From NCBI GenBank assembly GCA_012517355.1, contig JAAYVD010000114.1, positions 62,001-126,000 on the forward strand: 64,000 nt of DNA. The letters run 5' to 3'. The notes under the pieces are model-generated. The model was not told the DNA's origin. It saw only the letters and a program-made list of their open reading frames with translations, and ran no database searches. Source of the stretch: Candidatus Rifleibacteriota bacterium (lineage in GTDB: Bacteria; Muiribacteriota; Ozemobacteria; Ozemobacterales; Ozemobacteraceae). The stretch's first letter is position 1. Every line of letters starts with the position of its first letter. Positions 1 to 64,000 of this stretch are shown here, in pieces. Both the position numbers and the translations under genes were made by a program.

Positions 1-803
1 CGTTCGCCGCAGGCCGCCACGATGACGATGTCGACCTCGGCGTGGCGGCTGGTGATCTGTTGCAGAACCGTCTTGCCCGCGCCGAACGGCCCGGGAATGC
101 AGTAGGTGCCGCCGAGCATGATGGGGAAGAAGGTGTCGATGATGCGCTGCTTGGTGACCAGCGGGGTGGTGGGCAGCAAGCGGGTTTCGTAGAACCCGAG
201 GGGGATGCGGACCTGCCAGCGCTGGATCATGGTGACGGACCGGGTCTGGCCGCCCTGTTCGAGCACCGCGACCTCGGCATCGACCGGGTAGTCGCCGGCG
301 GGCTTCACCGACTGCACGGTCCATTCCCCGGCCAGGTCGAAGGGGGCCATGACGAAATGGTCGAAAATACCCTCGGGCACCCTGCCCAGGTTGGTGGCCG
401 CGCGCACCCTGTCCCCGGGCTTGGCCACGGGGGTGAAGGCCCATTTCTTCGCCCGGTCGAGGGCCGGCAGGTAGTGGCCGGGTTCGAGGAACCGGCCGAC
501 CTTCCGGGCCAGCAGGGGAAGCGGGTTCTGCAGGCCGTCGTAGATCTGGCCCAGCAGGCCGGGGCCCAGTTCCAGCGACAGCAGCTCGTCGGTGATCTCC
601 ACCTCGTCGCCGGCCTTCAGACCGCGGGTGAGCTCGAAAACCTGCATGTCGGCCCGGTTGCCGCGGATGCGGATGATCTCCGACATGAGCCTGACGCCGT
701 CGGACCGGCGGCAGTAGGCGACAGCGTTCTGCCGGATGGCACCGTCGACTTCGGCGGTCACCATGTTCCCGTAAATCGTGAGGATCTTGCCGGTGAGGCT
801 CAT
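1..803 (-). CDS. atpA: V/A-type ATP synthase subunit A (catalytic), N-terminal part
   Basis: This is the catalytic nucleotide-binding subunit of the V1/A1 headpiece, which couples ATP turnover to ion movement across the cytoplasmic membrane. The gene runs off the left edge and only about 267 N-terminal residues are visible. They show the family's opening (MSLTGKILTIYGNMVTAE), the LMSEIIRIRG motif of the N-terminal barrel, the long non-homologous insert characteristic of A rather than B subunits, and the P-loop GPFGAGKT at residues 238-245, which matches its usual position. The ATG (801-803) overlaps the stop of the DUF2764 gene as ATGA, so the two are translationally coupled. The cassette reads E, DUF2764, A, and the remaining subunits should lie outside the window. 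Function is secure; ion specificity (H+ or Na+) cannot be read from this part. Confidence 0.95.
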   Translation of the reverse strand, partial: MSLTGKILTIYGNMVTAEVDGAIRQNAVAYCRRSDGVRLMSEIIRIRGNRADMQVFELTRGLKAGDEVEITDELLSLELGPGLLGQIYDGLQNPLPLLARKVGRFLEPGHYLPALDRAKKWAFTPVAKPGDRVRAATNLGRVPEGIFDHFVMAPFDLAGEWTVQSVKPAGDYPVDAEVAVLEQGGQTRSVTMIQRWQVRIPLGFYETRLLPTTPLVTKQRIIDTFFPIMLGGTYCIPGPFGAGKTVLQQITSRHAEVDIVIVAACGE

Positions 804-1561
804 ACCGAGGTCACCTCCTGGAGGATCTTGATGCCCTCAGCACGGTTCAGGCGCGCGTGGCGCAGCAGAAGGCGCAGCTTGAGGATGTAGGCGATCAGTT
901 CTTCGATGCGGAAGGAGTAGCGGACAGCCTGCTCCTCGAGGAAACGGGCCCGCCCCTCGTCGAGGACGAGTTCGGCCGCCAGCGGATCCTGGGCCATGCA
1001 GGCCTCCTGGATCAGGGCGGTATGATCGATGGCCGGGTCGAGCCCCTGGTCGGGTGGCGGAGCGACCGGCCCCTGGCAGAAGGAGCCGCCGGGCTGCCCC
1101 CCGCCGGACGGCACGGGCGCCTCTTCCGCCAGGTTCCGGGCGCGGGTGGCGGCCATCTGCCAGCGGAGGGCGCGCTCCCAGCCGGCCCACAGCGTGAGCA
1201 GGGGGGAACCCAGGGAGCGGCCGCGTTCGGCCACATGCCGGTAGAACCGGTCCATCACCTCGGTCAGCCAGACCTCCTCGGTCTGGTCGGCGGCGGCCTC
1301 GCCGAACATCGCGGCCAGGGTGGGAGGCAGGGAACCGGGGTCGGGCGCGGGCTGGCCGGCGACGCCGGGCAGGTGCAGGCGTGACCCGACCAGGTCCCGC
1401 AGGGTGTCCTCGAGCTGGATGAGCTCGAACAGGGCGCGGATCTCGCGGCCGGGAATCTCGCCGGCCAGGCGCCCGACCTCCTCGAGAGTGATCGGCGGCG
1501 CTTCGCCCAGTCCCGGGAGGGGTGGGAGAAACGTCAGGAGATAATGGAGGCCCGCAGCCAC
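800..1561 (-). CDS. DUF2764 family V-ATPase-associated protein
   Basis: A 253-residue protein beginning MAAGLHYLLTFLPPLPG, which resembles the YYYLVASLP-type start of DUF2764 proteins. These are found in bacterial V-ATPase operons (for example in Bacteroidetes and Chlamydiae) and have no established biochemical role. No signal peptide or membrane segment is visible, and the C-terminal half is charged and helical (FLEEQAVRYSFRIEELIAYILKLRLLLRH). The start is GTG at 1559-1561, three bases after the atpE stop, and the stop overlaps the atpA start as ATGA. Position between E and A suggests a structural or assembly role in the rotary ATPase, but this is inference from context. The family call rests on the N-terminal motif and synteny. 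Confidence 0.8.
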   Translation of the reverse strand: MAAGLHYLLTFLPPLPGLGEAPPITLEEVGRLAGEIPGREIRALFELIQLEDTLRDLVGSRLHLPGVAGQPAPDPGSLPPTLAAMFGEAAADQTEEVWLTEVMDRFYRHVAERGRSLGSPLLTLWAGWERALRWQMAATRARNLAEEAPVPSGGGQPGGSFCQGPVAPPPDQGLDPAIDHTALIQEACMAQDPLAAELVLDEGRARFLEEQAVRYSFRIEELIAYILKLRLLLRHARLNRAEGIKILQEVTSV

Positions 1562-1564
1562 GGG

Positions 1565-2164
1565 TTACTTCCCCGACTCCAGGCGGGCGTCGAGGATCTT
1601 GCCGAGTTCGGGGGACAGCAGGCGGCGGAAGGCTTCGACGACCGACTCGTCGGTGACCTCGAGAACCTCGGCCCCGTCCTTCTGGCGGAGCTCGAACCCG
1701 GCCTTCTTCAGCCCCTCGGTGAGCTGGACCCGGGCCCCGGCTTTCTTGAACAGGTCTTCGACGGTGGCCTTGGCCAGGGACTGGCCGGTGACCAGTTCCC
1801 AGTCGTGGTTGCCGGGATGCTGCTTGAGGAGTTCGACCAGGGAGGATTTCACCACGTCCTCCGCCGACAGGGCGGCGGCCACCTTTTCCGAAAGGAGGGC
1901 GGCAGCCACGTCCTCGATCTTCTTCTTGACCATCAGGATGAGATCGCGCGCCACCAGCTTCATCTCGGCCTCGGAGCGCTGGGTCTTCTGGGCGATCTCC
2001 TCCTGGGCATCGTGTTTCTGCTTCTTCACCGAGGAGGCGGCCTCGTCGATCAGGTGCTGGGCCCGGGCCTTGGCCTCGGCGATGATCTTGTCGGCCTCCT
2101 GGCGGGCCGCCTCGATCCCGTCCTCGCGCAACTGTTTGGTGAACGACGCCACGTCTGTCGCCAT
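1565..2164 (-). CDS. atpE: V/A-type ATP synthase subunit E (peripheral stalk)
   Basis: A 199-residue subunit E, part of the peripheral stalk that holds the V1/A1 head against rotation. The first 100 residues are a long charged helix rich in Ala, Glu, Lys and Gln (DGIEAARQEADKIIAEAKARA), typical of the stalk coiled coil. The C-terminal half is the mixed alpha/beta domain that docks on the head. The ATG at 2162-2164 follows a good AAGGAG ribosome site. The reading frame continues upstream, but an earlier start would cross the predicted promoter at 2219-2247. It is the first gene of the V-ATPase operon visible here, directly followed by DUF2764 and atpA. Confidence 0.9.
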   Translation of the reverse strand: MATDVASFTKQLREDGIEAARQEADKIIAEAKARAQHLIDEAASSVKKQKHDAQEEIAQKTQRSEAEMKLVARDLILMVKKKIEDVAAALLSEKVAAALSAEDVVKSSLVELLKQHPGNHDWELVTGQSLAKATVEDLFKKAGARVQLTEGLKKAGFELRQKDGAEVLEVTDESVVEAFRRLLSPELGKILDARLESGK

Positions 2165-2598
2165 GACCGGCTCCTTTCCTGGGAACGAATCGTACCAGCA
2201 GGTCTTGCAGGAGCGACACATATAGCACAGACAGGGCCTTTTTTCAACCCGCGGTACCCCGCCCCGGATCCGCGATGTTCCCGGACAAACCCATTTTTCA
2301 GGCCTCTCCGGGCCGGGCCCGAAGACCCGCCCCCACCCCCCTGCGCGGGGCTGCCCGGGGGTGGTCCCGAGGCATGTCCGTCTGGTTGCCTCGCGATCAA
2401 GGGACATCGCCGATGTCCGCGCCGCGAACGCCACCACCGGGAACCCCGGGCGGCGGGGATGACCGCGAGGTGCCAACCGGTTCCTGTGGGGCAACCCCTT
2501 CCACCTGTCCACGCGACCGGAAACTCAGGGCCGCTAATCCGTTGGACGGGGAATGCCGATGAACTAACCGGAACATTGGGTCCTTCAGGAGGTAAACG
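2165..2598. other. divergent intergenic region, V-ATPase operon / SLH gene
   Basis: Contains the minus-strand promoter at 2219-2247 and, on the plus strand, a strong AGGAGG ribosome site at 2588-2593 for the SLH gene. The frames crossing the middle (2275-2560) are proline/glycine-rich and have no recognisable domain, so I read no gene there. No convincing plus-strand promoter was identified. Confidence 0.5.
2219..2247 (-). promoter_or_regulatory. predicted sigma-70 promoter of the V-ATPase operon
   Basis: On the minus strand TTGAAA (2242-2247) is separated by 17 bases from TATATG (2219-2224), preceded by TGTGC. It lies 55 bases upstream of the atpE start codon, with nothing coding between. 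The AAGGAG ribosome site follows. Predicted from sequence only. Confidence 0.6.
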
Positions 2599-4926
2599 AT
2601 GAACCGTCGCCTGTTCAGGTCATTCCTCTTCTCCCTGGGGCTGCTGGCCTGCCTCACCACCCCCCTCCACGCCGCCATGGGGATGTCTTCGACCCGCGGA
2701 CCGGGCGGCGGGGTGCAGGTGGTGCAGACCTTCCCCCCCGACATGGCCAATGCCGTCTCCCCCACCACCCCTCTGACGGTGGAATTCGGCGGCAACGTCG
2801 ACCAGTCGTTCTACCAGACGATCAACCTGAACCTCTTCCAGGGGAACAAGCTGGTCGACGGCGAGATGTTCTACAACCCGGCCGCCCGCCAGATCATGTT
2901 CAAGGCGAAGAAGCCCCTGCAGGGCGGCGAGACCTACACCGCCCACCTGACCTGGGCAGCCGGCGCCGGCAACGGCGAAAAGGTCTGGAATTTCCAGGTC
3001 GGCGGGGCCGCCCCGGCAACCCCCAAGACCCCCGGTGACGGCGGGGCCGCTCCCGCCGCCGGCTCCCTGCGCATCGTGCAGGCTTCCATGGCGGCCGGCA
3101 CCATCGACAGCGACAAGCCCCTCGAGATCACCTTCTCCGAGCCGATCGACCTGGGGTCGCTGCGCGAGGCCCCCGTCCGCATGATGTCCGGCAAGACCCC
3201 CATGGGCATCGATTACCGCCTCTCGCGTGATCGCAAGACCCTGACCCTGATCCCCCGCACCGCCCTGCAGCCCGGCCAGGACTACGGCATCACCCTGACC
3301 CCCGCCCTGGCGGGAGGTTCCGGCAGCCGCCTGGCCAAGAACGTGGTCATCCCCTTCCAGTTCGCGTCGGGGGAGGTCGCCCCCAACGTCATCGAGGAGG
3401 CCCCGCCCGAGGAGACCCTGTCCACCGCCGCCGGCAACGGCCTCGAGAACCCCTTCGGGGGGAACGACGCCGTCGCGGCCCCCCGCCCCACCCGCGCCGC
3501 GGCCCCGGTCCGGCCCGCCACCCCGCTCAAGCTGGTCGGCCTGTCCCCCCAGAACAACGCCACCGTCGCCAACCTCAGCGTGCCGGTCACCGTGGCCTTC
3601 AGCTCCGAGATCCGGCCCGAAACCCTCAACGAGTTCACCTTCCGCCTCGAGGACGATTTCGGCCCCGTCCCCGCCAAGATCCGCTACTTCCCCGGCCGCA
3701 AGCAGGGCACCCTGACCCCCATCGGCGTCCTCGACGCCATGAAGACCTACCGCGTGGTCGTCACCCAGGGCATCACCGATGCCGCCGGCCGCAACCTGCA
3801 GAAGGGCATCACCACCACATTCGCCACCAGCAGCCCGACGGCTTCCCCCGAGGTCCCCGACGTCTACGCCTCCGACCCGGCCCCCGCCCGCACCCCCGCC
3901 CGTGCCCCCGCCCGGCGGCCCACCGCCCTCCCCGCACCCACCCGCGAGCCCGACCAGGAGTCGGCCGAACTCGAATCCTTCGATGACGGGCCCGGGATGG
4001 CCATGGTCGAACCCCGCACCCCGCCCGCCCCGGTGCCCACCCGCACCGCCACCCGGACGGCCCCCACCCGCCCCGCCAACCGCTCCGCCAACCGCCGCCA
4101 GGCCCTGAGTTCCTTCAAGGTCTCCCAGATCCTGCCCGGGGCCAACGCCCAGGCCGTCGCCCGTGACAGCCGCATCTACGTCTACTTCTCCGAGCCGGCC
4201 CAGACCACCACCGTGAACCCCATCAACATCTCGGTGTTCGGCGAACAGCGCCGGGTCGAGGGCAAGGTGGTCTACGACGCCGGCCGCAACTGCGCCGTGT
4301 TCCACCCCGCCGAGCCTCTCAAGGCCGAGACCGAATACAAGGTCCTGGTCAACGACAAGATCCGCAGCGCCAACGGGGAAGCCCTCAGCAGCCGCGTCTC
4401 CTGGGCGTTCCAGACCACCGGCGAGACCCGCCGCACCTGGCAGGCCCGCCCCGCCTACGAAGCCGACGCCTCCTTCGACATCCCCCTGGTCGACGGCCGC
4501 GGCGGCGCCCGCGCCCCCGCCTCCCGCCCCACCCAGGCCTCTCTCGCCGCCCCGGCCGCCAGCGGCCCCATCTTCAGCACCGTTCCCGCCAACCACTGGA
4601 CCTTCAAGTCCCTGCGCCATATCGCCGGCAAGGGCCTCCTTTCCTCCTTCCCCTTCAGCTCGACCTCGGGGGTCACCCGGTACCAGTTCGCCAACGCCCT
4701 CAGCACGGCTCTCGGCACCCTCCGGGCGATGGGGAACAACCCCGGCAAGACCCGCCTGAAGGTCGCCGACATGGTCGAACTCTACCAGCTCGTCGTGGCC
4801 TTCCGCTCCGAGCTCCGGTCCTTCGGCGTCGACACCGCCTGGTTCGAAGCGTTCATGGCCCGCCAGGGCGTGCGGGCCCCCGACGTCGCCGCCCGCGTCG
4901 CCGCCCTGAACCGCCGGAGCAGCTGA
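2599..4926 (+). CDS. secreted multi-Ig-like (Big_5) protein with C-terminal SLH-like domain
   Basis: A 775-residue exported protein with a clear signal peptide (basic MNRRLFR, hydrophobic core, cleavage near LHA-AMG). It then has several SbsA/Big_5 Ig-like modules, recognisable by repeated 'P..N A..V S....P.. V.F S..I....' openings at about residues 45-130, 150-250, 305-400 and 490-605. The modules are separated by long Pro/Ala/Arg-rich linkers (about 400-485). At about 660-705 an S-layer-homology-like segment appears (VPANHWTFKSLRHIAGKGL, then VTRYQFANALSTAL), followed by a helical tail. SLH modules bind cell-wall or envelope polymers, so this is probably an envelope-anchored surface protein. 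The ATG follows a perfect AGGAGG site. One base separates its stop from the FapA-like gene. The specific role is unknown. Confidence 0.75.
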   Translation: MNRRLFRSFLFSLGLLACLTTPLHAAMGMSSTRGPGGGVQVVQTFPPDMANAVSPTTPLTVEFGGNVDQSFYQTINLNLFQGNKLVDGEMFYNPAARQIMFKAKKPLQGGETYTAHLTWAAGAGNGEKVWNFQVGGAAPATPKTPGDGGAAPAAGSLRIVQASMAAGTIDSDKPLEITFSEPIDLGSLREAPVRMMSGKTPMGIDYRLSRDRKTLTLIPRTALQPGQDYGITLTPALAGGSGSRLAKNVVIPFQFASGEVAPNVIEEAPPEETLSTAAGNGLENPFGGNDAVAAPRPTRAAAPVRPATPLKLVGLSPQNNATVANLSVPVTVAFSSEIRPETLNEFTFRLEDDFGPVPAKIRYFPGRKQGTLTPIGVLDAMKTYRVVVTQGITDAAGRNLQKGITTTFATSSPTASPEVPDVYASDPAPARTPARAPARRPTALPAPTREPDQESAELESFDDGPGMAMVEPRTPPAPVPTRTATRTAPTRPANRSANRRQALSSFKVSQILPGANAQAVARDSRIYVYFSEPAQTTTVNPINISVFGEQRRVEGKVVYDAGRNCAVFHPAEPLKAETEYKVLVNDKIRSANGEALSSRVSWAFQTTGETRRTWQARPAYEADASFDIPLVDGRGGARAPASRPTQASLAAPAASGPIFSTVPANHWTFKSLRHIAGKGLLSSFPFSSTSGVTRYQFANALSTALGTLRAMGNNPGKTRLKVADMVELYQLVVAFRSELRSFGVDTAWFEAFMARQGVRAPDVAARVAALNRRSS

Positions 4927-4927
4927 G

Positions 4928-6418
4928 ATGGGGGGGACTCCTCCCCGGGAACCGCTCTCCTGGCCCGGCCTGGCGACCACCGTCGAGGAGGTCCCCCTGC
5001 CGGGCCTCCGCCTGCGGTTCTCCCTGAACCGCGACCAGACCGAAGCCTACCTCACCATTCCCGAATACCCGGAAGGCCTCGACCCGGCGACGGCCGTCGG
5101 CCTGGTCCGGCAGTCCATCCTGGTCAAGTTTCCCCGCCAGGCCAACCTGGCCTTCCTGGGTGAGGATCTGCCCGCGCTGATCGCCAATCGACAGCGGTTC
5201 CACGGCCGCGTCGTGGCCCGGGGAACGCCACCGCAGGACGGGGAGGACGGACAGCCGGAATTCCTGGTGCGCCGCCCATCCCGGGAGTTCCTGGTCAAGC
5301 CCGACGGCAGCATCGACTTCAAGACCCGCGACCTGTTCCGGAGCGTGGGAGCGGGAGAGACCATCCTGATCCTGCACCCGCCGACCCCCGGCACCCCGGG
5401 CGAGAACGTCTTCGGCGAAAGCCTGCCAGCCCGCCCGGGCCGCCCCACCAGCCTGGCCCTCGGCAAGAACGTCGAAGGCGGAACCGACCCCGAAGGGCGG
5501 ACCGTGGTCCGCGCCTCCTGCTCCGGCCAGGTCCAGTTCGAGGTCCGGCCGCTGTCGGTCAGGGTCAAGATCACCCCGGTGCTGAACATTCCTGGCGATG
5601 TGGACTTCCAGACCGGGAACATCAACTTCAAGGGCTCGGCAGTGGTGCGGGGCTCGGTCCTCACCGGCTTCTCGGTCACCGTCACCGGCAACCTGACCGT
5701 CTACGGCGGCATCGAACCGGGGGCCAAGGTGACCGCCGGGGGCGACCTGGTGGTCGGCAAGGGGATCCTGGGACACCCCGGCCAGGGCGAGGAAACCCCT
5801 GAGGTGAAAGCCTTCGGCAACATCCGGGCGCTGTTCGCCGAAAACGCCCGGGTCACCGCCGAAGGGGACGTGTTCCTGCGGGCAGCCATGAATGCCGCCC
5901 TGTCCGCCAACGGGTCGATCCGGGTCGAAAAGGCCCTGGTCGGGGGACACGCGATCGCCCTCCAGTCCCTGCAGGCCGGGGAAATCGGCAACATCGCGGG
6001 CACCCGCACCGAGGTCTCCTGCGGGGTCTCGCACTCCGTGCGGGCCCGCCTCAACCTCGTCATCAAGATCCTCGACGACCTCAAGGGGCAACTGGTCGAG
6101 ACCGAGAAGAACCTGGTCTACGTGCGCGACCGCGGGGAACGCCTGGCCGCGGAACAGCGGGAAAGCCTGGCAGCCACCCTGGAGACCAAGGCGGAAAGCC
6201 TGCGCGACCAGATCCTGCGCCTGGAACTGAAAAAGGCCGACCTGGCTCTCTCTCTCCTCGAGGAGAATCAAGCCACCATCACCGCCGGGCGGTTCTTCCC
6301 CGGAACCGTGGTGATGATCCGGTCATCCCTGTACCGGGTGGAAACGGAAACCGTCGCGGCGACCTTCTTCCAGAAGATGCCCGAGGAAGTGATCGAGTTC
6401 CGGCCCTACCGGGCCTGA
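4928..6418 (+). CDS. FapA / DUF342 family protein
   Basis: A 496-residue DUF342 (flagellar assembly protein A-like) protein. The N-terminal 190 residues include the family hallmark of a GxxILxxxPPTPGTPG segment followed by NVFGE and GKNV. A beta-helix-like domain of polymer-forming repeats follows at about 205-375 (GDVDFQTGNINFKGSAVVRGSV, GNLTVYGGIEPGAKVTAGGDL). A coiled coil (about 375-450) and a short C-terminal beta domain close it. The protein is predicted cytosolic. DUF342 proteins occur in flagellated and non-flagellated bacteria and their role is not settled; no flagellar genes are nearby. It starts one base after the SLH gene stop, so the two are co-transcribed. Its 3' end overlaps the convergent AsmA/TamB-like gene by 13 bp. 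Confidence 0.85.
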   Translation: MGGTPPREPLSWPGLATTVEEVPLPGLRLRFSLNRDQTEAYLTIPEYPEGLDPATAVGLVRQSILVKFPRQANLAFLGEDLPALIANRQRFHGRVVARGTPPQDGEDGQPEFLVRRPSREFLVKPDGSIDFKTRDLFRSVGAGETILILHPPTPGTPGENVFGESLPARPGRPTSLALGKNVEGGTDPEGRTVVRASCSGQVQFEVRPLSVRVKITPVLNIPGDVDFQTGNINFKGSAVVRGSVLTGFSVTVTGNLTVYGGIEPGAKVTAGGDLVVGKGILGHPGQGEETPEVKAFGNIRALFAENARVTAEGDVFLRAAMNAALSANGSIRVEKALVGGHAIALQSLQAGEIGNIAGTRTEVSCGVSHSVRARLNLVIKILDDLKGQLVETEKNLVYVRDRGERLAAEQRESLAATLETKAESLRDQILRLELKKADLALSLLEENQATITAGRFFPGTVVMIRSSLYRVETETVAATFFQKMPEEVIEFRPYRA

Positions 6419-8061
6419 AGCAGGGCGAGGTCGCGCAGCCCCACTCCGTGGGCCGCCACCGGCTCCCCCGCCCGGTCCAGGTCGGGGGGGGCATCCCAGC
6501 GGAACCCGTCGGCCGCCAGGCGCAGGGAACCCCAGCCGTCCCCGGACCAGACCCCCAACAGGCCGACCCCCCCGCCCGCCGATTCGGCCCACAGGCGCAT
6601 CCGCAAGTGGTCGGCGGCCGGCCCATCGAGACGGGCGCGCAGGGTGAGGGGCCCGGACAACCGCTGCGACAGGGGCATTCCCCCCGCGGTCAACCGGTCG
6701 AATACCCCGACCGGCACGGCGGGGGCCGACCAGTCGAAACCGACCTGCCACTGGTCGCCCCCCACCGCCTCCCGGCGCACCTCCGCCCGCCCATGCAGTC
6801 GGGCTTCCCCGGCCGGGTGACGGATGAGCAGTTCGTCCGCCCACAACCCCCCGGTCACCTGCGGCGCCGCGCCGTGCAACTGGACGGCCAGGCTCGCCAC
6901 CCCCGACATCGCCGGCAGCTGGAACCCAGTCCGCACCACCCAGGGCAGGCCACCCAGGACCTCGGCCATCTCGGCCCGCGGCACGTCGATCCGCAGGTCC
7001 CAGTCGGGCCCCCCCCCGCCGCCCAGGGCCACGCCGCCGGCCACCAGGGCGGGGGCCCCCAGCAGGCTGCTGCCGAGATCCGTGACCGACAGGCGGCCGT
7101 CGAACAGCCGCCAGGCCACATTCAGTTCCAGGATCGGCCAGAACAGGCCGACCGCCACCAGCCGCACCCCCCGGGCCTCGCCCGACAGGTTGGCGAGGCC
7201 TCCGACCCGCGGGTCCCAGGCCCAGGACCCGCCCCCGCGCAGGCGCCCCTCGGCCCCGACCGGCGCCACCCCCTGCCAGAGAGGGCACAGCCACCGGGAA
7301 AACGAGGAAAGATCGAGATCGACGGGGTGCAACTGGCCGCTCAGGACGCAGGCTCCCTTCCCACATGCCACCCGCACCTCGCTCGACACCGGCTGGCCGA
7401 GCAGGGCTCCGGCGAGCAGGCCGCTCAGGGCCGCCTCGCGGTTCGACCAGGCCCCCTCGAACGTCCCACGGGCGGCAGGGCGGCCATGCACCTCGACCCC
7501 CGCCGCCAGGTGCAGCGCCTGGGAAGCCCCCGCCCCGACCGGGGGCGCCAGCCGGACCCCCTCGAGGAAGACGTGCAGCGGGCCGCTGGCGTCCGGCAGC
7601 CAGTCGACCCGCCCGAGGTCGAGGGCGCGGATCTCGGGCCGCCCGCCGCCGCCCATCCAGCATTCGAAGGGGATGGGCGGGAGGGTTTCGGTCCAGGTCG
7701 CCAGCGGAGGCCCCCACAGCGTGGCCGACGCGCAGGCGCACCGGCCGACCGTCAGGCCTTTCTGGAGCGAGGGAAGGACGAGGACCTCCAGGGTCAGCGA
7801 GGAGACCTGGAAGGAGAGGCGGTTGCCGGGGAGCCGCCCGGTGCAGGTGGCGAGCGTCACGCCGTCCCACAGGGAGCCGGCGAGCCCCTCGACCTTCAGG
7901 ACGATCCCCTGGTCGCGGGCCAGGAAGCCGGTGGCCTGCCCGACCAGCCAGGCCGCCCCGGCGGTGGTGGCCACCGCGACATACAAAGCGAGGCCCACGC
8001 CGGCCAGGAAGAGCAGCAGGGCCACGAGGGCCCCACGTCGCCACCGATGTGCCGATCCCAT
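6406..8061 (-). CDS. AsmA/TamB-like membrane-anchored protein
   Basis: A 551-residue protein with a basic N-terminus and one membrane segment at about 10-32. A TamB/AsmA-superfamily start follows: a VEGLAGSLWDGVTLATCTGRL stretch resembles the 'G.L..G..l..v' module that opens TamB, and then LTLEVLVLPSLQKGLTVGRC. The remainder is beta-rich with repeated Leu-Gly-Gly patterns as in groove-type lipid-transport proteins. It is much shorter than Escherichia coli TamB (about 1250 residues), so it is a short AsmA-like member rather than TamB itself. Proteins of this group span the periplasm and move phospholipids to the outer membrane; this is inferred here. It follows ndk on the same strand after a 219-bp gap filled with 11-bp repeats. 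Confidence 0.55.
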   Translation of the reverse strand: MGSAHRWRRGALVALLLFLAGVGLALYVAVATTAGAAWLVGQATGFLARDQGIVLKVEGLAGSLWDGVTLATCTGRLPGNRLSFQVSSLTLEVLVLPSLQKGLTVGRCACASATLWGPPLATWTETLPPIPFECWMGGGGRPEIRALDLGRVDWLPDASGPLHVFLEGVRLAPPVGAGASQALHLAAGVEVHGRPAARGTFEGAWSNREAALSGLLAGALLGQPVSSEVRVACGKGACVLSGQLHPVDLDLSSFSRWLCPLWQGVAPVGAEGRLRGGGSWAWDPRVGGLANLSGEARGVRLVAVGLFWPILELNVAWRLFDGRLSVTDLGSSLLGAPALVAGGVALGGGGGPDWDLRIDVPRAEMAEVLGGLPWVVRTGFQLPAMSGVASLAVQLHGAAPQVTGGLWADELLIRHPAGEARLHGRAEVRREAVGGDQWQVGFDWSAPAVPVGVFDRLTAGGMPLSQRLSGPLTLRARLDGPAADHLRMRLWAESAGGGVGLLGVWSGDGWGSLRLAADGFRWDAPPDLDRAGEPVAAHGVGLRDLALLQAR

Positions 8062-8076
8062 GCGCGCTTCCCGGTT

Positions 8077-8175
8077 CCCTTCCTTGGTCTGTCCCTGGCC
8101 TTCCGTCGGCCCTTCCTCGGCCTATCCTTGGCCTTTCCTCGGCCTTTCCGCGGCCTTTCCGCGGCCCTTCCTTGG
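8077..8175. repeat. nine tandem 11-bp units
   Basis: Nine consecutive 11-base units with consensus CCTTTCCTCGG on the plus strand (variants CCCTTCCTTGG, CCTATCCTTGG, CCTTTCCGCGG) run without a gap from 8077 to 8175. Units 7 and 8 are identical, as are units 1 and 9. The array lies between ndk and the AsmA/TamB-like gene and ends 16 bases before the latter's start codon, so it would be the 5' leader of that gene on the minus strand. Confidence 0.9.
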
Positions 8176-8280
8176 CTTCGCGGAATCACTGTACCGGTTG
8201 CCGGCCCGCGGCGCAACGGGGGAATATGAAAAACGCCGCCAGGCGATGGCGGCGGGTGGGTCAGCGGGAGGCCGGCCGGG

Positions 8281-8751
8281 TCAGCGGTAGTACATCCAGC
8301 CCGTCAGGGCCAGTTCGTAGTCGAACAGCTCGTGGGGGGCGAAATAGATGGGCATCTCGTGGGCGTAGCTTTCGGCCGAATCGGAACCATGGACCAGGTT
8401 GTGTTTGATATCGACGGAATGATCGCCGCGAATGGTGCCGGGTTCGGACTTCAAGGGATCGGTGGCCCCCATCAGCTTGCGGACCAGGGCGATGGCGTCA
8501 CGCCCCTCGAGGACGAGCGCCACGGCCGGCCCGGAAATCATGAAGTTGACCAGGGACTCGTAGAAGGCCTTCCCCTCGTGACAGGCATACTGTCGCCTGG
8601 CCTGCTCGGGGGTGATATGGACCAGCTTCAGGCCGACGACCCGCAGCCCCTTCCGTTCGAAACGCCCGATGATCTCGCCGGCCAGCCCTCGCTGCACCGC
8701 GTCGGGCTTGATGATGACGAACGCCCGTTCGCGCAGGTTGTCAGCGGCCAT
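8281..8751 (-). CDS. ndk: nucleoside diphosphate kinase
   Basis: A 156-residue enzyme that transfers the gamma phosphate of ATP to nucleoside diphosphates through a phosphohistidine. The N-terminal ERAFVIIKPDAVQRGLAGEII, the YACHEGKAFYESLVNFMISGP segment, the RGDHSVDIKHNLVHGSDS active site with catalytic His121, and the C-terminal fold are all intact. The length is slightly above the usual 140-150 because of a short N-terminal extension. It starts 6 bases after the stop of the RsbW-like gene, within the ptsN operon. Confidence 0.97.
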   Translation of the reverse strand: MAADNLRERAFVIIKPDAVQRGLAGEIIGRFERKGLRVVGLKLVHITPEQARRQYACHEGKAFYESLVNFMISGPAVALVLEGRDAIALVRKLMGATDPLKSEPGTIRGDHSVDIKHNLVHGSDSAESYAHEMPIYFAPHELFDYELALTGWMYYR

Positions 8752-8757
8752 ACGGCC

Positions 8758-9234
8758 TCAGGCGTTGGTCGGCAGGTAGAACAGCATGGTGGCGCGGGTT
8801 CCCTGGTTGGTCGGCTGGACGGCCGATTTGTCGGAAAGACCTCTCAGGATGCACAATCCTCTCCCCCGATCGTTGAGAATGGAATCGTCGGCAATATACT
8901 CCGACTCCCGACCGGAGGGAATACCCCGACCGAAATCTTCGACGACCACGAGGAACTCGTCACCCTCGACGGTGAACTGGAGGTCGATCTGGCCTTCCCC
9001 GGCGGGCGCGGGATAGGCGTGCTCCATGGAATTCAGGAGGGCTTCTTCCATGACCAGACTGATCCGGTTCGACTGTCGCCAGTCGAGGTTCAGGTGGTCG
9101 CAGATCTCCCGCAGGGTGAGCATCGCGTTGGCGAGGTACAGGCGGTCGGCAGGGATCCGCATGTGGATCGACAGCCCCTCGGGGGAAAGACAGAGGGTGC
9201 TGGTCTCCTGGGGGCGCGCAACCTGCGGTGGCAT
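8758..9234 (-). CDS. RsbW-like serine/threonine kinase / anti-sigma regulatory factor (HATPase)
   Basis: A 158-residue single-domain GHKL ATPase. The N-box SLVMEEALLNSMEHA (about 60-75) and G1 box VEDFGRGIP (about 98-106) are followed by a glycine-containing lid (DRGRGLCILRGLSDK). This is the organisation of RsbW/SpoIIAB-type kinases that phosphorylate anti-sigma antagonists or bind sigma factors in partner-switching systems. No cognate STAS antagonist is in the window. The ATG at 9232-9234 follows an AGGAG ribosome site; an internal ATG at MRIPADRL would give a protein closer to family length. It sits between ptsN and ndk. The target is unknown. Confidence 0.8.
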   Translation of the reverse strand: MPPQVARPQETSTLCLSPEGLSIHMRIPADRLYLANAMLTLREICDHLNLDWRQSNRISLVMEEALLNSMEHAYPAPAGEGQIDLQFTVEGDEFLVVVEDFGRGIPSGRESEYIADDSILNDRGRGLCILRGLSDKSAVQPTNQGTRATMLFYLPTNA

Positions 9235-9245
9235 GGGAACCCCAC

Positions 9246-9695
9246 TTACTCCTTGGCGGAGATGATCTTGACGATTTCTTCCTTGGAGTTGGCTTTCTTC
9301 AGGTCCTCGATCAGGTCCTGGTAGCGGAGCAACCGGGAAATGCGGGCCAGAAGCTTGAGATACAGGCTACCGGACTCAATGGGGGCGGCCAGCAGGAAGA
9401 TCAGGTGCACGGGGTCCCCGTCCACGGAGTTGAAGTCGATGCCCCGTCCGGAGCGGGCGAAAGCGATCGACACCTCGTTGACCGTGTTGGCGCGGGCATG
9501 CGGAATGGCGATCCCGGCGCCGATGGCGGTGCTTCCCAGCTTCTCGCGCTCCATGACCGCTTTCACGAAGTCCGTATGGTCGTTCACCTTGCCGGAGGAA
9601 CACAGCAGGGTGGATAGCTTGGAAATGGCTTCGTTCTTGGAAACGACGTCGAGATCCAGGTCGATGAAATTCTCCTGAAGAAGTTCCGAAATCAT
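9246..9695 (-). CDS. ptsN: PTS IIA-type regulator (PtsN-like)
   Basis: A 149-residue EIIA domain of the fructose/nitrogen-regulatory class. The phosphorylation-site motif GAGIAIPHARAN places the active His at residue 66, and HLIFLLAAPIESGSLYLKLLARISRLL is the typical helix/strand core. Such proteins accept phosphate from HPr-type carriers and often regulate potassium transport, nitrogen or carbon metabolism rather than import sugar; no permease genes are nearby. The ATG follows an AGGAG site. A sigma-54-type promoter lies 46 bases upstream, and an NtrC-family regulator precedes it, recalling the rpoN-ptsN association known elsewhere. Confidence 0.88.
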   Translation of the reverse strand: MISELLQENFIDLDLDVVSKNEAISKLSTLLCSSGKVNDHTDFVKAVMEREKLGSTAIGAGIAIPHARANTVNEVSIAFARSGRGIDFNSVDGDPVHLIFLLAAPIESGSLYLKLLARISRLLRYQDLIEDLKKANSKEEIVKIISAKE

Positions 9696-9741
9696 GGTCG
9701 TTCTCCTGTACCTGAAAGCGTTTGGTTCGCCGCACTACTTA

Positions 9742-9757
9742 CGCAGGAAACATGCCA
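9742..9757 (-). promoter_or_regulatory. predicted sigma-54 (-24/-12) promoter of ptsN operon
   Basis: The minus strand reads TGGCATGTTTCCTGCG, with the invariant GG and GC exactly 10 bases apart (consensus TGGCACG-N4-TTGC). The start point would be near 9730, about 35 bases before the ptsN ATG. A palindromic AGACGTCT core sits roughly 75 bases further upstream (about 9826-9833) and could be an activator site. The neighbouring gene encodes a sigma-54 activator. Confidence 0.6.
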
Positions 9758-9927
9758 TATCCCGACCCTGACTGGTACAACGAAAGCCCGAGGGGGCATG
9801 TGCGCTTTTTTCACAAGACGTCTGGACCGTGCCAAATATCCACCAATGGGGCGAGGAAAAATGACACGATCTCGGGGAATGGGCAGAAAGTTTGGGAATT
9901 TCCTTGAGATACCGGGGAGGAGAAGGG

Positions 9928-11331
9928 TCAGGAACCGGAGTCGTCCTCGAGGCCGTGCTTCTTGAGCTGGTGGCGCAAGGCAAACCGGGTCAGGCCAAGA
10001 ACGGTCGCCGCCTTGTTCTTCTTCCCCCCGCATTCGGCCATCACCTCCGCCACGACCCGCTTCTCCACCGAATCGACGTAATCCTTGAGGTTGAACCCCG
10101 CGGTCAGCCAAGGCTTGCCCGACTCGGCAGGCCCGGAGGGCAGCAGGCTGACCTGGGGGGCACCCCCACGCAACTCTTCCGGGAGGCTGGAGGGGCGGAT
10201 CTTGTTGGTGGTCTCCAGCAGGGTGGCCCGCTCGATGAGGTTCTTCAGCTCCCGAACGTTACCGGGATACTGGTAGTTCAGCAGGATGTCCACCGTTTCC
10301 TGGGCGAACCCGGAGACAGGCTTGGAGAACTCCTGCCGGAAGCTGTCGAGAAAGCTGCGCGCCATCAACAGGATGTCGTCCTTCCGCTCCCGCAGGGGGG
10401 GCAGGAAAAGGGTGAAGACGTTCAGCCGGTAGAAGAGGTCGCGCCGCAACCGACCTTCCTCCATGGCCTTTTCCAGGTCGGCGTTGGTGGCGGCGATGAT
10501 CCGCACGTCCACGGCGATGTCGGCCGAACCTCCCACCCGCCGAAACCGACGTTCCTGCAGCACCCGCAGGAGCTTCGCCTGCAGGTTGGGATCGAGGTCG
10601 CCGATCTCGTCGAGGAACAGGGTCCCCTTGTCGGCGAGCTCGAACACGCCCTTCTTCTGCCGCTGGGCGTCGGTGAAAGCCCCCTTCTCGTGGCCGAACA
10701 GCTCCGACTCGAGCAGGGTGCCGGTCACGGCCGCGGCGTTCACGTCGATGAAGGGTTGCCCGGCGCGGGCGCTTTGCAGGTGGATCTGTCGGGCGACCAG
10801 TTCCTTCCCCGTGCCGGACTCGCCCCGGATGAGGACGGTCGTCCGGTCGCTCTGGGCGGCCATGGCGATGTGCTCGCGCAGGATCTTCATCTTGACGTTC
10901 TCGCCCAGCAGCTGGGAATAGCTGTTCCCGACCTTTTCCAGGAACCGGCCCAGCTGCCCCTTCAGCAGCGAGGTCTGGACGATCTTCTTGATCAGCAGGT
11001 TGACCTCGGCCAGGTTGTAGGGTTTCGACAGGTAGTCGTTGGCCCCCCGCTTCATGGCCTTGACGGCCGTCTCGACGTCGCCGTAGGCGGTCATGACCAC
11101 GACCGGGACGTCGGGATCGATCTTGGCAATGTCGAGCAGGACGTCGAGACCGCTGGCATCCGGCAAGCGGATGTCGAGCAGGACGATATCGCCGCCCTTT
11201 TCCTGGAAGAACCGCAGGAAGTCCCGGGCGTTGCCGAAATCGGTGACCCGGTAGCCCTCCGATTCGAGAGACTCCTTCAGGGTCCACCGGATCATGTCCT
11301 CGTCGTCGACGACCAGGATGTCGATGGCCAT
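9928..11331 (-). CDS. NtrC-family sigma-54-dependent response regulator
   Basis: A 467-residue regulator with the three standard domains. The receiver (1-120) has acidic DDE near residue 10, phospho-acceptor Asp53 in LLDIRLP and the conserved Lys of SKP. The AAA+ domain (about 140-370) has Walker A GESGTGKE at 170-177 and the sigma-54-contacting loop GAFTDA at 217-222, and an arginine-containing LFYRLNVF segment. The C-terminal Fis-type helix-turn-helix is NKAATVLGLTRFALRHQLKKHGL. It therefore activates transcription with sigma-54 when phosphorylated. No histidine kinase is adjacent; the gene just upstream (4 bases) encodes a membrane HEAT/cyclase-like protein. It is the last gene of a 19-kb minus-strand run, and a sigma-54-type site lies between it and ptsN. 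Confidence 0.95.
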   Translation of the reverse strand: MAIDILVVDDEDMIRWTLKESLESEGYRVTDFGNARDFLRFFQEKGGDIVLLDIRLPDASGLDVLLDIAKIDPDVPVVVMTAYGDVETAVKAMKRGANDYLSKPYNLAEVNLLIKKIVQTSLLKGQLGRFLEKVGNSYSQLLGENVKMKILREHIAMAAQSDRTTVLIRGESGTGKELVARQIHLQSARAGQPFIDVNAAAVTGTLLESELFGHEKGAFTDAQRQKKGVFELADKGTLFLDEIGDLDPNLQAKLLRVLQERRFRRVGGSADIAVDVRIIAATNADLEKAMEEGRLRRDLFYRLNVFTLFLPPLRERKDDILLMARSFLDSFRQEFSKPVSGFAQETVDILLNYQYPGNVRELKNLIERATLLETTNKIRPSSLPEELRGGAPQVSLLPSGPAESGKPWLTAGFNLKDYVDSVEKRVVAEVMAECGGKKNKAATVLGLTRFALRHQLKKHGLEDDSGS

Positions 11332-11335
11332 GGCG

Positions 11336-12997
11336 CTACTCCCCGACCCGGGCGCGCCGCAGGGCGGTCACGATCGCGGGCCGCGACGCCTCGTCGGCGT
11401 GCTGGAACAGGTAGAGGAAGCATTGGTAGGTGTGAGGACTGCGCTGGTCGCGCAGCTTGCGCAGGATGTAGCGTTGCAGGTCGGGCTCCTGGTCGAACCA
11501 GGAAAAGGTGACCGCCAGCAGGCTGTCCTTGCTGCCGATGCTGACCAGCGCGTCCACCGCGGCCTTCCGGGCCCGGTTCGACAGGTCGCCGAGCAGTTCG
11601 CGCAACACGGCGAGATGCCGGCCGTCCTGGTCGCGCCGGTAGAGGATCTCACGGATGGCGGCGCGCACCGCCCCGTCCTCGTCGTTCGCCAGGGGTTCGA
11701 GGTGCTTCATGGCCTCGAGTCCGGCGATCTCGTACAGGGCCCGGGCGGCGTGGTAGCGGATCTGCCAGCTGGTGTCCTTGGTCGAGGCCAGCAGCACGGG
11801 CACGACCTCCTCCCGGCGGAGGGTGCCGAGGGCCTTGATGACCGCGCTGCGCAGGTAGGCGTTCTTGGCCTCCGGCAGGATCTTCTTCAGGATCGGGAGG
11901 GCACGCTCGTCCTTGATCTCGGCCAGGGTCGCCAGGGCCTCGGTCGCCACCCGCTCCTCGGGGTCGGAGAGCAGCCCCAACAGCGGCCCGATATCGTCGA
12001 ACTCGAGGTAGCGATAGGCGATGGCCACCGCCCGGCGGGCCGCGGCCTCCTTGTTGGTCGCGAAGGAGAACACCTCCTCCTTCTTGTTCCACCCGACCAC
12101 CTCGTAGAAAGCCACGGGAGCCAGGGGGGGCCGCAACTTCATCGGTTTCCATTCGCGGAAATCGAACCAGGGCTGGGCAGCCCGGAACATGACCTCGTCG
12201 AGATGAACCTGGAAATCGCCGGCCGCCTCGCTCAGCGTGTCGGCCAGGTAGACCGCCTTGCCGGCGTAGGTGACGGGCCCCAGCGGGCCGCGGGCGATCC
12301 GGGCCACCTCCCCGGTGGCCATGCCGACCGCCAGCCGGGCCTTGGCCTCGAACAGGACGGCATCGCCTTCCAGGGCCTTCTTGAACCGCGTCACCGCGTT
12401 GAACGCCGCCACCACCCCCTCGAACACCGCGTCGTCGGGGTCCTCGTCGAGCCCGAACAGCCAGATCTGGCTCAACTGGCTGAGGACGCTGACGCGGAAG
12501 GGGAAAGGCGAGCGGGCCGGCTCGAGGACGGCCTCCGCGTGGGCGAGGGCCGTCGCCAGGGCGGGCGGGTCGCCCATCAGGGATTCGGGGAACCGGATCT
12601 GCACGACCGCCACCACCGGATGCGCGCGGCTGATGCCGGTCACCGGGGCGATCTGGTCCTCGAGCGCCTGCCGGAAGCGGAAGTCCTCTTCCGTGCCGGG
12701 TTCGGGAACCTCACCGACCGGCCGTGGAGGCCGGGGGGCGGCCTCCCGCGGGCCCGTCGGCCCCGGCCGCCCGCCGGTGGCAGCCGCCGTCACGGGTGGG
12801 GGCCCGGAGGCGGGTGGGGAAGCGGCCGTCGCCGCCTGGGTGCCCGATCCCGGCCCGGGAGAGGCGGCGGGGGCGGACGGGGTGCCGGGGGCGGTTTCCT
12901 CCTCGGCCATGGTCTCCTCGGGATCGTCGAGAGAGAACATGATGAAGACCAGCAGGATGATGACGATGGCCACCACGATCATGAGGATCGAATTCAT
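11336..12997 (-). CDS. membrane protein with degenerate nucleotide-cyclase-like domain and HEAT repeats
   Basis: A 553-residue protein. Residues 4-22 form one hydrophobic membrane anchor, followed by a Pro/Ala/Gly-rich linker to about 95. Residues about 110-290 resemble a class III adenylate/guanylate cyclase homology domain by layout: a GMATGEVARIARG strand-turn, then YAGKAVYLADTLSEAA and a further helix. The metal-binding and transition-state residues of active cyclases are not evident, so it looks catalytically inactive. Residues about 310-540 are HEAT/PBS-lyase-like helical repeats (DPEERVATEALATLAEIKDERALP, RYHAARALYEIAGLEA). Such proteins act as protein-interaction scaffolds. It sits between era and the NtrC-like regulator, 4 bases before the latter, which suggests a signalling link. 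Domain assignment of the middle part is tentative. Confidence 0.6.
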   Translation of the reverse strand: MNSILMIVVAIVIILLVFIMFSLDDPEETMAEEETAPGTPSAPAASPGPGSGTQAATAASPPASGPPPVTAAATGGRPGPTGPREAAPRPPRPVGEVPEPGTEEDFRFRQALEDQIAPVTGISRAHPVVAVVQIRFPESLMGDPPALATALAHAEAVLEPARSPFPFRVSVLSQLSQIWLFGLDEDPDDAVFEGVVAAFNAVTRFKKALEGDAVLFEAKARLAVGMATGEVARIARGPLGPVTYAGKAVYLADTLSEAAGDFQVHLDEVMFRAAQPWFDFREWKPMKLRPPLAPVAFYEVVGWNKKEEVFSFATNKEAAARRAVAIAYRYLEFDDIGPLLGLLSDPEERVATEALATLAEIKDERALPILKKILPEAKNAYLRSAVIKALGTLRREEVVPVLLASTKDTSWQIRYHAARALYEIAGLEAMKHLEPLANDEDGAVRAAIREILYRRDQDGRHLAVLRELLGDLSNRARKAAVDALVSIGSKDSLLAVTFSWFDQEPDLQRYILRKLRDQRSPHTYQCFLYLFQHADEASRPAIVTALRRARVGE

Positions 12998-13060
12998 GTA
13001 CTGCCCTTTCCGGCGGAGCTGACGACCCTTCTCATTCGCCGTTCGGCGCTGGGAGAGGGG

Positions 13061-13957
13061 CTATCGCGGCTGGTAACCCAGCCGGCGCACCCATTCCCCG
13101 CTCTTGCGCCAGTTCGGTCGGACCTTGACCCAGAGTTGCAGAAAAATATCACGTCCCAGGAGATGGTTCAACCGTTCGCGGGCCAATCGGCCGAGGGTCT
13201 TGATCCCCTCGCCGTTCTTCCCGATGACGATCTTCTTGTGGTTCTCCTTTTCGAGGAAGAGTTGGGCGGAAATGAAGGTCTTGCCGTTCTCCCGCTCCTT
13301 GAACTCCTCGACCATCACGGCCACCGCGTGCGGCACCTCGTGGAAATACCGGTGCAGCAGCACTTCCCGGATCACCTCCTCGACGATCTCCCGCTCGCTC
13401 AGCGAGGTGTAATCGTCGGCCGCGTAGGCGTGCGGCCCCTCGGGCAGGTTTTCCTTGAGGGCGGCCAGGAGCTCCGGCAGCCCCTTGCGCTCGGAGGCCG
13501 AGATCCGGTGAACCCGGGTGAACCCGAAGGTCTCGCGGTACTGCCGCTCGAGGGCGTCGAGGGCGGCCGGCTCGGCCCGGTCGGTCTTGTTCAGGACCAG
13601 GAACAGGGGCGTCTCCCGGAGCCGCGGCATCAGGGTCTGCAGGTAGGTCGCGTCCTCGTCGGCCACGGGGTCGGCGGCGTCGACCAGGTAGAGGGCCTTT
13701 TGCAGCCCCGCGGCGGTCGCCTCGATCTCGGTCATCATGAAGGTGTCCAGCTCGTTCCTGATGGCGTGCAGGCCGGGAGTGTCGCAGAAGACGAGCTGGT
13801 CGTCGCCTTCGGTCAGGATGCCGAGGATCCGGCGGCGGGTGGTCTGGGGCCGGTTGGAGACGATGGAGACCGTCTCGCCCACCAGCGCGTTGACCAACGT
13901 GGATTTGCCGGCGTTGGCCCGGCCGAACACCCCGATCGCTCCAAACCGCGTGCTCAT
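13061..13957 (-). CDS. era: GTPase Era
   Basis: A 298-residue ribosome-assembly GTPase that binds the 3' end of 16S rRNA. G1 GRANAGKS (12-19), the switch/G2 segment NRPQTTRRRILG, G3 DTPG (59-62), G4 NKTD (123-126) and G5 ISASERKG are present. The C-terminal KH domain (about 205-298) carries KIVIGKNGEGIK. G1 reads GRANAGKS where most Era proteins have GRPNVGKS, a conservative difference. The ATG overlaps the stop of the DUF3048 gene as ATGA. It belongs to the conserved phoH-pgpH-ybeY-...-era neighbourhood. Confidence 0.97.
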   Translation of the reverse strand: MSTRFGAIGVFGRANAGKSTLVNALVGETVSIVSNRPQTTRRRILGILTEGDDQLVFCDTPGLHAIRNELDTFMMTEIEATAAGLQKALYLVDAADPVADEDATYLQTLMPRLRETPLFLVLNKTDRAEPAALDALERQYRETFGFTRVHRISASERKGLPELLAALKENLPEGPHAYAADDYTSLSEREIVEEVIREVLLHRYFHEVPHAVAVMVEEFKERENGKTFISAQLFLEKENHKKIVIGKNGEGIKTLGRLARERLNHLLGRDIFLQLWVKVRPNWRKSGEWVRRLGYQPR

Positions 13958-16074
13958 TGGGTCTTCTCCTCGGGAGGGGCTGGGATGTGCGTCGGGACCG
14001 GCGTGACAGGGGCGGGGGCGGCGCCGGTCACCGCCGAGGGGGAGGGAAGGCCGGGGCCGCTCCCCGGAGAAGCCGCCGGAGCGGGGATGCCCCCGGCGCC
14101 GGGAGGCACGGCAGGAGCGGAAGCGGGGGCTGCGGCGGCCGCGGCCGGCGCGGGGGAACCGGGGGAAACCGGCGCGGCGGCGACCGCCCCGCCTGGCGCC
14201 CGGGCCATCTGCGGCAGGGGCGGATCGAACACCACGGGGTTCTGCGGCGACACCACCTGGATCCAGACGGGGGCCTTGTTGGAAAAGACCACGGGCCGGC
14301 CCTTCTCGTCGAAGAACCGCGTGAACTCGCGCACCCCGTCCTTCCGCCAGGTGATCGGCGCCACCGTCCCGCCGTGCAGCAGGAAGGCGCGGCCCTGGCC
14401 GAGGAAGCTGATCTCCTGCCGGCCCTTGTCGTCGATGACCCGCATGGCCGCCTCCTGCACCACGATCGTGCCGGGGGAGACCGGCTTCAGGGTGACGCGG
14501 TCCAGGTGCTGGAGCCCATTCATGAACCGGTCGTACAGGTTGTAACGGCCGTTGAACCGGAACGAGGCGGTGTAATTGCCGTGGTAGCGGATGGCCACCC
14601 CGCGGTTGGGGATCGCCGGCGAGGTGGGGATGGGCCCGTACAGCAGCGGCAGGCGCTGGTAGGGAAGCTGCATCGGATGCCGGCGGTTCATCACGTCGAT
14701 GAGCTTCTGGCCCTTGGCATACAGGTTGTGAGGCGCCTTGCGGGTGCTGTCGCGGAAAAAGGGCTCGCCGTTGCTGATCTCGTCGATCGCGAACACCTTG
14801 GACTTGCCGATGTAGGCGTAGCCGGCAGGACTGCCTCCGCAGTGCACGTAGAGGGCGTTGACCTCGAGCGCCCGGTCGACGAAGTATTCGCGGCAGCTGC
14901 GGACCGGCCCGATGACGCCCGGCACGTGGTAGTACAAAGCCATGAAGCGGGTGATGCCCCCCTCGACCGGAATCTCGTAGACCACCTCGGCTTCGTCCAG
15001 CGCGGTCTGGGGGCGGGCCTGCACGTGGTTCTCGATCATCACCGCCAGGGGCCGCATGCCGGGGCTCTCCCGCACCTGAGGATCGGCACCGGCCCACGGT
15101 TCCAGGGGGCGGATCGCCACCGGCATGCCGTCGGCCGCTTTGGGCAGCGTGGGGTAGACGAAGGCCGGCAGGGAGGCGACCGGACCGGCCGGAGCAACCG
15201 GGGCCACCGCCGAAGCCACGGGAGGCACGCCGGGGGCCGGAGGCAGAGCCAGGGGAAGGGCGGGGGCGATGCCGGTGGGGGGAGGCTCGGGGCCGGCCGG
15301 GGTCTTCCCCGCCATCGGACCCGCCGGCGGCGCTTTGCCAAACCTTGGATCCATGAGGGTGCGGAAGCCGATGGGGTGGAAATACTCCCGCCGCCGCGCG
15401 ATCTGGGCCCGATCGAGGGGAACCGCCTGCCCGCCCCCCGCCACCTGGGGCGGGGAACCGGCGGGCGCCGGCACCGGCTGAACCGGTGGGACCGCGCCAG
15501 CGGGCACCCCAGGGCCGGGAACCGGGACTGCCGTCAGACCGGGGACCGTCCCGGGAACCTGGCCGGAAGGCTGCCCCGGAAGCGGCGCCACCGGCGCGAT
15601 CGGCGCGGCCACGGCCGGCGAAGGCACGGGGAGCCCTGGGGCAGCCGGCGGGGCCGAAGCGGTCTGGGGGTTCCCCACCAGGCGGACCGAGAGGGCCAGG
15701 CGCTGGACGAACAGCGGAAACATGGCCCGGCAGTCGGCGTCCAGTCGCTGCAAGCGCTCGGCATAGTAGGAGGCCAGCGGCCCCGGCATCCGGCTCACGC
15801 CTTCGATGGCCGTTTCCAGACGGGCCAGTCGGGCCAGGATCTCCCCTTCGACGGCGGGGTTGGCCAGCGAACCGTTTCCCGGCTCCTCGGTCAGTCCACG
15901 CTCGAGGAAGGCCTTGACCTGCGACAGCTCATCGCGCAGGGCCAGGTAGGTCCGGATGTCATCCAGTTCCTGGGCGTGGCCCGCGGCGGCGGCGAACAGC
16001 GCGGCCAGGATCAGGCCACCGATGGCCCGGCAAAGGCCACGGAGAGGGGGGGTTGGGAAAAGGCGATGGTTCAT
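13954..16074 (-). CDS. secreted DUF3048 (YerB-like) protein with Pro/Ala-rich linkers
   Basis: A 706-residue exported protein. The signal peptide spans about 1-35 (core IGGLILAALFAAAAGHA). A helical region (about 36-125) is followed by a 200-residue Pro/Ala/Gly-rich linker. The DUF3048/YerB-type domain lies at about 335-615: RPLAVMIENHVQARPQTALDEAEVVYE, then GGITRFMALYYH and GPVRSCREYFVDRA, the diagnostic blocks. A second Pro/Ala-rich tail closes the protein. DUF3048 proteins are mostly lipoproteins of unknown function in Firmicutes; this one has no lipobox. It is translationally coupled to era, which is odd for an exported protein and probably reflects operon packing. Function is unknown. 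Confidence 0.8.
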   Translation of the reverse strand: MNHRLFPTPPLRGLCRAIGGLILAALFAAAAGHAQELDDIRTYLALRDELSQVKAFLERGLTEEPGNGSLANPAVEGEILARLARLETAIEGVSRMPGPLASYYAERLQRLDADCRAMFPLFVQRLALSVRLVGNPQTASAPPAAPGLPVPSPAVAAPIAPVAPLPGQPSGQVPGTVPGLTAVPVPGPGVPAGAVPPVQPVPAPAGSPPQVAGGGQAVPLDRAQIARRREYFHPIGFRTLMDPRFGKAPPAGPMAGKTPAGPEPPPTGIAPALPLALPPAPGVPPVASAVAPVAPAGPVASLPAFVYPTLPKAADGMPVAIRPLEPWAGADPQVRESPGMRPLAVMIENHVQARPQTALDEAEVVYEIPVEGGITRFMALYYHVPGVIGPVRSCREYFVDRALEVNALYVHCGGSPAGYAYIGKSKVFAIDEISNGEPFFRDSTRKAPHNLYAKGQKLIDVMNRRHPMQLPYQRLPLLYGPIPTSPAIPNRGVAIRYHGNYTASFRFNGRYNLYDRFMNGLQHLDRVTLKPVSPGTIVVQEAAMRVIDDKGRQEISFLGQGRAFLLHGGTVAPITWRKDGVREFTRFFDEKGRPVVFSNKAPVWIQVVSPQNPVVFDPPLPQMARAPGGAVAAAPVSPGSPAPAAAAAAPASAPAVPPGAGGIPAPAASPGSGPGLPSPSAVTGAAPAPVTPVPTHIPAPPEEKTQ

Positions 16075-16084
16075 GGCACGGCTC

Positions 16085-16807
16085 TCAATGGGGGATGGTG
16101 AATTCGTCGAGGGCTTCCTGGGGCACGGGGGAAATGGGGGACTGCACCAGGCCGCCGGAGATGACCAGCTTCATGGCTTCCTCGATGCTCATGCCGGTGT
16201 CGATGACCTGGGTGCGGTCGATCAGGATCAGGAACCCGGAAGTGGGGTTCGGGGTGGTCGGGATGAACACCGAGACCATCTGCCTGTCGCCGATCCTGGA
16301 ATCGGTCGACCAGATGGCGTGGTCGTTGGTGACGAACCCGATCACCCAGAGCTCCCGGCGCGGATACTCGACCAGGACCACCCGCTGGAAGTCGGACTTG
16401 CGTTGCTGGAACAGCACGTCGGAAACCTGCTTGACGCCAACGTAGAGTGAGCGCACCACCGGCAGGGTCTCCAGCGAGTATTCGACCCAGCGCCAGAGCC
16501 GCTTGCCCAGCACGTTCTGGCCGATCACCCCCGCCGCCATGAACAGCAGGAAGGTGACGATCAGGCCGATGCCGGGCAGGCGGAACCCGATCGCCCGGCT
16601 GACCGATTCCCCCAGCAGGCCGTCGGCGAACAGGAACAACTGGAAGAAGATGAAGATGGTCACCACCGCCGGCACCAGAAGGATGACCCCCGTCAGGAAA
16701 TACGTGCGGGCGCGGTTGGCCAGGGCCTCCAGCGAGTCGAGCAGGATGGCCACCACCGCGTTCCAGCGGCCGCCGTTATCGAGGGGGGAGGGTTCGGTCT
16801 GTTTCAT
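16085..16807 (-). CDS. DUF502 family inner-membrane protein
   Basis: A 240-residue membrane protein with two hydrophobic segments (about 38-62, YFLTGVILLVPAVVTIFIFFQL, and about 75-98). A conserved soluble part follows: WRWVEYSLETLPVVRSLYVGVKQVSDVL, the VVLVEYPRRELWVIGFVT block, and the VFIPTTPNPTSGFLILI motif that identifies DUF502. The function of the family is unknown; members occur widely in bacteria and plants. Its start overlaps the upstream CNNM gene by 32 bp. Confidence 0.88.
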   Translation of the reverse strand: MKQTEPSPLDNGGRWNAVVAILLDSLEALANRARTYFLTGVILLVPAVVTIFIFFQLFLFADGLLGESVSRAIGFRLPGIGLIVTFLLFMAAGVIGQNVLGKRLWRWVEYSLETLPVVRSLYVGVKQVSDVLFQQRKSDFQRVVLVEYPRRELWVIGFVTNDHAIWSTDSRIGDRQMVSVFIPTTPNPTSGFLILIDRTQVIDTGMSIEEAMKLVISGGLVQSPISPVPQEALDEFTIPH

Positions 16808-18077
16808 CGCTGATCTGCACCTTCACCAGGATCGTGCGCCTCGCATCGGCCTGCAGGACCTCGAACCGGTGGCCGTCCAGCAGCAGGCACTCCCCGGTCT
16901 GCGGGATCCGCCCCAGACGGCTCATGATCAGGCCGTTGAGGGTGTTGAGGTTCTCGGTCTCGGTGAACTCGATCCCCGTCTCCTCGCAGAACCGGCTGAG
17001 GTTCACCTCGGTGCGGGCGGTCACGGTTCCGTCGGCATTGAACTTCATCTCCGAGGGCGACTCGTCGAGTTCGTCCTCGATCTCGCCGACGAACTCCTCG
17101 AGCAGGTCTTCCAGGGTGACGATGCCGCTGGTGGAACCGTATTCGTCGAGCACCACGGCGGCCTGGAAGTTCCGGTGGCGCATCTGTTTGAACAGGTCGA
17201 AGGCGTTCCCCATCTCCGGCACGATCTCCGGCTTGCTCAGCAGGTCCCGCAGGCCGTTCCCCTCGCCGGGTTTCAGGTAGAGGTCCTTGAAGTAGACGAT
17301 CCCGATCACGTGATCGACATTCCCCTCGTAGACGGGAATCCGTGAATAGCCGGTCTCGGCGAACACCTTCCGGGCCTGGGCCAGGGAGGCCGACACGTCC
17401 AGGGTGACCATGGCCAGGCGAGGCTTCATGATCTCACAAATGTTCCGCTCCTTCAAACCGATGATGCCGCGCGCCATCCGGTGGGGCCGCTCCCGGATCG
17501 CCCCGGAGGCCGCTCCGCTGCTCAGCAGGATCAGCAGCTCCTCGCGCGAGATCGACCGCTTCTTCCGGTCGCCCCCCAGATTGAGCAGTTCCCGCAGCCA
17601 CCGCGTGACGAACGTGACCATCCGCACCGGCACCGCCAGCAGGGAATCGAACAACCGGATCAGCGGCAGGAACCGCAACGACAGCACCAGGGGCCGGGCG
17701 GCGAAGGCCATCTTCGGCATCAGCTCGCAGGCCAGGAAGATGAAGACCGACAGCCCGGCCGTCGCGACCGAAACCAGGAACGGGCTCAGGTCGGCCACCA
17801 GTTCGCTGAACAACGAGGTGGCCAGCACCAGCGACATGTTGATGCCGATCAGGGTCAGGGCCAGGAACCGCTCGGGCGCCCGGACGATGTCCAGCAGCTG
17901 TTTCTCGGCCGGCCGCCCCGCCGCCTTCACCCGCTGACGGAGATGCTGCACGTCCAGGCTGACGAACCCCGTCTCGGTGCCGGCGAAGAGGGCCACCAGC
18001 ATCAGGGCAAGGAGGGTCAGGACCGACGGCACCAACCAGCTCACCGGCCACCCCCGGTCCGCACGGCGCCCGGCCAT
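16776..18077 (-). CDS. CNNM/CorC-type transporter-associated protein (DUF21-CBS-CorC_HlyC), copy 2
   Basis: A 433-residue protein of the hemolysin-C/CorB family. The DUF21 transmembrane domain (about 10-180) includes an ATETGF-like start (FAGTETGFVSLDVQHL). Two CBS motifs follow (about 215-335: KPRLAMVTLD, GYSRIPVYEGNVDHVIGIVYFKDL, QAAVVLDEYGSTSGIVTLEDLLEE), then a C-terminal CorC_HlyC domain. Related CNNM/CorB proteins transport or regulate Mg2+ and Co2+. It lies 73 bases after a paralogue of the same architecture; the two differ along their whole length, so this is an old duplication. The pair occupies the place of the single CorC/HlyC gene usually found near ybeY. Confidence 0.9.
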   Translation of the reverse strand: MAGRRADRGWPVSWLVPSVLTLLALMLVALFAGTETGFVSLDVQHLRQRVKAAGRPAEKQLLDIVRAPERFLALTLIGINMSLVLATSLFSELVADLSPFLVSVATAGLSVFIFLACELMPKMAFAARPLVLSLRFLPLIRLFDSLLAVPVRMVTFVTRWLRELLNLGGDRKKRSISREELLILLSSGAASGAIRERPHRMARGIIGLKERNICEIMKPRLAMVTLDVSASLAQARKVFAETGYSRIPVYEGNVDHVIGIVYFKDLYLKPGEGNGLRDLLSKPEIVPEMGNAFDLFKQMRHRNFQAAVVLDEYGSTSGIVTLEDLLEEFVGEIEDELDESPSEMKFNADGTVTARTEVNLSRFCEETGIEFTETENLNTLNGLIMSRLGRIPQTGECLLLDGHRFEVLQADARRTILVKVQISDETDRTLPPR

Positions 18078-18150
18078 CCACGCCGGTCAGCCGTCCCCAC
18101 GGGTCGGCCGCCCGGCCTGGGCTGGCCCGGCCGGCCCCGCCGCGGTCGGT

Positions 18151-19476
18151 TCATTCCTCGACGGCCTGGGGCGGAGCGGGAGGCGCCGCCTTCCGGGTCA
18201 CCTTCACGCGCAGGATGCGGTTGCCCTTGATGTCGGTCACCTGGAAGGTGGCCTGCGGGTCCTCGACCCGCTCGTCCCGCTTGGGGATCCGGCCCAGGCG
18301 TTCCAGCACGTAGCCGCCAACCGTCTCCGAGTCCTCGTAGTCGAGCTTGATGGCCAGCTCCGACTCCAGGTCGCGCAGGCTGAACCGGGCATCGACCGTC
18401 CAGACGTTCTCGCCCTGGACCGACAGGGGGGCCTGCTCGTCCGAATCGTATTCGTCGACGATCTCGCCGACGATCTCCTCGAGCAGGTCCTCGATGGTCA
18501 CGAGACCCGACACCCCGCCGAACTCGTCGACCACCAGGGCCATGTGCAGCTTCCGCTTCTGGAACTCCCGGAGCAGGTCGTCGAGCTTCTTCGTCTCGGG
18601 AACGAAATAGGTGGGCCGCAACAGGGCGCTCAGCTGGAACCCGGACTTGATCTCCTCGAGCTTGGCCAGCATGTCCTTCACGTAGACGATCCCCACGATC
18701 TTGTCGAGCGTTCCGTCATACACCGGGAACCGGGAATGGCCGTCCTCGCGGAAGAATTTCAGCAGGTCGGGCAGGCCCATCGTGATCGGTACCGCCATGA
18801 TGTCGGGACGGGGGACCATGACCTCCCGCACCAGGGTGTCGCCGAACTCGAACACCGAGCTGATCATCTCCTTCTCGTCGCGCTCGATGATGCCCACCTC
18901 CTCGCCCAGGCTGAAATAGCTGTCGATCTCCTCGAGCGAGGTGGCCGACCCCAGCTTCTGGTTCCAGTCGGCGTAGCCGGGGAACCCGGTCCGCAGGACC
19001 CACAGCACCAGCCGGGTGCACGGCGTCAGCAGGAAGATGACCACCCGCAGGGGCTTGATCGCGTAGCGGGTGAAGCCCGCCGCGCTGTAGAGGGCCAGCA
19101 CCTTCGGGGTGATCTCGCCGCAGACCAGCAGGATGACGGTCATCACCACCGAGGCGACCACCACCGCGAACTGGGGGGAGGCCAGGAACGGCACCGAGGC
19201 CAGCCAGGGAGCGGTGGGCAGCCGGTCGAGCAGGAAGTGCGTGGCCAGGGCGGTGGCGGTGACGTTGACGAAGGTGTTGCCCAGCAGGATGGTCGTCAGC
19301 ATCGTCTGCTTGTCGGTCAGCACCTGCAGGATTTCGGCCGCATTGGCGTCCCCTTCGTCCTCCAGTTTGCGCAGGCGGAGGGGGGAGAGGGAAAAGAACG
19401 CGGTCTCGCTGGCCGAAAAAAAGGCCGAGCAGCAGAGCAGACCGACGAAGATCAGCCCGGCAACGACATTGCTCAT
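18151..19476 (-). CDS. CNNM/CorC-type transporter-associated protein (DUF21-CBS-CorC_HlyC), copy 1
   Basis: A 441-residue DUF21-CBS protein. The membrane domain carries the classical FFSASETAFFSLSPLRLRKL start and a GEITPKVLA motif (about 125). The CBS pair (about 215-345) has MVPRPDIMAVP, GHSRFPVYDGTLDKIVGIVYVKDML and MALVVDEFGGVSGLVTIEDLLEEIVGE, and a CorC_HlyC domain ends the protein. The predicted role is divalent-cation efflux or homeostasis. It retains the canonical family motifs more closely than the downstream copy (SASETAF versus GTETGF; GEITPK versus CELMPK). It starts 28 bases after the ybeY stop, within the conserved ybeY-corC-era order. Confidence 0.92.
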   Translation of the reverse strand: MSNVVAGLIFVGLLCCSAFFSASETAFFSLSPLRLRKLEDEGDANAAEILQVLTDKQTMLTTILLGNTFVNVTATALATHFLLDRLPTAPWLASVPFLASPQFAVVVASVVMTVILLVCGEITPKVLALYSAAGFTRYAIKPLRVVIFLLTPCTRLVLWVLRTGFPGYADWNQKLGSATSLEEIDSYFSLGEEVGIIERDEKEMISSVFEFGDTLVREVMVPRPDIMAVPITMGLPDLLKFFREDGHSRFPVYDGTLDKIVGIVYVKDMLAKLEEIKSGFQLSALLRPTYFVPETKKLDDLLREFQKRKLHMALVVDEFGGVSGLVTIEDLLEEIVGEIVDEYDSDEQAPLSVQGENVWTVDARFSLRDLESELAIKLDYEDSETVGGYVLERLGRIPKRDERVEDPQATFQVTDIKGNRILRVKVTRKAAPPAPPQAVEE

Positions 19477-19504
19477 GATGGAATGGGTCGACCGTGCCCC
19501 CGGT

Positions 19505-20062
19505 TCAATTCTCGGTGATGTCGGGCTTGCGGGACGGGCGGGCGGCGGGCTTCCGCCGCGGGCCGGGCTCTCCCGCCCGCTTGATCAGGGGGGGGTGTTC
19601 CACCACCTCGATGCCCTTCAGCATCTTCCGTTCGCAGAGGTGGGAGAAGATCGTCACCTCGCGCTCCCGCATCCGCTTCAGCTCGTCCTTGCGCTGGTGG
19701 TCGTACTCCTGCAGGTGCAGCAGGCCGTGGATCAGCAGGTAGACGATCTCCAGGCCCACCGAATGGCGCAGCTTGAGGGCCTGCCGGCAGGCGGTCTCAA
19801 CGCTGATCACCACGTCGCCGAGCAGGCGGTCCCCCGACTCGAACTCGTCCTCCTCGAGCGGGAAGGAAAGCACGTCGGTGGGCTCGTTCCGGCCCAGGTG
19901 CTGGTGGTTCAGCTTCTGGATGAAATCGTCGTCGCAGAAGACCAGCGACAGTTCGGCGTTGTCGGGGGCGCCCTCGAACCGCAGGATCTCCTCGGCGATG
20001 AGGCGGATCCGGCGGGTGTTAAGCCGGATCTTCTTTTGGCGGTTGTTGATGAGCACTTCCAT
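19505..20062 (-). CDS. ybeY: endoribonuclease YbeY
   Basis: A 185-residue single-strand-specific endoribonuclease acting in 16S rRNA maturation and ribosome quality control. The zinc site HGLLHLQEYDH supplies His112, His116 and His122; family members usually have HGxLHLxGYDH, so Gln-Glu replaces the x-Gly pair. The TDVLSFPLE block is also present. I chose the ATG at 20060-20062, preceded by AAGGGGG, over an upstream in-frame start at 20116 that would add 18 residues not seen in the family. The start overlaps the 3' end of the pgpH-like gene by 44 bp. A 35-residue basic C-terminal tail is unusual. Confidence 0.94.
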   Translation of the reverse strand: MEVLINNRQKKIRLNTRRIRLIAEEILRFEGAPDNAELSLVFCDDDFIQKLNHQHLGRNEPTDVLSFPLEEDEFESGDRLLGDVVISVETACRQALKLRHSVGLEIVYLLIHGLLHLQEYDHQRKDELKRMREREVTIFSHLCERKMLKGIEVVEHPPLIKRAGEPGPRRKPAARPSRKPDITEN

Positions 20063-22217
20063 CGGATGCCCCCTTCGGCTGGTTGGATAGTTTCCCGGGG
20101 TAGTCGATCCTTCCATGATACATGGAAGTCAACACCCTGACAAAAGTCTGCTGGATCCGCTCGATGTCCTTGAGGGTCAGATCGCTCTCGTCGAGCTGGT
20201 TCTCGTCGCTGAACTTGTTCTCCACGATCTTCTCGACCAGCCCCTCGATGCGGCTGTGGGTGTGCTGGGGCAGGGTGCGCGAGGCGGCCTCGACGGCGTC
20301 GGCCAGCATGATGATGGCCGCCTCCTTGGTCTGCGGCTTGGGGCCGGGGTAGCGGAACCGCTCCTCGTTCACCTTCTCGCCCTCGGTGTCGGTCTTCGCC
20401 TGCTCGTAGAAGTAGCTGATCAGGGTGGTGCCGTGGTGCTGGGTGATCAGCGACAGGACCCGCTCGGGCAGGCCGTATTCCCGGCCCAGGTCGAGGCCGT
20501 CGCGGATGTGCCCGACCAGGATCAGGCTCGACATGTAGGGCGTCACCTGGTCGTGCCGGTTGCCGGTGGTCTGGTTCTCGGCGAAGTAGGCGGGCCGCTT
20601 CAGCTTGCCGATGTCGTGGAAATACCCCCCGATCTTGGCCAGCAGCGCATCGGCGTTGATCTCGTTGGCCGCCGCCTCCGACAGGTTGCCGACCATGACG
20701 CTGTGCTGGTAGGTGCCCGGCGCCTCCTCGGCCAGCCGCTTGATGAGCGGCTGCGACAGGTCGGCCAGCTCGAGCAGCCGCGAGCTGGTGGCCAGCGAGA
20801 AGAAGCTCTCGATGTAGGGAAGGGCCCCGTTGGTGAAGACCCCCGACAGGATGCCGTTGCCGAACCCGCAGGCCACCACCTCGGCGATCTCCCGGATCCG
20901 CATGAACGAGAAGCTCTCGGCGTCCAGCATCAGCAGCCCGAGCAGGGCCACGCTGTTGCCGATGCCGACCTTCACCCCCGACCAGCCGACGGTGCTGCGC
21001 ATGTTGCTTTCCTTGGCCGAACTGCGCCAGGCCAGGATGCCGATCACCCCGCCCAGGAGGCTGACGATCGCGTAGCGCGCGTTGGCCTGCGCCACCAGGA
21101 ACATCAACACCCCCAGCAGCAGCTGGTTGAACATCGCCACCTGGAAGTCCAGCAGGATCGCCATCAGGATGCCGACCGACGGCAACGGCGTCAGCAGCAA
21201 AGCCAGGGATGGCTGGTCGTAGGCGTCGCCGAACGAAAAGACCACCTTCCCCAGCAGCAGGGCCGCGATCCACAACCCGCCGATCAGCCGGAACTGCTCG
21301 GGCTCCTTCAGGATCTGCGACCGGGTCAGGCGCAGGTAGGCCAGCGAGATCACCACCACCAGGGCGGCCAGCAGGATGTTGCCGGCCAGGGCGAGCACCC
21401 GGTTCTTGTGGATCTGGCTCTCGATCGTGCGCAGCACGTAGAGGTCGTCGGCGGTGACGATGACCCCCTTCTCGAGGATCTTCTGCCCCTTGGAGAAGCT
21501 GCGCATGACCGGGGCCACCGCCCGCGAGGCCGCTTCCCGCAACTGCCGGGTCTGCTTCTCGTCCTCGATGGCGTTGATCGACAGCGCGTTCTTGACGATC
21601 TCGGCGGTGCCCTGCTTGAAGGCCAGGCTGCCGGGCAACGCCATGGTGTTCTGCGTCACCTTCCCGCGCAGCGTCTCCAGCGTGCGGGTGGTGATCACCT
21701 CCTGCGAATAGTTGCGCAGGATCTGGCGGGCCGACCGCTTCATCCGCTCGAACTCCTGGGGCGTCATGGCCAGCAGCGACCGCATCCCCTCCGGTTCCAG
21801 CAACCGGTCGGCCGGAAAATACGAGGCGATGGCCCCCTCGGGGGGCTCCGACTGACCCTGGTGGGCCTGGTAGAACAGCGACGCCTCCTCGAAAAACCGG
21901 TCCAGCTTCGCCAGCATGTCCCCTTCGGCGTTCTCGAAGTGGGTGATGACCGGGTCGATCTTCTCCTCCTCGATCCGCCTCAGTTCCATCGTCTTCTTCT
22001 CGTCGAGGAAGGAGATGGTCCGGGGGCAGAGGATCGTCTTGGGCGACTCCTTCCCCTCCTCCACGTCCGCGCTGAACCCCGAGAACTCGATGATCAGGAT
22101 GAACACCATCAGCCCCGCGAAGACCCCCAGCTGGGCCAGGAAGGCACGCTGACGCTTGGCCGGGATTTCCAGCCAGTCCAGGAAGGTGGAAAGGTTCTTG
22201 GCGGCGGGATCCGTCAT
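20019..22217 (-). CDS. pgpH: 7TM-HD family cyclic-di-AMP phosphodiesterase (PgpH/YqfF-like)
   Basis: A 732-residue membrane protein with the PgpH layout: a short N-terminal membrane helix (about 28-45), a large extracytoplasmic 7TMR-HDED domain (about 50-270), seven closely spaced membrane segments (about 275-480) and a C-terminal HD phosphohydrolase domain (about 490-690). The HD domain shows YQHSVMVGNLSEAAANEI, the metal-binding HDIGKLKRP, and downstream VGHIRDG and ITQHHGT histidines. PgpH enzymes hydrolyse c-di-AMP to pApA. The ATG overlaps the phoH stop as ATGA. The gene order phoH-pgpH-ybeY is widely conserved. No diadenylate cyclase is in the window. Confidence 0.93.
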   Translation of the reverse strand: MTDPAAKNLSTFLDWLEIPAKRQRAFLAQLGVFAGLMVFILIIEFSGFSADVEEGKESPKTILCPRTISFLDEKKTMELRRIEEEKIDPVITHFENAEGDMLAKLDRFFEEASLFYQAHQGQSEPPEGAIASYFPADRLLEPEGMRSLLAMTPQEFERMKRSARQILRNYSQEVITTRTLETLRGKVTQNTMALPGSLAFKQGTAEIVKNALSINAIEDEKQTRQLREAASRAVAPVMRSFSKGQKILEKGVIVTADDLYVLRTIESQIHKNRVLALAGNILLAALVVVISLAYLRLTRSQILKEPEQFRLIGGLWIAALLLGKVVFSFGDAYDQPSLALLLTPLPSVGILMAILLDFQVAMFNQLLLGVLMFLVAQANARYAIVSLLGGVIGILAWRSSAKESNMRSTVGWSGVKVGIGNSVALLGLLMLDAESFSFMRIREIAEVVACGFGNGILSGVFTNGALPYIESFFSLATSSRLLELADLSQPLIKRLAEEAPGTYQHSVMVGNLSEAAANEINADALLAKIGGYFHDIGKLKRPAYFAENQTTGNRHDQVTPYMSSLILVGHIRDGLDLGREYGLPERVLSLITQHHGTTLISYFYEQAKTDTEGEKVNEERFRYPGPKPQTKEAAIIMLADAVEAASRTLPQHTHSRIEGLVEKIVENKFSDENQLDESDLTLKDIERIQQTFVRVLTSMYHGRIDYPGKLSNQPKGASDGSAHQQPPKEDPA

Positions 22218-23233
22218 GCCCCGGCGGCCCCCCCGCCGTCGCCGGGCTCCTGGAAGTAGGCCTCGTAGGCCCGGATGATCTTCTTCACCAGCTCGTGCCG
22301 GATGACATCGCGGGCCGACAGGTCGACGAAGGCGACGTCCCCCACCTCGCCCAGCACCTGGCGCAGCGTGGTCAGGGCGGAATCACGCGGGGTGGGCAGG
22401 TCGATCTGGGTGCGGTCACCCGTCACCACCACCCGCGACCCGTAGCCCATGCGCGTCAGGAACATGCGCATCTGCCGCACCGTGGTGTTCTGCGCCTCGT
22501 CGAGCACGATGAACGCCTCGTTGAAGGTGCGGCCGCGCATGAATCCGAGGGGGGTGATCTCGAGGATCCCTTGCCGCAGGAACTGCTGGAACCGCGACAC
22601 CCCCAAAAACTCCTGCAACGCGTCGTACAGCGGCCGGAAATGCGGATCGACCTTCTCGAGCAGGTCACCCGGCAGATACCCCAGCTTCTCGCCCGCCTCG
22701 ATGGTCGGCCGCGACAGGATCACCCGGCTGACCTGCTTGTCGCGCAGCGCCCGCACCGCCATCGCGATGGCCAGGTAGGTCTTCCCGGTGCCCGCGGGGC
22801 CGACCGAGACCGTCACCAGGTGCCGCCGCATGGCCTCCACGTACGCGTGCTGGGCCGCCGTCTTGGCCCGCACCGCCCGCCCGGTATGGGTGGTCAGGAT
22901 CTCCTCGTAGGGGGCCTCCCGGACGGACCCGGCGGCGGCCCCGTTGGCGGCGGTGAGCGGGGCCGCCGCCTGCGTCATCTCGTCGAACAGGCGCTGCATG
23001 TCCGCCTGGCCGAGGTCGGCGGTCCCCTCGAGGTGCCGGCCCAGGGCGTCGACAAACCGGCGCACCGCCGCCACCTGGTCGGCCGGCCCCTTCAAAAACA
23101 GGCAATTGCCACGGGCCCGCGCCGTCAGGTGGGGAAGGGTGCGGATCAACCCGAGACCAGCCCCCTGGCCGGAGCCGAACAGACGCCGGGCCACCTCCTC
23201 GTGCAGTTCGAGGGTCACTTCCGGGTGGGTCAT
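22214..23233 (-). CDS. phoH: PhoH-like ATPase
   Basis: A 339-residue PhoH family protein with an N-terminal KH-like region (about 1-80) and a C-terminal P-loop ATPase. Walker A is [11 protein letters not shown], then [32 protein letters not shown], and Walker B with FIVLDEAQN, followed by [13 protein letters not shown]. The ATG at 23231-23233 overlaps the rbgA stop (ATGA), which fixes the start against a longer open frame. PhoH proteins are linked to RNA metabolism and ribosome maturation with YbeY and Era, consistent with this cluster. Confidence 0.96.
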
Positions 23234-24087
23234 GCCGGCTCGGCCACCGTCTCGAAGGACTGGTCGGCCCGCTCCAGGGTCATCCGGCCGAACCCCCCGG
23301 CCTGGAACCGCCGCACCAGGTCGGCGGCCCCCCGGCGCACATCGGGCTGGCCGCCCGCGCCCAGAAAGTTCATCCGGCGGGCATACTCCTCCAGGAACCG
23401 GTCGACCCGGCCGGCGGCCTCGGAAAAGCCCGGCAGCCGGTCGGCCAGCCCTTGACGGACCAGCAGGGAGCACAGGTGCCCCGCCCCCGTCTCGGGTTCT
23501 TCCCCGGGCCCGGGGATGGTGTTGATCAGCCGCAATACCTCCCCCATCTTCAGGAGACGATAGTCCAGAATCCCGGGGAGGTCAAGGAGCTCCAGGTGCC
23601 CTGGGATCTTCACCCACTGGATGTCGCGGGTCACCCCGGGCAGGTTGGCCACCCGGGCGGCCCGCCGCCCGGCCAGCGCATTGATCAGGGTCGACTTGCC
23701 CACATTGGGGATGCCGATCACCAGCAGGCGCCGAGCCTTCCGCCCCACCGCCGGCCCCTCCGCCGCCGCCACCTCGCGGATGGTGGCCACCAGGCGCTTG
23801 ACCATCGCGGGTTGGCGCGCGTCGAGCGCCTCGCAGGGCTCGCCGTCCCCCCGGAACCGCTCCTGCCATCGCGCCGTCTCCGCCGGGTCGGCGAGATCGG
23901 CCTTGCCCAGCACCACCACCGCCTTCTTCCCCAGGCGGGCGGTCAGCCCCGGCAGGCGCGAGGAAAAGGGCATCCGCGCGTCGAGCAGCTCGATGACCAC
24001 GTCCACCACCGGCAGGAACCGCTCGATCGAGCGGAACGCCTTCCGGACGTGACCGGGCAGGTCGCGCCCTGCGGTGCCCTGGCTCAT
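23230..24087 (-). CDS. rbgA: ribosome biogenesis GTPase RbgA (YlqF)
   Basis: A 285-residue circularly permuted GTPase that assists late 50S assembly. Motifs appear in the permuted order G4 (LGKADLAD), G1 (GIPNVGKST), G2 (GVTRDI) and G3 (DLPGIL). An N-terminal DVVIELLDARMPFSSR block, typical of YlqF, precedes them. G4 reads GKAD rather than NKxD, which would be expected to weaken guanine specificity and is worth noting. I chose ATG 24085-24087; a TTG at 24150 overlapping the lepB end would add 21 Gly-rich residues. The stop overlaps phoH. It belongs to the trmD-rplS-lepB-ylqF order known in Firmicutes. Confidence 0.9.
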   Translation of the reverse strand: MSQGTAGRDLPGHVRKAFRSIERFLPVVDVVIELLDARMPFSSRLPGLTARLGKKAVVVLGKADLADPAETARWQERFRGDGEPCEALDARQPAMVKRLVATIREVAAAEGPAVGRKARRLLVIGIPNVGKSTLINALAGRRAARVANLPGVTRDIQWVKIPGHLELLDLPGILDYRLLKMGEVLRLINTIPGPGEEPETGAGHLCSLLVRQGLADRLPGFSEAAGRVDRFLEEYARRMNFLGAGGQPDVRRGAADLVRRFQAGGFGRMTLERADQSFETVAEPA

Positions 24088-24139
24088 CGCCCAACCCCCG
24101 GGAACGCCGCCGGATACCCCGCCGCGGCCGCCCTGTCCA

Positions 24140-25144
24140 TCAGCGCTCAACCGGGGCGCCCGGGAGGGCCGGATGGGGGTAGCTCTCGATCGCCCGGATC
24201 CGCTTGAGGGGGGAGTAGATCAGGACCGCCTGCCCCTTCAGGTTCTTCAGCGGCATCGGCCCCCAGAACCGGCTGTCGGCGCTGTTGTTGCGGTTGTCGC
24301 CCATGACGAACAGGCTGTCGGCGGGCACTTCCGTGCGATAATCCTGCCAGGGCGGCTCGGCGATGTAGGGCTCCTTCAGGGGCGTCCCGTTGACGAAGAC
24401 CGTTCCCTCGACGATATTGATCTCGTCCCCCGGCAGGCCGATCACCCGCTTGATGAAATCCCGGGCGGGCGCGTTCGGATCGGGGTCGGGAAACTTGAAC
24501 ACGACGATGTCCCCGCGCTTCGGCTGGGCCAGCCAGAGCCGGGGCCCCCACGGGATCCGCCCGTCCAGCGACAGGTCGGCCACGTAGGCGAACCGGTTGA
24601 CCAGGATGCGATCACCCGACCGGGTCAGCGCCTTGGTCACGGGGTCGTGCTTCTCGCCGAACAGGGTCGGTTCCATGCTGCCGGTCGGGATCCAGAACGC
24701 CTGGACCACCAGGCTCCGGATGATCAGCGCCAGCACGAAGGCGATGAAGATCGTCTCGTTCCATTCCCGGAACGAGGACTTGTAGCTGATGGCGAAGACC
24801 CGCTCCACCAGCACGGTCTCGCCCGGGCCGGACACCAGCAGCCGGAACTCGTTCACCCCGTTGCGCAGCTGGATCCGCCCGTTGAAGCGGCCCCGCGCGG
24901 GAGCCTCCAGGGGGACCTCCTGCGGAGGCCGCCCCCGGAAAACCTGCAGCAGCCGGCAGCGGATCCCTTCCGGGAGCTTCCCTCCCACCGCGCCGGCCAG
25001 GTGCACGATGGGATCGGAAAGCACCTCGTCCGGGTCGGCGTTTTCCAGGGCAATGGCAGTGCCCTGGCCGACCCGGAGGGTGACTTCGCGCAGGAAGACC
25101 GGGGAATCGCGGAGTTCGGCCGATTCCGCTGAACGGGAGTCCAA
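24140..25144 (-). CDS. lepB: signal peptidase I with unusual N-terminal domain
   Basis: A 334-residue membrane serine/lysine protease that removes Sec/Tat signal peptides. One membrane helix (about 131-150) leads to the catalytic GSMEPTL (Ser156). The lysine motif RDFIKRVIGLPGD carries Lys232, and GDNRNNSADSRFWG closes the active site. Upstream of the membrane helix lies a roughly 120-residue beta-rich domain (FLREVTLRVGQGTAIALEN ... GVNEFRLLVSGPGETVLVERVFAI) with an Ig-like appearance, absent from typical LepB, which starts close to the membrane. The only in-frame start near the 5' end is TTG at 25142-25144, six bases after the rplS stop. Function is certain; the extra domain is unexplained. 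Confidence 0.93.
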   Translation of the reverse strand: MDSRSAESAELRDSPVFLREVTLRVGQGTAIALENADPDEVLSDPIVHLAGAVGGKLPEGIRCRLLQVFRGRPPQEVPLEAPARGRFNGRIQLRNGVNEFRLLVSGPGETVLVERVFAISYKSSFREWNETIFIAFVLALIIRSLVVQAFWIPTGSMEPTLFGEKHDPVTKALTRSGDRILVNRFAYVADLSLDGRIPWGPRLWLAQPKRGDIVVFKFPDPDPNAPARDFIKRVIGLPGDEINIVEGTVFVNGTPLKEPYIAEPPWQDYRTEVPADSLFVMGDNRNNSADSRFWGPMPLKNLKGQAVLIYSPLKRIRAIESYPHPALPGAPVER

Positions 25145-25150
25145 TGCCGC

Positions 25151-25519
25151 CTACTGGGCCTTGGCGACGATGAACTTGTCCTTGACGCGGGTCTTCTTGC
25201 CGACGCGGTCGCGGAGGTAGTACAGCTTCGCGCGGGCCACCTTGCCGCGCCGCAGGACGGCGATCTCGGCCAGGTTCGGGGAATGGACCATGAAGGTGCG
25301 CTCGACGCCGACGCCGTAGGAGATCTTGCGGATGGTGAAGTTCTCGCGCAGACCGGCATACCGCTTGGAGATGACCACTCCCTCGAAGTTCTGCAGGCGT
25401 TCCTTGTCGCCCTCGCGGACCTTGATGGCCACGCGCAGGGTGTCGCCGGGGCGGAACTCCGGAAGGTTCTTCTTGTCCTTCATGTAGCCGCGTTCAATGC
25501 TTTCGACGATGGGGTTCAT
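25151..25519 (-). CDS. rplS: 50S ribosomal protein L19
   Basis: A 122-residue ribosomal protein at the 30S-50S interface. [29 protein letters not shown], the [16 protein letters not shown] block and the [19 protein letters not shown] tail are all canonical. The ATG follows an AAGGAG site. It has its standard neighbour trmD upstream. Confidence 0.98.
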
Positions 25520-25546
25520 ATCTCTGGCTCCTTTGATCGGAATGGA

Positions 25547-26350
25547 TTACACGGGGGAACTGGCCTGCCCCCCGCGGCGTCGGGCCGGGGAGAAGGCCGG
25601 GGCAGGGGAATCGGCCGGGGCCGGGGCGGTCCGCAACGCGCCTTGCAGGAGGGTGCGGTCCCGGGGGGTGAGAGGCAGGCGCCGGAACAGGTCGGGGCGC
25701 TGGGCGGCGGTCCGCCACAGGGCCTCGCCCCGGCGCCAGTCGGTGATCTTCGCATGGTGCCCGTCGAGCAGGACGCCGGGGATGGTCCGGCCTTCCCAGG
25801 TCGCCGGGCGGGTGAACTGCGGATGGTCGAGGGTGCCGTCGTAGAAGGAATCCTCCTGGACCGACTCGGCCCGGCCGACGGTGCCGGGGATCATGCGCGA
25901 CACCGCATCGACGACCACCATCGCGGGGAACTCCCCGCCGGTGAGCACGTAGTCGCCGATCGACAGCTGCAGATCGAACTCGGCGAGGATCCGTTCGTCG
26001 AAGCCTTCATACCGGCCGCACACCAGGATCACCCGCTCGAGGCGGGCCAGCTCTTTGGCGGTGGCCTGCGTGAAGGTCGTGCCTTGCGGGGTGAGGCCGA
26101 CGACCGGGGCGGGCGGGCCGTCCTGGCGCAGGCGCCGCAGGGCCGTCACCAGCGGGCCGGGCTTGAGGACCATGCCGGGGCCCCCGCCGAACGGGGCGTC
26201 GTCGACGGTCAGGTGCCGCCCCTCGCCGAACTCGCGGAAGGAATGCACCCGGATGTCGATCAGACCCTGGCGGCGGGCCGCCCCCAGGATGCTCTCGTCG
26301 AAGACGGTGGCGAAAGCGTTGGGGATCAGCGTCAGGATGTCGATACGCAT
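25547..26350 (-). CDS. trmD: tRNA (guanine-37-N1)-methyltransferase
   Basis: A 267-residue SPOUT methyltransferase that methylates G37 of tRNAs reading CNN codons. It has the start MRIDILTLIPNAF, the HLTVDDAPFGGGPGMVLKPGPL block, the knotted SAM site with VCGRYEGFDERI and LSIGDYVLTGGE, and the C-terminal helical part RAESVQEDSF ... HPQFTRPATWEG. About 25 residues of Pro/Ala-rich tail extend beyond the usual end. Confidence 0.97.
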   Translation of the reverse strand: MRIDILTLIPNAFATVFDESILGAARRQGLIDIRVHSFREFGEGRHLTVDDAPFGGGPGMVLKPGPLVTALRRLRQDGPPAPVVGLTPQGTTFTQATAKELARLERVILVCGRYEGFDERILAEFDLQLSIGDYVLTGGEFPAMVVVDAVSRMIPGTVGRAESVQEDSFYDGTLDHPQFTRPATWEGRTIPGVLLDGHHAKITDWRRGEALWRTAAQRPDLFRRLPLTPRDRTLLQGALRTAPAPADSPAPAFSPARRRGGQASSPV

Positions 26351-26364
26351 GGCTCGGGCCCCGC

Positions 26365-27036
26365 CTACTTCGGAATGTGCCGGTCCAGCGGCTCGCGCAG
26401 CCGGACCACCCGGGTCTCCCGGTGGATGGACCGGATGAACTCCCGGCGGAAGGGGATCAGCACCTCGGGGTGGTCGGGGGTGACGACCGTCAGGTAGGGC
26501 GACGGAACCTCGTTTTCCAGCGACAGGACCGTTCCCACGGCTTCCCCGTCGGGGGAATGGACCGCCATGCCGACCAGCTCGTCGGGGTAGAATGTGCCTT
26601 TCGGCGGGGGAACCCGCTCGGCACGCGGGATGCAGAGGTCGGCCCCGCCCAGGGCCCGGGCGTCCTCGGGGGTGGCCACCCCCTCGAACCGGACGGCCAG
26701 CCGCCCGCCGGCGCCGGGGTCACGGGCGTCGAGAACGGTCAGGGCGCGCGGCCCGGCCCCGGGGCGCCGCAGGAACAGGCGCGCCCCCGGCTCGAACCGC
26801 CCGGGATGGTCGGTGAGGGGAATGACGTGGACCTGGCCCGCCAGGCCGATCGCCCGGCCGACCTTCCCCACCACCACCCATTCCTCCGCGCCGGCCTCGC
26901 CGGCCGGCACCGGGACAGGCCCGGTACTGGCCGGAGCGGCACCGGGAAGGTGGCCGGCGGCGGCCGCCTGGCCGGTCTTCCGGGGACGGAAGGAGGGCCG
27001 TGGGCGGCGGCGGGGGGTGGTGGCGGGAGTGGGCAT
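26365..27036 (-). CDS. rimM: ribosome maturation factor RimM
   Basis: A 223-residue 16S processing factor that binds S19. Residues about 52-223 are the family core: VVVGKVGRAIGLAGQVHVIPLTDHP for the N-terminal barrel and the PRC-barrel with YPDELVGMAVHS and PSPYLTVVTPDHPEVLIPF. The first 50 residues are a Pro/Ala/Arg-rich extension not found in ordinary RimM (about 170 residues). Either translation starts further in or the extension is real; no better internal ATG lies near residue 50. The gene is 4 bases downstream of khpA. Confidence 0.93.
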   Translation of the reverse strand: MPTPATTPRRRPRPSFRPRKTGQAAAAGHLPGAAPASTGPVPVPAGEAGAEEWVVVGKVGRAIGLAGQVHVIPLTDHPGRFEPGARLFLRRPGAGPRALTVLDARDPGAGGRLAVRFEGVATPEDARALGGADLCIPRAERVPPPKGTFYPDELVGMAVHSPDGEAVGTVLSLENEVPSPYLTVVTPDHPEVLIPFRREFIRSIHRETRVVRLREPLDRHIPK

Positions 27037-27040
27037 GGGC

Positions 27041-27283
27041 TCAGATCAGCTCCATCATCACTTTCTTGTCATGCCGGCTGGTGGCGGCCCGCACCAGGGT
27101 GCGCAGGGCGTTGATGGTCCGGCCTTTCTTGCCGATCACCTTGCCCGCATCCTCGGTGTTGACCTGCACCTCGAACACGACGGTATTGTCGCCCTCGATG
27201 GGCTTGACGGCGACCTCGTCGGGATGTTCCACCAGAGCCTTCACCAGGCTCTCGACCATGGTCTGGGTACGTTGGATCGGCAC
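27041..27283 (-). CDS. khpA: KH-domain RNA-binding protein KhpA
   Basis: An 80-residue single KH domain with the RNA-binding GKVIGKKGRTINALRTLV loop (GKKG). KhpA (YlqC) forms dimers or pairs with KhpB and affects cell division and RNA levels in Gram-positive bacteria. Placement between rpsP and rimM is its classical position. It is complete and ends in KKVMMELI. Confidence 0.95.
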   Translation of the reverse strand: MPIQRTQTMVESLVKALVEHPDEVAVKPIEGDNTVVFEVQVNTEDAGKVIGKKGRTINALRTLVRAATSRHDKKVMMELI

Positions 27284-27311
27284 GCGTTCTGCTCCTGGTC
27301 GCGCGGCCGGC

Positions 27312-27608
27312 TCAGCCGACCTTGGCCCAGGCCAGCTTGGCCCCGTTTTCCTGCTTGACCTGGGTCTGCTTGATGCCCTTGCCGAGCAGCAGCTGCCGCA
27401 CGGTGGCGGAAGGCTGGGCGCCGTTCTTCAGGTAGTTCATCACCCGTTCCTCGTCGAGGCAGACTTCCGCGGGCTGGGTGAGAGGATTGTAGTGACCGAG
27501 GTTGGCCAGGGTCCGGCCGTCCCGGGCTTTGCGCGAGTCGACCGCGACAACCCGGTAGATGGGCCGGTGCTTGGTGCCGAGGACTTTCAGTCTGAGGGCG
27601 ACGGACAT
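27312..27608 (-). CDS. rpsP: 30S ribosomal protein S16
   Basis: A 98-residue S16 with the start MSVALRLKVLGTKHRPIYRVVAVDSRKARDG, the LGHYNPLTQPAEVCLDEERVMNYLKNGAQPS core and the TVRQLLLGKGI block. The ATG follows an AAGGAG-type site. It sits between ffh and khpA in the standard order. Confidence 0.98.
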   Translation of the reverse strand: MSVALRLKVLGTKHRPIYRVVAVDSRKARDGRTLANLGHYNPLTQPAEVCLDEERVMNYLKNGAQPSATVRQLLLGKGIKQTQVKQENGAKLAWAKVG

Positions 27609-27659
27609 GACATGTACTCCTTCTTGCTGTGGATCGATCCGGGGTGGCCCGGGTCTGGT

Positions 27660-29000
27660 TCAGAATTTCCCGCCGAAGAATTTCGACAGTTTGGACCGCT
27701 TGGTCATGCTGCTCAGGTTCTTCATCATCTGCCGCATCTGGCCGAACTGCTTCAGCAGCATGTTCACGTTCTGGATGGAATTGGCGCTGCCGGCGGCGAT
27801 CCGCTTGCGGCGGCTGCCATCGATCAGGTCGGGGTTCGTCCGCTCGGCCGGGGTCATCGACAGGATCATGGCCTCGAACCGCTTGAAGTTCTTGTCGTCG
27901 AAGGACATCTCGGACAGCTTCGGCACCCCGGAGAACCCGGGAATCATGCCCAGCAGCTGGTCGAGCGGCCCCATCCGCTTGATCTGGTTCAGCTGGTCGA
28001 GGAAATCGTTGAAGTTGAACTCGGCCTCCCGGATGCGGGATTCGAGTTCCTTCATCTTCTCTTCGTCCATCTCGGACTGGGCCTTCTCGATGAGGGTCAG
28101 CACGTCGCCCATGCCCAGGATGCGCTGGGCCATGCGTTCGGGGTAGAAGGGCTCGAGGGCGGAGGACTTCTCGCCCAGACCCACGAACTTGATGGGCTTG
28201 CCGGTCACCTCGCGGATCGAGAGGGCGGCGCCGCCGCGGGCATCGCCGTCGAGCTTGGTGAGGATGATCCCGGTCAGTTCGAGCAGTTCGTTGAAACTCT
28301 TGGCGATGGTCACCGCGTCCTGGCCGGTCATGGCATCGACCACCAGCAGGATCTCGTGCGGGCCCAGGGCCTCTTTCAGACCCTTGACCTCGCCCATCAT
28401 CTCCTCATCGATGTGGAGACGGCCGGCCGTATCGACGATCACGACGTCCAGGTCCTGTTCGCGGGCATGCTCGACGGCGGCGGCCGCGATCTCGGCGGGT
28501 TTCGTGCCAGGCGGCCTCGAAAAGACCGGCACGCCCAGTTGCTGCCCGAGCACCTCGAGCTGCTTGACGGCGGCCGGCCGATAGATGTCGCAGGCGACCA
28601 GCAGGGGGTTCTTCTTGTCGTTCTTGCGCAGGTGGAGGGCCAGTTTCGCGCAGGTGGTGGTCTTGCCGGACCCCTGGAGACCGGCGATCAGGAAGACGGT
28701 GGGTTTGCGGGGGGAGAAGGTGATCTTGGCGCGCTCGCCGCCCAGCAGCGTCGTCAGCTCTTCCATGACGATCTTGACGACCTGCTGGGTCGGGGTCAGG
28801 CTCTTGAAGATCTCGGCCCCGACAGCCTTGTCTTTCACCCGCTTGGTGAACTGCTTGACGACCTTGAAGTTGACGTCGGCCTCGAGCAGGGCCATCTTGA
28901 CCTCGGACAGGGCCGCGTCGATATCCTTCTCGGTCAGCTTGCCCGAGCGGCGAAGCTTGTCGAAGATCGACGCCAGCTTCTCGGACAGGTTTTGAAACAT
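27660..29000 (-). CDS. ffh: signal recognition particle GTPase Ffh
   Basis: A 446-residue SRP54 homologue that binds signal sequences and 4.5S RNA for co-translational membrane targeting. The N domain spans 1-90. The G domain carries G1 GLQGSGKTTTCAKLA, the DIYRPAAVKQLEVLG insertion segment, DTAGRLHIDEEMM and TKLDGDARGGAAL. The methionine-rich M domain (about 300-446) includes MGPLDQLLGMIPG, the SRRKRIAAGSA RNA-binding motif and MLLKQFGQMRQMMKNL. It is the first gene of the long minus-strand run and has a near-consensus promoter at 29036-29064. No 4.5S RNA gene was recognised nearby. Confidence 0.98.
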   Translation of the reverse strand: MFQNLSEKLASIFDKLRRSGKLTEKDIDAALSEVKMALLEADVNFKVVKQFTKRVKDKAVGAEIFKSLTPTQQVVKIVMEELTTLLGGERAKITFSPRKPTVFLIAGLQGSGKTTTCAKLALHLRKNDKKNPLLVACDIYRPAAVKQLEVLGQQLGVPVFSRPPGTKPAEIAAAAVEHAREQDLDVVIVDTAGRLHIDEEMMGEVKGLKEALGPHEILLVVDAMTGQDAVTIAKSFNELLELTGIILTKLDGDARGGAALSIREVTGKPIKFVGLGEKSSALEPFYPERMAQRILGMGDVLTLIEKAQSEMDEEKMKELESRIREAEFNFNDFLDQLNQIKRMGPLDQLLGMIPGFSGVPKLSEMSFDDKNFKRFEAMILSMTPAERTNPDLIDGSRRKRIAAGSANSIQNVNMLLKQFGQMRQMMKNLSSMTKRSKLSKFFGGKF

Positions 29001-29035
29001 GGGAATCTCCAGATCGGATGCGAAATTGGAAGGTC

Positions 29036-29064
29036 AGTATACTCCAGGGCGCGCCGCCCGTCAA
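29036..29064 (-). promoter_or_regulatory. strong sigma-70 promoter of the ffh-rpsP-trmD operon
   Basis: On the minus strand TTGACG (29059-29064) and TATACT (29036-29041) each match consensus at 5 of 6 positions with an ideal 17-base spacer. The start point would be near 29029, giving a leader of about 30 bases with a GGAG ribosome site. It is divergent from the promoter of the acidic-protein gene. Confidence 0.8.
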
Positions 29065-29195
29065 GGAGATTGGGTACCCGTCCCTTCCCACCCAGGGAAG
29101 GCCGCGCCGACGAGCGTCCCACCCGTCCGCGAAGGGCAGGGGTACACCGCCGCAAAAGTCCTGGGGAACGGGCTGACGTGCCGGATGATTTTTTG

Positions 29196-29224
29196 TTGAC
29201 ACGGGTTGGGAATTGTGCAATTAT
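29196..29224 (+). promoter_or_regulatory. strong extended -10 promoter of the acidic-protein gene
   Basis: A perfect TTGACA (29196-29201), a 17-base spacer and AATTAT (29219-29224) preceded by TG (extended -10). An AAAGGAG ribosome site at 29250-29256 and ATG at 29265 follow. This is one of the best promoters in the window. Confidence 0.78.
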
Positions 29225-29264
29225 CCTTCCGGTCAAACCATCCACCGTGAAAGGAGCACTCGTC

Positions 29265-29681
29265 ATGCCCACCCGGAATCACCCGACTCCTGAAACCACC
29301 CTCCTGGCTCCCAAGAAAAAATGGGAAGACGTGGACGAAGATAAGGAAGGCACCGACGCCGAGGACACCGCCGAAGGCGAGGACTCGGAAGACGAAGAGG
29401 AAATGGACGAAGAGTTCGACTCCTACGACGAGGACGAGGAACTCGACGAGGAAGAGGAAGAGGACGAGGACTTCGACGACGTCGAAGAGGAAGAGGACGA
29501 GGAACTCGACGAGGAGGAAGAAGACCTCGACGAGGATGAGGACGAAGAGTTCGAAGAGGAAGAAGACGAGGAAGACTTCGACGACGACGAGGAAGACGAA
29601 GACGACTTCGACGACGACGAAGACTCCTTCGACGACGACGAGGAAGACGAAGAGGACGAGGAAGACGAAGAAGACGAGTGA
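29265..29681 (+). CDS. extremely acidic Asp/Glu-rich protein
   Basis: A 138-residue protein. After a 20-residue near-neutral start (MPTRNHPTPETTLLAPKKKW), almost every residue is Asp or Glu, with regularly placed Phe, Tyr or Leu (EEFDSY, EELDEE, EDFDDV, EEFEEE patterns). No known domain is apparent; the charge would be about -95. Candidates by analogy are DNA-mimic, histone- or polymerase-binding acidic proteins, cation-binding proteins, or disordered chaperones; none can be chosen from sequence. It has its own strong promoter, ribosome site and intrinsic terminator, so it is a real monocistronic gene rather than low-complexity noise. A much longer frame in phase with it, running from 27000, is antisense to ffh and is not taken as the start. 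Confidence 0.85.
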   Translation: MPTRNHPTPETTLLAPKKKWEDVDEDKEGTDAEDTAEGEDSEDEEEMDEEFDSYDEDEELDEEEEEDEDFDDVEEEEDEELDEEEEDLDEDEDEEFEEEEDEEDFDDDEEDEDDFDDDEDSFDDDEEDEEDEEDEEDE

Positions 29682-29752
29682 TCCCCCGGGATCGCCCTGA
29701 TCTTCCGGGCCGGGGCCCCTCCCGGCTCCTCAGACACCACTGACCACCACCA

Positions 29753-29780
29753 CCCAGCCGGATTCTTCCGGCTGGGTTTT
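29753..29780 (+). terminator. intrinsic terminator of the acidic-protein gene
   Basis: A perfect 9-bp stem, CCCAGCCGG (29753-29761) with CCGGCTGGG (29768-29776), a six-base loop and a following TTTT. It lies 71 bases beyond the stop codon. Confidence 0.88.
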
Positions 29781-29846
29781 CGCTTGGCTTTCCCCTGTCC
29801 CGGCGCCGCCGGTCACCGGCGCCCGGATTCCCTCCCATCAGACACA

Positions 29847-29880
29847 CGAGGCGGCGGCCGATGGATCGGCCGCCGCCTCG
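29847..29880. terminator. perfect 16-bp inverted repeat, probable terminator for the minus-strand regulator
   Basis: The arms 29847-29862 and 29865-29880 are exact complements of 16 bases each around a GG loop. The hairpin lies 28 bases past the stop of the minus-strand gene at 29909-30493. No T-run follows on either strand, so it may act as a Rho-independent element without U-tract, an RNA end stabiliser, or a protein site. Confidence 0.6.
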
Positions 29881-29908
29881 TCGTGGGAACGCGCGGAAGG
29901 GGTGACTT

Positions 29909-30493
29909 CTACTGCTTGCGGGCCCAGTAGCGGGCCTTTTCCTCCTCGAGCATCAGGCCGATCTCGTTGTCGGAGGCCCCGAACTCGCGGATATCCGGCC
30001 GGTTGACCAGCCACATCCAGTCGTCGTGGTTCCAGGAGCCGTTCTTCATGTAGACGAACTCCCGCAGCTTCCCGACCAGGATCTCGCGAGGCGAGAGGGG
30101 GGGAGGCTCGTGGCCGGCCGGCGTCACGGGGGCGGGACCGTCGTCGGCACCCTCGTTCTCGAACCGGGTGGCCCCCCGCTCGGCGCAGGCATAGACCTTC
30201 AGGCCTTCACGCTTGCCGTGCTCGGTCAGGTAGCCCTCCCGCACCATGGCCTGGAACATGCGGTACATCGAGCCTTTTTCGTTCTTGTCGAGCCGATTTT
30301 TGAAGAGGTCCCGGTTGACGTCGTTGGCCGTGAAGTCTTCATGGTTTTCGATGTAGCGCATGATCTTCTTCACGTTCTTGGAGATGACCTGGTGCAAGTG
30401 GATGTTGCGATCGTTGTCGCAGCGACGTTTATTGCGGGTACCCTCGACGACCCCCTTGCAGAACGGCAATTCACAGGTTCTCTTGCGTCCCAT
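29909..30493 (-). CDS. unrecognised Cys-containing protein with winged-helix-like segment
   Basis: A 194-residue protein I do not recognise. The N-terminus MGRKRTCELPFCKGVVEGTRN has paired cysteines (Cys7, Cys12) and a later Cys25, which could form a small zinc knuckle. Residues about 45-95 (MRYIENHEDFTANDVNRDL ... MYRMFQAMVREGYLTEHG) look like a winged-helix DNA-binding fold: a helix, a helix-turn-helix of the 'FTANDV' type and a wing. The remainder is helical with aromatic residues and an acidic linker. A transcriptional regulator is the most natural reading, without a known target. The ATG at 30491-30493 has an AGAGG site and a promoter 70 bases upstream. A far longer open frame upstream in the same phase is antisense to the GalT genes and is rejected. 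Confidence 0.6.
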   Translation of the reverse strand: MGRKRTCELPFCKGVVEGTRNKRRCDNDRNIHLHQVISKNVKKIMRYIENHEDFTANDVNRDLFKNRLDKNEKGSMYRMFQAMVREGYLTEHGKREGLKVYACAERGATRFENEGADDGPAPVTPAGHEPPPLSPREILVGKLREFVYMKNGSWNHDDWMWLVNRPDIREFGASDNEIGLMLEEEKARYWARKQ

Positions 30494-30562
30494 GGCAACC
30501 TCTTTTTCGGTACGAATTGCGAATCCGGAACATTCCCCGATTGGTCGGGGCCTATGGGGGCC

Positions 30563-30591
30563 AATGTAACCGAAGGACAGGGGGTTGTCAA
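30563..30591 (-). promoter_or_regulatory. predicted sigma-70 promoter of the HTH-like gene
   Basis: On the minus strand TTGACA (30586-30591) is exact, followed after 17 bases by TACATT (30563-30568). It lies 70 bases upstream of the ATG at 30493, with the 30535-30550 hairpin in between. Confidence 0.65.
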
Positions 30592-30839
30592 TTTTTTTCG
30601 GAATTTCCCGCGACCCGTGCTCTTTGGGCTGTTCCCCCGCTTCGCCACCACCTCCGCGCACGGAACCGACCGTTTTCGAGCATCCTGGCGGGTCGGTCGA
30701 TGCACGCCCCGCTGTACGCCCTGTTCCGGCGCGGGTTGGAGGGAGCGGGCGCCGGACGCCAGGGTCCCCGCCGGCGGCCCTTCCCTCAGGCAGGGCAGGA
30801 ACCCGCCTGAAACGGGCCTTCCCGCGAGGAAGTTCCCCG

Positions 30840-30868
30840 TTGCGCATCCATCCCGGGGGGTCTATAAT
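30840..30868 (+). promoter_or_regulatory. predicted sigma-70 promoter of the GalT-like pair
   Basis: A perfect TATAAT at 30863-30868 with a weak TTGCGC (30840-30845) 17 bases upstream. The first GalT-like ATG is at 30902 with GAGGAG before it. Confidence 0.65.
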
Positions 30869-30901
30869 GTGGGAAGTCCCGACCCTTTCCGAGGAGCAGC
30901 C

Positions 30902-31903
30902 ATGCCGCAATTGCGCAAGGATCCCGTCACCAAGCGGTGGGTGATCACGATCCACGAGAACCCCAAGGGCCCCCGGGATTTCCCCGTCCTCCCCACCGAC
31001 ACCAACGGCCACAACTGCCCGTTCTGCCCCGGCCACGAAAGCCAGACCCCCCAGGAAGTGATGTCCTACCGCGAACCCAACACCCTTCCCAACCAGCCCG
31101 GGTGGCGGGTCCGGGTCGTCCCCAACCGGTATCCCGCCCTCCAGATCGAGGGCGACCTCGACCGGACCGGCATCGGCCTGTACGACATGATGAACGGGAT
31201 CGGCGCGCACGAGGTCATCATCGAAACCCCTGACCACCACGGCGGCTTCGACACCATGAGCCGCGACCAGGTGCTCAAGATCGTCACCTCCTACGCCGAC
31301 CGATACCGCGACCTGAAGCGCGACCGCCGGTTCCGGTACATCCTGATCTTCAAAAACAGCGGGGCCGCCGCCGGGGCCAGCCTCGACCACCCGCATTCCC
31401 AGCTGATCGCGACCCCCATCATCCCCAAGCGGGTCATGGAGGAGGTCGAGGGGGCCAAGCAGTATTTCTACTACAAGGAACGGTGCGTGTTCTGCGACGT
31501 GATCCGCCAGGAACTGAGTTCGGGCTCGCGCATCATCCACGAGAACGAGAACTTCGTGGCCTTCGCCCCCTTCGCCTCGCGCTTCCCCTTCGAAACCTGG
31601 ATCGCCCCCAAAGACCACAAGGCCTCCTTCGGCGACATCGAGGAAGGGGAACTGGAAACCTTCGCCAGCGCCCTGCACGGCACCCTTCGCAAGCTGATCA
31701 AGACCCTGAACTCTCCCCCGTTCAATTTCATCATCCACACCTCGCCCTGCGACGAGCTCTGCACCGACTACTACCACTGGCACCTGGAGATCATGCCGCG
31801 CCTGACCAAGGTGGCCGGGTTCGAGTGGGGGTCCGGGTTCTACGTGAACCCCGTCCCCCCAGAGGAGGCCGCCCGTCACCTCCTGCAGTCGGGCGTCGCC
31901 TGA
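30902..31903 (+). CDS. galT: GalT-like hexose-1-phosphate nucleotidyltransferase, HPHSQ type
   Basis: A 333-residue member of the histidine-triad GalT family. A zinc pair CPFCPGHE (Cys39, Cys42) is followed by GAHEVIIETPDHH and the catalytic HPHSQ (His163, His165, Gln167). The glutamine is the residue that in Escherichia coli GalT supports the nucleotidylated histidine. A second Cys pair (CVFCDVIRQE, about 195) and the C-terminal YHWHLEIMPRL motif complete the fold. The reaction would be transfer of a nucleotidyl group between a sugar-1-phosphate and a nucleotide sugar (UDP-glucose/galactose-1-P in the Leloir pathway). No galK or galE is adjacent. It is followed after 30 bases by a paralogue with a different triad. 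Confidence 0.85.
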   Translation: MPQLRKDPVTKRWVITIHENPKGPRDFPVLPTDTNGHNCPFCPGHESQTPQEVMSYREPNTLPNQPGWRVRVVPNRYPALQIEGDLDRTGIGLYDMMNGIGAHEVIIETPDHHGGFDTMSRDQVLKIVTSYADRYRDLKRDRRFRYILIFKNSGAAAGASLDHPHSQLIATPIIPKRVMEEVEGAKQYFYYKERCVFCDVIRQELSSGSRIIHENENFVAFAPFASRFPFETWIAPKDHKASFGDIEEGELETFASALHGTLRKLIKTLNSPPFNFIIHTSPCDELCTDYYHWHLEIMPRLTKVAGFEWGSGFYVNPVPPEEAARHLLQSGVA

Positions 31904-31933
31904 GCGATCCCATCCGAATCCGACGAGGAAGAC

Positions 31934-32935
31934 ATGCCCCAACTCCGCAAGGACCCGGTCCTCAAACAGTGGGTGATCATTTCCCCCGAGCGGGGCAAGC
32001 GGCCCCAGGATTTCAAACCCGACCGGGGCGAACCGGCGGGCGAGGAGGGCCCCTGCCCTTTCTGTGAGGGCAACGAGAAGGCGACTCCCAACGAGACGAT
32101 GGCCTTCCGCAAGACCGGAACCCTGGCCGACCAGCCCGGCTGGTGGGTGCGCGTGGTGCCCGACCGCACGCCCATCCTCACTCCGACCGGAGATGCCGGC
32201 CGCGAGGGCATCGGCATGTTCGACGCCATGAACTCGATCGGGGTCCACGAGGTGGTGATCGAAACCCCCAGCCACCGCCAGAACCTGCTGACGGTGAACC
32301 TCGACCAGGTGCGCGAGGTGATCTGGGCCTACAAGCAGCGGCTCCTCGAGATCAAGAAGAACCCGCGATTCAAGCATTTCCTCGTGGTCAAGAACAGCGG
32401 CCGGGGCGTCTCCAGCTTTTCCCACAGCCATTCCCACATCGTGGCCACCCCGATCATCCCCAAGCGCATCGAAGAGGAGATCGACGGGGCACGGGAGTAT
32501 TTCCATTATCACGACCGCTGCATCTACTGCGACATCATCCGCCAGGAGATCCAGGAACCGAGCCGGATCGTCTTCCAGGACAACCTGTTCATGGTCTTCT
32601 GCCCCTTCGCCTCGCGGTTCCCCTTCGAGATGCTGATCATCCCGAAGGTCCACCAGCCCTTCTTCGAAACCCTCGACAACGACCACGTCCATGGGTTCGC
32701 CAACGCCCTCCAGGCGTCGTTGAAGCGCATGAACACGCTGCTGCCCGAGGTCCCCTACAATTTCATCCTCCACACCTCGCCCTGTTCCGACTCCTATCGC
32801 GACTTCTTCCACTGGCACGTCGAGATCATCCCCAAACTCACCAAGGTGGCCGGGTTCGAGTGGGGCTCCGGGTTCTACATCAACCCGACCCCCCCCGAAG
32901 ACGCCGCCCAGATGCTGCGGGAGGTTCCCGCCTGA
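31934..32935 (+). CDS. GalT-like nucleotidyltransferase/phosphorylase, HSHSH type
   Basis: A 333-residue paralogue of the preceding gene, clearly alignable along its full length: MPQLRKDPV start, CPFCEGNE zinc pair at Cys41/Cys44, SIGVHEVVIETPSHRQ, CIYCDIIRQE and the FHWHVEIIPKLTKVAGFEWGSGFY end. The catalytic loop reads HSHSH (His164, His166, His168) instead of HPHxQ. Loss of the glutamine makes it resemble HIT hydrolases and phosphorylases, so it may act on another nucleotide sugar or as a nucleotide-sugar phosphorylase. This is inference; a divergent GalT remains possible. It is in the same operon as the HPHSQ copy. Confidence 0.8.
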   Translation: MPQLRKDPVLKQWVIISPERGKRPQDFKPDRGEPAGEEGPCPFCEGNEKATPNETMAFRKTGTLADQPGWWVRVVPDRTPILTPTGDAGREGIGMFDAMNSIGVHEVVIETPSHRQNLLTVNLDQVREVIWAYKQRLLEIKKNPRFKHFLVVKNSGRGVSSFSHSHSHIVATPIIPKRIEEEIDGAREYFHYHDRCIYCDIIRQEIQEPSRIVFQDNLFMVFCPFASRFPFEMLIIPKVHQPFFETLDNDHVHGFANALQASLKRMNTLLPEVPYNFILHTSPCSDSYRDFFHWHVEIIPKLTKVAGFEWGSGFYINPTPPEDAAQMLREVPA

Positions 32936-32940
32936 CCCCG

Positions 32941-32998
32941 CCGGGCGGACGGTCCGCCCGGACATGTAACATAACCCAGGGATCCGGTAAGATCCCTG
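32941..32998 (+). promoter_or_regulatory. two hairpins between the GalT-like and SH3b genes
   Basis: The first (32941-32961) pairs CCGGGCGGAC with GTCCGCCCGG and begins 6 bases past the GalT stop, looking like a terminator without a T-run. The second (32977-32998) pairs CAGGGATC with GATCCCTG around CGGTAA and ends just before the GAGGAGG ribosome site of the SH3b gene, so it may be a 5' cap, attenuator or stabiliser. Confidence 0.5.
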
Positions 32999-33015
32999 TA
33001 GAGGAGGTCAAGCCT

Positions 33016-33405
33016 ATGAAACCCCGCACTCTGGCCCTTCTCCTGTTGGGCATCCTCACCCTGGCCGCCCCGCTCCTGGCGGCGAAAATCCCCTCCCGCG
33101 GCACGGTGAACTGCGACGCCCTGAACGTGCGCACCGGGCCCGGGATGAGCTATTCCATCGTCGGCCTCATCCACAACGGGGACGAGGTCACCATCACCGA
33201 CGTCAGCGGCAGCTGGTATCAGGTCAACGTCGGCAGTCACCAGGGAAAATGGGTCTATTCCGGCTACATCACCGTCACGGCCTACGGCGAGCAGAACGAG
33301 GACGAGGCGGCCAAAAAACCCCACGCCACCCTGTACGGCACCGATCCGGCCCGCCCCGAAGCCAATGCCGTGGATGACGAGCCCCTGACCAGAAACGAAT
33401 ACTGA
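33016..33405 (+). CDS. secreted SH3b domain protein
   Basis: A 129-residue exported protein. The signal peptide spans about 1-22 (LALLLLGILTLAAPLLA-AK). One bacterial SH3 domain follows (about 28-92): VNCDALNVRTGPGMSYSIVGLIHNGDEVTI, then GSWYQVNV and GKWVYSGYI, all diagnostic. SH3b modules usually bind peptidoglycan or peptides. An acidic, disordered tail closes the protein. A strong GAGGAGG site precedes the ATG. It is followed after 17 bases by the pilin-like operon. Confidence 0.88.
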   Translation: MKPRTLALLLLGILTLAAPLLAAKIPSRGTVNCDALNVRTGPGMSYSIVGLIHNGDEVTITDVSGSWYQVNVGSHQGKWVYSGYITVTAYGEQNEDEAAKKPHATLYGTDPARPEANAVDDEPLTRNEY

Positions 33406-33422
33406 GCCCTTCCCCGCCCCGC

Positions 33423-35531
33423 ATGCCCCCCTTCCAGACCACCGCGGCCCCGGCTTCCCGCCGGGGTTCCGCCATCCTGGTCGTGGGAGGGGTCCTGGTC
33501 GCCCTGCTCCTGCTGGCCGGCTGGTTCTTCCAGTTCATGCTCATGCAGAGCCGGTTGACCCAACGGCAGGGACAGCAACGCATCAGCACCTCCCTCGCCT
33601 TCAGCCTGGCCGTCCTCGCCATCCAGAAGATCCAGAAGGAGATCCTGCAGGATCCCACTTCCGAGCTGGTGAAGTATCTTCGCAAGCCGTGCGGTTCCCT
33701 CGGCGACCTCGGGCCAAGCGCCGCCACCCGCCTCAAGTTCGAGACCGGCGGCACCGACCTCTCCCCCGTCCTGGAAGACCTCGTCGAACCCCTTTCCGCC
33801 CTCGGGGCCTTCAGCTACGAAGTCCACTATTCCTGCCAGGGCAGCGATTTCTCACGACTGCCCGGCACCCCCTACACCCGGGAGAAAATCGGCTGCATCC
33901 ACCTCCATATCGCCACGATGTTCAAGAAGACCGGCGCCAACGAACTGCGCGAGGAATTCCATTTCGTGGCCGAGGCCAAGGTGACCGCCGCGATCGTCCC
34001 CCTGCTCTCGAAGTTCACCGTCTATGTCGAGGATGCCCGCGAGTCCAGCGACATCCGCAACGCCGACGCCTCGTTCCGCCTCAATACCGTCGGCACCAAC
34101 CCCAACGGCGGCCCCCTCAGCCCGCCCCAGGGCCATCCCTGGGTTCTGAAGAACGGCCCGGAAGGCGTCCCTTCCGACCTCCAGATGGACGAAATGGTCA
34201 AGGGCCCCCGCGGCCTGATCTACCTCGGCGGCGGCCGCCTGTATCTCAACCTGGCCCGGGCCTGGAACATCCCCGGCGACTATGCGGAAGGGTTCCACCT
34301 GTTGAAAATGGGAAGAGGCGACGGCCTCTACACCATCAAGAAAATCCAGGAAACCTACCTCATGAACTGGGACCAGGGAGTCACCGCCGACCATTCCACG
34401 GGCGGGGCCAAGGACTGGCACGACCTCATCGCCACCTCCAAGTGGGCTCCCTACCTCGAAAAGAGTTCGGCCTTCCGCCTGTATGGGGTCGGTGACCGCC
34501 CCACCCCCACCCTCGTGCTCGGCGAGGTCTTCCGGTCCTACATCCGCGCCCGGGCCATCAAGAACATGAAGTCGCCACCCGACTTCCGGCCCATCTTCCT
34601 CAAACACCTCCCCCCCGGTGACCTGACCGGCTGGCGTCGGTTCATCGACCCGGACAACACCGACGAGGACGACAGCATGGGGATTTTCAACCGCGACCAC
34701 CTCCCGTTGCTCATCGGCCGCTCCCTCACCGATTCCCAGGACGATCTCAACCTCTACAACGATGTCCTGGCCAGCAACTGGGACCGCAGCCCCTACAACC
34801 GCACCCTGGCCATGATCCAGACCACCAACCTGAACCCCAAACCCTGGACCACCCTGCCTCCCGACCCCCTCACCGACCTCATGGTGACCAACCCCACCCC
34901 CGCCAAGCAGCATGCCATTCCCAACCTGCTCAAACCCCTGACCGACGCCAACGACCTCAAGTCCATGAAAGACCTCTTGAAACCCCTCATGGTCCCGGGC
35001 ACCCGCACCGCCTGGGTGGTCGATCCCACCGCCGAGGGCCGCCCCCTCCTCCAATGCCTCCAGGCCCGCGGCCTGTATGACAAGGACAAACGCACCCTGA
35101 ACCTGAACGGGTGGGTCTACGTCGAGGGGGAGACCGAACTGAAACTCGACCAGAAGATCACCGTCCTGTCCAACGGCGGCATCGTCCTGAAAAAGGGGGG
35201 CATCATCCTCGGCCACCAGATCGAGGCCTCGCCCAACAAAGCCCACCTCCATCTGGTCACCCACGACGGGGACATCTCGGTCGAAACCAACCAGACCATC
35301 GAAGCCTCCCTGGTCGCCCACAAAGGGAAGGTGAAGATCGGCGGGGGCGGCCGGCCCAAGATCCGCGGATCCGTGGCGATGAGCCGGTTCGACCTGGGCA
35401 GCACCACCCACGGGGCCGACATCACCTACGCCCAGTCGCTCGCCGCCCTGCCGGGCGCTTCCACCGAAGCCGACTCCGAAGCCGACCTGCTGACCTTCAG
35501 CCTGAACCCCACCCCCCTGTTCCTGAAATGA
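33423..35531 (+). CDS. PilX/GspK-like large membrane-anchored pilus-associated protein
   Basis: A 702-residue protein starting MPPFQTTAAPASRRGSAILVVGGVLVALLLL. The RRG-SAILVV-hydrophobic start resembles PilX-type minor pilins (class with RRGxxLLV), with one N-terminal membrane helix (about 16-40). The rest is extracytoplasmic and unassigned: beta-rich segments with Asp/Gly/Asn repeats and a C-terminal region of short strands (INGWVYVEGETEL, GGIVLKKGGIIL, GHQIEAS) that looks like a small polymer-forming beta-helix. The downstream genes are pilins and are coupled to it by ATGA. No ribosome site precedes its ATG, which may mean translation coupling to the SH3b gene. It could be the tip or adhesin component; this is inference. 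Confidence 0.55.
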   Translation: MPPFQTTAAPASRRGSAILVVGGVLVALLLLAGWFFQFMLMQSRLTQRQGQQRISTSLAFSLAVLAIQKIQKEILQDPTSELVKYLRKPCGSLGDLGPSAATRLKFETGGTDLSPVLEDLVEPLSALGAFSYEVHYSCQGSDFSRLPGTPYTREKIGCIHLHIATMFKKTGANELREEFHFVAEAKVTAAIVPLLSKFTVYVEDARESSDIRNADASFRLNTVGTNPNGGPLSPPQGHPWVLKNGPEGVPSDLQMDEMVKGPRGLIYLGGGRLYLNLARAWNIPGDYAEGFHLLKMGRGDGLYTIKKIQETYLMNWDQGVTADHSTGGAKDWHDLIATSKWAPYLEKSSAFRLYGVGDRPTPTLVLGEVFRSYIRARAIKNMKSPPDFRPIFLKHLPPGDLTGWRRFIDPDNTDEDDSMGIFNRDHLPLLIGRSLTDSQDDLNLYNDVLASNWDRSPYNRTLAMIQTTNLNPKPWTTLPPDPLTDLMVTNPTPAKQHAIPNLLKPLTDANDLKSMKDLLKPLMVPGTRTAWVVDPTAEGRPLLQCLQARGLYDKDKRTLNLNGWVYVEGETELKLDQKITVLSNGGIVLKKGGIILGHQIEASPNKAHLHLVTHDGDISVETNQTIEASLVAHKGKVKIGGGGRPKIRGSVAMSRFDLGSTTHGADITYAQSLAALPGASTEADSEADLLTFSLNPTPLFLK

Positions 35532-36064
35532 CCATGCCAGCCGACCAGCGCCGACCGACACGATGCCGCAAGGGCTTCCCCTTGCCCGCCACCGATGGCG
35601 AGGCAAAACGCCCGTTACGCGCACCGCCAAGGGGCCACCACCGCCCCGCCTTCTCTCTCGTGGAGGTCATGATCGCCGTCCTGATCATCGGGGCCACCAT
35701 GACCCCCCTCTTCTACATGTTCACGCGAAGCTCCTCCGGAACGGTCCAGAGCCGCGACGAGGTGATCGCCTACAGCTATGCCGGCGAGATTCTCGAGATC
35801 TGCCAGGTCCGGGGGTTCGACGACCCACTGCTGGCTCCCGGCAACGACAAACCGGTCACCGGTCTGGCCCTGCGGACCGCCGACGGCGCCACCGTCCCCC
35901 TGACCGCCGACCCCCGGTTCACCCGCAAGCTGCACGTGAAGGAACCGGCCATCGGCGGCACCTGGCCATTCAAGTACAAGGTGCTGAACGTGGAAGTCAG
36001 CTGGAAATCCGGGGAACAAACCCGGACGGTCCAGGTGACCGGGATGCTGACGAAGGTGAAATGA
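35528..36064 (+). CDS. prepilin-type N-terminal cleavage protein (pseudopilin)
   Basis: A 178-residue pseudopilin. A long basic leader (about 40 residues) ends in the prepilin peptidase motif PA-FSLVEVMIAVLIIGATMTPLFYMF, with Glu at +5 and the usual hydrophobic helix. A globular region of about 110 residues, beta-rich, follows (LRTADGATVPLTADP, YKVLNVEVSWKSGEQTRTVQVTG). It is coupled by ATGA to the upstream PilX-like gene and to the next gene. The role would be a minor pilin or pseudopilin of a type IV pilus or type II-like secretion system, whose ATPases are not in the window. Confidence 0.85.
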   Translation: MTMPADQRRPTRCRKGFPLPATDGEAKRPLRAPPRGHHRPAFSLVEVMIAVLIIGATMTPLFYMFTRSSSGTVQSRDEVIAYSYAGEILEICQVRGFDDPLLAPGNDKPVTGLALRTADGATVPLTADPRFTRKLHVKEPAIGGTWPFKYKVLNVEVSWKSGEQTRTVQVTGMLTKVK

Positions 36065-36642
36065 TGGGAAAAGCCCGCGCCATGACCCTCGTCGAGATCG
36101 CCGTCAGCGTGCTGCTGGGCTCCATCGTCATGCTGGCCGCCAGCCGGATGCTGTCCTCGGGCATGAAGACCTCCACCAAAGGGGCGGCCCACCTGACCAA
36201 CGTCCAGGCCGTCTCGGTGCTGATGGCCCAGATCGAGGAGGATGTCCAGCGCGCGGTGGACGTCAGCTTCCTCACCCCGGGCACCAAGGAACCCTCCATG
36301 AAGATCGTCATCCTGGAGGACCGGGGGGGCAAGCCGGCCAGCGCCACCGTCATCTACCAGGTGGTCCACGAAAAGCCCGGCGACAAGACCCAGGTGGTCA
36401 AGCGGACCCACACGGACCATGCCGGCAGCGGCACCACCGAAGGACACCCGTTCTGCCGGGGCCTCCAGATCGTCGACTGCTCCTTCACCCGGCTCGATCT
36501 CGAAGGCGACAAGGTCGGTTTCCAGGTGGAAATCAAGGTCGCCACGCCCCCGAACGGCACCGAGGAGTTCGAGATGCAGCGCTTCATCCTCTGCCGCAAC
36601 CACGCCAGCAACAGCCTGGCCCTCGGGTGGCAGAGCCCATGA
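36061..36642 (+). CDS. pseudopilin (prepilin-type N-terminus)
   Basis: A 193-residue protein with a short leader MMGKARA-MTLVEIAVSVLLGSIVMLAASRML: a TLVE prepilin cleavage motif with Glu at +5 and a hydrophobic helix. The globular part includes a conserved-looking QAVSVLMAQIEEDVQRAVDVS helix, as in GspJ/PilW-type minor pilins, and a Cys pair (PFCRGLQIVDCSF). The ATG overlaps the preceding stop (ATGA), and its stop overlaps the ECF sigma start. GspJ/PilW-like is a reasonable class; no more can be claimed. Confidence 0.82.
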   Translation: MMGKARAMTLVEIAVSVLLGSIVMLAASRMLSSGMKTSTKGAAHLTNVQAVSVLMAQIEEDVQRAVDVSFLTPGTKEPSMKIVILEDRGGKPASATVIYQVVHEKPGDKTQVVKRTHTDHAGSGTTEGHPFCRGLQIVDCSFTRLDLEGDKVGFQVEIKVATPPNGTEEFEMQRFILCRNHASNSLALGWQSP

Positions 36643-37331
36643 GCCGGAACGGCCCGGGGTCTCCCCAGCCGCCCAGGGAGGCGGGGCGCCACCGGTCCGA
36701 CGGCGGGACCAGGGAACCACCTCAGGCTACGGGTGGCGGCAGTCCCGCCGCGGGCGATCCTTCCCCCGAAGACCTCGCCCGGCAGGTGATGGCGGGCCAG
36801 ACCGGGGCCTTCGCCGAAATCATCCGCCGCTACCAGGCCAAGATCTTCGGCATGGCCCTGTTCTACACACGCAGCGCGGCGGCCGCCGAGGACGTGGTCC
36901 AGGACGTGTTCGTCGCGACCTACCAGAGCCTGGGCCGGTACGACCCCTCCCGCTCCTTCACCAACTGGATCCTGCAGATCGCCACCAACCATTGTTGCAA
37001 GGCGATCCGGCGGCCGGCCGGCGCCAAAAAGCCGCTCGACGAACCTTCTCCCTTCGTCGATCCCCTGGAGACCCAGATCGACCGGGAACGCCAGGCCATG
37101 GTCCTGGACGGGCTGAAACAACTGCCCGAAGACCAGCGGCTGGTGATCTGGCTCTTCTATTTCTTCGAACGGAGCTACGTCCAGATCTCCGAAATCCTCG
37201 AAATTCCCCTGCACCTGGTGAAGATCCGGCTGTTCCGTGGGAAGAAAGCCCTGGGCACGATCCTCCGGCAACACCCGGGGCTCGATCTTCCCGATCGCAA
37301 GGACGGGGTACGGGAAAACGGATGTGTGTAA
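36639..37331 (+). CDS. ECF sigma factor (pilin operon)
   Basis: A 230-residue ECF sigma-70 family factor with a 45-residue Pro/Gly-rich N-terminal extension. Region 2 (about 50-115) has AFAEIIRRYQAKIFGMALFYTRSAAAAEDVVQDVFVATYQSLGRYDPSRSFTNWILQIATN. Region 4 (about 155-215) has LDGLKQLPEDQRLVIWLFYFFERSYVQISEIL. The HTH recognition part (EIPLHLVKIRLFRGKKAL) departs from the usual 'GTVKSRLxRAR' and keeps only its spacing. The ATG overlaps the pseudopilin stop, so it is part of the pilin operon. Its anti-sigma gene follows after 37 bases. Confidence 0.92.
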   Translation: MSRNGPGSPQPPREAGRHRSDGGTREPPQATGGGSPAAGDPSPEDLARQVMAGQTGAFAEIIRRYQAKIFGMALFYTRSAAAAEDVVQDVFVATYQSLGRYDPSRSFTNWILQIATNHCCKAIRRPAGAKKPLDEPSPFVDPLETQIDRERQAMVLDGLKQLPEDQRLVIWLFYFFERSYVQISEILEIPLHLVKIRLFRGKKALGTILRQHPGLDLPDRKDGVRENGCV

Positions 37332-37368
37332 CATTTCGCCACGCCCCGGGGAAGATACGGGTGAACCT

Positions 37369-38487
37369 ATGAGCCTGCACGACAACGAACAGAGACTCCA
37401 GGACTACCTCGACGGCACCCTTCCCGCCCCGGAACGGACCGACCTCGAGGCCCACTGCCGTTCGTGCAGCGAGTGCCGCACCGCCCTCGAGGAGGCCCGC
37501 GCCGCCCACCAGGCCTTGTCCGGCCTGACGTTGAAGGCCGGCCCTGACCTCACCGCCCCCATCATGGACCGGCTGTCCCGCCTGCCGGCCCCCGGCCGGC
37601 CCGGCCCGGGCCCCCTGCGCTGGGCGCCGGTGCTGATCGGCGGGGCCATCGCCCTGGCGGTGGGCCTGATGCTGGCCTTCCCCCCGGCGCCCGGTCCGGC
37701 CCGCAACCCGACGGAACAAGCCGGGCCCGCCGTAACGCCGCCCCCGGAACCGGCTTCAGCCCCGGTGGTGACGCCCCTCGTTCCCGCGCCGGTCGCCCCG
37801 CCACCCGTGTTCCTGGCCAAGGCCGCCGGCTCCTGGACCCCCGCCGCCCTCCAACCCGGCGCCCCGGTGCCGGCCGGCACCCGGATGATGGCCGGCCCCA
37901 CCGGAACGCTCGAGTTCTCCTTCCAGTCGCGCGGCAGTCCACACGCCCCCGAGACCCATGCCGCCGTCCTGCTGCTACCGGAAACCTCGGCCGTCATCGA
38001 GCCCACCGGCCTCCGCCTGGAGCAGGGCATGGCCTGCCTGCGCATCGGCCGGCCCGGCAAGCCCTCCGCCCCCTTCACCATCCGCCACGGGAGCGGGGAA
38101 TCGGTCACCGGCCAGGGCCGGATCGTCCTGACCGTCGGTCCCCAGGGCATGGAGGCCTCGGTCTTCGAAGGCCACCTGGAACTTTCCCCCGGCAGCGGTA
38201 GGGTCCCGGTGAAGGTCGAAGCCCTCGAGACCGTGCGCGTGACCCCCGGCGAAGTGAAGGTCGATCCGATGGCCGCCCAGGCGGCGTTCCTCTGGCGGCC
38301 GAACCTCCCGGGCGATCCGCCCACCGTCGCTCCCTCCGGTGCCGGCACCCCGGCCGCCGGGCTTGCCTCGCTGACCGAACCTGCTCCCGCCTCCCTTTCC
38401 GAAGATGCGGGCCCGGGGACCGCCTCCCCCGATGCTTCATCGGCGGGGGGCCTGGACGACACCCTCTTCCGGCACCAACCGAACTGA
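37369..38487 (+). CDS. zinc-finger anti-sigma factor with FecR-like periplasmic domain
   Basis: A 372-residue membrane anti-sigma factor. The N-terminal ZAS domain has the His29-x3-Cys33-x2-Cys36 motif (HCRSCSEC). One membrane helix (about 85-104) and a Pro/Ala-rich linker precede a FecR-like beta domain (about 150-310) with AVLLLPETSAVIEPTGLRLEQGMACLRIG and GESVTGQGRIVLTVGPQG. A disordered tail closes it. It should hold the preceding ECF sigma at the membrane until a periplasmic cue releases it. The pair is the last part of the pilin operon and converges on a second ECF/anti-sigma pair. Confidence 0.85.
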   Translation: MSLHDNEQRLQDYLDGTLPAPERTDLEAHCRSCSECRTALEEARAAHQALSGLTLKAGPDLTAPIMDRLSRLPAPGRPGPGPLRWAPVLIGGAIALAVGLMLAFPPAPGPARNPTEQAGPAVTPPPEPASAPVVTPLVPAPVAPPPVFLAKAAGSWTPAALQPGAPVPAGTRMMAGPTGTLEFSFQSRGSPHAPETHAAVLLLPETSAVIEPTGLRLEQGMACLRIGRPGKPSAPFTIRHGSGESVTGQGRIVLTVGPQGMEASVFEGHLELSPGSGRVPVKVEALETVRVTPGEVKVDPMAAQAAFLWRPNLPGDPPTVAPSGAGTPAAGLASLTEPAPASLSEDAGPGTASPDASSAGGLDDTLFRHQPN

Positions 38488-38550
38488 GGGGCCCCTTCCC
38501 GCCCCGATTTCCTCCTTCGCCCGCGGCAACCCCGGGCTTGCCCCCTGTCG

Positions 38551-39135
38551 CTAGCCTTCCCCGGCCATCTGGGCCTGGCGGTTCTGGCGGCTGAGCAGGG
38601 CCTCGCGCAGCTGGTTCCGGGCATGGAAGACGCGGGATTTCACCGTCCCCTCGGGAATGCCCAGCGCCTCGGCCACCTTCTGGAGCGGCATGTCCAGCAG
38701 GTAGCGCATGACCAGCACCTCCCGGAACTCGTCTTCCAGATGGTGCAGGGCTTCCTGCACGATCCGGACATCGTCCCGTTCGAGCAATTCCGCCTCGGGG
38801 CCGGCCACCACATCGCGCACCAGGTCGCCGATGATGTTCGGGTCGATGGGGGCGGGGGCCTGGCGGCGGTGCAGGCTGATGGCGAGATGCCGGGCCATGG
38901 TGAGCAGCCAGGCTTTCAGGGGGCGGGCCGGATCGTATTGGGGGAGCTTGCGATAGAGGGTGAGGAAGGTCTCCTGGGTGACGTCCTCGGCGTCGCCGCG
39001 GTGCCCCGTGAAGTGGAAGAGGAACTTGAAGACGAGTCCCTGGTAGCGCTGGACGAGTACCTCGAAGGCGGCCACCCGCCCCTGGAGGGTCTCGGCCACC
39101 AGATCCCGATCGGAAGTCTCGCCTTGCTGCTGCAT
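38551..39135 (-). CDS. ECF sigma factor (second pair)
   Basis: A 194-residue ECF sigma. Region 2 reads AFEVLVQRYQGLVFKFLFHFTGHRGDAEDVTQETFLTLYRKLPQYDPARPLKAWLLTMARHLA. Region 4 reads LHHLEDEFREVLVMRYLLDMPLQKVAEALGIPEGTVKSRVFHARNQLREAL, fully canonical. On this strand it lies after, not before, its anti-sigma gene (18-base gap), a reversal of the usual order. It converges with the anti-sigma of the pilin operon; 63 bases separate the two stops. Confidence 0.95.
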   Translation of the reverse strand: MQQQGETSDRDLVAETLQGRVAAFEVLVQRYQGLVFKFLFHFTGHRGDAEDVTQETFLTLYRKLPQYDPARPLKAWLLTMARHLAISLHRRQAPAPIDPNIIGDLVRDVVAGPEAELLERDDVRIVQEALHHLEDEFREVLVMRYLLDMPLQKVAEALGIPEGTVKSRVFHARNQLREALLSRQNRQAQMAGEG

Positions 39136-39153
39136 CTGGGGGGGGTCAGCCGG

Positions 39154-40101
39154 TCAGCGGCCGGGGTTGTCCTCCTCGAGGGGTGAGCTGGTCGAACCGG
39201 TGGGAGGGGCGACCGAGGAGCCGGACCCCACCTCCGGAGCGTCCAAAGGAGCGACCGAGGAACCGGACCCCACCTCTGGAAATTCCATAGGGTCGGCCAG
39301 GAACCCGGTGGGGCCGACGGTGAGCCGTTCGCCGACCCCCACCTCGCGGCTGCCGGCGGCCTGCACCACCCGGACCCGACCTTCGCTGACTGCGACCTGG
39401 AGATCGGCGTCTGAGAGATCGAGCGTGAACCGGGTGCCCACGACGGCGACCTCGGCGAAGGGCGTCCCGATGGTGAAGGGCGTCAACGGAGAGGTCTTTT
39501 CGACCTGCACCTCGGCGTGGCCGGCCAGCAGCCGGAAGCCGGCAGCGTGGGGGGCGAATTCCCCATCGGTGATCTCGGCCCTGGCCCTCCCCGGGAGGGT
39601 CAGGACCACGCGGCTGCCGGCCCCGGGCTTGACGGAATGGCCCCGCGGCAGGGCGATCGCCGCGGGATGGGCCGCCCAGGGGGCGGGCACCTGGGCGGGA
39701 TCGAACGCCAGCAGGGCCATTTCCCAGACGGGTTCCGCGGCGGGCGGGGTGGGTCGCAGCACGGTTTCCCGGGCCAGGATGGCCAGGATGAGGACGCAGC
39801 AGGCGAGCGCCAGCGACTTTTTGACCAGGGTGTCGGGGAACAGGATCTGCATGAGGCGCTCGAAGGGGGAATCGCTCCCTTCGCGGGGAACGGGTTCGCG
39901 GGCGATGGCGGCCATGATCCGGGGGGTCAGGTCGACGGTGGGGGTGGCCCGGTCGATGACGGTCAGGCTGCCGCCCACCCGGCGGTCGGCCCGGAGCAGG
40001 GCCTGGCAGTCCGGGCAGGTCTTGGCGTGCTCGAGCAGAGGCCCGGGAATGGGGGGCGAGTCGAGCGATTCGAGGTGGTTTCGAAATTCCTGGCAGTTCA
40101 T
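39154..40101 (-). CDS. zinc-finger anti-sigma factor with FecR-like domain (second pair)
   Basis: A 315-residue protein whose ZAS motif His25-x3-Cys29-x2-Cys32 (LLEHAKTCPDCQAL) is followed by a membrane helix (about 94-110). A periplasmic FecR-like domain follows: GAGSRVVLTLPGRARAEITDGEFAPHAAGFRLLAGHAEVQVEK ... FTIGTPFAEVAVVGTRFTLDLS, a textbook FecR/iron-dicitrate-sensor block with the VVGTxF motif. The C-terminal tail contains a 14-residue repeat. ATG 40099-40101 follows GGAGGG. It is encoded upstream of its sigma factor. Confidence 0.88.
   Translation of the reverse strand: MNCQEFRNHLESLDSPPIPGPLLEHAKTCPDCQALLRADRRVGGSLTVIDRATPTVDLTPRIMAAIAREPVPREGSDSPFERLMQILFPDTLVKKSLALACCVLILAILARETVLRPTPPAAEPVWEMALLAFDPAQVPAPWAAHPAAIALPRGHSVKPGAGSRVVLTLPGRARAEITDGEFAPHAAGFRLLAGHAEVQVEKTSPLTPFTIGTPFAEVAVVGTRFTLDLSDADLQVAVSEGRVRVVQAAGSREVGVGERLTVGPTGFLADPMEFPEVGSGSSVAPLDAPEVGSGSSVAPPTGSTSSPLEEDNPGR
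39206..39289. repeat. two tandem 42-bp units within the anti-sigma C-terminus
   Basis: Two copies of a 42-base unit (39206-39247 and 39248-39289), differing at few positions, encode the duplicated EVGSGSSVAP peptide near the C-terminus of the second anti-sigma factor. Confidence 0.8.
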
Positions 40102-40119
40102 AGGCACCCTCCACCCGAC

Positions 40120-40146
40120 CCTACGCCGGCCGGCCCGTGGAAGTTC
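40120..40146 (-). promoter_or_regulatory. candidate ECF-type promoter of the second anti-sigma/sigma operon
   Basis: GAACTT (40141-40146) followed after 15 bases by CGTAGG (40120-40125) on the minus strand, 19 bases before the anti-sigma ATG. It resembles the general ECF pattern GAACTT-N15/16-CGTC; autoregulation by the adjacent sigma factor is plausible but weakly supported. Confidence 0.35.
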
Positions 40147-40192
40147 AAAGTATTTCCGCCCGTCCCGGCAGGGGGCACCCGGGAACACCTGA

Positions 40193-40222
40193 ACTGTAGC
40201 AGGGGGGTAGAGAGGGTGTCAA
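40193..40222 (-). promoter_or_regulatory. predicted sigma-70 promoter of the second anti-sigma/sigma operon
   Basis: On the minus strand an exact TTGACA (40217-40222), an 18-base spacer and TACAGT (40193-40198). The start would be about 85 bases before the anti-sigma ATG. Confidence 0.5.
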
Positions 40223-40540
40223 ACGATCCCTGGGTGGGTCGGCCAGGAATTCCCGCTATCCATACATCGCCGGCGGATTCCGGGGGTCTTTCTCTCAGAT
40301 TCGTCGAAGGGAAATAGGCATCGGATGGTCGCTGGTGGCTCAGGGGTCCTGCCTGGATTCGGGCGAAGGAGGACGAGGCCGCGGATGAACGTGATTGGGG
40401 GGGCACATCGGGCGCTTCGGAAGCAGGGAGGTGTCTTCTGGCAGGTGCCGTTGCGAAGCTGGAGAAACAATCCCCATCGCCGGGGAATGTTGCCGGGCTC
40501 CCCGGCCGACCCGTTTCCGGCCGGCCGCACTCGATTTTTC

Positions 40541-40569
40541 TTGACTTCCCGCCGCGCCCCCGGTATCAT
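40541..40569 (+). promoter_or_regulatory. strong sigma-70 promoter of tRNA-Ala
   Basis: TTGACT (40541-40546), a 17-base spacer and TATCAT (40564-40569), each 5 of 6 against consensus, 14 bases upstream of the mature tRNA start. Confidence 0.85.
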
Positions 40570-40583
40570 GGGCGGTACCCAAT

Positions 40584-40656
<73 letters not shown>

Positions 40657-40689
40657 CCGAAACAGGAACCGGGCAAGGCCCGGGCAAGA

Positions 40690-40724
40690 CAGGAGACCCG
40701 CTGATGAAGCGGGTCTTCCTGCTT
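40690..40724 (+). terminator. terminator of the tRNA-Ala gene
   Basis: CAGGA-GACCCGC pairs with GCGGGTC-T-TCCTG around a 7-base loop, a 12-bp stem with one bulged T, followed by CTTT. It begins 34 bases after the tRNA. Confidence 0.75.
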
Positions 40725-41088
40725 TAGGGTGTTCGTGGTTGTTCGCCGGGTTACCCCAAGATGCCGTTCCTTTGGGCTTTCCTTGAAGAAACCCCCGACC
40801 GCATCCCAGGGCGACCAATCAACGCCCCCCGACACGGAGGAAAGGATAGCTTTCGACTTCCCGACGTCACGGAATTTCTGGTTCCCTTCCCGGCCTTGCC
40901 GGAACAACCTCGCATCGTGGCCAAGGACGATGAACTCATGGCCCTGTGCGATCGGCTGGAGGCCATGCGCATCGCCATGAGGCCGCGGCCCCCCTCGGCA
41001 TGGGATGCGCCCGAAACCGGTTTCTGGTAGTCTGGGATTGGGGATGGTGGCCCCCGCGGCCACCGGACCGGCGACGCAGGAGGATGTG
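40725..41088. other. gene-free region before the Uma2-like gene
   Basis: Short frames here lack ribosome sites and recognisable domains. One stretch (about 40845-40990 on the plus strand) reads like the end of a restriction-modification specificity subunit (frames giving LPEQPRIVAKDDELMALCDRLEA), suggesting a decayed HsdS-like fragment. No promoter was identified. Confidence 0.4.
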
Positions 41089-41721
41089 ATGCCGAAGCCT
41101 CATCCGAAAGGAACGGCCTTAACCTACGGCGATTGCCTGACCTGGCCCGAGGATGAGCGGTGGGAGATCATCGACGGCCAGGCGTTCGACATGACTCCCG
41201 CTCCTTCGCTCGACCATCAGAGGGTCTCCCGGCAGCTCTGCTTCCAGATCCAGCAACAGCTCGAAGGAAAGCCCTGTGAGATGTTCAGTTCCCCCGTCGA
41301 TCTGCTGCTTCCGGAAGGCGAGGTTCGCGATGAGGATATCAGGCAGGTCGTCCAGCCGGATATCGTGGTGGTCTGTGACCAGGAAAAGCTGGTCGGGGGG
41401 ACCGCCATCCGCGGGGCGCCCGACTGGATCATCGAGATCCTGGCCCCATCGACGGCCGGGAAGGACCATGTGCGAAAGCGCCGATTGTATGAGCGCAACG
41501 GGTTGAAGGAATACTGGCTGGTCAGTCCGACCGACCGGACGGTCATGGTCTACCGCCTGGCCGATGGTGCGTTCGGTCTGGTCGAGATCTTCGAGGATGA
41601 CGCCGTGCTCGAACCCGCTCCGTTGCCCGGGTTGCGGGTCGACTTCGCCCGGGTCTTTTCCCCGCGGGTTCGGGTCGTGCGGGAAAGCCCCGCCCCCTGC
41701 CGATCCCGCAAGCGTTCGTGA
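41089..41721 (+). CDS. Uma2 family endonuclease-like protein
   Basis: A 210-residue Uma2 (DUF820) protein of the PD-(D/E)XK nuclease superfamily. The start TYGDCLTWPEDERWEIIDGQAFDMTPAPSLDHQRVSRQL is followed by PVDLLLPEG and the nuclease core VQPDIVVVCD ... GGTAIRGAPDWIIEILAPSTAGKDHVRKRRLYERNGLKEYWLV. The acidic residue in QPDIVVV, the Glu of IEIL and downstream Lys make up the expected catalytic set. Uma2 genes are abundant in cyanobacteria and multicellular bacteria; their role is unknown. The ATG follows CAGGAGGA. Confidence 0.9.
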   Translation: MPKPHPKGTALTYGDCLTWPEDERWEIIDGQAFDMTPAPSLDHQRVSRQLCFQIQQQLEGKPCEMFSSPVDLLLPEGEVRDEDIRQVVQPDIVVVCDQEKLVGGTAIRGAPDWIIEILAPSTAGKDHVRKRRLYERNGLKEYWLVSPTDRTVMVYRLADGAFGLVEIFEDDAVLEPAPLPGLRVDFARVFSPRVRVVRESPAPCRSRKRS

Positions 41722-41816
41722 CTCCGACGCGTCCTCCTGGCGAGCCACCGGCATACGCAGGTCAACGATTGGTCGATCACGCGAATCACCGAATGGCGCC
41801 ATGGCATCGAGGCGTC

Positions 41817-41855
41817 GGTTGGCTGCGGGGGTTGGCTGCGGGGGTTGGCTGCAGG
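41817..41855. repeat. three tandem 13-bp units
   Basis: GGTTGGCTGCGGG occurs twice and GGTTGGCTGCAGG once, directly abutting, just upstream of the YiiX-like gene (ATG 41889). Confidence 0.9.
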
Positions 41856-41888
41856 ATCCCCTTGCATGAACCTCATGGGAGGAATGGA

Positions 41889-43475
41889 ATGAAGCACCTT
41901 TGGCGAACCATGGCCCTGGCGGTTCTCCTGGCGGTCGTGGCGGTCCTGGGGACGGGTCCGAACGGACACGGGCAGACGCTGGAGGACATGCTCGACAACC
42001 AGGGCGACGAGACGCGGGTCATCGCCCTGCCCGGGGCGGCCAGCCAGACCGTCGCCGCCCGCTGGGAGGAGCTGTGGAAGGCCCTCACGCCCAGGGAACA
42101 GGAGTTCATCCGCCGCGGGCTGCTGCCCAAGACCTACGCCATCCTCAAGGATCTGAAGGCGCGGGGCGGGCCGACGGGCGCGCAGCAGGCCAAGGACCGG
42201 GCCCGCCGGGGAAAGCCGGGTCAGCCCTCGTTTGCCGATTCCTACGGCGATCCTGACGTGATGCTGGCCTGGGCCGAAAACAACCAGGGGAACGCCCGCC
42301 TGTGCGGGTTCGTGAAATCCATCAAAAAAGGCGACATCATCCTGGCGGGGCCGGGGGCCACGGAACGCCGGGACAAGGATACCATCTGCTTCCTGACCCG
42401 CGGCCCCTACCACCACTCCCTGCTCTGCGTCAGCGAGGGCCCCCCGCCCGAATTCATCGACGCCGTGGGGAAAGGCGTGGTGCGGACCCAGTGGACCTAT
42501 TTCTGGGGTGGCGCCAATTACCGGATCGTCCGGCCGACCGCCTCCCTTCCCCCCGACCAGGCAAAAAAAGCCGTCGAGGCCGCGGTCGGATACGCCATCG
42601 GCCAGCTCGGCAAGCCCTACGACCTCGCGTTCACCGACGCCGACGGCGACCGTTCCTTCTATTGCAGCGAACTGGCCCTGAAAGCCTACCGGGACGGCGC
42701 CGGGCTGACCAACCTCCTGCCCGCCAAGTCCCCCGAGCGCGACCAGCTGGTCGTCAGCCTCTGGGCGGTCATCGACGGCCTCGGGCCGACCGACCGGCAC
42801 GCGATGATGGACGGCCTGCTGCACACCGTCAAGAGGGTCTCCGAAAGCAAACCTCCCGACTGGGGGACCCTGGACGCCTATGTCATCGACGAGGTCCTGC
42901 CGAAATGCTCCGCGGCCGCGGGGTTGCTGGCCACCCCCGCCAACCGGCGCGCGGCGAAGGAGGTGGTGAAGGCGATCCGCGAGGGCCGCGCATTCACCCG
43001 CTTCCAGGCGGCCGACGCCGAATACCAGAAGGCGGAAGCGGCCGGCCGGTTCACCGACCACTGGTACACCTTCGGCACCGGGAAGGCCCGGCAGGCCGGG
43101 GCCCAGGCCAAGCGGCTGTGGGCCCTCGGCCAGGATCTCTGGGCGGTCAAGCGTTCGACCGGTCTGTCGCTGCCCTCGGCCTTCGGCCTGGTCTGCCGGG
43201 TCTTCCTTCCCTTCTACCGGAACCTCGGCACCTTCGCCGGAGCCGCGAACCAGGCGGGCTCGCAGGGCCTGATCGCCCTGCCGGCGGGCGTGAGGACCGC
43301 GCTCGCCGCCACCGAGGCGCTGGCCACGGTGCGCGAGAAGACGGCCTGGATCCCGCTCCTCGGCAGCGTCACCCAGCTTCTGCCGGGAAAGGCCCCGCCG
43401 CGGGTGCAGGGCGATTTCACAAGCCCGACCGATCTGTCGCAGCTCAGCGAGTGGCACCAGGACTACGAACCCTGA
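41889..43475 (+). CDS. secreted YiiX/NlpC-P60-like papain-fold protein
   Basis: A 528-residue exported protein. A signal peptide or N-terminal membrane helix spans about 6-24. The circularly permuted NlpC/P60 (YiiX/YebB) module lies at about 145-275: KKGDIILAGPG, the catalytic histidine in RGPYHHSLLCVS (His175/176), and FYCSELALKAY with Cys259. In permuted family members His precedes Cys, as here. The order and spacing fit a cysteine peptidase or amidase. The C-terminal 250 residues are helical and unassigned. The ATG is preceded by GGGAGGA; a longer open frame upstream crosses the 13-bp repeats and is not used. Confidence 0.75.
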   Translation: MKHLWRTMALAVLLAVVAVLGTGPNGHGQTLEDMLDNQGDETRVIALPGAASQTVAARWEELWKALTPREQEFIRRGLLPKTYAILKDLKARGGPTGAQQAKDRARRGKPGQPSFADSYGDPDVMLAWAENNQGNARLCGFVKSIKKGDIILAGPGATERRDKDTICFLTRGPYHHSLLCVSEGPPPEFIDAVGKGVVRTQWTYFWGGANYRIVRPTASLPPDQAKKAVEAAVGYAIGQLGKPYDLAFTDADGDRSFYCSELALKAYRDGAGLTNLLPAKSPERDQLVVSLWAVIDGLGPTDRHAMMDGLLHTVKRVSESKPPDWGTLDAYVIDEVLPKCSAAAGLLATPANRRAAKEVVKAIREGRAFTRFQAADAEYQKAEAAGRFTDHWYTFGTGKARQAGAQAKRLWALGQDLWAVKRSTGLSLPSAFGLVCRVFLPFYRNLGTFAGAANQAGSQGLIALPAGVRTALAATEALATVREKTAWIPLLGSVTQLLPGKAPPRVQGDFTSPTDLSQLSEWHQDYEP

Positions 43476-43625
43476 CTGGAACGCGACACCGAACGGAGGC
43501 TTGCTCCCCCTTCCCCGGCCGAATGGAAACGGGGATCCGTTCCCATTCCCCTGTCACGGATGATTTCACCGGGTGGTGGACTGAATGACCGCTTCGCCCC
43601 GGAAACGGGAGCAGAGGTTCTTGCT

Positions 43626-43690
43626 GCGGATGAACGCTGGTTTTCGCTGGTCCCTATCCGCTTCATCCGCGTTCATCCGCGTTGATCCGC
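43626..43690. repeat. TTCATCCGCG-type repeat with 12-bp inverted arms
   Basis: GCGGATGAACGC (43626-43637) is the exact complement of GCGTTCATCCGC (43669-43680) across 31 bases. On the right side the 10-base unit GTTCATCCGC occurs in two to three tandem copies (43661-43690). A related cluster is at 51201-51279. Confidence 0.8.
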
Positions 43691-43824
43691 GGCTACCCTG
43701 TTTCTCGTCCGGTAGGTCCAAAGGCACAGCGGACAAAGGACAGCCGTAGGCGCAAGGTTGCTGGAAGCCAATCCGAGCCAAGGCCATCCTGCTTCATCGC
43801 GGATCCTGGGATTTCCGACTCCGG

Positions 43825-43853
43825 TTGGCAATTCGGGGCGGCCGGGCTATCAT
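43825..43853 (+). promoter_or_regulatory. predicted sigma-70 promoter of the TerB-like gene
   Basis: TTGGCA (43825-43830) and TATCAT (43848-43853), each 5 of 6, with a 17-base spacer. The TATCATGGGCGG context is the same as at the tRNA promoter. The ATG follows 40 bases later with a GGGAGG site. Confidence 0.7.
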
Positions 43854-43892
43854 GGGCGGACTACGGCCCGACGACATCCAGGGAGGAACACC

Positions 43893-45011
43893 ATGACCGA
43901 ACCCCACCCCAACCCGAATGCCCAGGAAACCTCCGCCGCAGAAGCGAACCGGATGACCGGACACCTCGTCCAGATCATGCTGCGGCGCCTGGTGAAATCC
44001 CGGCAGGCCAGCGAAGCCCTCGCCCAGGTCCGCGACAACTCCGAAGTGGTGGCCGGCATCCTCCATGCCTCCCCGCAGTGGCGGGGGCGGACCGCCTCCA
44101 AGCAACAGGTGGCCGGCGGCCTGATGGTGGGCGGCTCCCTGCTCTACTGGGCGGGATGGATCGCCCTTCCCCTCTGGATTCCCGCGCTGGGCGCCGCGGT
44201 CGGCACACTCGGCGCGGTGGGGGTCGTGGCCGGGTTCAAATGGTGGCAGGACGCCCACCTGAACTGGGAATTTCTGAAGACCTTCTATTCCTTCCTGCAG
44301 ATGATGGAGATGGCCGACGGGGTCGTCACCGCCGAGGAGCGGCAGTATCTCAACGACTTCCTCCTTTCCCTGCCGCTGTCGGCGAAGCAGCGGCAGGAAC
44401 TGCAGGCCATGCCGGTGGACGACATCGCCAAGGTGGAGATCCCCGCCTGGTATGAGCCCGCCCACCGCGAATCCATCGCCGCGGGCTGCTGGAGCCTGGC
44501 CTATTGTGACGGGGTGGCTCCCACCGAGGAGATCCTGTTCGCCCGCATGACCGAGAAGCTCCGGCTGACCCCGGAGACGGTGCGCCGGATCCAGGAGGAG
44601 GTGGCCCGCCTTCTCGACGAGACCGAGGAGATCCTCGTGCACATCGGGGCCGAGACCGCCCGCCTGGTGGCCGGACTGCCGGTTCCGGCCCGTCATCTCA
44701 TCATCGAGAGGCTGGTCCCCGTGAATGCCCGGGCGAATTCGGAAGAACGGCTGCAGCAGAAGATCTCCTTCGATGCCCCGCCTCCCCTGCCCCCGTCGAT
44801 CCAGGAATCCCCCGCCCTGCTCGACACGGTGCTGGCCGGCGCCTGGCTGGTGGCCTCCACCCTGCCGTCGATTCCCGCCGACGACCTCCAGACCTGGCAC
44901 AAGGCCTTCCTCGCCCGCGCCGCCAGCCTCGGTCGCGGCCCCGAGGCCGGCCGGCTGGCCGACCAGGTCGGCCAGGCGGTCACCACCATCCGTCAGGCGG
45001 CCGAGTTCTGA
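43893..45011 (+). CDS. membrane protein with TerB-like domain
   Basis: A 372-residue protein. After a polar N-terminus it has two adjacent hydrophobic segments at about 78-115 (GLMVGGSLLYWAGWIALPLW and IPALGAAVGTLGAVGVVAGF). Residues about 125-260 look like a TerB tellurite-resistance-type helical bundle: FYSFLQMMEMADGVVTAEERQYLNDFLLSLPLS and WSLAYCDGVAPTEEILFARMTEKLRLT contain the two acidic 'ADGVVTxEE / CDGVxPTEE' loops of that family, probably metal-binding. The C-terminal part is unassigned. The function is unknown; a role in envelope stress is conceivable. Confidence 0.6.
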   Translation: MTEPHPNPNAQETSAAEANRMTGHLVQIMLRRLVKSRQASEALAQVRDNSEVVAGILHASPQWRGRTASKQQVAGGLMVGGSLLYWAGWIALPLWIPALGAAVGTLGAVGVVAGFKWWQDAHLNWEFLKTFYSFLQMMEMADGVVTAEERQYLNDFLLSLPLSAKQRQELQAMPVDDIAKVEIPAWYEPAHRESIAAGCWSLAYCDGVAPTEEILFARMTEKLRLTPETVRRIQEEVARLLDETEEILVHIGAETARLVAGLPVPARHLIIERLVPVNARANSEERLQQKISFDAPPPLPPSIQESPALLDTVLAGAWLVASTLPSIPADDLQTWHKAFLARAASLGRGPEAGRLADQVGQAVTTIRQAAEF

Positions 45012-45064
45012 GGTCGGAAGCCACCCCGACGGGGGACCAGCTCTCCCCGCCCGTTTCCCCTTCC

Positions 45065-46735
45065 TTGGGCCGCCCGGGTCCTTTTCCCCCCGGCCGGCAA
45101 GGGGAGGGATCGGCGGAAAATCCGATCCACCCCGGGCCGGCCATCGATCCCGCCGAATCCTTGGGACTTGGCCGCCGGGATGTCGTGGTGGCCCTCGTCG
45201 CAGCGTTCTATCTGTTCCCCTTCATCAGGATCATGCCCTCGAACGGGGATGAAGGACAGGTCCCCTACAGGGATTTTTTCGAGACCTTCACCCCCGGCTC
45301 ATTCTACTGGGTGGCGGCGGTTCTGCACCTCTTCGGGGCAACGATGGCGACTGCCCAGGGCCTGCTGTTGGCTACCGGAGTCGTCCTCGCCCTCCTGGTC
45401 GACCGCTGTTCCCGGCATTTGACGCCGGGTTCCTATGACCTGCTGCCGACCACCCTGTTCCTGGTCTTCGGCCTCCCCTTCTGGCCGCTCATCTCCCACC
45501 ATTGGGACAGCACCGTCCTGGCCATGCTCACCTGTCGGGCCCTTCTCCGGTGGTGCCGACGGCCTACCTCCCGGGGCCTCCTGGCAACCGGATGGTGGGC
45601 CGGCCTGACCGCCCTGTTCCTGCAGACCAAGGGGGTGGCGATCTTCCTGGGAAGCTGGACAACGGTTCTTCTGGCCACCCGACGCCAGGGCATGGATTGG
45701 AGGGAAGGTGCACGCCGGACCGGGGCGCTCGCCGCCGGTCCACTGCTCCTGGGCCTCGCCACCCTGTTTTTTTTCCAGACGCAGGGGGCGCTCGCTCCCC
45801 TCCTGGACGCGGTGGTGCGTTTCCCCCTGACCCGCTATGCCAACGTGTCCGGCCTTCCCTACGGCCACTTCTTCTGGGAAAGCGTGGTTCCGGGGGCCAT
45901 CGCCCCAGGCCCCTTGGCTCCTCTGCTGCGGCTGACCCTGATCGTTCCTGGGCTGATCGTCCTGTATGGACCTTTCGCCCTTTTGCTCTGTCTGTTCGCC
46001 CGACTGATGCCCTGGGGCAGGGAAGGCCCCATCGACCTCCAGGTGGTGGGATTGTATCTGTCGGCGTTTGCCCTGTGGGCTTCGGAACTGCATCGCCCCT
46101 GCTTCGCCCACCTGCTGTTCGGCAGCCCTCTCCTGTATGTCGCCGGGCTCCATGCCCTCCGCCTGGTCGAACCCCACCGGCCCCGCCTGTTCCGGGGGAT
46201 GGCCTTCTGCCTGCTCGCCTGCCTCGCGATCTTTGGCCTGGGAACGATGATGGCCACCTGGGAGAAGGGAACCCTCCTGGCCACGCGACGGGGACCGATG
46301 GTCGCCTTCGGGCCCGATCCCGGTCTCGCCTTCTTGCTCCAGGAGACGCGTCCCGGAGAAGAGGTGTTCATCTACCCCTACAACACCGGCTATTACTTCC
46401 TGGCGGACGTCCGCAATCCCACCCGGTTCAGCCACCTCCTGTACGGCTACCACCGGCCGGAGCAATTTGCCGAGGCCATCCAGGCCCTGGAGACCAGGCA
46501 GGTCGGCCTGGTGCTGTTGAACACGCTCAACACCCCTGAACAGATGCATCCAGGCTATCTTTCCCTGGGACTGCCGTCCCGGGAAGAAAGGGTGATGGAA
46601 AACCACCTGGAACGCCGGTATCGGGAGGTGGCGACGGTCGGCTGCTTCCAGGTCCTGCGCCGGCGAGAGGACATCGCCGCCCCCCCAGCCGACGTGCCCG
46701 TGGCTTCCGTTTCGGCGGCGGCGGCGGCAGAATGA
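45065..46735 (+). CDS. GT-C type glycosyltransferase (PMT/ArnT-like membrane protein)
   Basis: A 556-residue polytopic protein with about ten membrane helices. The first (about 39-56, VVVALVAAFYLFPFIRI) is followed by the acidic loop SNGDEGQVPYRDFFETFTPGSFYWVAAVL, which carries the Asp-Glu characteristic of GT-C enzymes that use lipid-linked sugars. A C-terminal extracytoplasmic domain (about 420-535, FIYPYNTGYYFLADVRNPTRF) completes it. The expected role is transfer of sugar from a polyprenyl phosphate to a lipid or protein in the periplasm. The start is uncertain: TTG 45065 gives 38 residues before the first helix, and in-frame TTG 45161 or GTG 45185 are alternatives. It is coupled to a downstream pilin-like gene. 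Confidence 0.7.
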   Translation: MGRPGPFPPGRQGEGSAENPIHPGPAIDPAESLGLGRRDVVVALVAAFYLFPFIRIMPSNGDEGQVPYRDFFETFTPGSFYWVAAVLHLFGATMATAQGLLLATGVVLALLVDRCSRHLTPGSYDLLPTTLFLVFGLPFWPLISHHWDSTVLAMLTCRALLRWCRRPTSRGLLATGWWAGLTALFLQTKGVAIFLGSWTTVLLATRRQGMDWREGARRTGALAAGPLLLGLATLFFFQTQGALAPLLDAVVRFPLTRYANVSGLPYGHFFWESVVPGAIAPGPLAPLLRLTLIVPGLIVLYGPFALLLCLFARLMPWGREGPIDLQVVGLYLSAFALWASELHRPCFAHLLFGSPLLYVAGLHALRLVEPHRPRLFRGMAFCLLACLAIFGLGTMMATWEKGTLLATRRGPMVAFGPDPGLAFLLQETRPGEEVFIYPYNTGYYFLADVRNPTRFSHLLYGYHRPEQFAEAIQALETRQVGLVLLNTLNTPEQMHPGYLSLGLPSREERVMENHLERRYREVATVGCFQVLRRREDIAAPPADVPVASVSAAAAAE

Positions 46736-46764
46736 TGGCCACAGAACAAGGAAAGGATCTCGAC

Positions 46765-47223
46765 ATGGGTAAAGGAATCCGATGGGTCGGCACGATTCTC
46801 GCCATCCTCCTGGTCGGAGGGATTGTGCTGGTTCCCAAGATCCTGCGGGAAGGGCGGGTGCAGGCCACCCAGAAGGCCTGCCTGGCCGCTCAGCGGGTCC
46901 TGGCGGGGGCCGTCGAGATCTACCTGCTCGACCATGCCTCGGCGACGGTCACCCCCGACCTCCTGGCATCGGGGGGCCAGATGCTGGTCGAGGCCAAGGC
47001 GCTGCCGGCCCCGATCGATTTCGAGGTGAGCGGCCTGCGCGAGATCCCCTACCCAAAGGACCGCCTGCCCCGGTGCGAGATCCGGATCGTCGGGGAATGG
47101 AACACCTCGACGGGGTTTCCCCTGGAATGCACCCTTCATGGCTCGCCGGACCGGCCGGCCACTTTCGAGCAGCTCCGCGACCGGCTGCACCTGAATTTCT
47201 GGGGCGAGTACAGCCCACCCTGA
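46765..47223 (+). CDS. pseudopilin-like small membrane protein
   Basis: A 152-residue protein with an N-terminal membrane helix (about 6-24, GTILAILLVGGIVLVPKIL) followed by ATQKACLAAQRVLAGAVEIYLLDH. This pattern is shared by pilin-like proteins in which an N-terminal helix runs into 'ANQ..L..A...Y..D'. No classical FxLxE cleavage motif precedes the helix, so prepilin processing is doubtful. I chose the ATG at 46765 with AGGAAAGGA before it rather than 46732, which overlaps the GT-C stop as ATGA; both are possible. The remainder is a small beta-rich domain. Confidence 0.5.
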   Translation: MGKGIRWVGTILAILLVGGIVLVPKILREGRVQATQKACLAAQRVLAGAVEIYLLDHASATVTPDLLASGGQMLVEAKALPAPIDFEVSGLREIPYPKDRLPRCEIRIVGEWNTSTGFPLECTLHGSPDRPATFEQLRDRLHLNFWGEYSPP

Positions 47224-47355
47224 CCCGAACCGGTTCCGCCACCTGGTGATGACTCCAAGGGCCCGCCGCGGCGGCTTCCGCCCCCCTACGCCGGCCGACG
47301 CCGAAGCCGGGAACGGCGGAAATGGGCGCGCCGCGGCGGTCCCACCGCCCGCGGC

Positions 47356-49332
47356 TCAGTTGGCGCTGGCGTGGACGGGGTTCAGTGTCGAGTGTTCGAG
47401 CAAGCTCACCCCGAGATCGTCGATCGAGGAGAAGACGGCCTCGGCAAACCGCCAGGCGGGTGGACCCGCGCGGGTACGGCCGCCAGAGCGGGCCGGGGGA
47501 CGGGGCCGGGCCGGCCGGCCGGGGTCGGTGCGGGCCAGGACGGCGGCGGCCGGAGAAGGCGGGGGAGCCGGGGGTTCCGCCACCGCGGCCGGGCCGGCCA
47601 TGGGGGGAAGGTTCGCCCGGGCCGGGGCCGGCGACGGGGCAGGCCCGGACGTGGGCGGGTCGACCGGCGGGCGGGGGGTGGGTTCTGCGGCGGGCAGCGG
47701 GGCGGCCGCCGGGGCCTGGGCCAGGATCACGGGAGAACCGGCGTCGGGCGCGGCCAGTTCCGCCTCGGGTCGCGCCTGGCCGGCCAGGTAGGCGGTCAGC
47801 CAGGTGCGGATATCGACGTTGACGGGCCGCTCGGGGCCGAGGGAAAGCCCCGTCGGGACGTTGTAGAGCCGCTCGAGCTGGTGGCGCAGGCGCCGCTCGA
47901 GGTCGTAGAACCGTCGTTTGGTGGCGTCGTCCCCGGCGGTGGCGAGCTCTTCCCCCCTCGCCCCCCAGCGCAATTCCACCGAGTGGTAGGGGTCGAAGGA
48001 GAGGTCGAACAGCCGCTGGACGACGTCCTGGAAGGTCAGCCCCACCGCCCGCCCCGCGGAATTGATGTAGTTGACGCGCATGCCGGGGTTGAGCCCGTCG
48101 TAGATGGCGAGCAGTTCCTGCGCCAGCCGCTGGGGACCGCCGTCGTAGACCAGGCGCGGGTCGCCGGTCTCGGCCATCCGGATCCAGCCGACGGTCCGCA
48201 GGAAGAGGTCGCGGAAGGCGACCTTCAGCCGGGCGTCACGCGAGGGGGTGGAGTATTGCTCCCACTCGCCGTCGGTCCCGTAGATGTTGGAGGGCAGCGC
48301 CCCCGGATGGGGTTTGCGGTGGATGCCGGCCTGGATGCAGATGTTCACGGCCTCCGCCCGGTAGCGGACGTCTTCGAAGACGTCGGCCAGCATGTTGCGG
48401 AAGTCTTCGAGCGGGCGGATGCGGTCGCCCCGGTTGGAGAGCCGCACCCGCACGTAATCGTAGTAGGAGAGGCCACCCATCCCGTTGAAGGAGAACCCCC
48501 GCTGGTACTGGTCCGTTCCCGAGAAGTCGGGCAGGTTGTGGTTCGACAGCCGGTTGACCCGGCCCTCGGCGGAGTACCATTGGGGCCGCCAGCGCCGGAA
48601 TCCGCCGCCCGACTGGGCGTTGCCCAGGGCGAACTTGGCTCCGAACCAGGGCCGGGAAATGCTGCGGTCGGGATGGGCATCGATCATCCTGACGCGCCCG
48701 TCGTCGGTGACCTGGTAGACCACCGCCACGTGGCCGTTGGGATCGTAGTAGATGGTGCCGGGCTTGATCGAGTCGCGGCCGACCTTGACGGTGTAGGTAT
48801 CCGAGTCCTGGATCTCGGGGGCCATCCGGTAGTAGCCCGAGTTGACCAGGGTGACGGCCCCGAACAGGCGTTGCGGGGTGTCGCACCCATCGAGGTCGCG
48901 CTCGCCGGCCGGCCGGTTGCCGCGGCTGTAGCGCTCGTCGCCGCCCCGGGTCGAGATCTCGGAGGTCCAGCCGAACGGCAGGCGCAGCTTGTAGGCGACG
49001 TAGGCGCGCAGGAGGTAGGGAAGGTCGGCGCAGTCGGGGCTGAGGTTGAACTTCTTGTCGTCCTCGCCGTAGAGGGGGTTGGCCTGGGGGTCGTGGATGA
49101 ACCGGTTCAGGTTGCCGTGCCGCGATTCGCCGAGCGCCTGCACGAACTCCTCGTAGGCCCTCTCGTCGCGGTCGGTCCAGCGGGTGGCCGACAGGGCCCA
49201 GGCCCCGGCCTGGACGATGCCCACCCCCACCACCGCGAACACCAGGATCAGCAGGGCCACCGTGGCCTTGCCCAGGGGCCGGGCCCAGCGCCAGCGCAGA
49301 AAGCGGAAGATCTTGGCCAGGATCACGAACAT
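47356..49332 (-). CDS. membrane-anchored papain-like (cysteine peptidase-fold) protein
   Basis: A 658-residue protein with one N-terminal membrane helix (about 22-44). The extracytoplasmic region at about 95-235 shows a papain-like arrangement: Cys101 in SPDCADLPYLLRAYVAYKLRLPFGW, His201 in PGTIYYDPNGHVAVVYQV, and Asp218/His220 in RMIDAHPD. This is the Cys-His-Asp order of transglutaminase/NlpC-type enzymes, with the DPNGHVAVV block resembling CHAP/NlpC His motifs. Middle and C-terminal parts are unassigned, and the last 100 residues are Pro/Ala-rich. I chose ATG 49330-49332 just before the membrane helix; the longer frame extends into the C-rich spacer. The substrate is unknown; peptidoglycan is plausible. 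Confidence 0.6.
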   Translation of the reverse strand: MFVILAKIFRFLRWRWARPLGKATVALLILVFAVVGVGIVQAGAWALSATRWTDRDERAYEEFVQALGESRHGNLNRFIHDPQANPLYGEDDKKFNLSPDCADLPYLLRAYVAYKLRLPFGWTSEISTRGGDERYSRGNRPAGERDLDGCDTPQRLFGAVTLVNSGYYRMAPEIQDSDTYTVKVGRDSIKPGTIYYDPNGHVAVVYQVTDDGRVRMIDAHPDRSISRPWFGAKFALGNAQSGGGFRRWRPQWYSAEGRVNRLSNHNLPDFSGTDQYQRGFSFNGMGGLSYYDYVRVRLSNRGDRIRPLEDFRNMLADVFEDVRYRAEAVNICIQAGIHRKPHPGALPSNIYGTDGEWEQYSTPSRDARLKVAFRDLFLRTVGWIRMAETGDPRLVYDGGPQRLAQELLAIYDGLNPGMRVNYINSAGRAVGLTFQDVVQRLFDLSFDPYHSVELRWGARGEELATAGDDATKRRFYDLERRLRHQLERLYNVPTGLSLGPERPVNVDIRTWLTAYLAGQARPEAELAAPDAGSPVILAQAPAAAPLPAAEPTPRPPVDPPTSGPAPSPAPARANLPPMAGPAAVAEPPAPPPSPAAAVLARTDPGRPARPRPPARSGGRTRAGPPAWRFAEAVFSSIDDLGVSLLEHSTLNPVHASAN

Positions 49333-49867
49333 ACGCGGTTCTCCCAACGAACGTCGGACGGGCGGCCACACGGCCGCCATCCCCGCCTTCATCGGCAGGA
49401 ATCCGGCGTTTGCCCACCCTTGCCCCACCGGTCCCACGCCCACGCCCCCGTCCCCCACGTCCGTTCCCCTCTCGACCAAAGGGCTCACCGGTCCTCCCCT
49501 CGGCCCGATTCCCCCGCACCACCGCCACCTCCCACCTTGTCACTCGCCCCTCGCCACCATCCCAACTTGCCCCTTCCTCGGCGCCGGGGATAGACTCGCC
49601 GGCACTCGTTCCTCCATTTCTTCCCGCCATCCGCCCATCCAACCTCCCAACCCGCCACCTCCCCCACCTCACGACTCGCCCACCCCCACCGGGCCGACCG
49701 GTCCCCCAATCCCGCCCGCGCTGCCTCCCACCTCCCTCCCAACGCCCTGCTTCCCCCTCGCTCACTCCCCGGCCTCCCCACTCGCTCACTTCGCCACTCG
49801 CGCACGCCCTCAATCCCTCTTGCCAATCCTCCGCCTCCTGCCGAGATAAGGGGGTGAGAGCTGAGCC
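49333..49867. other. strand-asymmetric, C-rich gene-free spacer
   Basis: About 535 bases. From about 49430 to 49850 the plus strand is dominated by C with T and A and very little G. It contains many degenerate copies of ACTCGCC/TCACTCGCC and CCACCTCCC. The minus strand is correspondingly G-rich with GGG runs and could form G-quadruplexes. No gene is supported; frames crossing it read as low-complexity Ser/Pro. Confidence 0.8.
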
Positions 49868-51031
49868 ATGACGAATCCTTCTTCCACATCCGGATGGATG
49901 GCCGGGCGCTTCGGACGCGGACCGCTGCTGGCCTCGCTGCTGGTCTTCGGGCTGTTCGCCCTGGGCATGGACCGGCCGGTGGCCCCGCTCGAGAACCCGA
50001 TCTTCTGCGGCCACTGGCGGGTGCGCGAAACCTTCGACCTGCTGCTGGCCGACCCGCGCGAGGAGCCGACCCGCATCGCCGGCGAGTTCCTGCGCCAGGC
50101 CACCCGGGCCTGGACGGAGGTGCGGCAGGCCGGGAAGCGCCGGCCCGCCAACGGCACCGCCACGGCCGAGGCCATCCCCGACCCCGCGGGGTGGCTGCGG
50201 GAAACCTTGCAACAGCGGGAGTTCGTGCCCGAGGACGTCTCCTTCTACCTGCGCACCGCCACCGAGTTCGCGCTGGTCGTCACCGGCACCGTCGACCCGC
50301 CGCGCTGGCGCGACCTGTTCCCACCGGCGATGGTCCTGCCACGGGACCAGGGGTTCGCCGTCCTGCTGCCGGGCGCCCGGCCGGACACCAGGCTGGCCCT
50401 GCATTTCCGGCCCGGGGTGATCTTTTTGACCCCCGCCGAGATCGAGGGGAACCTGGCCGATGCCCTGCGCGAGGGCTCGTCCAGGCTGGGTGAGCGGTTC
50501 AGGACCTTCCGGGCCATGGTGCAGCGGAACCCCCTGCTGGCCATCGAAGCCGATCTGCAGGCGGTGGCCGCCACCCTGGCGGAAGCCGGCGGGCCCGACC
50601 TGCGGCTGTCCCCTCCCCTGTCGCAGGTCGTCACCTTCCGCCTCCTGGTGGACCAGGGGGTGGTCAAGGGGCAGTGGTTCACCCCGGACGACAGCATCCG
50701 GGCCGACCTGGCCGACCTGGCCGACTCGGTGGCGGCCGGCATGCGCGAAGCCATCGCCAGCCTGACCCCCTGGCTGCCCGCCGATTCCGCCACCCGCGAC
50801 GCCCTGCGCGGGTTCGGCGCCTCGCTTCAGGTATCCACCAGGGGCCAGAGCGTCTTCTTCGAGGCGGGAAGCCTGGGGCCGGCCCATCCGCTGGCCGGCC
50901 TGGGCGCCCTCGGCCTCCTCTCCTCGCTCGGCGGGCAAAGCTACGAACGATTCCGCCGCCAGTTCCCCCCGGCGAACGCCCGGGCGGCCCTTCCACCGCC
51001 GCCACCGGGACAGGAGTCGCGCACGCCCTGA
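49868..51031 (+). CDS. hypothetical membrane-anchored protein
   Basis: A 387-residue protein that I do not recognise. One hydrophobic N-terminal segment (about 18-34, GPLLASLLVFGLFALGM) would anchor it, and the rest is predicted extracytoplasmic with alternating helices and strands (FALVVTGTVDPPRWRDLF, LALHFRPGVIFLTPAEIEG). A single Cys (CGHWRV) lies shortly after the anchor. The C-terminus is Ala/Pro-rich. The pattern of small beta strands plus a long helix (AFLRQATRAWTEV, ADLADLADSVAAGMREAIASL) resembles generic secreted proteins of this region. No ribosome site is evident; nothing in the neighbours indicates a role. Confidence 0.55.
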   Translation: MTNPSSTSGWMAGRFGRGPLLASLLVFGLFALGMDRPVAPLENPIFCGHWRVRETFDLLLADPREEPTRIAGEFLRQATRAWTEVRQAGKRRPANGTATAEAIPDPAGWLRETLQQREFVPEDVSFYLRTATEFALVVTGTVDPPRWRDLFPPAMVLPRDQGFAVLLPGARPDTRLALHFRPGVIFLTPAEIEGNLADALREGSSRLGERFRTFRAMVQRNPLLAIEADLQAVAATLAEAGGPDLRLSPPLSQVVTFRLLVDQGVVKGQWFTPDDSIRADLADLADSVAAGMREAIASLTPWLPADSATRDALRGFGASLQVSTRGQSVFFEAGSLGPAHPLAGLGALGLLSSLGGQSYERFRRQFPPANARAALPPPPPGQESRTP

Positions 51032-51457
51032 ACCGCCGGGGGTCTTCCCTCGAGGGACGCCCCCCCAGTTCCCCTCTTCTGAGCCGGCCTGATGCGCAGA
51101 ACGGAGCGGATGGCGCTCCGGGGGCCCTTCGGCCAATGGGCCTTCCTGCGTCCAGCCTGCCTGCCCAAAGTCACTCACCAAAGGCCAGGTCCCGGATCCC
51201 GATCCGCGTTCATCTGCGTTCATCCGCGTTCATCTGCGTTCATCGGTGGCCTCGCCGCGTTCATCGGTGGCCTCGTCCTTGTGACCTTTTCCAGACAGGG
51301 CTCGCTCACCGCCTTCCGGCCATTCGCTGGAGGGTCGGACGTTTACGTTTTTTCACGAGCCGCCTTCCCCGCTCCCGCCGATTCGGTGGTATGGTGATTC
51401 CATGCTCCATATCCTCCCCAGCCGCCAATACCGGCTCGGAGAACCGCAGGTGACCCC
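51032..51457. other. intergenic region upstream of macA
   Basis: Contains the TTCATCTGCG-type repeats at 51201-51279. A TGGTATGGT extended -10-like sequence at about 51387-51395 lacks a good -35. No gene is supported. Confidence 0.45.
51201..51279. repeat. 10-bp tandem units (CATCYGCGTT) plus a 21-bp duplication
   Basis: GATCCGCGTT, CATCTGCGTT, CATCCGCGTT and CATCTGCGTT follow without gaps (51201-51240). CATCGGTGGCCTCG then occurs twice at a 21-base interval (51241 and 51262). It is related to the repeat at 43626-43690. Confidence 0.85.
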
Positions 51458-52813
51458 ATGAAATACGGATGCATCGCGATCGTCATTCTCACCGTCGCCG
51501 GCCTGGTGGGCGGCGGATACTATTGGTACACCTCCCGGAATCTTCCCCCCACCTGGAACTTCGAGGAGGTGACGGAAGGGGACATCCGGCAGACGATCTC
51601 AGCCACCGGGTCCCTGGCCGCGGTCACCACCGTCGAGGTCGGCTGCCAGATCAGCGGCATCATCGCCTCGATCTCGGTCGATTTCAACGACACCGTCACG
51701 GAAGGCCAGCTCATCGCGCAACTCGACCCCTCGACCTACGAGGCGCAGGTCGAGCAGGCCACCGCCAACCTGGAGAACGCCCGCGCCAACGAGCGGAACA
51801 GCGCGGCCCAGATCGAGAACCTGCGCGCCTCGCTGCTCGGCGCCAGGGCCGACGAACAGGTGGGCCTGGCCAACGTGCTCAAGGCCGAGGTCGCCGTGAC
51901 CGACGCCGAACGCAACTTCAAGCGCATGAAGGAGCTGGCCGGGCGGAAGCTGATCTCCCAGTCGGACCTCGACTCGGCGGAAACCGCGTTCGCCTCGCAG
52001 AAGGCCTCCCTGCAGGCCGTGCAAAGCCAGATCGCCTCTTATAAAGCCAGACAGGAGGCGATCGCCGCCCAGATCAACGCCGCCCAGGCCCAGCACACCG
52101 GCACCCTGTCGCAGATCCGCCAGATGGAGGCCCTCCTCAACGTGGCGAAGATCAACCTCGGGCGCACCAGCATCTTCTCGCCGATCGACGGGGTCATCGT
52201 GTCCCGCAAGGTCGACGTCGGCCAGACCGTCGCCGCCAGCCTGCAGGCCCCCACCCTGTTCACCATCGCCAAGGACATGCGGCGCATGCAGATCGAAACG
52301 AACGTCGACGAGGCCGACATCGGCAAGGTGCGGGAAGGCCAGAAGGCCACCTTCACCGTCGACACCTTCAAGGGCCGGACCTTCCACGGACGCGTGGTCC
52401 AGGTGCGCCTGTCGCCCACCGTCACCTCCAGCGTCGTGACCTACTCGGTCATGGTGAACGTCGACAACGACGACCTGGTGCTCCTGCCGGGCATGACCGC
52501 CAACGTCGACATCCTGGTCGACATCCGCGAGAAGGTCGTGAGGCTGCCGTCGCGGGCGATGTTCTTCAAGCCGCCCGCCGGTTTCGCCCCGGCCACCCTC
52601 GACCCCCTGCCCGAAGGGGCCGAGTATGCCCGGGTCTGGATCCTTTCCCCGGCCTCGCAACCCGTCCCGATCACCGTCAAGACCGGCATCACCAGCAACC
52701 GGTTCACCGAGCTCGTCGAGGGGAATGTGAAACCCGGCCAGAAGCTGCTGGTCAGCGACCCGACCTCCCCCTCCAGCAGCCGCCGCAGCCGGAGCGGCCC
52801 CCCGCACCTGTGA
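51458..52813 (+). CDS. macA: MacA-like membrane fusion protein (HlyD family)
   Basis: A 451-residue periplasmic adaptor. One N-terminal membrane helix (about 5-24) precedes the barrel-sandwich/lipoyl segment (IRQTISATGSLAAVTTVEVGCQISGIIASI) with its second half near 250 (TSIFSPIDGVIVSRKVDVGQTVAA). A long coiled-coil hairpin spans about 95-230 (QVEQATANLENARANERN ... SQIASYKARQEAIAAQINAAQAQHTGTLSQIRQMEALLN), and the beta-barrel and membrane-proximal domains follow. It forms the periplasmic duct between a MacB-type ABC transporter and TolC. It is coupled to the ATPase gene by a GTGA overlap. Confidence 0.92.
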   Translation: MKYGCIAIVILTVAGLVGGGYYWYTSRNLPPTWNFEEVTEGDIRQTISATGSLAAVTTVEVGCQISGIIASISVDFNDTVTEGQLIAQLDPSTYEAQVEQATANLENARANERNSAAQIENLRASLLGARADEQVGLANVLKAEVAVTDAERNFKRMKELAGRKLISQSDLDSAETAFASQKASLQAVQSQIASYKARQEAIAAQINAAQAQHTGTLSQIRQMEALLNVAKINLGRTSIFSPIDGVIVSRKVDVGQTVAASLQAPTLFTIAKDMRRMQIETNVDEADIGKVREGQKATFTVDTFKGRTFHGRVVQVRLSPTVTSSVVTYSVMVNVDNDDLVLLPGMTANVDILVDIREKVVRLPSRAMFFKPPAGFAPATLDPLPEGAEYARVWILSPASQPVPITVKTGITSNRFTELVEGNVKPGQKLLVSDPTSPSSSRRSRSGPPHL

Positions 52814-53648
52814 GCGGCCTTCCCACCTCCGGGCCGTCGTCCGACCTTTCCGCCCGGGAGCGGCCCCTCCTCGAGATCGCCGGCGTCCACAAGACCTATT
52901 TCATGGACGGGGTGACGGTCAAGGCCCTGCGCGGCGTCGATCTCTCGGTCCGGCGCGGGGAATTCGTGGCGATCATGGGCGCTTCGGGGTCGGGGAAGTC
53001 GACCCTGATGAACATCCTGGGTTGCCTCGACCGGCCGACCCACGGCACCTACCGGATCGACGGCACCGAGGTCTCCCACCTGACCAAGGACCAGCTCGCC
53101 GCCGTCCGCAACCGGCAGATCGGGTTCGTCTTCCAGGGCTTCAACCTGCTGTCCCGCACGAGTGCCCTGGAAAACGTCGAGATGCCGATGGTCTACGCCA
53201 ACGTCCCTGCCGAGGTGAGGGGGGAACGGGCCCTGGCCGCCCTGGCCTCGGTCGGCCTGGCCGGCCGCGAGCATCACCACCCGAACCAGCTCTCCGGCGG
53301 CCAGCAACAGCGGGTCGCCATCGCCCGCGCACTGGTCAACCGACCGGCCGTCATCCTCGCCGACGAGCCGACCGGCAACCTCGACTCGCGGTCGAGCATC
53401 GAGATCATGGCCATCTTCCAGGGCCTGAACCAGCAGGGCATCACCATCGTCCTGATCACCCACGAATCGGACATCGCCCAGTATGCCCGCCGCAGCGTGC
53501 GGTTCAAGGACGGCCTGATCAGCAGCGACGAGCCGGTGGCCCATCCCCTCGACGCGACGGCCGAACTCGCCGCCCTGCCGCCCCTCCAGGCGAACGGCCT
53601 TTCCGACGAGGCCGCCCCCAACGCGGGGCCGGTCGCAGGAGACCGGCC

Positions 53649-53652
<4 letters not shown>
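52810..53652 (+). CDS. macB: MacB-type ABC transporter ATPase
   Basis: A 280-residue ABC ATPase. Walker [10 protein letters not shown] (about 60), Q-loop FVFQGFNLL, signature [15 protein letters not shown] (about 160), Walker [10 protein letters not shown] and switch His in ITHE are all intact. The sequence [22 protein letters not shown] is typical of the LolD/MacB group. In Escherichia coli MacB the ATPase and permease are fused; here they are separate genes, as in many other bacteria. The GTG start overlaps the macA stop (GTGA), and its stop overlaps the permease start (ATGA). Confidence 0.94.
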
Positions 53653-54866
<1,214 letters not shown>

Positions 54867-54878
54867 CGACCCGCCGGT

Positions 54879-56252
54879 CTAGCGGGAGGGGGCGGCGGAG
54901 AGCGGGGCGTTGGGGGGGCGCGGCCGGACCAGGACCGGCTCCTCGAGCAGGTCGGGGCGGAGCCCCTTCAGCACCCCGACGATGACCAGCATGGTCAGGC
55001 CGCCGGCGAAGCCGTTGTTGTAGAGGTTCAGAAAACCGTGGATCTGCCCCACGTGCATGGCCATCGGCAGATGCAGAGCCCCTGCCACGAACCCGGCGAC
55101 CGCCCCGAACCGGCCGCAGAAGGGCGCCAGCGTGGTGCACATCAGGGCCGCCAGCAGCGGCCCGGGATCGGCCGGCGACCAGATCTTGGGCAGGCAGATG
55201 ACGAACACCCCGGCCATGATCGGCAGGCAGTTGCCGGGGTGCTTGCCGAGGGTGCCGAACCCCGACAAGGCCAGCAGGCCGGCGATGACCGGCCCGTTGA
55301 CCGCCCCCCCCACCATCCGGACATACGCCAGGCCCAGCAGGCCCAGAACCCCCATGTTGACCAGGGTTCCGCCCCACCCGGCCAGGGCGATGAAGTCGGA
55401 GGGCAGGCGGCCGCAACAGGCCAGGATCCGGCGCCAGCCGCGCCAGGCCCCGCCTTCCAGCAGGCCCAGCAGGAACAGGAACAGGAAAAACGTGCCCATC
55501 AGCCAGGTCAGGGGAACCGTCCAGGCGGTCGACCAGGCGGTCACCGGCTGGTTCTCCAGCCCGAAGCCGCGCATGGTCATGGCGCAGACGATGCCGATGA
55601 AGCCGGCCGCCGTCCCGACGTTGTACAGGTTGTATCCGAGGTGCAGGGTATAGACATGCCCGGCCAGGGCGGCCACCAGGAACCCTGACCCCAGGCCGAG
55701 ACCGATGCCGAGCGCGAGGCCCGGGCCGCCCAGCCCGACCCCGAAGGCATACTGGCTGACGATCGGTGCCAGCGTCGTGCCCAAAAACAGCGGGGCCACC
55801 AGTTCCCGGAGCGGTCGGCCGGCCACCCGCGCGTACAGCACCACCCCCAGGAACGGCGGCCAGACATTGAACGTGTTCTTCCCTGCCAGCCCGAACCCGA
55901 TCCACAGAAAGAGGCACAACACCTCGTAACCCGGTTTCCCCGGCCGCAGCAGCCGCATGATGACCAGACCGACCGCGCCGAGGAGGGCCGCATTGAGGAA
56001 GGCGCCGGCCGGCCTGGCCGCGGCCAGGGCATCGGTGCCGACCAGGCTGGGCGAGACCATCAGGGCCCGCCACTGGCCGATGGCCAGCTCGAGAGGTTCC
56101 TGGCCGAGCGAGAACCCGAGAAAGAACAGGACCAGCAGCAGGGGCGGCCACAGGTGCGTGAACTCCCCGACGGGAACCCCCGCCGGGCGGCCCTCTCCCC
56201 CGGCCGGCGGCAAGGGGTCACGACAGGGACAGGAGCGTCCGTTCCCGCTCAA
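54879..56252 (-). CDS. DUF1576 family polytopic membrane protein
   Basis: A 457-residue integral membrane protein with about ten to twelve hydrophobic helices. The blocks FLWIGFGLAGKNTFNVWPPFLGVVLYARV, HLGYNLYNVGTAAGFIGI and FAGGLTMLVIVGVLKGLRPDLLEE fit DUF1576, an uncharacterised family mostly described in Firmicutes. The best start is TTG 56250-56252, which overlaps the tolC stop as TTGA; no ATG precedes the first helix. Its cargo is unknown. Finding it in one operon with tolC is unusual. Confidence 0.7.
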   Translation of the reverse strand: MSGNGRSCPCRDPLPPAGGEGRPAGVPVGEFTHLWPPLLLVLFFLGFSLGQEPLELAIGQWRALMVSPSLVGTDALAAARPAGAFLNAALLGAVGLVIMRLLRPGKPGYEVLCLFLWIGFGLAGKNTFNVWPPFLGVVLYARVAGRPLRELVAPLFLGTTLAPIVSQYAFGVGLGGPGLALGIGLGLGSGFLVAALAGHVYTLHLGYNLYNVGTAAGFIGIVCAMTMRGFGLENQPVTAWSTAWTVPLTWLMGTFFLFLFLLGLLEGGAWRGWRRILACCGRLPSDFIALAGWGGTLVNMGVLGLLGLAYVRMVGGAVNGPVIAGLLALSGFGTLGKHPGNCLPIMAGVFVICLPKIWSPADPGPLLAALMCTTLAPFCGRFGAVAGFVAGALHLPMAMHVGQIHGFLNLYNNGFAGGLTMLVIVGVLKGLRPDLLEEPVLVRPRPPNAPLSAAPSR

Positions 56253-57691
56253 GGCTCCGCCGTTCCCGACGCGGGCGCGATCTCCACGACCGCCGCGGAT
56301 GAGGCCGGAACCGGCGGCGCGGGAAGGTCCTGTCCGGCCGGCAGCCCACCGTCGGATCCCCAGCCTGTCATTTCGGGCGGGAACCGCCCCACCACCCGGT
56401 CGAGGGTGGCATGGGCGATCCGTTCGTCGAAAGCGGCGGTCACGAAACTGCCGCGCGCACTGGTGTAGCCGGTGCGGGCATCGGTCAGCTCGATCGGGGA
56501 GCCGACCCCGGCGTCGTAGCGGCCCTCGGCCAGGAGCAACGTCTCGCTGGCCTGCCGCACGAGGATCTCGGCAGCCTCGAACCGCTGGCCGGCGTCGATC
56601 ACTCCGGTGACCGCCTGCTCGACCTCGTTGCGCAACGACAGCAGCGCCTGCTCGAGGCGGCTCTCGGCCACGTTGACCGAGCTCTTGGCGGCCTTCACGG
56701 AAAACTCGGTCTGCCGCCCGTCGAGGAACGGGGCAGACAGGCTCAGGCCGAGCGTATAGCCCCGGTCGAGCGGGGTCACCGACCCGCTCCAGGAATAGTC
56801 GGCCGAGCCAGACAGCGATGGTCGGAGACCGAGCCGCGCCTCTTTTTCCCGCAACCGGGCCGACTCGATGGCCAGCCGCGTCGACAACAGGTCGGGACGG
56901 GACAGGGCCTCCTGCATCAGCCGGTCGACCTGGAGGTCGACGGCGGCCGGGCGGGAACCGACGTCCGCCGGGCCGACCTCGACGTCCCGGGGGGCCCCCA
57001 CCGTCTTGCGCAGCGCCGAACACGCATTGCGGAAATTGCTCTCGGCGCCGATCAATGACACCCGGGCGTTGGCCACGTCGACTTCGGCCTTGGTGATGTC
57101 ATACGGCGGCTTGGCGCCGACCTCGACGAAGCTTTTGACCTTCCCGAGGTGCACCTGGAAGCGCTCGAGGTTCTCCCTCTGGACGTCAAGCTGGGCACGG
57201 GCCTGCAGAGCCCGCAGCCAGGCGTTCTTGATCTCGGCGCCGAGCTGCACCTCGACCCAGGACCGTTCGGCCATGGCCGCCCGCAGGTCCTTGTTCAGGG
57301 ATTGCAGGCGGGTGGCGGTCTTCCCGAAATCGGTGAGCACCTTGCGCACGCTGACCGATTCGCCGGTGCTGTCGACCAGGTCGTCGGACCCGCCGGCCAC
57401 CCGGGCATTGGCCAGGGCGCGGGAATACTCGGTCCGACGGCGGGAAAAGGAACCCTGGGCCGTCATCTTGGTGCCCAGGTTGGAACGGGCAGTTCCCAGG
57501 TTGGCCCGGGCCCCGTCGACGGCGCCGGCCGCCGAACGGATGGAGGGATGGTGCGACAGGCCGTACAGCAGGCAGTCCTCGAGCGTCCAGGGCCCGGAGG
57601 CGGGCGGGTCGGCGACGGGCTGGGCGGTTCCCATGGTCGCCAGGCCCAGGAAGAGGGTGAGCAGAATCGCGGCTGGTCCTTGCGTTCGCAT
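56249..57691 (-). CDS. tolC: TolC family outer-membrane efflux protein
   Basis: A 480-residue outer-membrane channel. The signal peptide spans about 1-23. Two OEP repeats follow: WTLEDCLLYGLSHHPSIRSAAGAV opening the first, AEVDVANARVSLIGAESNFRNACSALRKTVG closing it, and RPDLLSTRLAIESARLREKEARLGLRPSLSGSADYSWS opening the second, with EGRYDAGVGSPIELTDARTGYTSAR near the end. It trimerises into a beta-barrel/alpha-barrel duct and is the likely partner of the convergent MacA/MacB system. Confidence 0.93.
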   Translation of the reverse strand: MRTQGPAAILLTLFLGLATMGTAQPVADPPASGPWTLEDCLLYGLSHHPSIRSAAGAVDGARANLGTARSNLGTKMTAQGSFSRRRTEYSRALANARVAGGSDDLVDSTGESVSVRKVLTDFGKTATRLQSLNKDLRAAMAERSWVEVQLGAEIKNAWLRALQARAQLDVQRENLERFQVHLGKVKSFVEVGAKPPYDITKAEVDVANARVSLIGAESNFRNACSALRKTVGAPRDVEVGPADVGSRPAAVDLQVDRLMQEALSRPDLLSTRLAIESARLREKEARLGLRPSLSGSADYSWSGSVTPLDRGYTLGLSLSAPFLDGRQTEFSVKAAKSSVNVAESRLEQALLSLRNEVEQAVTGVIDAGQRFEAAEILVRQASETLLLAEGRYDAGVGSPIELTDARTGYTSARGSFVTAAFDERIAHATLDRVVGRFPPEMTGWGSDGGLPAGQDLPAPPVPASSAAVVEIAPASGTAEP

Positions 57692-58088
57692 GGCCGCACT
57701 GTACCAGAAACCCCCGGGCGGCGCAAACGCGGAAACCTTAAGAACCCTTTCCCTGCAGCGTCAACGGGCGGGAACCGGCGGCCCGGCCCAACCGGGACCG
57801 AAGAAAAGCCATGATCCGCATGAAGGCTTGCCGAAGGGGCTTTGCCCCTTCACCCCACCAGGGCCGATGGCCCTGGACCCTTTCTGCTGGCGAGGTGAAC
57901 GCTGACGCGTTCACCTCGCGGAAGCTCCGCTTCGCGGTTCGTTAGCCCTGGACCGGACGGTAGAAGAAAAGAGGGGGGGCTGAACCTGTCCGGCACGGCG
58001 CAGGCCCAGGCCCCCCTGGAAAATGGAAGTCGGATACTCCGGGGAACCGGGCGCCCGCCGGAGGCGGCGGGCGTCCGGAGGAAGCCGG
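57692..58088. other. intergenic region with hairpin chain upstream of tolC
   Basis: On the minus strand TTGACG (57759-57764) and TAAGGT (57735-57740, 18-base spacer) could be a weak tolC promoter. The rest is dominated by the four-hairpin element at 57833-57935. No gene is supported. Confidence 0.45.
57833..57935. repeat. chain of four consecutive stem-loops
   Basis: In order: GAAGGGGC-TTT-GCCCCTTC (57833-57851), CCAGGGCC-GAT-GGCCCTGG (57858-57876), a 13-bp perfect stem with TGAC loop (57890-57919), and an imperfect GCGGAAGC-TCC-GCTTCGC (57918-57935). It resembles mosaic intergenic elements seen in many bacteria. Confidence 0.88.
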
Positions 58089-59027
58089 TCAGACCTTGAT
58101 GTTGACGCTCGACATCGAGACCGAGGCCGCGAAGGTCATCGAGGTCGCCTGGCCGTAGGTCCGCACCATGCCAGCCGTCGAGTCCCCCGGCGAACCGGCG
58201 GCGCGGCCGGAACCGGTCAGGGTGGACGAGCCCGCCGAGCCGCTGGCGCCCAGGCTCTCCATCATGCCGGACAGGATCTTGTTGGCCATCGAGAAGAACG
58301 AGTTCCTCGCCTTCGAGGCCAGGCCCGCGGCGGAGGAACCGGACCCCGAACCCTCGGCGGAGCCGGCCAGGTCGCCCGCGGTGCCGCCAGAGGTGCGGTT
58401 GGAGGTGCTGCCGGAGGTCTGGCTGCCGGCCTCGGTGCCCGACACGGCGGGCTTGCTGCCTTCCGCCTTCAGGCTGTCCTTGAGCTCGTTGAGGTCGATG
58501 GTGCCGCTTCCGTCCTCGTCGATCTCGTCGAACGAGTCAAGCAACTTCTGCAGCTCGTCAGGCACCTCGATGCCGGCCTTCTCGAGCAGGTTCTTGAGCT
58601 GCGAGAGGTCTTCCTTGGAGATGGAGGGGGACTGCTCCCCCGCGCCCGAGGCGGCCTGCCCGCCGCCGCCCTGGGGCATCATCACCACCATGACGGGCAT
58701 GCCGCCCATGCCGCCGTTGAGCCCGCCGCCGCCGATGCCGCCCGGAGGGGGGCCTTCCGGGCGGGGGGGCCGCCCACGCGCAGCGCCGTCGGGCCCCGCG
58801 AAGTCGGCGAGTTCCTGGGCGCTGATGCCGTCGTCGTTCTGGTCGATCGTGTCGAAGGCGTCGATGATCTCCTGGATCGGCTTGCCCGCCTTGGAGGACA
58901 CCGTCTCGACCTGCGATTTCAGGTCGGCCAGGTCGGTCTTCTGCAGGGTTCCCTGGCCTTCCTTGAAGGATTGGATCCGCTCCTGGAGGGACGTTTGAAC
59001 GCTGCTCCCAATGCTTCCGATGCTCAT
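58089..59027 (-). CDS. EF-hand calcium-binding protein
   Basis: A 312-residue protein with two EF-hand motifs. The C-terminal one, FDEIDEDGSGTIDLNELKD (about 170), is a canonical 12-residue loop. The N-terminal one, FDTIDQNDDGISAQELADF (about 58-76), has an 11-residue loop, one residue short between Gly and Ile, so its Ca2+ binding is questionable. A Gly/Pro-rich linker, a Met-rich stretch (GGMPVMVVMMPQGGGG) and a Ser/Gly-rich tail with an alanine-containing helix follow. No signal peptide is obvious; the N-terminus SIGSIGSSVQTSLQERI is amphipathic. The ATG at 59025-59027 has an AAGGAG site; an in-frame TTG two codons upstream is not preferred. It is probably the last gene of the third ECF operon. 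Confidence 0.8.
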   Translation of the reverse strand: MSIGSIGSSVQTSLQERIQSFKEGQGTLQKTDLADLKSQVETVSSKAGKPIQEIIDAFDTIDQNDDGISAQELADFAGPDGAARGRPPRPEGPPPGGIGGGGLNGGMGGMPVMVVMMPQGGGGQAASGAGEQSPSISKEDLSQLKNLLEKAGIEVPDELQKLLDSFDEIDEDGSGTIDLNELKDSLKAEGSKPAVSGTEAGSQTSGSTSNRTSGGTAGDLAGSAEGSGSGSSAAGLASKARNSFFSMANKILSGMMESLGASGSAGSSTLTGSGRAAGSPGDSTAGMVRTYGQATSMTFAASVSMSSVNIKV

Positions 59028-59075
59028 GGTCAACTCCTTTTCGTCGAGTTTCGACGGGCGCGACCGGAGATCGAT

Positions 59076-59567
59076 CTACCGACCCGCTCCGTCGGGCCGC
59101 CCGTCATCCGTGACGGGCGCCGGGAGGATTCCCGGGAACTTCCGGGAGTAGAGGTCCTGGAGCATGGTGCGCTGTTCCGGGGTCAGGGTGCCGCGAATCG
59201 CCAGCAGGGTTTCGAGCCGCAAATCCATCAGGGCCGTGGTGAGGGTCTTGAGGTCCTGGTGGGAACGGCGGATCGCCTCGAGGTCACCGGCCGCGTCCTG
59301 CAACCGTTGCTGCAGTTCCAGCTTCTTGGCCGCCAGGGCCGACGCGAGTTCGCCCTGGCGCTTCTGATGGTCTGCCTGGATCATCTCGATCCGGACGGCT
59401 TGTTGCGGGGTCAGCCGCAGGGTATCCGACACCTCCTTTCGCATGGCTTCCCAGACGGGATCATCGACCGCCATCGAAGGGGAGGCGGTCACCCCGGCCG
59501 CCCAGAGGGGGTGCAGGCCGAGCAACAGGACGAGACCGGGCAGGATTCGCTTCACGCAACGCTTCAT
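59076..59567 (-). CDS. Spy/CnrX-like periplasmic LTxxQ-motif protein
   Basis: A 163-residue exported protein. The signal peptide spans about 1-24 (LPGLVLLLGLHPLWA). The mature part is a helical hairpin: VSDTLRLTPQQAVRIEMIQADHQKRQGELASAL, a long basic helix, then LLAIRGTLTPEQRTMLQDLYSRKF. The two LTPQQ/LTPEQ motifs are those of the CpxP/Spy/CnrX/ZraP group, periplasmic chaperones or metal sensors. In Cupriavidus CnrX senses Ni/Co and works with the anti-sigma CnrY and ECF CnrH. Here it follows an anti-sigma gene, so a sensor role is attractive. ATG 59565-59567 follows an AGGAG site and an ECF-like promoter at 59586-59614. Confidence 0.82.
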   Translation of the reverse strand: MKRCVKRILPGLVLLLGLHPLWAAGVTASPSMAVDDPVWEAMRKEVSDTLRLTPQQAVRIEMIQADHQKRQGELASALAAKKLELQQRLQDAAGDLEAIRRSHQDLKTLTTALMDLRLETLLAIRGTLTPEQRTMLQDLYSRKFPGILPAPVTDDGRPDGAGR

Positions 59568-59580
59568 GGGATGCTCCTGA

Positions 59581-60138
59581 TTACTTCGACAACCGTTCAC
59601 CCGGAAAAAGTTCCGGCGGCAGAAAAAAAGTTTCTTCGGGGGTGTCAAACGCCAGGGAACCGCGGATGACGCGCTCGGCATCAGGGTCTCCGGCCATCAA
59701 GTGCACGACCCCTTCGACGGCGGCCGGGGAGGGTCGGCCGGCCGTGTCGGCCTGCCGCCAGAACAGGAACCCCGCCACCAGCAGGGCGACCACCGCCACC
59801 CCCAGGCCAAAGACCAGCCAGGGATGCCGGCCCGCCCACCCGCGCACCGGAGCGGCCGGGGCGGCGGAGCCGCCGGGGGGGACCCCCGCCCGGTCGGGGT
59901 CGACCGCCTGCGGGTCGAGGCCGAGTTCCTGCACCACCCCCGCCCAGACGCGGGGCGGCGGGGCCGGGTGTTCGAGCGCCTCGAACGGCTTGACAAGCGT
60001 GGTGGGGGCCTTTTCCATCAGGTCCCGGCAGGACGGGCAGCCCGCGACGTGGGCGGCCAGCCCCTGCCGGTCGGCATCGGACAGTTCACCGTCGAGGTAA
60101 TCGGTGAGGATGAGGTCGCGCCAGCGTTCGCAGGTCAT
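59581..60138 (-). CDS. zinc-finger anti-sigma factor (third pair)
   Basis: A 185-residue membrane anti-sigma. The ZAS motif His30-x3-Cys34-x2-Cys37 (AAHVAGCPSCRDL) opens it. One membrane helix (about 107-127, LVFGLGVAVVALLVAGFLFW) and a short periplasmic tail with hydrophobic/acidic residues (TFFLPPELFPGERLSK) follow. The ATG overlaps the sigma stop (ATGA). A second ECF-like promoter lies inside its last codons. It should sequester the sigma factor encoded just before it. Confidence 0.88.
   Translation of the reverse strand: MTCERWRDLILTDYLDGELSDADRQGLAAHVAGCPSCRDLMEKAPTTLVKPFEALEHPAPPPRVWAGVVQELGLDPQAVDPDRAGVPPGGSAAPAAPVRGWAGRHPWLVFGLGVAVVALLVAGFLFWRQADTAGRPSPAAVEGVVHLMAGDPDAERVIRGSLAFDTPEETFFLPPELFPGERLSK
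59586..59614 (-). promoter_or_regulatory. candidate ECF promoter P2 for the Spy-like/EF-hand genes
   Basis: On the minus strand GGAACTTTTTCCGGG (59600-59614) leads after an AAC-N19-GTC spacing to TGTCGAA (59585-59591). It matches the candidate at the sigma gene almost base for base and places transcription about 10 bases before the Spy-like AGGAG site. Confidence 0.6.
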
Positions 60139-60686
60139 TTCGGTTCCCCCTGTTTCCAGGCAAGGAGCGTCTCCCTGCCTCGCTTCAACCGGGACCGGAC
60201 GGTGTTGATGTTGATTTCGAGGACCTCGGCGATCTCCTGGTAGGAAAGGCCCTCGATGGTGCGCAGCACGATGCAGACACGCTGTTCCTGGGGCAGCAGG
60301 TCGAGCAGGGCGTTGGCCTCCTCCTCGGCCTGCAGGCGGGCGGCCGGGTCGGGGCCGGCCTCGCGCAGGATGGCGGTCTTCTCGTAGACCAGGCGGCGGG
60401 CGTCCTCCCGCAGGTGGCTGCGGCGGGCGTTGATCGCGGTGTTGACGGCGATGCGGTAGAGCCAGGTCTTCAGGCTGGACTGGAACCCGAACTGCGAGAA
60501 CTTGCGGAACAGGTTGACGAACACCTCCTGGGTGATCTCCTCGGCGTCGTGCCAGACGCGGGAGATGCGGAGCGCCACGCTGAACACCAGGGCGGCGAAG
60601 GCGTGGTAGATGGCGGCGAAGGCGCGGTGGTCGCCCCGCCTGGCCCGCTCGATGGTCGGTTCGTCGATCTTGTTCATCCCACCCAT
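60135..60686 (-). CDS. ECF sigma factor (third pair)
   Basis: A 183-residue ECF sigma. Region 2 reads AFAAIYHAFAALVFSVALRISRVWHDAEEITQEVFVNLFRKFSQFGFQSSLKTWLYRIAVNTA. Region 4 reads LDLLPQEQRVCIVLRTIEGLSYQEIAEVLEININTVRSRLKRGRETLLAWK. Both are canonical. The start could be ATG 60684-60686 or the internal ATG 60675-60677 (MNKIDEPT); a predicted promoter whose -10 element is at 60690 would give a nearly leaderless message, favouring the internal one. The stop overlaps the anti-sigma start. Confidence 0.93.
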   Translation of the reverse strand: MGGMNKIDEPTIERARRGDHRAFAAIYHAFAALVFSVALRISRVWHDAEEITQEVFVNLFRKFSQFGFQSSLKTWLYRIAVNTAINARRSHLREDARRLVYEKTAILREAGPDPAARLQAEEEANALLDLLPQEQRVCIVLRTIEGLSYQEIAEVLEININTVRSRLKRGRETLLAWKQGEPK

Positions 60687-60689
60687 TTG

Positions 60690-60716
60690 GACACCGCCCC
60701 GCCCGGAAAAAGTTGC
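60690..60716 (-). promoter_or_regulatory. candidate ECF promoter P1 at the sigma start (autoregulation)
   Basis: On the minus strand GCAACTTTTTCCGGG (60702-60716) and TGTCCAA (60687-60693) with AAC-N19-GTC spacing. It shares 13 consecutive bases with P2 and the identical spacing. It lies immediately before the sigma ATG, so transcription would start at or inside the annotated start codon. Confidence 0.6.
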
Positions 60717-61015
60717 ACGCGGGCGCAGAACCGTACGCTCGTATCCTGGAGATGATACCGTCGGCGGGGTCCGACTGCCAGTGCCTGGTCGGAAACCGCT
60801 TCCCTTCGGACTGCCAGACCGGGGGTCCACCCCACCGCCACGCGGGAAGGTCGAAGGTCCTTCCTCCCAGGGAGGGGGTTCGCTGGCCATGGCTCTTCCT
60901 GCCCTGACCAGGCCTTTGGAAAAACGGCTTCTCCGGGCGCCCGGACCCGTGGATTCCCAGGCGGCCGCAGCCCTGTGGTAAGGTGGGGGAAACCACCGAA
61001 TCTGGAGGGACACCC
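60717..61015. other. divergent spacer between the third ECF operon and nadC
   Basis: GC-rich, no gene supported. A TGGTAAGGT extended -10-like element at 60975-60983 upstream of nadC lacks a good -35. The nadC ribosome site CTGGAGGGA is at 61002-61010. Confidence 0.4.
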
Positions 61016-61879
61016 ATGCGCGAAACCATCCGAGCCTCGTTGCGGGAAGACCTGGGCCCCGCCTGGCAGGACCTTTCCACCGAAGCCCTCGGCGCGGCCC
61101 GCGAACGGCCGGCCGTCGGCGAAGTGCGGGTCAAGGCGCCGGGGGTCCTGTGCGGCCTGGATCTCGTGCCCGAGGTGGTCGGCGTGGTCGAGGCCGCCTA
61201 CCCGGGCTCCTTCCGGGCCGCCCACCCCACCACGTGGGAGCGGCTGGCCCGGGACGGCGACGCGGTCGCCCCCGGCACCGTGGTGGCCCGCCTGCAGGGA
61301 CCGGTCTGCACCCTCCTGACCGCCGAGCGGACCCTGCTCAACCTCCTGCAGCGCTTGTCAGGAGTGGCCACCCTGACCCGCCGGTTCGTCGAGGCGGTGG
61401 CCGGCACCCGCGCCCGCATCCTCGACACGCGCAAGACCACGCCCGGGCTGCGGGCCCTCGAGAAGGCGGCGGTGCGCACCGGCGGCGGGGTCAACCACCG
61501 GTTCGGGCTCTACGACATGATCATGCTGAAGGACAACCACCTGACCGCCATGGGCGGCGACATCGCCGCGGCCGTCGCCGAAGCCCGCCGCCGCAGCGGC
61601 CCGGCCGTGCGGATCGAGGTGGAGACCTCCTCGCTGGCGCAGGTCCAGGCGGCCGTCGGGGCCGGGGCCGACCTGGTCATGCTCGACAACCTTCCCCCCG
61701 AGACGATGAAACAGTGCGTCGACTGGGTGGCCGGCCGGGTTCCCCTCGAAGCCTCGGGGGGCATCACGCTCGAGACGGTGCGGCGGGTCGCCGAGACCGG
61801 CGTCGACTACATCTCGGTCGGGGCCCTGACCCATTCCGCCCCGGCCCTCGACATCTCGATGAAGATCCGCCTGGCCTGA
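61016..61879 (+). CDS. nadC: nicotinate-nucleotide pyrophosphorylase (quinolinate phosphoribosyltransferase)
   Basis: A 287-residue enzyme of de novo NAD synthesis converting quinolinate and PRPP to nicotinate mononucleotide. The N-terminal half includes GVLCGLDLVPEVV and RTLLNLLQRLSGVATLTRRFV. The active-site block ARILDTRKTTPGLRALEKAAVRTGGGVNHRFGLYDMIMLKDNHL is followed by IEVETSSLAQVQAAVGAGADLVMLDNLPP and LEASGGITLETVRRVAETGVDYISVGALTHSAPALDISMKI. All catalytic Arg/Lys/His residues of the family appear in place. nadA and nadB are not in the window. It stands alone, divergent from the ECF operon and convergent with a beta-barrel gene. Confidence 0.97.
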   Translation: MRETIRASLREDLGPAWQDLSTEALGAARERPAVGEVRVKAPGVLCGLDLVPEVVGVVEAAYPGSFRAAHPTTWERLARDGDAVAPGTVVARLQGPVCTLLTAERTLLNLLQRLSGVATLTRRFVEAVAGTRARILDTRKTTPGLRALEKAAVRTGGGVNHRFGLYDMIMLKDNHLTAMGGDIAAAVAEARRRSGPAVRIEVETSSLAQVQAAVGAGADLVMLDNLPPETMKQCVDWVAGRVPLEASGGITLETVRRVAETGVDYISVGALTHSAPALDISMKIRLA

Positions 61880-61899
61880 GGGCGGGAAGGGAAGGCGGC

Positions 61900-62739
61900 T
61901 CAGAACCGGCCGGTGAGGCCGAAGGTGGGGCCGCGGTAGCCCACGGTGAGGTCGTCGCCGCCGGACTCGCCGTTGATGTGGAAGGTGCGGAACCCGACCA
62001 CCGCGAACCACTCGCTGTCGGTGCTGCCGGGGTTCAGCTGCAGGGCGGCGTTCAGGTCGAAATCGTACGACTTCACGCTTCCCCCCCCGACGTTGGCGGC
62101 GAGGAACTTGAAATGGCCCATGACCCAGAAGTTCTTGGAGATCTGGTTGCCGCCGCCGATCCCAAGGTAGGGAATGGGAAATTTCTCATTCCAGGAGCCC
62201 GAGTTGTAGGCGGCGGTCACCGGGTCGTAGCCGGCCACGTCCAGGCTGGAGTCGTTCACCTTGATCCCGATCAGGCCGTCGAAATAGCCGCCCAGGCGGT
62301 TCCGGCCACGGTCGGTGGGGGTGTCCCACCGGGTGAAGTTGTGGGACCAGGCGAGGTCGAACCAGCTGTTCTGCACCTTCATCGCCGCCCCGACCCGGTA
62401 GGTGCGGTTGTCGAAGGTGACCTGCTTGCGGATGCGGCCGCTGTGGTCGAAGCTGTTGTAGCTCAGCATCAGGTTGTTGTCCCGGGAGATGCCGTGGGAG
62501 ACAGCCAGCCCGAGACGGTTGCGGGAACCGAAGGAGGCCTCCGAGTCGAGGTCGAGGACCAGGCCCTTGACGTCGGCATCCCCGAGCAGATCGGTGGTCC
62601 AGTTGTAGACATGGACGGTGGTGGCCCGCCCCAGGGCCCCCTTCGCGCCCGGCGTGAACACGAAATCCCGCTCGTAGGCCAGGGCCGCTCCCGATCCGAC
62701 CAGCACCAGCAACACCGTCAACATCGCCACGAACCGCAT
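61900..62739 (-). CDS. outer-membrane beta-barrel protein
   Basis: A 279-residue exported protein. The signal peptide spans about 1-21 (AMLTVLLVLVGSGAALA). The remainder is made of alternating short amphipathic strands with aromatic girdle residues (NNLMLSYNSFDHS, SWFDLAWSHNFTRWD, FWVMGHFKFLAANV, EWFAVVGFRTFHI) and ends in a C-terminal Phe (YRGPTFGLTGRF), the outer-membrane insertion signal. No specific porin family is recognised. A perfect TATAAT promoter lies upstream. Confidence 0.8.
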   Translation of the reverse strand: MRFVAMLTVLLVLVGSGAALAYERDFVFTPGAKGALGRATTVHVYNWTTDLLGDADVKGLVLDLDSEASFGSRNRLGLAVSHGISRDNNLMLSYNSFDHSGRIRKQVTFDNRTYRVGAAMKVQNSWFDLAWSHNFTRWDTPTDRGRNRLGGYFDGLIGIKVNDSSLDVAGYDPVTAAYNSGSWNEKFPIPYLGIGGGNQISKNFWVMGHFKFLAANVGGGSVKSYDFDLNAALQLNPGSTDSEWFAVVGFRTFHINGESGGDDLTVGYRGPTFGLTGRF

Positions 62740-62783
62740 GGGAACCTCCCGAAAAGGTTGAATGGAAAAGCTTTGCCGGGGCG

Positions 62784-62812
62784 ATTATAGCCCACCCCGG
62801 GTCTGGGGAAAA
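62784..62812 (-). promoter_or_regulatory. promoter of the beta-barrel gene
   Basis: On the minus strand an exact TATAAT (62784-62789) with a weak TTTTCC (62807-62812) at 17 bases. The ribosome site GGGAGG precedes the ATG at 62739. Confidence 0.65.
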
Positions 62813-63219
62813 GGGGCCCCGGCCCTGCAGCGTTCGCCGTGAAGAGAACGGGAGGAAACCGGAACCGCCAACGGGCTTGCCCATTCCGTTCAAATGCCCT
62901 TGCCATCGATCCCGCCTGGAACCGTTGTCGGGATCGCCGCCAGCGCCGAAGACCCGCCGCCCATCCCGGAACCGGAACCGAAGACCCGCCGTCTTCCCGG
63001 CAGCGTGGTATCATGGGGCCTGGCCGATCGACCCGACCCGCGCCAATCCGGTCTGACGAGGCAACGACGATGATCCGCCCGGTGCAACCAGAAGACCTCT
63101 CCGCCTGGATCGAACTGACGAAAGAGGTCGAACCCCTGTTCGGCCGCATGATCGGCTGATGGCCCATTCGGCAAAGGCCCAGCAGGCCTCGCCGATCGTG
63201 CCTCCAGCCAACAGGAATC
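62813..63219. other. intergenic region upstream of the secreted-protein operon
   Basis: Contains an extended -10-like TGGTATCAT at 63006-63014 and a short GNAT-like remnant at 63070-63159. The remaining frames show no recognisable domain. Confidence 0.4.
63070..63159 (+). pseudogene. remnant of a GNAT acetyltransferase N-terminus
   Basis: A 29-codon frame beginning with ATG and reading MIRPVQPEDLSAWIELTKEV looks exactly like the first strand and helix of a GNAT acetyltransferase. It then stops at TGA after EPLFGRMIG. No continuation with the acetyl-CoA binding motif is found downstream, where an unrelated gene begins 60 bases later. It is best read as a truncated relic; a real short peptide is less likely. 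Confidence 0.4.
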
Positions 63220-63900
63220 ATGGTGTTCCAAACGCTTCGACGAAACGGAAAGCGCCTCGCACAACTCGCGTTGCTCACCCTGTGGGGTCTGGGCTATGCC
63301 TGGCATCTCTACGCCATGGCCGGTTTCCGGTTCGTCGGCGAGAAGATCACGATCCGCCTTCTCGCCATGGATCGGATCGGGTTCACGGGCATCTACGAAT
63401 ACGAGAACAGCGCGTTGGTCCCTGTCCGCCGGACGCTGCGATACCCGCTGGTGATCGCCCCGGATCACCCTTTTCCTGAGCGGATCATGGTCACCGAGCA
63501 AGGGATGGGGCCGGTTCCTTTCGCGACCGATGGCGCGGAAAACCTTTTTTTCGAAATCGAGCTCGCCCCGGGGGAACGGAAATGCCTGACCGTCACCTTC
63601 CAACAACCGGCTCCCGGACATTGGTTCCGCTATATCCTGACGACGACGCGCAGCTGGCCGCACCCGCTCGACCAGGCCGAATTCCGGTTGGAGCGGGCCG
63701 ACGTGCCGGTGGTCTGGACCGAAAACTCCCTCGAACGGATCCCTGGCGGCCACGAGGCCCATGATGCACCGGTCGTGGTCCACGCCCAGAGAACGGTTCC
63801 GGGATCGGTTGGGCTGGCGTCGGGCACGGCCACCTCGGTCTGGCGATTCGGTTCCTTCTGGCCTGACCGCGACCTGACGTTGACATGGAAGGAGCAATGA
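63220..63900 (+). CDS. hypothetical membrane-anchored protein
   Basis: A 226-residue protein that I do not recognise. A basic N-terminus and one hydrophobic helix (about 15-34, LALLTLWGLGYAWHLYAMAG) would anchor it, or act as a non-cleaved signal. The rest is beta-strand-rich with periodic aromatic residues (GFTGIYEYENSALVPVRRTLRYPLVIAP, ENLFFEIELAPGERKCLTVTF), compatible with an extracytoplasmic Ig-like or jelly-roll fold. An AGGA-type ribosome site precedes the ATG. Three bases separate it from the next gene, so they form an operon. Confidence 0.6.
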   Translation: MVFQTLRRNGKRLAQLALLTLWGLGYAWHLYAMAGFRFVGEKITIRLLAMDRIGFTGIYEYENSALVPVRRTLRYPLVIAPDHPFPERIMVTEQGMGPVPFATDGAENLFFEIELAPGERKCLTVTFQQPAPGHWFRYILTTTRSWPHPLDQAEFRLERADVPVVWTENSLERIPGGHEAHDAPVVVHAQRTVPGSVGLASGTATSVWRFGSFWPDRDLTLTWKEQ

Positions 63901-63903
63901 GAA

Positions 63904-64000
63904 ATGAGCCGGATGACGGGAAAAGAACGGTGCCACTTGGTCGTCATGCTCCTGCTGATGGCCGTGGCAACCCCGGTCTCGGCCAACACCCCGCACGAAA
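63904..64000 (+). CDS. secreted protein, N-terminal fragment (runs off the window)
   Basis: Only about 32 codons are visible: MSRMTGKERCHLVVMLLLMAVATPVSANTPHE. It is a typical signal peptide with a cleavage site after VSA. An AAGGAG site precedes the ATG. The mature protein is outside the window, so no function can be given. Confidence 0.7.
   Translation, partial: MSRMTGKERCHLVVMLLLMAVATPVSANTPHE

Follow-up and report, generated by a model that had tools for sequence, protein, structure and literature searches.

The window (the whole 64,000-nucleotide stretch analyzed here) carries an operon at positions 33016 to 38487, with the gene order SH3-A-B-C-D-E. An earlier note on this DNA had placed pilin-like genes and an extracytoplasmic function (ECF) sigma/anti-sigma pair in one operon, and this arrangement is real; the SH3 gene, which ends 17 nt before the start of A and whose position is conserved in relatives, belongs to it too. 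The features are as follows.

30902-32935, + strand: two GalT-like genes, always just upstream of the operon (syntenic neighbors; membership is not claimed)
32965-32993, + strand: putative sigma-D promoter 1, upstream of SH3-A-B-C-D, TGTAACAT-N13-GGTAAGAT
33016-33405, + strand: secreted bacterial SH3 protein, 129 aa, first operon gene (Pfam SH3_3, 1.5e-12)
33423-35531, + strand: A, GspK/PilX-like large pseudopilin, 702 aa, with a long N-terminal helix and a C-terminal beta-solenoid in the model
35528-36064, + strand: B, GspI/PilV-like prepilin-type protein (AFSLVEVMIAV; Pfam N_methyl, 2.1e-4)
36061-36642, + strand: C, GspJ/PilW-like prepilin-type protein (AMTLVEIAVSV; NCBIfam PRK10557, 1.3e-5)
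36639-37331, + strand: D, ECF sigma factor (Sigma70_r2, 4.9e-16; r4_2, 2.3e-12)
37327-37356, + strand: putative sigma-D promoter 2, upstream of E and overlapping the D stop codon, TGTAACAT-N14-GGGAAGAT
37369-38487, + strand: E, membrane anti-sigma factor, 372 aa, with zf-HC2, a membrane helix and a FecR/PupR-like domain
37390-37479, + strand: E residues 8-37, zinc-finger anti-sigma domain zf-HC2 (Pfam, 2.7e-7; RsiW profile match)
37807-38268, + strand: E residues ~147-300, FecR/PupR-like periplasmic domain (profile and Foldseek matches)
38452-38481, + strand: E residues 362-371, cargo-like C-terminal tag LDDTLFRHQP, after a disordered linker

The three successive ATGA overlaps reported before are exact in the window, at A/B, B/C and C/D; in relatives the ATGA form is not kept and the spacing is mostly tight. 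The translational coupling proposed for the pilins and the regulatory pair extends to D, which shares an ATGA with C, but not to E, which follows D after a 37-nt gap, with no overlap and with a promoter of its own.

The pseudopilins and their machinery

Both small subunits carry the prepilin N-terminal motif, in agreement with the two pseudopilins first described. Besides N_methyl, B gives weak PilV/ComGE matches, while C combines a sub-cut-off N_methyl match with the PRK10557 match and a weak gspJ match; on these sequence matches, the assignment of B and C to GspI and GspJ is a weak one. A has no Pfam or NCBIfam match, and PDB sequence searches with A and with C returned nothing useful. Since the AlphaFold model of A found no PDB fold match at E <= 0.001 (none below E = 0.32), we give it no fold-based name. 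The original description of A as PilX-like draws on three features: an N-terminus (RRGSAILVVGGVLVALLL) lacking Glu5, a location upstream of two pseudopilins and a pilin-like N-terminal helix of 62 residues in the model.

The absence of a pilus ATPase and a prepilin peptidase, first noticed near the operon, extends to the whole 181-kb contig. Elsewhere in the genome there are 32 T2SSE-type ATPase matches above the cut-off and two prepilin peptidases, and a secretin adjoins another pilin triplet (C134), so that all three components are encoded away from the D/E locus.

The sigma/anti-sigma pair

D consists of Sigma70 regions 2 and 4 only and matches the sigma70-ECF family TIGR02937 (9.3e-24). 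E has an HxxxCxxC-type zinc-finger N-terminus, with the motif degraded in the E proteins of two genomes (G005 and G012), and one membrane helix (residues 86-103). Pfam does not call FecR on E itself and does so on five of nine E homologues; a profile search with E matches PupR and BDI_1681 (structures 4m0n and 6ovk), and Foldseek with the E model retrieves 4m0h (3.2e-6) and 6ovk (3.4e-6). By profile and model together, the periplasmic region has the FecR/PupR-like fold that the earlier note had suggested. Neither the operon nor the regulon genes that were read encode a TonB-dependent transducer with a signaling domain.

Seven Ozemobacteraceae (Riflebacteria) genomes share the operon order, which is kept in relatives with 40-73% sigma identity. 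The search for this order in related genomes, which the earlier note advised, was thus successful, and what it named as telling against its idea, a sigma pair never linked to pilin-like genes in relatives, is not what we find: the linkage is conserved. In G005 and G012, D and E lie beside another pilin set. The window genome contains further pilin-triplet/sigma modules, the linkage recurring in many paralogous modules, and 14 of its 31 sigma genes have a pilin-like gene no more than 5 kb away (expected, 12.4%; P = 6e-6). Chance adjacency, considered because the genome is rich in pilins (150 N_methyl among the matches listed), is ruled out by this enrichment together with the conserved order.

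A conserved promoter motif marks a predicted regulon

The bipartite motif GTAACWT-N13/14-GGKAAGAT stands upstream of SH3 and of E in every relative having the D/E pair. All seven relatives that share the clade's SH3-A-B-C(-D) arrangement keep promoter 1, and promoter 2 is at the same place in six relatives; upstream of SH3, the motif is missing in both checked relatives that lack D (L105 and L107). From this co-occurrence and from the position of the sites, D would be the sigma factor that reads the motif, autoregulating its own operon. In every relative examined, the D-E gap contains a predicted promoter for E, implying a separate transcript; the fixed ratio with the pilins that had been assumed therefore does not extend to the anti-sigma factor.

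The motif is expected 0 times in shuffles of the window. Genome-wide, it has seven matches against none in the reversed control: the operon and E sites plus five others, each 13-79 nt upstream of a secreted enzyme gene (C39 peptidase, CHAP, M23 and phosphoesterase types). Five genomes (G000, G001, G002, G004 and G010) together have 18 strict sites, and each of these stands upstream of the operon, of E or of a secreted gene bearing a tag (see below); of the sites read in genomes lacking the SH3-A-B-C-D-E operon, not one is upstream of a tagged gene. A predicted regulon of promoter-marked genes is strongly supported by these distributions. Other pilus genes, at which the earlier note had proposed to look for it, did not show the motif. 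For the neighboring F/G pair, the candidate promoter CTTTGAAC-N16-GCGTA has two further sites and no convincing target.

The secreted enzymes and the anti-sigma tail share a tag

All five distal enzymes carry a tag, [LM]xxxLxxH[DEI]P, just after the signal peptide, the latter seen only as a hydrophobic N-terminus. A blind search for the tag returned four of these five and one additional gene with the promoter, so that all five tagged genes had the motif (one in relaxed form) and the dispersed genes for tagged secreted enzymes with the motif number six in the window genome. The tagged proteins have C39, CHAP, SH3+C39, SH3+M23 or metallophosphoesterase domains, and SLT in a relative; most are cell-wall hydrolases, several with SH3 domains.

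The same motif forms the extreme C-terminus of E (LDDTLFRHQP-N). The E tail scores 13.8 bits on a matrix built from the N-terminal tags only; of 382 other C-termini, one scores as high. A single match of this kind, met in about 1 in 200-400 C-termini, is moderately improbable, and covariation of tail and tag across species is weak and only suggestive (the observed value is equaled or exceeded in 46 of 720 permutations). D and E could be an ordinary envelope-stress pair that came to lie in a pilin operon by accident and regulates wall enzymes, the likeness of tail and tag reflecting chance or a convergent amphipathic helix. The shortness of the motif and its frequency among C-termini fit such a reading, and wall hydrolases are commonly under ECF control. 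We nevertheless hold it improbable, since seven orthologs retain the tail motif, the tail in G004 (DPLSTLLEHQP) and that genome's own target (DPLETLQDHDV) carry a common variant, and different tail/tag pairs recur in two paralogous modules, C125 and C61. In the former, the tail is TPKELLRTIPP and the adjoining C39 peptidase begins ANPKELLKPRAP; the promoter shared within the latter has only two genome matches. The tails in G005 and G012 (SPLELLNDWSIKQP and SPLDVLNEWSVPKS) bear only a loose resemblance to the tag.

These results also bear on what the pair senses. The earlier note supposed that the FecR-like domain follows assembly of a surface appendage and feeds back on transcription. In its direct form, with the domain of E sensing the A-B-C appendage and the tag being incidental, this proposal draws on the conserved co-transcription, the FecR/PupR-like domain and the position of B and C directly upstream of the sigma gene. 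Feedback on the operon is retained, through the predicted promoter, but the distal regulon consists of tagged secreted enzymes rather than pilins, the E tail is better conserved than the linker before it, which varies freely, and E has its own promoter; direct assembly sensing appears to us distinctly improbable. Since the distal targets share their tag with the E tail, cargo or secretion status is more likely to be the sensed variable.

A further possibility is that the tag is read by another factor, such as a periplasmic protease or an anchor in the wall or outer membrane, for which the enzymes and the E tail compete, A-B-C being one more regulon product. Control of FecR-type anti-sigma factors by proteolysis (PMC11637429) would suit the former and the prevalence of wall hydrolases, several with SH3 domains, the latter. 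However, G009, a genome in which no D turned up, has in its SH3-A-B-C operon an SH3 protein tagged FNETLSNHDA, a link of the tag to A-B-C that is independent of the sigma factor, and the sigma/triplet linkage recurs in many paralogous modules. We regard another reader as unlikely.

A proposed model for secretion-coupled control

We favor, with a probability of roughly 0.55, a self-contained, secretion-coupled sigma switch in which the E tail mimics cargo and reports free docking sites, probably on an A-B-C tip complex. A-B-C would form a GspIJK/PilVWX-type complex at the tip of a pilus or pseudopilus whose driving machinery is encoded at other loci. Client enzymes may dock through their N-terminal tag, and the E tail, at the periplasmic end of its linker, would compete for the same site. 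When sites are free of cargo, the tail would engage and E be inactivated, either pulled or opened to proteolysis in a FecR-like manner, allowing D to make more cargo, tip complex and E; with the sites occupied by cargo, E would stay free and sequester D, its own promoter providing negative feedback. The sign of the feedback is a guess; the binding partner and the signaling direction are inferences. Overall, the sequences suggest that the cell senses secretion traffic through a cargo-like inhibitor.

The paralogous modules raise the broader idea that in Riflebacteria many pseudopilin tip complexes would each possess a separate linear tag and a separate sigma/anti-sigma pair, the anti-sigma factor ending in a copy of the tag of the enzymes under its control so that transcription follows channel occupancy. 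For three modules (C178, C61 and C125), the secreted protein that best matches the tail, among 177, is encoded in the same locus; for the other modules tested, the best match among the 177 is not in the module's own locus. Given these mixed results, we hold cargo mimicry as a general rule to be a doubtful, wider possibility and not our main claim.

Relation to known systems

Like FecIR, PupIR and FoxIR (PMC7186176, PMC11637429), the locus pairs an ECF sigma factor with a one-pass anti-sigma factor having an extracytoplasmic FecR/PupR-like domain, and surface machinery is autoregulated. Unlike these systems, it has pseudopilins as partners in place of a TonB-dependent transducer, E begins with an RsiW-type zinc finger and ends in a cargo tag, and the predicted D regulon comprises tagged secreted enzymes. 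If our reading is correct, a FecR-type sensor has been wired to a pseudopilin complex in place of a TonB receptor.

A-B-C resembles the GspI-J-K/XcpV-W-X tip complex and the minor pilins PilV-W-X (PMC6211770) in its N-termini, in comprising one large and two small pseudopilins and in a large subunit without Glu5. Here, however, the triplets are orphans in many copies, with no core machinery adjoining the locus and with a linked sigma pair, and A has roughly double the usual size and includes a solenoid domain.

Substrate-like signals reach sigma factors in other systems too. In the sigma-E envelope stress response (RseA/DegS), a protease reads a porin peptide, and in flagellar control by FlgM and FliA, the anti-sigma factor FlgM is itself exported. 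The former likewise uses terminal peptides of exported proteins to inform an anti-sigma pathway, although here the anti-sigma factor itself would carry the peptide; the latter likewise reads the status of a secretion machinery through a substrate-like anti-sigma factor, whereas E is membrane anchored and FecR-like. In the open-access literature, we found no precedent for a pilin-linked ECF pair, Riflebacteria pilins or cargo-mimicking anti-sigma factors.

As in type II secretion, folded enzymes are predicted to be recognized in the periplasm. How such machines recognize folded cargo is a long-standing question, and for type II secretion no common linear signal has been reported (PMC7949064), in contrast to the common linear tag found here on enzymes of unrelated folds. 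The tag, the promoter that defines its carriers and the tagged anti-sigma factor open both cargo recognition and its regulation to direct experiment, and if the wider principle of cargo mimicry were true, this would be the first linear signal in common use by a pseudopilin-driven secretion machine.

Operon architecture and conservation

The window (bases 62001-126000 of contig C10, in the 7.1-Mb genome G000) carries pilin-like genes joined to an ECF sigma/anti-sigma pair, an observation that we confirm. In a locus search, the nearest named relative was Candidatus Ozemobacter sibiricus BY5, and the remaining matched loci came mostly from Candidatus Ozemobacteraceae or Riflebacteria. The operon comprises the following, with all five genes A-E confirmed:

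33016-33405, secreted SH3-domain gene
33423-35531, + strand, A, large GspK/PilX-like pseudopilin
35528-36064, + strand, B, small pseudopilin with a prepilin-type N-terminus
36061-36642, + strand, C, small pseudopilin with a prepilin-type N-terminus
36639-37331, + strand, D, ECF sigma
37369-38487, + strand, E, anti-sigma with a zf-HC2 domain

The three overlaps described earlier for the five genes A-E (A/B, B/C and C/D) are each ATGA, and a 37-nt gap without overlap separates D from E. E has one membrane helix, and both profile and fold comparisons match its periplasmic domain to PupR and to the Parabacteroides anti-sigma BDI_1681; with Pfam FecR called on five of nine E homologues, its description as FecR-like stands. 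Pilus ATPase and prepilin peptidase genes, said to be lacking nearby, are absent from the entire contig. Elsewhere, G000 has 32 T2SSE-type ATPase matches over the cut-off and only two prepilin peptidase matches, versus at least 150 prepilin-motif matches. The start of B (window about 35555-35645) and the region preceding the A-like gene on contig C178 (locus L078, about 1590-1686) share a similar dispersed DNA segment. The N-terminal extension of B, missing from most relatives, may be derived from a repeat.

The order GalT-GalT-SH3-A-B-C-D-E is kept in G000 and five relatives (G001, G002, G004, G007 and G014); G008 keeps SH3-A-B-C-D-E, and the G010 contig stops within C. The D-E pair of G005 and G012 is relocated, with another pilin set on one side and a PilX-pilin-pilin set on the other. 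The triplet can occur without a sigma, since the A-B or A-B-C sets of G009, G006 and G005 (C149) have none adjoining; the SH3 gene is present in G009 and G006. Within G000, pilin sets or triplets lie next to a sigma or sigma/anti-sigma on C134, C125, C114, C71, C61, C106, C131, C178, C34, C72 and C96, and probably on C139, and 14 of 31 sigma genes are at most 5 kb from a prepilin motif (12.4% expected; P = 6e-6). Because the order is conserved and this adjacency enriched, the objection raised in the earlier note, that relatives might never link the sigma pair to pilin-like genes, falls away.

A promoter motif shared with secreted enzymes

The bipartite motif TGTAACAT-N13/14-GGKAAGAT lies at 32965, upstream of SH3, and at 37327, in the D-E gap; these two strict occurrences in the window compare with 0.00 expected from shuffles. 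Both sites are present, slightly varied, in loci L098, L100, L101, L102, L103 and L104, and the first in L099, while no such site precedes SH3 in L105 or L107, both without D. E is thus probably also expressed from its own promoter, which contradicts the fixed pilin-to-anti-sigma ratio proposed previously; of that interpretation, the sigma-pilin linkage is retained and the fixed ratio is not.

Across G000 the strict pattern matches seven times and its reversed control never. The five distal sites (C11, C34, C39, C69 and C98) each lie 13-79 nt upstream of one secreted-protein gene, encoding a C39-like peptidase, a CHAP-like enzyme, two SH3 domains with C39, SH3 with an M23 peptidase, and a metallophosphoesterase. 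Directly after the signal peptide, all five products start with [LM]xxxLxxH[DEI]P (LDETLSQHDP, LQGVLDTHEP, LRATLDSHDP, MDATLNQHIP and LGEALRDHDP), hereafter the tag. Every further strict site in G001, G002, G004 and G010 precedes like secreted proteins, including an SLT transglycosylase, and no site examined in genomes without this operon does so. G014 and G007 are richer in AT, and the control pattern matches there too; in each of them, among chance matches, one site lies before a protein that is tagged or tag-like.

Searching the genomic DNA blind for the tag gave 23 sites, of which exactly five place it at the N-terminus of a mature protein. Four of these were known already; the fifth is on C33 (MDDVLNDHDP), where the product has LysM-like and NlpC/P60-like regions (read by eye) and the gene follows GTAACCC-N14-GGTAAACT. 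Among 359 further proteins, 115,471 aa in total, the strict tag motif occurs twice, one of the two being in E itself. G009, a genome in which no D was found, encodes a tagged SH3 enzyme (FNETLSNHDA) together with a propeller-like partner directly upstream of SH3-A-B-C; the link between tag and pseudopilin set therefore does not depend on the sigma. A secreted protein at window 41910-43475 (+), with a weak Peptidase_C92 match just under the cut-off, has a mature start, QTLEDMLDNQGDE, that resembles the tag family.

The anti-sigma tail resembles the tag

E ends in LDDTLFRHQPN. Its orthologs end in LDETLLHHQP (twice), MLGILDDHQP, MMNILNGHQP, LRDCLIEHQP and, in G004, PLSTLLEHQP, after linkers that are otherwise unalignable; the model of E shows a disordered linker followed by a short helical tail. 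Scored on a matrix derived from substrate tags alone, five of the six tails gave 13.8-18.4 bits and the remaining one 6.1. Of 382 other C-termini, one attains the value for E and another falls at most 0.4 bit short of it. In G005 and G012 a second FecR-like protein follows E (L076 7730-9004, L077 8046-8885), with similar tails (SPQELLEKMNIEQPKEE, SPRDQLEHLTIEHPKED).

Similar local pairings occur in paralogous modules of G000. On C125 (L061 4437-10159), with a paralogous A-B-C-D whose sigma is 39% identical to D, the convergent anti-sigma ends in TPKELLRTIPP, which resembles ANPKELLKPRAP, with which the neighbouring C39-like peptidase begins. The sigma/anti-sigma/pilin module on C61 (L085 6273-12987) pairs an anti-sigma tail, SSPLDDLNKPSS, with the start of a locally encoded secreted protein, ADPVDDLMNSSS (PLDDLN / PVDDLM); the sigma operon and the secreted-protein gene carry the sole two genome matches to TTTTCAACC-N15-CCGTWA. 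The likeness is similar but weaker on C178, and in the other modules tested the local tail match was not top-ranked.

Further sigma genes were seen. At window 38551-40101 (-), a FecR-type anti-sigma (G) is encoded ahead of a second ECF sigma (F); three species conserve the C-terminus of G, SSPLEEDNPGR, as well as a motif upstream of G, CTTTGAAC-N16-GCGTA. At window 59581-60677 (-) there is a third ECF-like sigma, and the gene after it resembles a zinc-finger anti-sigma. On C107 (L096 392-3138), a sigma/anti-sigma pair is directly upstream of a 505-aa ORF with a PilC-type-like start that overlaps a T2SSE (pilus ATPase) match. On C134 (L059 970-10404), an A-B-C-sigma set with no evident anti-sigma lies next to a secretin gene and to a transglutaminase that looks tagged (SPLSILQGHTVKP).

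Proposed mechanism and comparison with known systems

The most economical reading of the conserved operon, its promoter, the tagged regulon and the tail motif would be that the tag is a docking signal of enzymes handled by A-B-C, and that the copy on E senses free docking sites. The A-B-C tip complex would bind the tag, cargo enzymes would compete with the E tail, and D, released by proteolysis, would recognize the promoter motif. The sign of this response is itself inferred; since transducer contact protects the anti-sigma in FecR-type signalling (PMC11637429), the opposite sign is possible.

Searches of the open-access literature brought up no precedent, and the tagged regulon and cargo-like tail make the locus more interesting than the earlier note stated. 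Its sigma/anti-sigma half works like that of cell-surface signalling systems, but the TonB-dependent transducer of those systems is missing, which puts the locus outside that class. The pseudopilin half resembles GspIJK/XcpVWX (PMC6211770), with A as the putative GspK-like member. Type II secretion has been described as lacking a common linear signal (PMC7949064), and the tag, should it prove to be one, would be new relative to that description.
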